Position numbers and translations under genes: made by a program. The notes below the pieces were generated by a model. The model was not told where the DNA came from, ran no database searches, and was given only the letters and a program-made list of their open reading frames with translations. From positions 1 to 25,834 of the forward strand of contig JAFDHB010000031.1 of NCBI GenBank assembly GCA_019308985.1: a DNA stretch of 25,834 nucleotides, given 5' to 3'. Positions 1 to 25,834 of this stretch are shown in pieces; position 1 is the first letter of the stretch; each line of letters begins with the position of its first letter. This DNA is from Deltaproteobacteria bacterium. GTDB lineage: Bacteria > Desulfobacterota > DSM-4660 > Desulfatiglandales > HGW-15.

Positions 1-23
1 GATTTGTTGTTCTCGCGTTGGCA

Positions 24-179
24 AAATCCGAAATCCGAATCTCGAAATTCGAAACAAAATCAAATATCAAATGTCCTAATGACAAAAACAAAATCATAAT
101 CGCTACGCCTATTGCTTGGATCATTTGAATTTTGGTCATTAAGTGTTGTTTCGGATTTCGGATTTCGTGCTTCGGATTT
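24..179. repeat. Long imperfect palindromic intergenic repeat
   Basis: The outer arms (24-55 and 148-179) are inverted copies matching at about 25 of 32 positions. Both are built from short units of the type TTCGGATTTCGGATTT. Inner parts also pair: a stretch near 68-85 resembles the complement of 125-145, leaving a centre near 100-118. The whole could fold into one long hairpin. No reading frame is seen. Repeats of this look are common between genes in environmental deltaproteobacterial and planctomycete genomes (recalled, not searched). It lies downstream of the cyclase/PilZ gene and could act as a transcription end or be a non-autonomous mobile repeat. Confidence 0.7.
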
Positions 180-219
180 AGAGCCTTTTCATTTCTTAAG
201 GCAGAGCCAATGATCTCTG

Positions 220-240
220 ACCTGGCCCTGAGGACCAGGT
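220..240 (-). terminator. Hairpin after PilZ gene, no U-tract
   Basis: A 9-bp stem (one G-T pair) closes a 3-base loop, 26 bases past the PilZ stop codon on the minus strand. No T-run follows, so it is not a classical intrinsic terminator. A second small inverted repeat (254-268) overlaps the PilZ stop codon. Confidence 0.35.
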
Positions 241-265
241 TTCCGTGTTAGAATGAAGCCGGGCT

Positions 266-586
266 TCAGCGGGGAAAAGACCCGTCCAAGCGATTGAGCA
301 AGCTCTGGATAATTTCCCTGTCCCCCGGATCGAGGGATGTAAAGCCGATGCGGATTTCCCTGTACTCTCCCTTATCCTTGACCTCAAGCACCTTGCCGCA
401 AATCTCACCGGTGCGCACGTTGAAGATGTCTATGTCCAATCTGAAAAGGATGTTCGAGTAGGGCACCACCTCCGCATCTGTCCTGGCGAGCATCCCACCC
501 ATTCCCAGGTTGATAATAGATCCCTTGCAGTTGCCCGGACAGGCGGCCTTGCCCTCCAGGGTCTTGAATTGGAAGGGGAGATCCAC
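266..586 (-). CDS. PilZ domain segment, in frame after TAG
   Basis: PilZ domains bind cyclic di-GMP through an RxxxR motif followed about 20-30 residues later by [D/N]xSxxG. This 106-residue frame has the second motif as NLGMGG (residues 26-31; Ser replaced by Gly) and a beta-rich pattern, but no RxxxR. Its GTG first codon directly follows the TAG of the upstream cyclase in the same frame, and the last cyclase residues supply R-C-S-R-R, an RxxxR at the expected distance of 28 residues. It is therefore best read as the rest of one cyclase-PilZ protein interrupted by TAG. No good ribosome site precedes the GTG, so separate translation would need coupling or reinitiation. A Cys pair (CPGNC, residues 16-20) is present. 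The PilZ call is fairly sure; c-di-GMP binding is uncertain. Confidence 0.7.
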   Translation of the reverse strand: MDLPFQFKTLEGKAACPGNCKGSIINLGMGGMLARTDAEVVPYSNILFRLDIDIFNVRTGEICGKVLEVKDKGEYREIRIGFTSLDPGDREIIQSLLNRLDGSFPR

Positions 587-1594
587 CTACACCCGCCTGC
601 TGCATCTGGCTTCCCGGTCAGGTACCACCAAGCCATAGGGCTCACCAATTGATAACAGCTCATAGAGAGCAACCGGTTCCTTTCGCCCCTTGAAAGAGAC
701 ACGGACAGGATCTGAGACTATGACCAGATCCTTCACCCTGGAATAGGTGCTCTCACTCATGAGAATTTGGCCCATCAGGGTATGGGCCTCTATGCGGGAG
801 GTGAGGTTAACCTCGTCACCAATGACCGTGTACTCGCAATGGAGGTCAGAGCCTATTTTACCGGCAATCACGTCGCCGGTGTTTAGACCGATGCCCATAT
901 AGAGCTCAGGCAGTCCCCGCTTATGGTTTTCTTCGTTGAAGCGATCCATCCTGATCTGCATTTTCGCTGCGCAGCAGACCGCATGTTCAACATCGTTTAT
1001 CCGACTGGTTGGGACACCAAAGAGCGCCATGATGGAATCACCCATGAACTTGTCTACTATTCCCCCGTGGCGGTAGATAATCTCGCACATGTGTGTGAAA
1101 TAGCGGTTCAGCATCTCTACCACTTGCCCCGCACTGAGGGCTTCTGCTACGGAAGTGAATCCCCTCAGATCAGAGAACAGAACAGTGACCTCCCTGATCT
1201 GCCCGGTGAGGAGTGAAGCACGGGATGGAGCTTCCATTTTTCCAAGTCCTTCTTGTAATTCCCTCCTCAGTGACAACCCATCAATAACCCGACCCGTTGC
1301 CATGTTTCTCTGGAGAATATCCTCGACCACCGGAACGAGACGATCCATAATCCTCTCCGGGTCCTGATCCCGTTCCGGCCACAAGGATTTATTCACGGAA
1401 ACCCTGGTTAAACGCCCCTTGCGGGTTGAGACCTTCTCTGTCTTTAGGGCGTATATCCCAAGAAGGGCAATCATGACACTGAATATAAGACTCCCTGCTG
1501 ATAATAAACCCGGCATGGCGACGTTGATAGAGACGACCAGGGTCATCAGCATGGTAATCACAACTATCAGGAGGAGTTTCACTTCTTGCTTCAT
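587..1594 (-). CDS. Membrane-anchored class III nucleotide cyclase
   Basis: Two N-terminal membrane helices (about residues 5-27 and 30-50) lead through a linker to a class III adenylate/guanylate cyclase domain (about 135-315). The metal-binding aspartates lie in FSDLRGF (D142) and KFMGDSIMALFG (D186), and the NLTSRIE stretch (263-269) carries the transition-state Arg and Asn. It should make cAMP (less likely cGMP) from the triphosphate at the cytoplasmic face of the membrane. After the domain the chain runs into R-C-S-R-R, which looks like the start of a PilZ domain, and is cut by TAG at 589-587; the same frame continues as PilZ. The ATG start is supported by the membrane segment directly after it; the ribosome site is weak. 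Confidence 0.9.
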   Translation of the reverse strand: MKQEVKLLLIVVITMLMTLVVSINVAMPGLLSAGSLIFSVMIALLGIYALKTEKVSTRKGRLTRVSVNKSLWPERDQDPERIMDRLVPVVEDILQRNMATGRVIDGLSLRRELQEGLGKMEAPSRASLLTGQIREVTVLFSDLRGFTSVAEALSAGQVVEMLNRYFTHMCEIIYRHGGIVDKFMGDSIMALFGVPTSRINDVEHAVCCAAKMQIRMDRFNEENHKRGLPELYMGIGLNTGDVIAGKIGSDLHCEYTVIGDEVNLTSRIEAHTLMGQILMSESTYSRVKDLVIVSDPVRVSFKGRKEPVALYELLSIGEPYGLVVPDREARCSRRV

Positions 1595-1749
1595 GCCGAG
1601 TCTCTAAAGGCGAGGTAGTAGCCCTCTGTCAGCAATCCTTTGTTTGGGGTTTTTGCAGGTGCGTCAAGATCACCCTTGACCCAGCCGTACGGAATTCCCC
1701 GAGATGACGAGAAAACACGGGCTCCGGGAGCTTGGGCACTTTGGAGGGC
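1595..1749 (-). other. Long 5' leader of the cyclase gene, no gene seen
   Basis: This stretch lies between a strong minus-strand terminator (1750-1779) and the cyclase start. No convincing coding frame is present on either strand. Read on the minus strand it holds a 6-bp stem with a 6-base loop (GTCAAG/CTTGAC, near 1663-1680) and a short GC-rich inverted repeat (GCTCC/GGAGC, near 1720-1731). I could not match it to a riboswitch class I know. Confidence 0.4.
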
Positions 1750-1779
1750 AAAAAACCCCCGACCCGGATCATCGGGGGT
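1750..1779 (-). terminator. Intrinsic terminator upstream of the cyclase
   Basis: An 8-bp GC-rich perfect stem (1755-1762 with 1772-1779, 9-base loop) is followed on the minus strand by six Ts (1755-1750). No leftward gene lies to the right of it, so it would end only a short transcript started in 1790-1850. On that strand a TTGACA (1830-1825) lies about 45 bases upstream, with only a weak -10. It may be an attenuator of the cyclase leader, the end of a small RNA, or a guard against antisense transcription. Confidence 0.7.
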
Positions 1780-1859
1780 CTACTTCAAAATTCGTTGATA
1801 TAGCTTATTATAAATGGGCCGTTTTGTCAAGGCAACTGGTTGCCACTTATTCTTAGCCC

Positions 1860-1888
1860 TTGACTAATATTGGTTAATCCTATACAAT
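1860..1888 (+). promoter_or_regulatory. Sigma-70-type promoter for the HAMP/pilin group
   Basis: TTGACT (1860-1865), a 17-base spacer, then TACAAT (1883-1888): five of six consensus bases in each box. It lies about 60 bases before the TTG start of the HAMP protein, so the transcript probably begins near 1895. A 14-base inverted repeat (GGCAAC-TG-GTTGCC, 1831-1844) just upstream could be an operator; this is inference. Confidence 0.6.
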
Positions 1889-1946
1889 CTTTGGGTCTTA
1901 ACTTGGAAGAGAATAACTGTCATAAGTTCACCACCGGGGCTGCATT

Positions 1947-2561
1947 TTGGAAAAGGAACAAGAGCGCAGGAGTCGTTCCAGCGTCGTAAACGAGTCGTTG
2001 CAGTACAGGTTTCTCGCGATGGTACTCGTTTACGCCTTCATTCTGGTGGCCTTTTTTGGGGTCACCCTCTTTCTGCCTGAAATCAGGCAAATGCACGATG
2101 AGAGCCTGAGCATGGCGGTGCGCGGTGCAGCCGCGCAGAGGATACTTTCCAAGCACCTATGGGTATGGCCGACGGTCATATTTCTAGTCTGCATGATAGG
2201 CGTGCATTCATTCATGGCCTTTCATCGTATTGCCGGGCCCCTCTATCGTTTCGTGAAGAGTTTCGAAAGGATCAGGGATGGTTACTTGGATTTCCGGGTG
2301 AAAATCAGGGAAAAGGACTATCTCCACAGGGAGGAAAAATCCTTCAACGAGATGGTGGAATCCCTTTCAACCAGGATCCTGGCTTGCCAAAGGTTCAGTG
2401 ACGCAGCCTTGAGATCCTTCCAGAAGATGGAAAAATCCGTTGAAAACAGGAGTAGCGTGGATGATCCTGAGCCGAACCTGGAGGGTCACATGAGGATCCT
2501 CAGGCAAGACTTGCTGGAACTGTACGATGCCTTGAAGTTCTTCAGAGCGGGAAACGGGTAA
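1947..2561 (+). CDS. Two-helix membrane protein with HAMP domain
   Basis: The 204-residue protein has a basic N-terminus, two membrane helices (about 22-43 and 72-91) around a short outside loop, then a HAMP-like linker (about 93-145) and a helical C-terminal tail. No kinase, methyl-accepting or cyclase output domain follows. HAMP linkers pass conformational signals across the membrane, so this could be a bare relay or scaffold for a partner. The start is TTG; it is chosen because the basic stretch before helix 1 (RRSRSSVVNESLQYRFL) lies just after it, and the ribosome site is weak. The next gene, a GspG-like pseudopilin, starts 10 bases after its stop, suggesting co-expression. No specific function is assigned. 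Confidence 0.75.
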   Translation: MEKEQERRSRSSVVNESLQYRFLAMVLVYAFILVAFFGVTLFLPEIRQMHDESLSMAVRGAAAQRILSKHLWVWPTVIFLVCMIGVHSFMAFHRIAGPLYRFVKSFERIRDGYLDFRVKIREKDYLHREEKSFNEMVESLSTRILACQRFSDAALRSFQKMEKSVENRSSVDDPEPNLEGHMRILRQDLLELYDALKFFRAGNG

Positions 2562-2571
2562 ACAATAAACC

Positions 2572-3105
2572 ATGTTCGCCATTGAAATAGCGAGAAACAA
2601 CGGGTTGCTTGCCGGTAGAGGGCCGTGGCTCAGGAGCCCGGGATCCTTTGATTGGGCTCCCTATTGGTATCCCTGGGGATTCACACTCATAGAACTCATG
2701 GTCGTCATAGCCATGATCGCGACACTGGCAGGCATCGCAATACCGGTGTATTCCAACCAGATTAATAAGGCAAAGATATTCAAGGCCATATCCGACATCA
2801 AGATCCTCCAGGATGAAATAGACGCCTACAAGGAAGATAACGAGCTACCCGCAAGTCTCGACGATATAGGAAGAGGGAGCCTCATGGACCCCTGGGGTAA
2901 CCCCTATCAATATATCAACCATGATCTCGTAAAACCCGGCAAGCGGCGCAAGTTCCACAAGACCGTACCATTAAACTATGATTATGACCTGTTCAGCATG
3001 GGCAAGGACGGTAAGTATAAAGCTCCCTTGACAGCAAAACACAGCAGGGACGACATAGTCAGGGCGGATGATGGAGGTTACATCGGGCTCGCCTCGGAAT
3101 ATTGA
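2572..3105 (+). CDS. GspG-like type II/IV pseudopilin
   Basis: The prepilin peptidase site G36/F37 is followed by TLIELMVVIAMIATLAG, with the conserved Glu at +5 of the mature chain. The C-terminal half carries the GspG signature DPWGNPYQY and an acidic region (YDLFSMGKDGK..., then RDDIVRADDG) like the calcium-binding loop of major type II pseudopilins. Members form pseudopilus or pilus fibres in the periplasm after cleavage by PilD/GspO, encoded here at 20699-21484. The 36-residue leader is long for the family; an internal TTG at 2605 would give a 25-residue leader, and neither start has a clear ribosome site. No other secretion-system gene is adjacent, so its machine is elsewhere or it has a special role with its HAMP and HD-GYP neighbours. 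Confidence 0.85.
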   Translation: MFAIEIARNNGLLAGRGPWLRSPGSFDWAPYWYPWGFTLIELMVVIAMIATLAGIAIPVYSNQINKAKIFKAISDIKILQDEIDAYKEDNELPASLDDIGRGSLMDPWGNPYQYINHDLVKPGKRRKFHKTVPLNYDYDLFSMGKDGKYKAPLTAKHSRDDIVRADDGGYIGLASEY

Positions 3106-3124
3106 GGAATAGGGGAAAAACCTT

Positions 3125-5317
3125 GTGAGAATAGACTTAACCGTCATAAAGGGCAAGGTGGCACGCCGGATATTCTTTCAGTTTATCCTTTGCTCCCTTT
3201 TGCCCATAATCGCTCTCGCGGTCCTGTCTTTTACGCAAGTCGAAGGGGAACTGGAGGACCAGGGAAGGAGGCGCCTGCACGAAGCCAGCCGATCCTTGGG
3301 TAGGGCCGTCTACGACCGGTTGACCCTCATTGAAAACGACCTCAATCTCCTTTCACTCTTACTGGTTTCAAGTGGAAGTACCCACCAAGATATCTTGATC
3401 CAAAAACCCCTAGACCCAATGAAAAAGAGAATTAAGGCCTTAGCCGTGCAATACGGAAAGGGCGACGTGAAAGCTCTCTTGGGAGACATCGCGGAATTCC
3501 CGGCCTTATCCCAGGAGGAAATGGATCATCTTGGGCTGGGGAGGGCCCTCGTCTTGGTACGACCCGACGGGGAAAATAGTGCACGATTGTTCATGCTGAA
3601 GCTGCTTGATCCTAGTGACCCGGGGCAAGGACTCCTCTGTAGCGAGATAAACACCCTGTACATGTGGGGATTGAGCGAAGGCAACACCCTCCCTGCTTCA
3701 ACCGAACTGGCAATCCTTGACAGTACCGCAAAGGTGATCTTTTCCACACACCCTGCTCCTCCCCGTTTTTATGCTCACCCGGAGTTTCATCGGGCCCGAT
3801 CGAGCATTTCACGATTCGAATGGGAGCATGAAGGACAAAGATACCAGTCCGGGTATTGGTCGGTCTTCATGAGGTACCACTGGTTCTACCCCAAGCTCAC
3901 CGTCGTCCTCAGTGCCCCCAAGGACTATATCTTCGCCCCGATTGCATATTTCAAGAAGGTATTTCCCCTTGTCGTCCTCCTGTCCTTTTGGGTGGTCCTT
4001 CTCTTGAGCGCACTCCAGATAAGCAAGACCACCAGACCCCTCCTTGAACTGAAAGAGGCATCAAACCGAATAGCAAACAGGGATTTTGAAAGCAGGGTAA
4101 ACGTCCACAGCGGCGATGAATTTGAAGAGCTCGGCGATGTATTCAATAATATGGCAAAGAGGCTGGGCAAACAATTTCATACCCTGACCGCGATGGCCGA
4201 TATAGACAGGGCCGTGCTCTCTTCCTTGAAGACCGATGAAATTATCGAAGCCCTGGTTTCAAGGATGAAAACCTTTTTCAAGTATGACCTCGTCAGCGTC
4301 TGCCTCCTGGACCCTGAAGGCAAGAGTCCCACTTGGAGTTACAAGAGTGTCGGGGCCTCCCCCCTTGCCACCAGTGACCACATCTTCAATGTCCCTGGAG
4401 AAAAACTAGAGAAACTGATAGGCAGTGAAACCGTCCTGACTTTTTCCAGGAATGAAGGCTTTCCGGGCTATCTGGAGCCCCTGCTGGAAAGAGGCATTGA
4501 ATCGATCCTCTTGCTTCCCCTTTTCACGAAAAAGGCCCTTGCAGGGATCATAGTCCTTGGCTCAAAACTGCCGAACGCCTTTGATGAGGAAGAGATTACC
4601 TATGCAAGACAAATCGCAGACCAGGTGGCCATCGCCCTTTCCAATGCAACCCTGTTAAAGGAACTGGATGAGCTCAACTGGGGCACTCTCTTTGCCCTGG
4701 CCCGGGCCGTGGACGCCAAGTCATCGTGGACAGCCAACCATTCTGAAAGGGTGACTGAAATAGCGTTGAAGATCGCCAAGGCCATGGGCTTGAGCAAGGA
4801 AGAACTGGATACCCTGGCCCGGGGCGGGCTCCTCCACGATATCGGCAAGCTGGCCATACCGGTCCATATCCTCGACAAGAATGGCCCCCTGAGCAAAGAG
4901 GAGCTTGAAATAGTACGCTCTCACCCTGTGGCGGGCGCAAGGATCCTTGAACCCATTGGGGCCTATAGAGCCATTGTACCCCTGGTCCTGCAACACCATG
5001 AACGCTTTGACGGGACCGGGTACCCGAACGGGATAGCGGGCAACAGGATCTCCCTGGGTGCCCGTATCCTGGCGGTGGCCGATGTGTATGACGCCCTTTG
5101 TTCAGAGAGACCATACCGGGACGGAAAAAGTTCACAGGATGTCATTGAGATCCTGAAAAGGGAGGCAGGCAGGCACTTTGATCCCCAGGTGGTGAGCGTA
5201 CTCCTAAAGATCATAGATAAGGAGGGACCTCTTATCTTTTCAGAGGCCAATAACCTGTCAAACCTTTCGGATTCCATGATCGGGGCCGGGAGGTTGATGA
5301 CTGCATCGAGGGGGTGA
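3125..5317 (+). CDS. HAMP-GAF-HD-GYP cyclic-di-GMP phosphodiesterase
   Basis: A membrane sensor of 730 residues. In order: membrane helix (about 15-37), extracytoplasmic sensor region (about 40-270, probably Cache-like), second helix (about 278-298), HAMP (about 299-350), GAF (about 365-510) and HD-GYP (about 520-700). The catalytic motifs are complete: HD at 571-572 in GLLHDIGK, and HHERFDGTGYP at 624-634. It should hydrolyse cyclic di-GMP at the inner face of the membrane in response to an outside ligand and to whatever the GAF domain binds. The GTG start has a good AGGGG site upstream. Its stop overlaps the GTG candidate start of the lipoprotein gene. Position after a pseudopilin suggests control of a surface structure. 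Confidence 0.92.
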   Translation: MRIDLTVIKGKVARRIFFQFILCSLLPIIALAVLSFTQVEGELEDQGRRRLHEASRSLGRAVYDRLTLIENDLNLLSLLLVSSGSTHQDILIQKPLDPMKKRIKALAVQYGKGDVKALLGDIAEFPALSQEEMDHLGLGRALVLVRPDGENSARLFMLKLLDPSDPGQGLLCSEINTLYMWGLSEGNTLPASTELAILDSTAKVIFSTHPAPPRFYAHPEFHRARSSISRFEWEHEGQRYQSGYWSVFMRYHWFYPKLTVVLSAPKDYIFAPIAYFKKVFPLVVLLSFWVVLLLSALQISKTTRPLLELKEASNRIANRDFESRVNVHSGDEFEELGDVFNNMAKRLGKQFHTLTAMADIDRAVLSSLKTDEIIEALVSRMKTFFKYDLVSVCLLDPEGKSPTWSYKSVGASPLATSDHIFNVPGEKLEKLIGSETVLTFSRNEGFPGYLEPLLERGIESILLLPLFTKKALAGIIVLGSKLPNAFDEEEITYARQIADQVAIALSNATLLKELDELNWGTLFALARAVDAKSSWTANHSERVTEIALKIAKAMGLSKEELDTLARGGLLHDIGKLAIPVHILDKNGPLSKEELEIVRSHPVAGARILEPIGAYRAIVPLVLQHHERFDGTGYPNGIAGNRISLGARILAVADVYDALCSERPYRDGKSSQDVIEILKREAGRHFDPQVVSVLLKIIDKEGPLIFSEANNLSNLSDSMIGAGRLMTASRG

Positions 5318-5739
5318 TTCCGGGTAAGATTATGCCTCGCGGATTCAAGAGAAACATGATACTGATCCCGCTCCTGTGGATGGCGATCTTCTTGTTCGGC
5401 TGCGATTCCAACAGGCTCGAGAAGGTGCCTGATGAGATGAAGGGTGAATGGATGACCTCTGCCCCCAAGTACAAGGGATTTTCCTTTGAGATCTCTGATC
5501 AGTCTCTCGTCTTCATAGACCAGAATGCGGAGCAGCCTGTCGACGTCTACCCTATTTCAAAAATCGAGAAAGACGAAGAGGAGAAAAACCTGTACACCAT
5601 ATACTACAAGGTAGATGACTCGGCAGATTACAAATTTTCATTCTACTTTGATCCGGCTGATGGAGGCTCAATCATCCTCAAAAACCAGAGAAAATATCTC
5701 TGGAAGAAGGTCAATAAGAAAAGGCCAACAAGTAGATAG
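5314..5739 (+). CDS. Small predicted lipoprotein
   Basis: I do not recognise a family. The protein of about 141 residues has a basic N-terminus, a hydrophobic segment ending in a lipobox (FLFGC, Cys30 by the GTG start) and a charged, beta-rich remainder. It should be lipidated at that Cys and anchored in the inner or outer membrane. The GTG at 5314 overlaps the HD-GYP stop by four bases (GTGA), suggesting translational coupling; an ATG at 5332 is an alternative and would put the lipidated Cys at 24. The compact fold, with a Lys-Tyr-Leu-Trp-Lys-Lys end, could bind a periplasmic ligand for the HD-GYP sensor, but this is only a guess from position. Confidence 0.75.
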   Translation: MIPGKIMPRGFKRNMILIPLLWMAIFLFGCDSNRLEKVPDEMKGEWMTSAPKYKGFSFEISDQSLVFIDQNAEQPVDVYPISKIEKDEEEKNLYTIYYKVDDSADYKFSFYFDPADGGSIILKNQRKYLWKKVNKKRPTSR

Positions 5740-5746
5740 CACCTTT

Positions 5747-8602
5747 TTACTGTTCCTTTCTCTTGGCAATTTCCCTCAGAACCCTTTCCAGTTCCTTAAG
5801 CTCCTCACCATAGGCCGCCCAGTTGCCTTCCCTTATGGACTCTTCGGCCCTTTTGTAGTGCTCCAAGGCCTTCGCCCCGAGCTCATGGACATCATATTCC
5901 CTCACGCTCGGGCCTGGTACACCCACTATCGCCAGTTCTTCCACCTTTCCCAGCACCCCGGCGATGGACCTATCAAGGGTTTCATCCATGACAACACGAT
6001 TGCCCAGGGCGACGATGACCCTTTTCAGTTCGGGCAGAGAGGCGGCCCTGGACCTGTCAATACCCCTCTGGGTTGGAGCAGAACTTTTCCTCGCCTTTCC
6101 AAAGGGCCTTGTCTGGCCTGTCCCGGCTGGCGGCTCACTTTTCTCTTCCTGTTTGGCCTCCAGATACACCGGTTCAACGTAGATAAATGACTTGCTTATG
6201 GGTATGACCAGGAGATTTCCCCTAATCACCCTGGATCCCCTTTGATCCCAGAGGCTGAGCTCCCGGGAGATCTCCGTCTGCTGGTCTACCCTGGCTTCAA
6301 TCTGCATGGGCCCGTAAATCAGCTTTTCCTTGGGCAACTTATAGACAATAAGTGTGCCATAGTGGGGGAGATCGCTCCTCGCGGCAAGCCAACCTATCAT
6401 ATTATCCTTCTTCGAGGGGGTGAAGGGGAGCATAAGGAGGAACTCTTCTTTCGGCTCTCCGGGTAGTTTTATTATTATGTAGTAGGGCTTCATCTCCTGC
6501 CGGCGATCCCCGTAAAGTTCGTCTGGAAACTGCCAGAGATCCTCCTGGTTGTAAAACACCTGTGGATCTTCCATGTGATAGGTCCTGTATGTATCGGCCT
6601 GGATATAGAATAGGTCGCGAGGATAGCGAATGTGCATTTTCAACCCTTCGGGCATCTCATTGAAGGGCTTGAAAAGAGAGGGGAAAATGTCCTGGTATGT
6701 CCGTATAATGGGCTCGGTGTCATCAACAACATAGAAGGAAACATCGCCATTATAGGCGTCAATCACAACCTTGACGGAATTTCGGATATAATTGATCACC
6801 TTTCCCCTTAGACGCTTCTTGATTCTCTTCGAATAGGGATGCATATCTGATGTGGTATAGGCATCCTGAATCCAGTAAAGCCTCCCGTCGGATATGACGA
6901 GGTAGGGATCATTGTCATAATCCAGGAACGGGGCAATGAGCCGCACTCGCAGGTCAATCCGGCGATTGAACATGATCCTGCTCTGAGGTGTAATATAGGT
7001 GGTGAAAAATATCTGGGGATCCATAAACTCGATTGCAAACAGCAATCTCCTGAAAAATGATCGAATGGTGACTCCTCCCCTGCCCTCGTAGGTCGTGTAG
7101 ACATTCCGATCCCCCTTGGGGTAGTCAAATTCCTTGGCCTTTGTCTTCACCAGGACATACTCGTCCGTTTTCTCTCCGTAATAGATCTCCGGCCTGTCTA
7201 TCTTCAGATCAACCTCTGCCACCGGAGGGAGATCCCTGATGATCAACCTGGGCAAACCTTCCTTGGTCACTTCATTGACAGGGCTCATTGCAAGGCCGTA
7301 CCCGTGGGTGTAAGTAAGGCGCCTGTTTACCCAGGTTCTTGCCTGAGGCGGAAGTTGCTTGACGATCAACTCCCTGGCGGCAAGCATGACCTGCTTGTAT
7401 TGGCCGTTAAGGTTATATCGGTCCACGTCAATATTGTTAAAGTCATAGTACAGCCTTATGGACTGGATCTGCCTGTAGGTTTGGAGAAGAGGTCTTTCAT
7501 CCCAGATCCTGATATTCTGTAAGGTTGCATCCTGACCCTTGAGATCGTCTACGTTCAAGGTCTCCTTCACAGGGAAATCGACCGTCTTTACATTGCTGAT
7601 ATTATAACCCCTTCTGGTATAGTCGATATTGTAGGCGATATACGCTCTTTCCTTGGCCATTTCATTGGGCTTTACAATGAATTTTTGAATCACGATGGGG
7701 AGAAGGTTTGATAACACGATAATCCCTCCCAGCCAGACGGCCCCGCTCAACCAAAGGAGCTTCCACCTGAACCTGACGGCGTTCATAAAGAGCACCACCG
7801 CAAACCCGAGGCAGAAGAAAATCAGCACCCTGTACGCCGGTATCTTGACATGCACATCAGTGTAGCTGGCCCCAAAGGCGGGCCCCTGTGTGGAATAAAG
7901 GACACCGAAAACCTTCAAGTAATATCCCCACGCCATGAGGATAAGCAGTATCCCGGCCAGGAAAAGAAGATGTTTCTTTGCACTCTCTGAAATAGAAATC
8001 TTGGGCAGAGACGGGGGCCTTCCCTCCGCCTGGACCATCTCGTCTATGATCTGCATGGCACCGTCCTTGAGATACCACACGATGGTTACGAGGCCTGCGA
8101 ACAGGAACAGCAACATCAAGCCGTTCCTTATGAAGACGTAGAGAGGAAGGGAGAAGACATAGAACCCTATGTCCCTGTGAAAAATCGGGTCTGTTTCTCC
8201 GAATGGCTTCTGGTAAAGGTACCTGAGGACCATGTCCCACTGGGCCGATCCCTTTGACGCGATGAAAAAGCTGGCTATCAGCACAAAGGCAATGAGAAAA
8301 ATATTAAGGGTATTGGAGGAAATGCCGATCTGGGAAAAGTAGCCCGGCTCTCCTTTCACTCCGCTCGCTGGATCATAAGGCGGACTGTTCCGCCTCGCCA
8401 TATAGACATTCAAGGCCAAGACGATTATGAGCAAGAGCCATATGACCATACCAAAGCCGAATTTGGTTACTAGCATTATCCAAAAGACCGGTTCGTGATC
8501 CAGGTTCTTGAACCAGAGCCATTCAGGGTAAATGGATACCACTATTCCAATAATAACGATGATAAGCAGACAAAAAGCACCGATAATTATCTTTTTCCCC
8601 AT
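5747..8602 (-). CDS. UPF0182 family large membrane protein
   Basis: The 951-residue protein matches UPF0182 by length and layout: seven predicted membrane helices in the first 305 residues (about 5-23, 40-67, 99-116, 148-176, 212-229, 256-275, 281-305), then a large soluble domain of about 600 residues, probably extracytoplasmic. The biochemical role of the family is not known to me. The C-terminal part has a low-complexity linker (near 810-850) and a helical charged end. A ribosome site (GGAG) lies 8 bases before the ATG, and a good promoter is at 8684-8712. The gene is convergent with the lipoprotein gene, with only 7 bases between the stop codons. It stands alone on its strand, so the neighbours give no hint of function. 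Confidence 0.88.
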   Translation of the reverse strand: MGKKIIIGAFCLLIIVIIGIVVSIYPEWLWFKNLDHEPVFWIMLVTKFGFGMVIWLLLIIVLALNVYMARRNSPPYDPASGVKGEPGYFSQIGISSNTLNIFLIAFVLIASFFIASKGSAQWDMVLRYLYQKPFGETDPIFHRDIGFYVFSLPLYVFIRNGLMLLFLFAGLVTIVWYLKDGAMQIIDEMVQAEGRPPSLPKISISESAKKHLLFLAGILLILMAWGYYLKVFGVLYSTQGPAFGASYTDVHVKIPAYRVLIFFCLGFAVVLFMNAVRFRWKLLWLSGAVWLGGIIVLSNLLPIVIQKFIVKPNEMAKERAYIAYNIDYTRRGYNISNVKTVDFPVKETLNVDDLKGQDATLQNIRIWDERPLLQTYRQIQSIRLYYDFNNIDVDRYNLNGQYKQVMLAARELIVKQLPPQARTWVNRRLTYTHGYGLAMSPVNEVTKEGLPRLIIRDLPPVAEVDLKIDRPEIYYGEKTDEYVLVKTKAKEFDYPKGDRNVYTTYEGRGGVTIRSFFRRLLFAIEFMDPQIFFTTYITPQSRIMFNRRIDLRVRLIAPFLDYDNDPYLVISDGRLYWIQDAYTTSDMHPYSKRIKKRLRGKVINYIRNSVKVVIDAYNGDVSFYVVDDTEPIIRTYQDIFPSLFKPFNEMPEGLKMHIRYPRDLFYIQADTYRTYHMEDPQVFYNQEDLWQFPDELYGDRRQEMKPYYIIIKLPGEPKEEFLLMLPFTPSKKDNMIGWLAARSDLPHYGTLIVYKLPKEKLIYGPMQIEARVDQQTEISRELSLWDQRGSRVIRGNLLVIPISKSFIYVEPVYLEAKQEEKSEPPAGTGQTRPFGKARKSSAPTQRGIDRSRAASLPELKRVIVALGNRVVMDETLDRSIAGVLGKVEELAIVGVPGPSVREYDVHELGAKALEHYKRAEESIREGNWAAYGEELKELERVLREIAKRKEQ

Positions 8603-8683
8603 TTTGCAATCTCCAAAGGCCCGGCAAGGGCCGACTTTGTTGTTTCCCGATCCCTTACACTGAGGGAATCGATCAAAGAAGAT

Positions 8684-8712
8684 ATATTAGGTTCTTGACA
8701 AACTTATTGCAA
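8684..8712 (-). promoter_or_regulatory. Sigma-70-type promoter for UPF0182 gene
   Basis: On the minus strand TTGCAA (8712-8707), a 17-base spacer, then TAATAT (8689-8684). It lies about 80 bases before the UPF0182 start. Confidence 0.55.
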
Positions 8713-8829
8713 TCTCTTTTTTGCCGAATCTGGGCTTTTCGACCATAATAGCTGCCCTGAGGACTAGGAAGCTTCCTCCCCCATGATTATGGACGGGGCA
8801 TCCATGGCATGAAAAGGGCAATTTTCTTG

Positions 8830-8859
8830 TTGAAGTCAGGCACGGGTATGACCTATAAA
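8830..8859 (+). promoter_or_regulatory. Possible promoter for cooC-serC-asnS
   Basis: TTGAAG (8830-8835), an 18-base spacer, then TATAAA (8854-8859). It lies about 78 bases before the cooC start; a weak hairpin with a T-run between them (near 8889-8917) could attenuate transcription. Confidence 0.4.
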
Positions 8860-8936
8860 TAGGACTGGGACGTCAGTGGTAATCGCCCTGAAAGCTACCA
8901 AGGCAGGGATTTTTTGCGGGAGGCTGAAAAACCATT

Positions 8937-9695
8937 ATGAAGATTGCTATTAGCGGTAAAGGAGGGGTGGGCAAGACAACCTTTGCGTCCCTTCTCATAA
9001 GGGCCCTGGCCGACGAGGACATGAAGGTGCTGGCCATAGATGCGGACCCTGATGCGAACCTTGCTCAGGCCCTTGGGATAAAGGATAGTAACACTATCGT
9101 GCCCATCTCCAACATGAAGGAGCTCATCGAAGAAAGGACCGAGGCCAAGGTCGGAAGCATGGGTTCTTTTTTCAAATTGAATCCCAAGGTCGATGATCTA
9201 CCCGACAGGCTCTCCATCGAGGTAGGAGGCATAAGGCTCATGGTCCTCGGGGGCGTAAAAAAGGGGGGCGCGGGATGTATCTGTCCGGAGAGCACCCTCC
9301 TCAAGAATCTGGTGAGGCACATAGTGTTGGCCCGGAATGAGGCGGTAGTCCTCGATATGGAGGCAGGCCTCGAACATCTTGGGAGGGGCACTGCCATGGC
9401 CGTAGACAGGCTGATCGTGGTCGTTGAGCCCGGAAGGCGGAGCCTGGAGACCGCCTTCCAGATAAAAAAGCTGGCACGAGACCTGGGACTGAAAGACCTG
9501 AGCCTCGTGGGCAACAAGATTCGATCCAAGTCTGACAGGGAGTTCCTGTTGAACAATATGCCCGGTTTTCATTTCCTGGGCTTTATACCCTTTCAGGAAG
9601 AAATCATCGAGGCAGACCTTCAGGGTCTGCCCACTTTTGAGAAGGCAAAAGAGTGCCTGACCGCAGTCAAAGAAATGCTCAACAGCTTGAGATAG
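8937..9695 (+). CDS. cooC: CooC-type nickel-insertion ATPase
   Basis: A MinD/ArsA-type P-loop ATPase of 252 residues that matures the Ni-Fe-S cluster of carbon monoxide dehydrogenase. The deviant Walker A motif GKGGVGKTT (7-15) has both signature lysines (K8, K13), and GAGCICPE carries the C-x-C metal site (C114, C116) by which CooC dimers hold a metal ion. The gene starts with ATG behind GGGAGG and is followed after 19 bases by serC. No CO dehydrogenase gene is in the window, so the client enzyme (CO dehydrogenase or acetyl-CoA synthase) must be elsewhere. Other relatives of this ATPase family exist, but the C-x-C motif favours CooC. Confidence 0.88.
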   Translation: MKIAISGKGGVGKTTFASLLIRALADEDMKVLAIDADPDANLAQALGIKDSNTIVPISNMKELIEERTEAKVGSMGSFFKLNPKVDDLPDRLSIEVGGIRLMVLGGVKKGGAGCICPESTLLKNLVRHIVLARNEAVVLDMEAGLEHLGRGTAMAVDRLIVVVEPGRRSLETAFQIKKLARDLGLKDLSLVGNKIRSKSDREFLLNNMPGFHFLGFIPFQEEIIEADLQGLPTFEKAKECLTAVKEMLNSLR

Positions 9696-9714
9696 GAAAG
9701 GAGATTCCAGAGAC

Positions 9715-10800
9715 ATGGGAAAGAGAATTCACAACCTCAGTGCCGGGCCGGCGGCTTTACCACTTCCGGTTCTAGAGGAAATTCAGGCTGAACTCTTGGA
9801 CTATAAGGGTTCCGGGATGTCAATCATTGAAATCAGTCACCGGTCGAAATACTTTGAAGAGGTCATAAACGGGGCCGTGGTGAGGACAAGGAGGCTGCTA
9901 GGTCTAAACGATGACTTCCACGTAGTCTTCATTCAAGGCGGTGCGAGCCTCCAGTTTTGCATGGTCCCCATGAACCTGGCAGTGGATGGAAAGCCTTTGG
10001 ATTATATCAACACCGGGACCTGGTCCACGAAGGCGATCAAGGAGGCACGGATTCAGGGCAAGGATGTCAGGGTGATCGCCTCTTCCGAGGACAGGGACTT
10101 TTCTTACATACCCAAGGATTTCCATGTAGACGAAGATGCAGCCTATGTCCATTTCACTTCAAACAACACCATAAGGGGGACCCAGTGGGCCGAGTTCCCC
10201 CGGACCGGAGATGTACCCCTGGTCTGTGACATGTCTTCCGACATCATGAGCAGGCCCTTTGACCCGAAGCCCTTTGGCCTTATATATGCCGGGGCCCAAA
10301 AAAACATCGGCCCCTCGGGCAGCGCCATGGTCATAATCCGCAGGGACATGCTGAACAGGGTCCCGGAAGATCTTCCCACCATGTTGAAATACACCACCTT
10401 TTCAGAGAAGAATTCCCTGTACAATACCCCCTCCTGCTTTGTCATCTATGTGATTGGTCTGGTATTGAAATGGCTTGAGGAAGAGATAGGTGGTCTTGAG
10501 GCCATGGAAGCGATCAACAGGGAGAAGGCCAAGATCATCTATGACCTCATCGATGGTTCCGATTTCTATAGGGGCACGGCGGATAAAGACAGTAGGTCCA
10601 TGATGAACGTGACTTTCAGGCTCCCGAGTGAAGAGCTTGAGACCCGATTCGTGGAAGAGGCCGCGAGGGAAGGGTTCGGTGGTCTCAAGGGCCATCGTTC
10701 AGTTGGAGGCTGCCGGGCCTCCATATACAATGCCACTACCGTTGAATCCGTCAAGGCCCTTGCGGACTTCATGTCCCACTTTGAGAAAAGGGAGGGATGA
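9715..10800 (+). CDS. serC: Phosphoserine aminotransferase
   Basis: A class V PLP aminotransferase of 361 residues, the usual SerC length. It converts 3-phosphohydroxypyruvate and glutamate to phosphoserine in serine synthesis, and can also serve pyridoxal phosphate synthesis. Visible marks are the N-terminal NLSAGPAALP, GGASLQF (75-81), the PLP aspartate in VCDMSSD, and the PLP lysine K196 in YAGAQKNIGPSG; the C-terminal GHRSVGGCRASIYNA is the family's conserved end. A strong AAAGGAG site precedes the ATG. It sits between cooC and asnS with short gaps and is probably transcribed with them. Confidence 0.95.
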   Translation: MGKRIHNLSAGPAALPLPVLEEIQAELLDYKGSGMSIIEISHRSKYFEEVINGAVVRTRRLLGLNDDFHVVFIQGGASLQFCMVPMNLAVDGKPLDYINTGTWSTKAIKEARIQGKDVRVIASSEDRDFSYIPKDFHVDEDAAYVHFTSNNTIRGTQWAEFPRTGDVPLVCDMSSDIMSRPFDPKPFGLIYAGAQKNIGPSGSAMVIIRRDMLNRVPEDLPTMLKYTTFSEKNSLYNTPSCFVIYVIGLVLKWLEEEIGGLEAMEAINREKAKIIYDLIDGSDFYRGTADKDSRSMMNVTFRLPSEELETRFVEEAAREGFGGLKGHRSVGGCRASIYNATTVESVKALADFMSHFEKREG

Positions 10801-10804
10801 TTCC

Positions 10805-12193
10805 TTGAAGCGAACCAGGATTCGCCAGGTCTTGACTTCGTGCGAGATGGGATCCAAGGTCACCGTGATGGGGTGGGTCAGGACCAGGAGAGATTCTAAG
10901 GCCGGATTCTCGTTTCTTGAGGTCAACGATGGATCCTGTCTTCGCAATCTTCAGGTAATAGCCGACAAGGAGCTCGACAACTACCAGGAGGAGGTTCTCA
11001 AGATCCAGACCGGCTGTTCCATATGTGTCACTGGCGCACTGGTATCTTCCCCGGCAAAGGGACAGGACAGGGAACTGCGGGCGGAAAAGATAAAGGTCAT
11101 CGGGTGGTGTGGCCCGGACTATCCTCTACAGAAGAAACGCCATTCCTTTGAATTTCTGCGATCCATTGCCCACCTCAGGCCCAGGACAAATACCTTCGGC
11201 GCTGTGGCCAGGGTAAGAAATGCGACAAGCATGGCCATACATACATTCTTCCAGGAACGGGGTTTTTTCTACATTCATACTCCCATAATCACGGGGAGCG
11301 ACTGTGAAGGAGCGGGCGAACTGTTCAGGGTAACGGCATTTGATCTGCAACATATACCCACCAAGGGAGGAGCCGTGGATTTTGATCAGGATTTCTTTGG
11401 TCGTTCTGCAAATCTTACCGTCAGCGGCCAGTTGGAAGCGGAGATCTACGCCCTGGCCCTGGGGGACGTATACACCTTCGGGCCTACCTTCAGGGCTGAG
11501 AGGTCAAATACATCCAGGCACCTCGCTGAATTTTGGATGGTGGAACCGGAAATGGCCTTTTGTGACCTCCAAGGCAACATTGGGGTGGCAGTAGACCTGC
11601 TGAAATTCATCTTTCAGTATGTCTTGACCAATTGCGAAGAGGACCTGAAGTTTTTCCAAGAAAGAATAAATCTTGACATCATAACAAATATGGATTCCAT
11701 GATCACACAGGAGTTCAAGTGTATTTCCTATGCCGAGGCAATAGACATTCTCTCAGGAGCAGAGGTGGACTTTGAGTTCCCTGTCTCCTGGGGCGAGGAG
11801 CTTCAATCTGAACACGAAAGGTATCTGTGTGAAAGGGTATTCAAGGGACCGGTCGTAATAACAGACTTTCCCAAGGGCATAAAGCCCTTTTATATGAAGG
11901 TGAACGAAGATGATGAGACCGTTCGTGCCATGGACGTCCTGGTCCCTCGTGTCGGCGAAATAATCGGTGGGAGCCAAAGGGAGGATGACTATGATATTCT
12001 CCTTGAGCGGATCAAGGAATCCGGCATGAACCCGGATGACTATTGGTGGTATCTGGACCTCAGGCGGTGGGGTACGGCCCCTCACTCCGGGTTCGGCTTG
12101 GGGTTCGAGCGGCTTATCCAGCTGGTAACAGGCATGAGCAACATTCGAGATGTAATACCCTTCCCCAGGACCCCGGGGAACGTGGCTTTTTGA
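10805..12193 (+). CDS. asnS: Asparaginyl-tRNA synthetase
   Basis: A class IIb aminoacyl-tRNA synthetase charging tRNA-Asn. It has an N-terminal OB-fold anticodon-binding domain (about 15-105) and a catalytic core with motif 2 (FRAERSNTSRHLAEFWMVEPE) and motif 3 (GFGLGFERLIQ) near the C-terminus. The length of 462 residues fits bacterial AsnS. The start is a TTG at 10805, 4 bases after the serC stop, with GGAGGG 8 bases before it; the frame is open further upstream inside serC, but there it has no family similarity. The coupling to serC suggests one transcript. Confidence 0.93.
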   Translation: MKRTRIRQVLTSCEMGSKVTVMGWVRTRRDSKAGFSFLEVNDGSCLRNLQVIADKELDNYQEEVLKIQTGCSICVTGALVSSPAKGQDRELRAEKIKVIGWCGPDYPLQKKRHSFEFLRSIAHLRPRTNTFGAVARVRNATSMAIHTFFQERGFFYIHTPIITGSDCEGAGELFRVTAFDLQHIPTKGGAVDFDQDFFGRSANLTVSGQLEAEIYALALGDVYTFGPTFRAERSNTSRHLAEFWMVEPEMAFCDLQGNIGVAVDLLKFIFQYVLTNCEEDLKFFQERINLDIITNMDSMITQEFKCISYAEAIDILSGAEVDFEFPVSWGEELQSEHERYLCERVFKGPVVITDFPKGIKPFYMKVNEDDETVRAMDVLVPRVGEIIGGSQREDDYDILLERIKESGMNPDDYWWYLDLRRWGTAPHSGFGLGFERLIQLVTGMSNIRDVIPFPRTPGNVAF

Positions 12194-12248
12194 TATGTCC
12201 CGGTTTTGGGGCCTCTTGCGTGGGAGCTCATTGAGCAGAAAACTACAT

Positions 12249-12273
12249 CCTTAAGTCATATTTGCGCTTAAGG
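12249..12273 (+). terminator. Hairpin after asnS, weak terminator or leader stem
   Basis: A perfect 7-bp inverted repeat (CCTTAAG/CTTAAGG) with an 11-base loop, 56 bases after the asnS stop. No T-run follows. It could end the asnS transcript with help, or be part of the oxidoreductase leader. Confidence 0.3.
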
Positions 12274-12366
12274 CCCTTTGGGAGGCCGGGTTGGCGAGAG
12301 TGAAGGTCTACGCTCCACGCCTTGAGATCTGCCCTATCCAGAGGCTAATATACCGTTGGCCAAGAC

Positions 12367-12383
12367 CGCGGAGTGAGTCCGCG
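12367..12383 (+). other. GC-rich hairpin in leader of the oxidoreductase gene
   Basis: A perfect 6-bp stem CGCGGA/TCCGCG with a 5-base loop, 70 bases before the oxidoreductase start. With the hairpin at 12249-12273 it makes the 259-base gap rich in stems. I could not fit it to the molybdenum/tungsten cofactor riboswitch by eye. Confidence 0.3.
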
Positions 12384-12452
12384 CGCTCGAGACCTTTACT
12401 GGGTGGCTTGACGGAAATCTATGAACCTTTTGCCCATGAAAGGAGGACATCC

Positions 12453-14189
12453 ATGGAAAAGATTCTTCGTATCGATGTGGGAGCTGAAGGGGGCCCGAGG
12501 GCCAGCGAGTCCCCCGTGGGTGAGTATGCCGGGCTAGGGGGCAGGGCCCTGACTTCGGCAATTGTTTCAAGGGAAGTCCCTCCACTCTGCCATCCCCTTG
12601 GGGCAGGAAACAAGCTCGTTATAGCCCCTGGCCTGTTGAGCGGGACCACGGCTGCGATATCGGGCAGGATATCAGTGGGAGCAAAGAGCCCCCTGACAGG
12701 CGGAATCAAGGAGTCTAACGCGGGAGGCCAACCATCTCAGGTCCTTGCCAGGCTAGGATATGCCGCTATCGTTCTGGAGGGCAAGCCGAGGGATGATACC
12801 CTCTACAAGGTCTTCATCAACAAGGATGGTGTCAGGATTACCGCCGATAACAGTCTCAAGATGTTGGGCAATTATGATCTTGTCGAAAGGATCAGGGGTG
12901 AGTACGGTGACAAGGCGGCATGCATCTCCATCGGCCCTGCTGGGGAGATGAAAATGAGTGCCGCCTCCATTGCCTTTACGGACATGGAACAAAGGCCCAC
13001 ACGTCACGCCGGCCGCGGTGGGGTAGGTGCTGTCATGGGTAGCAAGAACATAAAGGCGATCATCCTGGACGAAAGTGGTACGAAGATGCGTAGCCCGAAA
13101 GATCCACAAGCCTTCAAAGAGGCGAGCAAGAGATGGGTGGACGGCCTCCGGAAGCATCCTGTCACAGGTGAAGGCCTCCCAGCCTACGGAACCAACGTGC
13201 TGACCAATGTGATCAACGAGGCCGGCGCCTATCCGACCCACAACTTCCTCCTGGGCCGCTTTGAGGAATGTTCCGCCATAAGCGGCGAGACTCAGGCGGA
13301 AACAGAGAAGGCCAGGGGAGGGCTGGCTACCCACGGTTGTCACCGGGGATGTGTTATCAAGTGTTCGGGCATATACACGGACAAGGATGGAAACTACCTG
13401 ACAAAGCAACCGGAATACGAAACGGTCTGGGCCCATGGGGGAAACTGCGGCATAAGCGACTTGGATGTCATTGCCATGATTGATCGCTTGGATGATGACT
13501 ATGGCCTGGACACCATTGAAATGGGGGCAACTATTGCCGTGGCAATGGAGGCTGGATTGGCCAAATTCGGGGATGGCCAGGCTGCCATAGAACTTGTCAA
13601 GGAAGTGGGCAAGGGGACTCATTTGGGACGTATACTCGGCAATGGTGCCGCAGTTACGGGTCGTGTCTTTGGCGTAGAAAGGGTTCCAGTTGTCAAGGGT
13701 CAAGCTATGCCGGCCTATGATCCCAGAGCAATACAAGGGATTGGAGTCACCTATGCAACCTCTCCCATGGGAGCGGATCACACCGCAGGCTATGCCGTGG
13801 CTACCAACATATTGGGAATAGGAGGCAAGGTGGATCCTTTAAAGCCCGAGGGTCAGGTGGATCTGTCCAGGAATCTTCAAATCGCCACCGCAGCCCTGGA
13901 TTCAACGGGTATGTGTGTCTTTGTGGCCTTCGCCATGATGGATCAGCCCGATACCTTTCAGGCCCTCATAGACATGATCAACAGCTTCCATGGTTTGAGC
14001 CTGACTGAAAACGACATTAATGAGCTGGGCAAATCCGTACTGAAGAATGAACGGGAATTCAATAGGAGGGCAGGCTTCACCACAGAGCACGATCGCCTGC
14101 CCGAATTCTTCAAAAATCAGCCTCTTCCCCCACATAATGTGGTATTCAACGTAAAGGATGAGGATCTTGACCGGGTATTCAACTGGTAG
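12453..14189 (+). CDS. Aldehyde:ferredoxin oxidoreductase family protein (W-type)
   Basis: The family couples oxidation of aldehydes (or reduction of acids) to ferredoxin using a tungsten bis-pyranopterin and a [4Fe-4S] cluster. The 578-residue protein has the GLGGRAL N-terminal motif, RGGVGAVMGSKNIKAI (pterin binding) and four candidate cluster cysteines: C296, C300 and C304 in GCHRGCVIKCSG, and C488 in DSTGMC. Spacing is C-x3-C-x3-C, not the C-x2-C-x3-C of the archaeal aldehyde enzyme, so the exact substrate is open. The ATG at 12453 is preceded by AGGAGG with 7 bases between; the frame is open 54 codons upstream, but that part looks non-coding. The neighbouring unknown gene and MoaD gene suggest a dedicated cofactor or partner set. 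Confidence 0.93.
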   Translation: MEKILRIDVGAEGGPRASESPVGEYAGLGGRALTSAIVSREVPPLCHPLGAGNKLVIAPGLLSGTTAAISGRISVGAKSPLTGGIKESNAGGQPSQVLARLGYAAIVLEGKPRDDTLYKVFINKDGVRITADNSLKMLGNYDLVERIRGEYGDKAACISIGPAGEMKMSAASIAFTDMEQRPTRHAGRGGVGAVMGSKNIKAIILDESGTKMRSPKDPQAFKEASKRWVDGLRKHPVTGEGLPAYGTNVLTNVINEAGAYPTHNFLLGRFEECSAISGETQAETEKARGGLATHGCHRGCVIKCSGIYTDKDGNYLTKQPEYETVWAHGGNCGISDLDVIAMIDRLDDDYGLDTIEMGATIAVAMEAGLAKFGDGQAAIELVKEVGKGTHLGRILGNGAAVTGRVFGVERVPVVKGQAMPAYDPRAIQGIGVTYATSPMGADHTAGYAVATNILGIGGKVDPLKPEGQVDLSRNLQIATAALDSTGMCVFVAFAMMDQPDTFQALIDMINSFHGLSLTENDINELGKSVLKNEREFNRRAGFTTEHDRLPEFFKNQPLPPHNVVFNVKDEDLDRVFNW

Positions 14190-14251
14190 CAATGATCCCA
14201 CGGCATCGGGCTTGGGGGTCTCTCAAGCTCCCCAAGCCCACCCAGGTTAGT

Positions 14252-14881
14252 ATGAAAAAACCCTCAGAGACATTCACATCCGGGGACACGCAGACGCCAC
14301 GGAGCGGGCTTTCGCTGGAGCTTGGCCATGGGGCTTTGCCCAGGTTCCTGCGCCTGTTTCAAGCCGGCATAGGGATCAAAGCCCGAATCGGCTGCACGGT
14401 GGACTCCTTTCTTTGCGAGCAACTGGGCATCGGCCGGGAATACCTTGAAAATAGAATCACCACCGTACTCCTGGATGGGAAAGCCGTTGATGACTTCAGT
14501 GAGTCCCTGGTGGAAGACGGCTCTGTTTTGGCACTTTCTACCGCCATGCCGGGGCTTCTCGGCGCAGCCCTCAAGAAGGGCGGACGGTTGGCATCCCTTA
14601 GAAGTAATGTCTCTTACACTCCGGGAGAAAGCAACCAGAGTTTTCGGGAGGGCACAGTGGTCTTGAAGCTCTTCAACTTCCTGGCCCAGGAAATCGGGCC
14701 CGTCCTGCTAAGCAAGGGCATTCGGGTCAACACGAAGGACATTATTTCATTCCTGGCAGAATGGAGGGATGATTCCTGCAAGGGGTCTGTCAGGATCTTT
14801 CTCAACGGCGTTGAAATGCCACTGACAGGAACCCTCCTCACCGATTCAGGCATAAAGGAAGCCTTTTTGTACACGTCCTGA
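14252..14881 (+). CDS. Unknown protein with MoaD-like segment, next to oxidoreductase
   Basis: I recognise no family. The 209-residue protein (ATG at 14252; the frame is open for another 20 codons upstream, to 14192) contains a stretch near residues 48-105, G-C-T-V-D-x-F-L-C-E-Q-L-G-I ... V-L-L-D-G-K-A-V ... L-V-E-D-G-S-V-L-A-L, that reads like a MoaD/ThiS beta-grasp fold and resembles the MoaD encoded next door. It goes on with AMPGLLGAALKKGG in place of the terminal Gly-Gly, then about 100 further residues. It follows the oxidoreductase by 62 bases and ends exactly against the convergent MoaD stop. A role in the oxidoreductase cofactor or complex is inferred from position only. Confidence 0.75.
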   Translation: MKKPSETFTSGDTQTPRSGLSLELGHGALPRFLRLFQAGIGIKARIGCTVDSFLCEQLGIGREYLENRITTVLLDGKAVDDFSESLVEDGSVLALSTAMPGLLGAALKKGGRLASLRSNVSYTPGESNQSFREGTVVLKLFNFLAQEIGPVLLSKGIRVNTKDIISFLAEWRDDSCKGSVRIFLNGVEMPLTGTLLTDSGIKEAFLYTS

Positions 14882-15124
14882 TCAGCCTCCTGCAACAGGG
14901 GGAAAGACACCTATCCTATCACCCTCTTTCAGGACCTCGTCGCCCTTGGCATATGCACCATTCAAGAAAACCATCTTTACGGCCCCTTCAGGAATGTTGA
15001 GCCCGCTCAAAAGTCCCCTTACGGTGGTGCCTTCCTCCACATCAACTATGCCGGAATCCGCACCCGGCGAACCCTCCGGAGTATATTTGGCCAAGGAGGC
15101 GTAAAGATTTACTCTTACCTTCAT
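14882..15124 (-). CDS. MoaD/ThiS family sulfur carrier protein
   Basis: An 80-residue beta-grasp protein ending in VAGG, the Gly-Gly that is adenylated and thiocarboxylated to deliver sulfur for molybdopterin (MoaD) or thiazole (ThiS) synthesis. Marks are the N-terminal VRVNLYASLAKY, the TTVRGLL helix, VFLNG, LKEGDRIGVFPPVAGG. Next to a tungsten-type aldehyde oxidoreductase the pyranopterin role is more likely; such oxidoreductase-linked MoaD proteins are common. It is on the minus strand, and its TCA (reverse stop) abuts the TGA of the preceding gene with no base between, so there is no room for a terminator between the two. Confidence 0.88.
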   Translation of the reverse strand: MKVRVNLYASLAKYTPEGSPGADSGIVDVEEGTTVRGLLSGLNIPEGAVKMVFLNGAYAKGDEVLKEGDRIGVFPPVAGG

Positions 15125-15404
15125 CTCTTATCTTTCTCCACTGAATAATAGCAATTAGTTTAGGGAGAAACAAGCTACTATAGGAATTTACCCATGGAGA
15201 TTGTGAAAAATTTCCCTATAACTGCAAATAGTACTGGAATAACTAAGATGGATTTGTTATAGATTTCATCCTTGGGTCCATGGGAAGGATTTGGTGGTAA
15301 GGGATGGAGTGCTTATCCTGCTCAGGTCTATCCATGTTCCTTCGGTTTTCTTGACCCTATTGCTTTGCCGCAAAAGATGTTTAGTTTATTTGGAAGTCAG
15401 TCTT
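15125..15404. other. Intergenic region upstream of MoaD and IscU genes
   Basis: No coding frame is seen. The stretch holds an inverted repeat with two stem parts (TATAGG/CCTATA and AATTT/AAATT, 15179-15220) about 55-95 bases from the MoaD start, a possible operator or RNA hairpin. A TTGACC (near 15350) on the plus strand has no good -10 at the right distance. The adjacent MITE-like repeat (15405-15560) separates this region from the iscU ribosome site. Confidence 0.4.
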
Positions 15405-15560
15405 TGATGAAGTCGTAAAAAGTCAAAATTGGGATGGCAAAGTAAAAAGTTTCAAGTTCAAGGCGCGCGAATCTCGTGTGATGAGGCCTACATAGAAGTA
15501 CGGCGCAATCACACCGAGGTGAAGCGCAACGCAGAAATTGGCCTTTTTACGAAGCCATCA
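15405..15560. mobile_element. MITE-like element with 5-bp target duplication
   Basis: A 156-bp element with imperfect terminal inverted repeats of about 26 bases (starting TGATG and ending CATCA; about 20 of 26 positions match) and GC-rich middle. It is flanked on both sides by the same five bases, GTCTT (15400-15404 and 15561-15565), as expected for target-site duplication. It codes for no protein. I recall repeats of this kind (TTTTTACGAAG... ends) in many deltaproteobacterial genomes. It lies just upstream of the iscU ribosome site GGAGGG (15567-15572). Confidence 0.75.
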
Positions 15561-15579
15561 GTCTTTGGAGGGATATAAA

Positions 15580-16101
15580 ATGTATTCTAAGACGGTTATG
15601 GAACACTTCAAGAATCCCCGGAATGTCGGTGTCATAGAGGATGCCGACGGAGTGGGAGAGGTGGGCAACCCACTCTGTGGAGACATGATGACAATATATC
15701 TCAAGATAAAAGATAACAGGATCGAGGATATCAAGTTCCAGACCTTTGGATGCGGCGCCGCCATAGCGGTATCCAGCATGCTCACTGAAATGGCAAGGGG
15801 CAAGACCCTGGAAGAGGCCAAGAAGATAACAAACAAGGATGTTGCAGAGGCCCTTGAAGGCCTGCCCAAGAACAAGCTGCATTGTTCCAATCTTGGGGCC
15901 GACGCATTGCAAGTGGCCATAAAGAACTATGAGGACAGAAAGTCCGGCAAGCCTATCGCTGAACCCGCACGGAAGGAAGCTCACGAGCATAATCACGAGC
16001 AAGGCTGTTATTGCCCCTATTGTGATGCAGAATTGGAGGAAGGAACCAACTTCTGCAAATCCTGTAATTCTCTGCTTGATGATGCCGGTCAATCGGCTTG
16101 A
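15580..16101 (+). CDS. iscU: IscU/NifU-type Fe-S scaffold with zinc ribbon
   Basis: IscU scaffolds assemble [2Fe-2S] and [4Fe-4S] clusters on three cysteines. Here they are C33 (GNPLCGDMM, with the conserved Asp), C58 (FGCGAAIAVSS) and C102 (LHCSNLG) in a normal IscU domain (1-125). A His-rich linker leads to a C-terminal zinc ribbon, CYCPYC ... CKSC (C143-C162), absent from standard IscU. The start ATG at 15580 follows GGAGGG with 7 bases between, fitting MYSKTVMEHFKNPRNVG as the family N-terminus; the frame is open 14 codons upstream into the MITE-like repeat. The IscS-like gene begins 16 bases downstream, so they are probably coexpressed partners. Confidence 0.93.
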   Translation: MYSKTVMEHFKNPRNVGVIEDADGVGEVGNPLCGDMMTIYLKIKDNRIEDIKFQTFGCGAAIAVSSMLTEMARGKTLEEAKKITNKDVAEALEGLPKNKLHCSNLGADALQVAIKNYEDRKSGKPIAEPARKEAHEHNHEQGCYCPYCDAELEEGTNFCKSCNSLLDDAGQSA

Positions 16102-16117
16102 AAGAGAGGTTAGAATC

Positions 16118-17296
16118 ATGGGAATTATCAACCTGGATCATCTATCCGCAAACCCCTTGCTCCCGGAAGTTCAAGAGGCCATGATGGCTGCCATCAGGAG
16201 CAATTATGGAAATCCTTCCAGCCAACACCGGATCGGCGACAGGGCTTCTGAAGTACGTGAAAAAGCCAGGGAATCCGTGGCCCGGCTGATCAATTGCGCC
16301 GTTCCCCAGGAAGTGGTTTTCACATCAGGGGGAACGGAATCAATCAACCACGCAATAAAGGGAGCGGCCTTCGCCAATGCAAAGAAAGGTAACCATATCG
16401 TCACCTCTAATATCGAACACAATGCAGTGCTTAGAAGTCTCCGCCGCCTCAAGATGATGGACTTCAAGGTCACCTCTGTTCCCGTGGACCAGCATGGCCG
16501 GGTAAATCCCCGTGACGTTGAAGCCGCCATTACTGATAAGACGATACTTGTGTCCATTATGCACAGCAATAATGAGATAGGTACATTACAGCCCATCAAG
16601 GAGATTGCAGAAGTCACCAGGGATAAGGGTGTCATATTTCATACGGATGCGGTTGACTCCGTTGGCGTCGTCCCCGTTGATGTACAGGAGCTCGGAGTGG
16701 ACCTGTTGAGCTTTGCTTCAAACCCCTTTAACGGCCCTACCGGGGTCGGCGGACTATTTATACGGCGCGGAACAAAAATATGGCCCTTGCTGGACGGAGG
16801 GGTCCAAGAAAACAACAAAAGGGCGGGAACAGAAAACTTGATCGGCATTATTGGTATGGGAGTGGCTGCCGAATCAGCCCTCAAGGACATGGATGGGAGG
16901 ATTGCACACTATAAACGCCTCAAGAAAAAGCTCGTTACGGAACTTCCAAATTTCATAACAGAATACTACGTCAATGGACACCCCGAACTCTCATTGCCCA
17001 ATCTGGTGTCCATATCTATCAAGTACATTGAGGGAGAGAGCGTGGTGCTCCTCCTGGACGAAGAAAACATTGCAGTGTCCACGCGCTCGGCCTGTGCCGC
17101 AGGGGCGCTTCAGGCCTCCCACGTGCTGTTATCCATAGGCAGAGACTTCGCTGACGCCCAGGGGACACTGGTCGTTACCTTTGGAATCGACAATACAGAG
17201 GATGACATCGACAGGTTCTTGGAAGTATTGAAAGGCGCAGTGAAGACCCTCAGGGAGATATCGCCCCTTTATCACAAGAAAGCCGCCCAGGCATAA
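16118..17296 (+). CDS. IscS-like protein lacking the PLP-binding lysine
   Basis: The 392-residue protein has the full fold of a NifS/IscS cysteine desulfurase (GNPSS, TSGGTES, EHNAV with H101, NNEIGT, HTDA with D177, RAGTEN, active-site C326 in STRSACAAG). However, the catalytic segment SxSxHKxYGPKG reads SFASNPFNGPTG: the PLP lysine is P203 and the preceding His is N202. The Gln of DAxQ is Asp180, and the Arg in the substrate-carboxylate strand (xRFSxG) is Val (VVTFG). It probably cannot make a normal PLP aldimine or desulfurate cysteine. I recall the same loss in Archaeoglobus fulgidus IscS, which pairs with IscU. It may hold the cluster on IscU through its Cys loop while sulfide is the sulfur source. 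ATG at 16118 follows GAGAGG. Confidence 0.9.
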   Translation: MGIINLDHLSANPLLPEVQEAMMAAIRSNYGNPSSQHRIGDRASEVREKARESVARLINCAVPQEVVFTSGGTESINHAIKGAAFANAKKGNHIVTSNIEHNAVLRSLRRLKMMDFKVTSVPVDQHGRVNPRDVEAAITDKTILVSIMHSNNEIGTLQPIKEIAEVTRDKGVIFHTDAVDSVGVVPVDVQELGVDLLSFASNPFNGPTGVGGLFIRRGTKIWPLLDGGVQENNKRAGTENLIGIIGMGVAAESALKDMDGRIAHYKRLKKKLVTELPNFITEYYVNGHPELSLPNLVSISIKYIEGESVVLLLDEENIAVSTRSACAAGALQASHVLLSIGRDFADAQGTLVVTFGIDNTEDDIDRFLEVLKGAVKTLREISPLYHKKAAQA

Positions 17297-17362
17297 GGAT
17301 CGGGTCCAAAGGATCAAGCCTTGGGCAACAGGCTGTTGATGCCTCATTCCCGTGGCGATACC

Positions 17363-17722
17363 TCAGCCCCCCTCTTGCGTTGGCTCCTCCGACCCCAGGA
17401 GGTCGTCCAGTTTCTTTTGCAGGTTCGCATCTGAAATCACCCCCACGTTCACATCAACGGGTCTCCCATTCTTGAAGAATATGAGGGTAGGGATGCTCTT
17501 GATACCGTACTCTTCACAGGACTTGGGATTCTCGTCAGAATCCACTTTTACCACCTTCACCTTCCCGGCATTGGCCTTTGCAAAGGACTCCAGTATGGGT
17601 GCCATCTGGTGACATGGCCCGCACCAGTTTGCCCAAAAATCCACTAGGACGAGGCCCTCTGCCCTTAATACTTCTTCTTCAAACTCATCATCGCTCACAG
17701 AGATAGGCAACTTCTGTTCCAT
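17363..17722 (-). CDS. trxA: Thioredoxin
   Basis: A 119-residue thioredoxin with the redox site WCGPC (C34, C37), DFWANW before it and the cis-proline in IPTLIFF. It reduces disulfides in the cytoplasm. The start ATG at 17722 is chosen because AGGTGG lies 9 bases before it; a GTG at 17734 adds only four residues. It is the last gene of the run prepilin peptidase, kinase, regulator, thioredoxin, starting 17 bases after the regulator stop, and has a slightly longer, charged C-terminus than typical TrxA. No signal peptide is visible. Confidence 0.92.
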   Translation of the reverse strand: MEQKLPISVSDDEFEEEVLRAEGLVLVDFWANWCGPCHQMAPILESFAKANAGKVKVVKVDSDENPKSCEEYGIKSIPTLIFFKNGRPVDVNVGVISDANLQKKLDDLLGSEEPTQEGG

Positions 17723-17739
17723 GGCTTGATCCACCTGTA

Positions 17740-19122
17740 CTATTTTTCCTCTTCTATCTTGTACTTTCTTATCTTTGAGAGCAGCATCGGTCGACTGATT
17801 TCCAGGATTTTCGCCGCCTTGGACCGATTGCCTTTGGTGAGGTCCAGGACCTTTTTTATGAGCTCTTTCTCAAGTCGAACCGAGGCCTTCTTGATTGACA
17901 AGGTTTCATAGGGCGGTTCAACACGCTCAACAGCCTGAACAGAGACCAGGGACTCTGGCAGCTCGGCTGGTGTGATGTACTTACCCTTAGCGAGCAGGAC
18001 GGCCCTCTCGATCAGGTTTTCCAGTTCTCTGACGTTTCCCGGCCAAGAATAACCCATGAGGATGGGCATTGCTTCGGAGGAAAGACCCTCAATATTCTTG
18101 TTCAGTTTTCTGTTGAACTGATCAATAAAGTAGCCTACGAGGAGGGGGATATCCCCTCTCCTCTCTCTCAATGGAGGCAGATGGATGGTCATGACCTTGA
18201 TCCTGTAATAGAGGTCCTCTCGAAACCTCTCAGCCTCCACCTCTTTCTTCAAATCCTTGGAAGTCGCTGCAATAACGCGAACATCCACCTTCTTAGACCC
18301 CAGGCCTCCAAGGGGAGTTATCTCCTCTTCCTGTAGAACCCTGAGAAGCTTGACCTGAAATGCCAAGGAAAGCTCGCCGATCTCGTCAAGGAATATGGTA
18401 CCGCCGTCCGCCTCTTCGAAACGGCCGATCTTGTCGCGCACTGCATCAGTGAAGGCCCCTTTCTTGTACCCAAACAATTCGCTCTCCAGCAGGGTTTCTG
18501 GAATTCCCCCGCAGTTTATGGATACCATTGGTCCTTGTGCCCGTGAACCGTAAGAGTGGATGGCCTTGGCTATCAACTCTTTACCGGTGCCGCTCTCCCC
18601 CGTGATGAGCACGGTGGTCTTGTGGTCCGCCACCTTCTTAACCAGGTCAAATACGTCGGCCATGGCCTCGCTTCGGGCCACAATGTTGCCAAAGGAATAT
18701 CTCTCCTCTATCTTCTTGATCCGGTTGAGCAGCCTCAGGTTTTCCTCTTTCAGCCTCTCCCTTTCCTCGGCCTTCTTGAGGCTCAGCAATACCTCGTCCT
18801 GTTTGAAAGGCTTTGATATATAGTCGTAAGCTCCGATCTTCATGGCCTCCAGGGCCGTATCGATTGTCCCGAAAGCGGACATCATGATGTATGTCTTTTC
18901 AGGGTACTTTTCCGTTGACTTCTTCAAGAAGGTCATGCCGTCCATCCTGGGCATCTTCAAATCACACAGTATAAAATCGAAATTGTCTTCGTCCATGGCC
19001 TTGAGACCTTCTACCCCGTCCGAGGCTGTTCTCGCAAAATAGCCTGACTTTTCCAACATGACTTTTAACATGTGCCGCATGTTCATTTCATCGTCTATTA
19101 TCAACACGCGCTTCCCAGCCAT
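17740..19122 (-). CDS. NtrC-family sigma-54 response regulator
   Basis: About 460 residues: receiver domain with phospho-acceptor D54 (CDLKMPRMDG), sigma-54-interacting AAA+ domain with Walker A GESGTGKE (175-182) and GAFTDA loop (222-227), and a Fis-type C-terminal helix-turn-helix (TKGNRSKAAKILEISRPMLLSKI). It activates transcription from -24/-12 promoters after phosphorylation by the kinase encoded directly upstream, whose stop lies 7 bases before this ATG. The frame is open upstream of the ATG at 19122, but that part overlaps the kinase. The AGGAG right before the ATG leaves no normal spacer, so translation is probably coupled. The neighbouring prepilin peptidase suggests pilin or secretion targets, as for PilR; this is inference. 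Confidence 0.93.
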   Translation of the reverse strand: MAGKRVLIIDDEMNMRHMLKVMLEKSGYFARTASDGVEGLKAMDEDNFDFILCDLKMPRMDGMTFLKKSTEKYPEKTYIMMSAFGTIDTALEAMKIGAYDYISKPFKQDEVLLSLKKAEERERLKEENLRLLNRIKKIEERYSFGNIVARSEAMADVFDLVKKVADHKTTVLITGESGTGKELIAKAIHSYGSRAQGPMVSINCGGIPETLLESELFGYKKGAFTDAVRDKIGRFEEADGGTIFLDEIGELSLAFQVKLLRVLQEEEITPLGGLGSKKVDVRVIAATSKDLKKEVEAERFREDLYYRIKVMTIHLPPLRERRGDIPLLVGYFIDQFNRKLNKNIEGLSSEAMPILMGYSWPGNVRELENLIERAVLLAKGKYITPAELPESLVSVQAVERVEPPYETLSIKKASVRLEKELIKKVLDLTKGNRSKAAKILEISRPMLLSKIRKYKIEEEK

Positions 19123-19129
19123 CTCCTGT

Positions 19130-20689
19130 TCACATGCCTCCCTTTGCCCCTGATAGAGGTAGGGTAACAACGATTGTTGTGCCTTTTCCCAAGGTACTTT
19201 CCGCCACGATATTCCCGCCGATGCCCTCTATGATCCTGAAACTTACAGCGAGTCCGAGACCCGTCCCTTTACCTGGTTCCTTTGTGGTATAGAACGGATC
19301 AAATATCTTCGGCACCTCATCTTCCGGGATACCGCAGCCATTATCCGCAAACCTCAACACGATCGTATTGTTCTTGTTATAAGTACTCAACAGGATGGCT
19401 TTTTGACCTTCAGGACCTTCCGTCAAATCCTTGTCTCCTAGGCTGTCTGCAGCGTTCATCATTATGTTGAGGAAGACCTGCTGCAACTCGTTAGGATCAC
19501 ACTTGACCACATCTCTCGTGGCACTCAATTGTTTCCTTATCTTGATGCCATCCATCATGGGCTGAGGGGCGAGAATATCTATTGTCTGAGCAAGAATTTC
19601 ATGGACGGAGATGTCCTTCGACGTCCCGCCGGACGGTCTTGAGAAGTCCAACAGTTTCTTGATAATCTGATTCACCCTGCTGACTTCCGTTTCCATTCGC
19701 TTCAAGAAATCTTCTCTTTCCTCCTTTGTCACCTGCCCCTTGTTGATCAGATCCAGATAACCCAGAATTATACTAATGGGGTTCCCGATCTCATGGGCTA
19801 TCCCTGCGGCCAGCCGGCCGACCGATGCGAGCTTTTCTGATCTCATGATCTCGCTCTGGGCCTTCTTCAGTTCCCTGTTGGCCTTCTCCAGTGAGTAGAT
19901 GTGCGCCTTCAATTCCTGCTTGTTTTGGTCGAGGCGCTTCAGCATGTTGTTCAATGACTTGGATAGTTCTCCTATCTCATCCCTTGATGTTTCTGAAAGG
20001 GCGGGCAGGAATTCGCCCTCCTTGTATTCCGCCGTGATCTTCAGGAGCCGGTGAATCGGTCTTACCACCAGCCGGGACAAAAGGTACAGCCCCACAAGGG
20101 CGAGGACTATCGTGTCAATGACAATATAAAGAATTATTATCTTCTGGGATCTTCTCAAGGATTCATATATCGGGATAAGTGATACGCTGACCGACACCCC
20201 ACCAAAGGATTTCCCCTGGTAAGAAAGGGGAGAAGAAATCCTCACTTCCCTGTTGTTGAGCCACAGGACTCCCCAAACCATCCCCGCGAAGTCAGTTGAT
20301 TGCAAGCCGCTTTCCATCGCATTCCTTGCGAGTAGATAGCCTTGATTTCTGAAGGCCCTGCTTTGACCTGTCATGTAGACGGCCATCCCTGCTCTGTCCA
20401 CAACCACAGCGTCCGAAAAGTTTCCCGCCTCAAGCAACCTCCTAAAATCACGTGTGAATGCCGGGTTGGATACTGCGGCGGAGAAGGGGGTTTTTTTCAC
20501 GAGGACTTCTTTTCCCAGGTAGATCTCAATGGCCCTGATCAGGAGTGTGCCTGCCTGGACCTTGTTTTCGATAAGCCCCTTCTCCGCCATCTTGACCATG
20601 ACTACGTTGATAAGGAGCATTGCTGCAACAATCAAGAAGATCAACTGGGCAAGTATTCCTGTCCTCAGGCTATAGAAGGGAAGCCTCAC
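19130..20689 (-). CDS. Membrane sensor histidine kinase
   Basis: A 519-residue kinase: helix (about 12-32), periplasmic sensor region (about 35-182), helix (about 184-205), HAMP (about 206-258), coiled coil (about 258-285), dimerisation domain with phospho-His H299 in AAGIAHEIGNP, and a complete HATPase domain (N box NELQQVFLNIMMNAADS, DNGCGIP, FDPFYTTKEPGKGTGLGL). It phosphorylates the NtrC-type regulator encoded 7 bases downstream. The GTG start follows GAGGG and lies 9 bases after the prepilin peptidase stop. Unlike PilS it has two helices and a periplasmic sensor, not six helices, so it probably senses an outside ligand. Confidence 0.93.
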   Translation of the reverse strand: MRLPFYSLRTGILAQLIFLIVAAMLLINVVMVKMAEKGLIENKVQAGTLLIRAIEIYLGKEVLVKKTPFSAAVSNPAFTRDFRRLLEAGNFSDAVVVDRAGMAVYMTGQSRAFRNQGYLLARNAMESGLQSTDFAGMVWGVLWLNNREVRISSPLSYQGKSFGGVSVSVSLIPIYESLRRSQKIIILYIVIDTIVLALVGLYLLSRLVVRPIHRLLKITAEYKEGEFLPALSETSRDEIGELSKSLNNMLKRLDQNKQELKAHIYSLEKANRELKKAQSEIMRSEKLASVGRLAAGIAHEIGNPISIILGYLDLINKGQVTKEEREDFLKRMETEVSRVNQIIKKLLDFSRPSGGTSKDISVHEILAQTIDILAPQPMMDGIKIRKQLSATRDVVKCDPNELQQVFLNIMMNAADSLGDKDLTEGPEGQKAILLSTYNKNNTIVLRFADNGCGIPEDEVPKIFDPFYTTKEPGKGTGLGLAVSFRIIEGIGGNIVAESTLGKGTTIVVTLPLSGAKGGM

Positions 20690-20698
20690 CTCGAACCC

Positions 20699-21484
20699 TC
20701 AGCTTAAGATGCCGATATACCACCCGACAATCTCTACTCCGAAAAAAAAGTATACCAAAGCGCCCAGGGAAAGAAAAGGCCCAAAGGGTATTTTGGCACG
20801 GTAACCCATGCCCGCCAGCAACAAGCCTGCCCCGCCCATAAAGATGCCTGTGATGGAAGAGATGAGGATCACGAATGGCAGGGACTTCCATCCCATCCAC
20901 GCTCCTATCATTGCCATTAGTTTTATGTCTCCACCACCCATTCCCTGCTTCCCTGTGAACCGCTCAAAAACCGTGGCTATCAGGTAAAGGAAACCGCCGC
21001 CGCAAAGGGCCCCCAGCAATGAATCCAGCCAAGAAATGCTGTAGATTCCCAAGACAGATACGACAACCCCCACCAGAATACCAGGCAAAGAAATAGAGTC
21101 AGGAATTATCTTGTGATCCAGGTCTATGAAGCTTATCACGACCAGGGCGCTGCAGAACAGAAAGGAAACTATATACCTTGCGCCGAGACCGAACCTCAAG
21201 AACAGGGCAAGGCTCAATAGTGCCGTCAGCAACTCCACCACGGGATATCGGGGAGAAATAGGGGCCTTGCAAGACCTGCACCTCCCCAGGAGCAGGAGGT
21301 AACTGAGCAAGGGGATATTGTCATAGGGCCTTATCTTTGCCCCGCATTTTGGACAACTTGAACCGGGGCCCACGAGAGATTTCCCCAGGGGGATCCTCTG
21401 TATACAAACATTAAGAAAGCTGCCCCAGATTAATCCAAAGAGTAGAGAAAGCACTTTCGTGAAATACAAGGGTATTGCCTCCAA
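20699..21484 (-). CDS. pilD: Prepilin leader peptidase/N-methyltransferase
   Basis: A polytopic aspartyl protease (261 residues) that cleaves type IV prepilin and type II pseudopilin leaders before the FTLIEL segment and methylates the new N-terminus. The cytosolic zinc site has both Cys pairs (CPKC 44-47, CRSC 69-72); the catalytic aspartates are in FIDLDHKIIPD and GMGGGDIKL (D186). Several membrane helices are visible. The start is TTG at 21484, supported by a strong GGAGGAG site 7 bases before it. It is the first gene of the pilD-kinase-regulator-thioredoxin run and is divergent from the threonylcarbamoyl-AMP synthase gene. The pseudopilin at 2572-3105 is a possible substrate. Confidence 0.95.
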   Translation of the reverse strand: MEAIPLYFTKVLSLLFGLIWGSFLNVCIQRIPLGKSLVGPGSSCPKCGAKIRPYDNIPLLSYLLLLGRCRSCKAPISPRYPVVELLTALLSLALFLRFGLGARYIVSFLFCSALVVISFIDLDHKIIPDSISLPGILVGVVVSVLGIYSISWLDSLLGALCGGGFLYLIATVFERFTGKQGMGGGDIKLMAMIGAWMGWKSLPFVILISSITGIFMGGAGLLLAGMGYRAKIPFGPFLSLGALVYFFFGVEIVGWYIGILS

Positions 21485-21514
21485 CTGTTTCTCCTCCGAT
21501 ATCTTGCGGTGTAA

Positions 21515-21543
21515 TTGACAAGAGACTGCAAATCACCTATAAT
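21515..21543 (+). promoter_or_regulatory. Consensus sigma-70 promoter
   Basis: TTGACA (21515-21520), a 17-base spacer, then TATAAT (21538-21543): a perfect match to the sigma-70 consensus. It drives the rightward gene 21568; the transcript would begin near 21550. Confidence 0.8.
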
Positions 21544-21558
21544 GCGAATCACCTATAA
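21527..21558 (+). repeat. Tandem 16-bp duplication over the -10 region
   Basis: Two adjacent copies of TGCRAATCACCTATAA (21527-21542 and 21543-21558) differ at one base. The first supplies the -10 of the consensus promoter; the second supplies another -10-like TATAAA (21554-21559). It also lies in the gap divergent to pilD, so it could be an operator for both genes. Confidence 0.75.
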
Positions 21559-21567
21559 AAGGTTAAT

Positions 21568-22161
21568 ATGATAGTATCAATAAATCCCGAGAATCCCCAG
21601 AAAAGGCTTATCAAACGGGTTGTCGAAGTCCTGGAAAGCGGGGGGTTGATAGCCTACCCCACCGACACATTCTATGGCATCGGGTGTGACCTTTTCAACA
21701 AGAAGGGGATTCAACTCATTCACAAGCTGAAGAACCGCCCCTTGAAGAAGCCCTTTTCCATAATCTGCGACAGCCTTAAGGAGATAAGCCGTTATGCACA
21801 GGTCTCCAATTATGCCTACAAGACAATGAAAAGGAGTCTTCCCGGTCCTTACACCTTTATCCTCGAGGCGACCAAACTTGTCCCCAAGATAATGCTCACC
21901 AAGAGAAAGACCGTCGGTATCCGTGTACCGGATAACAAGATTTGTCTCGAAATCGTCAGGACGCTTGGTAGGCCTATCATAAGTACGAGTGCGGGCTATG
22001 ACGATCCCCTCTCCATCCAGGAGGCTTACTCCGCCTACCTTGATATCATTATTGACGGGGGTGTGATCTATCCAAGGCCCTCCAGTGTCGTATCTTTGAT
22101 CGATGATGTGCCGGAAGTGATTCGTGTGGGCAAGGGAGAGGTAAGCTCTTTCATCACGTGA
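21568..22161 (+). CDS. L-threonylcarbamoyladenylate synthase (Sua5/YrdC/TsaC)
   Basis: The YrdC-domain enzyme makes threonylcarbamoyl-AMP from threonine, bicarbonate and ATP for the t6A37 modification of ANN-decoding tRNAs. The 197 residues hold the family marks: YPTDTFYGIGCD (30-41), a basic KNRPLKKPFS (54-63), LPGPYTFIL, TVGIRVPDN and PIISTSAG (136-143). There is no Sua5 C-terminal domain, so it is the short TsaC/YrdC type. The ATG start follows AAAGG. Some YrdC/YciO paralogues have no clear role, so orthology to tsaC itself is likely but not proven. Confidence 0.88.
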   Translation: MIVSINPENPQKRLIKRVVEVLESGGLIAYPTDTFYGIGCDLFNKKGIQLIHKLKNRPLKKPFSIICDSLKEISRYAQVSNYAYKTMKRSLPGPYTFILEATKLVPKIMLTKRKTVGIRVPDNKICLEIVRTLGRPIISTSAGYDDPLSIQEAYSAYLDIIIDGGVIYPRPSSVVSLIDDVPEVIRVGKGEVSSFIT

Positions 22162-22269
22162 TACTAATCAGACTTTCAAGGTCCGCAACCCTCTCACACT
22201 GAGCAACCGAACAGGGAAAAGTCAATAAGTCAGAGCGTCCGGGAGTTATCCCGCGCCTGGCACAACCCT

Positions 22270-23169
22270 TTAGATGATCTGGCCGCTCCACCTGTATTCC
22301 AGGCTCCAAGAATCGTGCTCCTTTATCGCCTTGAACAGCGCTCTCACCGCACCCTCAAACAGGAGATCCCAGATCCTTCCCTTCGGCCTTTTCGGATACA
22401 CGATTTGGGCCTCTCCCTTTATTCCTGACATCTTCTTGGCCAGTTCGAGGGCATCCTGGAAATTACCCAGGCTGTCGACCAGGCCCAGTTCTTTTGCACG
22501 GGCCCCCGAAATTATGCGTCCGTCAGCAATCTCCTGGACCTGTTCTATCCTTAGGCCCCTACCCTCTGCAACCGCACGGACAAACTGCTCTTTGATATCT
22601 GCAATCACCTCCTCCAGAAGATCCTTTTCCTTTTCTGACATTTTCCTGATGGGTGAGCCGATGTCCTTGAATTCCCCGCTTTTTACCACTTCGAAGTCAA
22701 TCCCTATCTTCTTCATGAGTTCCTCCACCTGGAGAAATTCCATGATGACCCCTATGCTCCCTGTTATGGTCCCGGGATTGGCGACAATTTTATCGGCCGC
22801 CGCGGCTATATAATATCCTCCAGAAGCTGCCACGCCTCCGAGGGAAGCTATCACCTTTTTGGTCCTTCTTGTCTTTCGGACCTCCTTGTAGATCTCTTGT
22901 GACGGTCCCACCCCGCCGCCCGGAGAGTCTATTCTCACGACTATGGCCTTTATCCCCCTGTCTTTACGAAATCGAACCAGCTGGCTCAGTATGGGCCCTG
23001 AATCCTTGATTGGCCCCTCTATCTTGATGACCCCTATCTTGTCACCAAATGACAGCTTGGTCGTACCTCCAAAGGTCATGATAATAACCGCCATGACCAT
23101 GCCTAGGAACACAACCGTTATTGCTAGGATAATGAAGACAATAAACAGGGGATGTTTCTTGGAAGGCAT
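22270..23169 (-). CDS. sppA: Signal peptide peptidase SppA
   Basis: A membrane-bound serine protease (299 residues) that degrades signal peptides left in the membrane. One N-terminal helix (about 8-32) anchors a periplasmic S49 protease domain with the Ser-Lys pair S116 (GGVAASGGYYIA) and K168 (KSGEFKDIGSP), 52 residues apart as in the short (Bacillus-type) SppA. This is the short form, about half the length of Escherichia coli SppA. The ATG start has AGGA just before it. It follows rpsA on the same strand after 109 bases, in the order cmk-rpsA-sppA common in deltaproteobacteria. Confidence 0.93.
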   Translation of the reverse strand: MPSKKHPLFIVFIILAITVVFLGMVMAVIIMTFGGTTKLSFGDKIGVIKIEGPIKDSGPILSQLVRFRKDRGIKAIVVRIDSPGGGVGPSQEIYKEVRKTRRTKKVIASLGGVAASGGYYIAAAADKIVANPGTITGSIGVIMEFLQVEELMKKIGIDFEVVKSGEFKDIGSPIRKMSEKEKDLLEEVIADIKEQFVRAVAEGRGLRIEQVQEIADGRIISGARAKELGLVDSLGNFQDALELAKKMSGIKGEAQIVYPKRPKGRIWDLLFEGAVRALFKAIKEHDSWSLEYRWSGQII

Positions 23170-23278
23170 ATCCTGGAATCTTTACCGCTCTGTTGTCTTT
23201 CCGCTCTCTAGGGGTGAATGCTAAAAGAAAGGGAAGGGAAGTCGCAACCACAGTACGAAATTCCCGGTAACCACACTC

Positions 23279-25258
23279 TCACTCTCCACCTGGTGACCCT
23301 TCTATCTTGGTCCCCTTCTCCCCGTATTCCTCTCCTTGCAGGTCTTCCGATCCTGACCCTTGTGAGTTTTCATCAACCTGGGCCTTTCGTTCTGCTTCCT
23401 CCTCTTTCTCCGTCCCGGCAGGTTGATTTTTTTGACCATCGGCACCATCCGGGCTGCCCTGTAGTTTTATCATGCCCTTTCTCAAGAGCTCTCCGAGATT
23501 CGAAGTCGCTTCGCTGCGGGTATTTACATAGCTCTTATATATCTCTTTTTCATCACTCTCTTCCAGCTTCTTTATTGAAAGCCCTATCTTCTTTTCTCCC
23601 TTGGACACATTTATCACTTTTGCCTGGATTACGTCATCGGTCTTGAATCTGCTCAAAGGATTGCCGCTCTTGTCTTTTGACAGTTCTGATACGTGTATGA
23701 GGCCCTCAATGCCTTCTTCCAACTCGACAAAGATCCCAAAATCGGTCACGTTTGTGACCACTCCTGTGACCCTCGTTCCAGGTTTGTATTTTTCCGGTAC
23801 CGATTCCCAGGGATCAGGCGTAAGCTGTTTGATGCCCAAGGAAAAACGTTCGTTCTCTTTATCGATATTGAGGACCACGGCCTGCACCATCTGTCCCTTC
23901 TTGTAGATCTCGGATGGGTGCTTAACCCTCTTGGTCCAGGAAAAGTCCGAGATATGTACCAACCCGTCAATACCCTCGTCTATTCCTATGAATATTCCGA
24001 AGTCCGTGATGTTCTTTATCCTTCCCTCGATAGTGGTACCAACTGGATACTTTTCATCGATTATATCCCATGGATTAGGTTCAATCTGCTTTAGTCCCAG
24101 CGAAATTCTCTTGTTAGCCGAGTCAATGCTGAGAACAACCGCTTCAACGTCATCCCCTACCTTGACTACCTGAGAGGGGTGGCGTATCTTTCTTGTCCAA
24201 GACATCTCTGATACGTGTATCAAGCCTTCTATCCCTTCTTCAATTTCAACGAAGGCCCCGTAGTCGGCCAGACTCACAACGCGACCTTTTACCCTGCTCC
24301 CTACGGGATACTTTTCATCGGCCTGAGTCCAGGGATCGGGTTTCAGTTGTTTGAGGCCCAGGGAGACCCTTTCAGTTCCGCGATCAAAGTTCAAGACCTT
24401 GACCGTGATTTCATCTCCGACCTGATACAGCTCGGATGGGTGGCTCACCCTCCCCCATGACATATCCGTGATATGGAGTAACCCATCAATCCCCCCTAAA
24501 TCGATAAATAGGCCGTAGTCTGTAATGTTCTTGACCTTTCCTTGCAAAACCGCACCATTTTCCAAAATCTCCAGTGTCTTTTGTCTAAGTCGGTTGCGTT
24601 CTGCTTCCAGTATCGCCCTTCGAGACAGAACGATATTCGAACGGCGCCTGTTATATTTCAGTATCTTGAACTCGTGGGTAGTGCCGATTAGTGCATCGAA
24701 GTCCTTCACGGGTTTCAGGTCGATCTGGGAGCCTGGCAGGAATGCAGGCAGGCCTATGTCCACAGACATCCCTCCTTTGACCCGGGACACTATCTTCCCT
24801 TTTATGATGCCATCCTTCTCATAAATCTCCTTGATCTCATCCCATACCTTTATCTTCTTGGCCTTCTCTTTGGAAAGGAGGATTATCCCTTCGTCATCCT
24901 CCCTTCTTTCCAGCAGCACATCGACCTTATCACCCACTTTCGCGGTAATGTTTCCCTGGTCATCAATAAACTCACGTATCGGAATCTGACCTTCCGATTT
25001 GTAACCTATATCTACGAGCACGAATTCCTTATCAACCTGGACGATTTCCCCGCGTACCAGCTCACCTTCCTGGATGCTTCTCAGGCTCTCCTCGTAAAGT
25101 TCCTTGAAATCATCAACAACGTCTCTTTCCCCCTGAGATTTGACCTCGCTGGCAGTCCCTCTTGGTTCCCCCTGAGTCATTTCCCCCGCGCCTTCTTCCC
25201 TGGGAGTCTCACTGATCCCGATGTCTTCTCCTGTTAAGTTAACTTGTTTATTGTCCAT
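23279..25258 (-). CDS. rpsA: 30S ribosomal protein S1, six S1 domains
   Basis: S1 binds mRNA on the 30S subunit and helps initiation. The protein has six S1 (OB-fold) repeats (about 65-130, 149-213, 235-303, 320-390, 407-477, 494-563); repeats 3-6 are close copies with DYG/DFG.F and GL.H.S. marks. At 659 residues it is longer than the usual 550-580: an acidic N-terminal extension of about 50 residues and a low-complexity, Glu/Gly/Ser-rich tail of about 90 residues (570-659) are added. The ATG start follows GGGGAAGAGG. It lies 112 bases after cmk, with only weak promoter-like boxes in the gap. Confidence 0.95.
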   Translation of the reverse strand: MDNKQVNLTGEDIGISETPREEGAGEMTQGEPRGTASEVKSQGERDVVDDFKELYEESLRSIQEGELVRGEIVQVDKEFVLVDIGYKSEGQIPIREFIDDQGNITAKVGDKVDVLLERREDDEGIILLSKEKAKKIKVWDEIKEIYEKDGIIKGKIVSRVKGGMSVDIGLPAFLPGSQIDLKPVKDFDALIGTTHEFKILKYNRRRSNIVLSRRAILEAERNRLRQKTLEILENGAVLQGKVKNITDYGLFIDLGGIDGLLHITDMSWGRVSHPSELYQVGDEITVKVLNFDRGTERVSLGLKQLKPDPWTQADEKYPVGSRVKGRVVSLADYGAFVEIEEGIEGLIHVSEMSWTRKIRHPSQVVKVGDDVEAVVLSIDSANKRISLGLKQIEPNPWDIIDEKYPVGTTIEGRIKNITDFGIFIGIDEGIDGLVHISDFSWTKRVKHPSEIYKKGQMVQAVVLNIDKENERFSLGIKQLTPDPWESVPEKYKPGTRVTGVVTNVTDFGIFVELEEGIEGLIHVSELSKDKSGNPLSRFKTDDVIQAKVINVSKGEKKIGLSIKKLEESDEKEIYKSYVNTRSEATSNLGELLRKGMIKLQGSPDGADGQKNQPAGTEKEEEAERKAQVDENSQGSGSEDLQGEEYGEKGTKIEGSPGGE

Positions 25259-25370
25259 TAACCTCTTCCCCCCAAATTGTTATATTGCCCTTTGCATGTG
25301 GCAGACGAGCCCTAATACATTTTATTATCAGAGATTCCTATGAACTTCAACAAATTACTCATACAGTATT

Positions 25371-25834
25371 TTATCTTTTCCCTTGGGCCTTGATAGCGGC
25401 GAATTTCCCCTTACCCATCGCCTTCAACTCTCCCAGTATTATCTCAACGACCTGGTCTGGAGATAAATTTGTGGAATCAATGAGTTTTGCATCCTCAGCC
25501 TGCTTCAGGGGAGCAATGGACCTCTTGGTGTCCTGCTCATCCCTCCTAATCAGGTCCGTGAGGATTGATTCCTTGGAAACTGCTTCCCCCCGCCTGACCA
25601 TCTCGAGGTATCTCCTCTCAGCCCTTACCTGTGGAGTCGCAGTAAGAAAGAACTTGAAGTCCCCATCGGGAAATACCACAGTGCCCATATCACGGCCTTC
25701 AGCTACGACATTCTTTCCTTGGGCGATTCTTCTCTGGAGGACCGTCATTGCCTCTCTGACCTCCCCTATCGCAGAGATCCTTGAAGCCATCATGTCCATT
25801 TCCGGTGTCCTGATTACCAAAGATACATCCTCAG
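25371..25834 (-). CDS. cmk: Cytidylate kinase, partial (start beyond window)
   Basis: The C-terminal part (about 154 residues) of CMP/dCMP kinase, which phosphorylates CMP with ATP. The frame is open to the window edge, with EDVS before VIRTPEM, so the true start is outside. Visible are the substrate-binding RTPEM...SRISAI segment, VAEGRDMGTVVFPDGDFKFFLTAT (a run typical of CMP kinase), and the LID region RRDEQDTKRSIAPLK. Its position before rpsA agrees with the common cmk-rpsA order. The C-terminal end is slightly extended and basic (GKGKFAAIKAQGKR). Confidence 0.93.
   Translation of the reverse strand, partial: EDVSLVIRTPEMDMMASRISAIGEVREAMTVLQRRIAQGKNVVAEGRDMGTVVFPDGDFKFFLTATPQVRAERRYLEMVRRGEAVSKESILTDLIRRDEQDTKRSIAPLKQAEDAKLIDSTNLSPDQVVEIILGELKAMGKGKFAAIKAQGKR

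Follow-up and report, generated by a model that had tools for sequence, protein, structure and literature searches.

A class III cyclase-PilZ gene with an in-frame TAG codon between its two PilZ motifs, most likely an ordinary broken copy or a sequence error

The window, i.e. the whole stretch of 25,834 nucleotides analysed here, carries close to its first position a reading frame for a class III nucleotidyl cyclase, which is stopped by a TAG codon and continues in the same frame as the remainder of a PilZ domain (Table 1). Translation and Pfam searches confirm this arrangement, which had been proposed in the initial annotation. The cyclase domain matches Guanylate_cyc (PF00211) with 105.8 bits, and since the N-terminal ~45 residues of the frame are hydrophobic, the cyclase is probably membrane-anchored. 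In the piece behind the stop, PilZ is found by itself (24.1 bits at a cut-off of 22.5, E = 4.7e-5) over profile positions 21-101 of 102. As this match only begins at profile position 21, the start of the domain must be located upstream of the TAG. Moreover, the post-stop residues can be aligned to all 121 of 121 homologous proteins, which excludes a frame that is open by chance. The first PilZ motif, RxxxR (R330-C-S-R-R334), lies ahead of the stop, and the second (N362-L-G-M-G-G367), which has a Gly in place of the motif Ser, lies behind it. Both the position of RxxxR and the degenerate nature of the second motif had been described correctly; the distance of 28 residues beyond the stop has to be revised, as N362 is found 26 residues past the stop and 28 residues from R334. 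The 106-residue piece contains neither an RxxxR motif nor a complete PilZ domain, and its earliest start-like codon is a GTG immediately 3' of the TAG. Two pairs of inverted-repeat arms are clustered near the contig start and may be the reason for the assembly break at this point.

Table 1. Features of the window and of the contig that carries tRNA-Pyl and mttB in the bin G001.
Feature	DNA	Positions	Strand	Details
Inverted-repeat arms	window	24-39 / 150-165		16 nt, 100% complementary
Inverted-repeat arms	window	31-54 / 156-179		88% complementary
Remainder of PilZ domain	window	266..586	-	106 codons, closes with TGA; degenerate second motif NLGMGG
In-frame TAG	window	587..589	-	codon 336 of the fused frame
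Class III nucleotidyl cyclase frame	window	587..1594	-	335 aa; ATG at 1594, ends R-C-S-R-R-V then TAG; hydrophobic N-terminus residues ~1-45, cyclase domain 132-306, RxxxR (first PilZ motif) 330-334
204-aa protein, divergent neighbour	window	1947..2561	+	no Pfam match at 1e-5
Divergent neighbouring genes, 204-aa protein to small lipoprotein-like gene	window	1947-5739
Small lipoprotein-like gene	window	5314-5739
Aldehyde ferredoxin oxidoreductase gene, then two further frames	window	12453-15124
229-aa frame	window	14192-14881	+	no Pfam match
ThiS/MoaD-like gene	window	14882-15124	-
mttB with in-frame TAG	L020 (G001 contig C324)	3424-4827	-
tRNA-Pyl	L020 (G001 contig C324)	5651-5724	-

The divergent genes next to the cyclase frame code for the 204-aa protein (named methyl-accepting chemotaxis protein in some relatives), for one resembling a type II secretion G protein, for a HAMP-GAF-HD protein with an HD_5 match of 145 bits, and for a small lipoprotein-like one. 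Similar frames are found in the same order beside the cyclase-PilZ gene of the nearest orthologue in a named genome record (L001; JAFDHO010000020.1, from a Deltaproteobacteria bin), where the counterpart of the 204-aa protein gene likewise adjoins the cyclase-PilZ gene; within the available stretches of the loci L010-L013 this neighbour was not found. The HAMP-GAF-HD protein is a possible c-di-GMP-breaking enzyme of the HD-GYP type in the vicinity of a c-di-GMP-sensing cyclase. At a larger distance the window contains an aldehyde ferredoxin oxidoreductase gene which is followed by two further frames.

The L001 protein, which shares 81% identity with the window over the cyclase frame, was used as query against a clustered set of 5.8 billion proteins. 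Among 7,999 scored candidates, 1,339 relatives were obtained at E <= 1e-40, and the best 120 of these, together with L001, constitute the alignment of 121 proteins used throughout. It includes a near-identical copy of the window protein (P0001) as well as a fragment that is 100% identical to L001 (P0002). For the best 120 of the 1,339 relatives, both Pfam domains are precomputed in 105 cases and the cyclase alone in 15. The fused family is large and known mostly from metagenome data, the names given including 'PilZ domain-containing protein' (Deltaproteobacteria, Desulfobacterales) and 'adenylate cyclase'. Compared to these fused proteins (P0001-P0120), the window copy is alike in the order of its parts, in length (mostly 430-450 aa) and in its cyclase and PilZ motifs, and differs in the stop between its two PilZ motifs; the Gly that replaces Ser in its second motif is a minority form. 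Among 85 genomes of the class of L001, five contain the gene at E <= 1e-100. The closest of 21 genomes by DNA is G001, the bin of the nearest orthologue (74%), with no genome of the window's species among the 21, and a search of plasmids with the window DNA gave no close match.

All 121 aligned proteins extend to the place of residue 436 or further, and none of them has a gap where the window has the TAG: Asp stands there in 63, Glu in 41, Lys in 9, Asn in 4, Gly in 2, and Arg and Gln in 1 each. Likewise, all five genome orthologues are open at this site (Glu 2, Asp 2, Lys 1), including L001, whose cyclase-PilZ protein is encoded in a single frame with Glu. The proposal that one cyclase-PilZ protein is cut by one amber codon is thus borne out, as the protein runs through the site in all 121 homologues and in the five genome orthologues, each with a sense codon. 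We also looked in the relatives for an arrangement as two separate genes, each with its own RxxxR; it is absent from the aligned homologues and from the five genome orthologues and was rejected on the basis of the fused family rows, the alignment and the search with the 106-residue piece described below. The suggested origin of the stop by a CAG-to-TAG change is not supported: Gln occurs at the site in only one of the 121 proteins, Asp or Glu in 104, and both P0001 and L001 have Glu.

The GTG that adjoins the TAG could in principle allow a working split into two genes, with ribosomes terminating the cyclase at the TAG and starting anew at the GTG to yield a 106-aa PilZ piece. In line with this, the piece exists as its own database entry starting at exactly this GTG (P0152). 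On the other hand, it has no RxxxR and leaves the beginning of the PilZ profile uncovered, and none of the 121 aligned homologues is divided at the site. A search with the 106 residues, which reaches only proteins of similar length sharing short exact words, returned a single candidate, namely P0152 itself. We therefore consider a functional split very unlikely.

P0001, a protein of 442 aa, agrees with the window frame at 441 of its 442 positions. The sole exception is residue 336, which is Glu in P0001 and a stop in the window. The row of P0001 gives three member sequences and one contig (longest 132,363 bases). Similarly, P0121 equals the 204-aa neighbour at 204 of 204 positions and represents a cluster of two contigs, again with 132,363 bases as the longest. 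P0152 is 100% identical to the 106-aa piece and derives from one contig of 25,834 bases, which is the size of the window. Judging from these contig sizes, the TAG appears to be present in a public record, while a longer contig of nearly the same organism appears to lack it. The suspicion that the TAG is in no public record, raised by the Glu of P0001, is largely removed by the P0152 entry.

These data favor two of the options listed initially, a nonsense change and a sequence error, whereas recoding, readthrough and reinitiation are without direct support. According to the first, the TAG is a recent single-codon nonsense allele of the cyclase-PilZ gene, and we infer that it is a true strain-level allele; we hold this reading to be moderately probable. 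What counts against it is the position of the TAG, which lies within 600 bases of the contig end and near the inverted repeats. The same position speaks for a consensus or assembly error, in which case the real gene is whole and the TAG a wrong base in the contig. Further points in favor of an error are that the TAG codon is the sole difference from the otherwise identical P0001 and that all 121 aligned homologues have a residue at the site. Only indirectly against it, other long frames in the window are open when read by themselves. We regard an error as a possibility to be taken seriously, albeit a doubtful one.

With respect to the age of the stop, dN/dS between the window and L001 amounts to 0.06 before and 0.08 behind the stop, at a dS near saturation (~2). 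Polarised amino-acid changes are distributed between window and L001 as 17:16 before and 7:4 behind the stop, and a further 32 and 17 changes, respectively, are unpolarised; a very recent stop would leave such a pattern. The PilZ part was hence under constraint for most of the divergence of window and L001; because dS is near saturation, these rates say little about the most recent stretch of the lineage. Together, the constraint on the PilZ part and the near-identical P0001 suggest that the stop is young.

A further explanation to be considered is that the TAG is decoded as a residue at least partly, by pyrrolysine or another suppressor, which would still allow full-length protein to form. 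Some observations on G001 are compatible with this: the bin contains a tRNA-Pyl and an mttB gene with one in-frame TAG (774.7 bits, above cut-off), as well as a PylS-like start truncated at a contig end (36.4 bits) and a PylD-like tail at a contig end (49.5 bits), both below cut-off. The constraint on the post-stop part over most of the divergence from L001 would also fit. However, among 14 control genomes the PylS search gave matches in 13 and the PylD search in 10, so that weak matches are common, and mttB is above cut-off in only one of 61 genomes, G001 itself. The GC contents of the two pyl contigs, which are short (0.486 and 0.482), are below those of 32 chunks of four large G001 contigs (0.509-0.558) and also below the lowest other G001 contig looked at (C141, 0.499); their tetranucleotide correlations are 0.49, inside the chunk range of 0.44-0.73, and 0.32, outside of it. 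Due to the low GC content, the membership of this methylamine/pyrrolysine cassette in the bin is uncertain, and the genes are possibly mis-binned or located on a mobile cassette. Moreover, of 170 long open frames in 264 kb of G001 (the two pyl contigs included), 60 close with TAG, and a search of the window for tRNAs of all kinds came back empty. Another G001 cyclase (L005) was flagged with a TAG in its match; this TAG lies just past the cyclase domain and looks like the ordinary end of that gene. A further flagged match (L007) has a TAA.

The window gene and pyrrolysine-decoded genes of the mttB type share an in-frame TAG within a conserved protein. They differ in that the TAG of the G001 mttB lies within a known Pyl family, whereas no aligned homologue has a stop at the window site. 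Since 104 of 121 relatives carry Asp or Glu at this site and P0001 carries Glu, there is no sign in the sequences that the window TAG is meant to be read, and neither programmed readthrough nor recoding is supported. Taken together, we give partial decoding of the TAG hardly any credence. General recoding of TAG had been called unlikely from the start, as the cooC, oxidoreductase and regulator genes end in TAG; this holds, and with the small lipoprotein-like gene, four of the 20 other genes listed for the window do so. Reading on past these stops adds 1 to 31 codons according to a hand-made list in which some starts are guessed, and general recoding was discarded. It is barely conceivable that pyrrolysine decoding operates in the window population under certain conditions and that the TAG allele is tolerated through partial readthrough; if true, such a reading of the allele would tie cAMP/c-di-GMP coupling to growth on methylamines. 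Most likely, we are dealing with an ordinary broken copy, or else with an error in the sequence, and not with a new way to read the genetic code.

The cyclase itself retains the residues that an active enzyme should have. D142 and D186, which we take to be metal-binding, K182 of the presumed adenine pocket, as well as N263 and R267, presumably the transition-state Asn/Arg pair, are all present in the window. K182, D186 and R267 are invariant across the alignment of 121 proteins; D142 is found in 119 (with two gaps) and N263 in 106. ATP is the probable substrate given Lys182 and Thr256, which we assume to point to this nucleotide. Profile searches match the cyclase domain to the solved adenylate cyclases of PDB entries 6fht, 2w01, 3r5g CyaB and 1wc0 (E 1.8e-73 to 1.1e-34). 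These best-matching structures, deposited as adenylate cyclases, are presumably of bacterial proteins. While they resemble the window protein in the cyclase domain, none of the best 60 of 64 matches extends past profile position 324, leaving the PilZ part uncovered. In the latter, R330, R334, G358 and G367 are kept in all 121 aligned proteins, and the Ser of the second motif in 116; the remaining five have Gly, i.e. P0001, standing for the window, and four further rows. Because the PilZ motifs are near-invariant, c-di-GMP control of cAMP synthesis via PilZ is the likely normal function of the family. In the accessible passages of a source that counts 221 PilZ architectures in Pfam, GGDEF, EAL and Peptidase_S8 are named as catalytic partners and a cyclase partner is unmentioned (PMC7288161). 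Our literature search found no experiment on a fused cyclase-PilZ protein, although one may well exist elsewhere.

If the TAG is indeed a recent nonsense allele, the change would hit between the two PilZ motifs of a probably membrane-anchored cyclase-PilZ protein, and the cell would make a cyclase of 335 residues that keeps its catalytic residues and has no working c-di-GMP site. The 106 codons downstream, even if translated, should not bind c-di-GMP because they lack RxxxR. The truncated form would thereby retain the cyclase and lose the c-di-GMP input, and might then be either always on or always off. In a family which would normally make cAMP under c-di-GMP control through PilZ, such an allele would break the link between the two messengers. 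With its c-di-GMP motifs near-invariant among the aligned rows, the intact family is more useful than the broken copy, and an intact member would pass a c-di-GMP signal to cAMP inside one chain.
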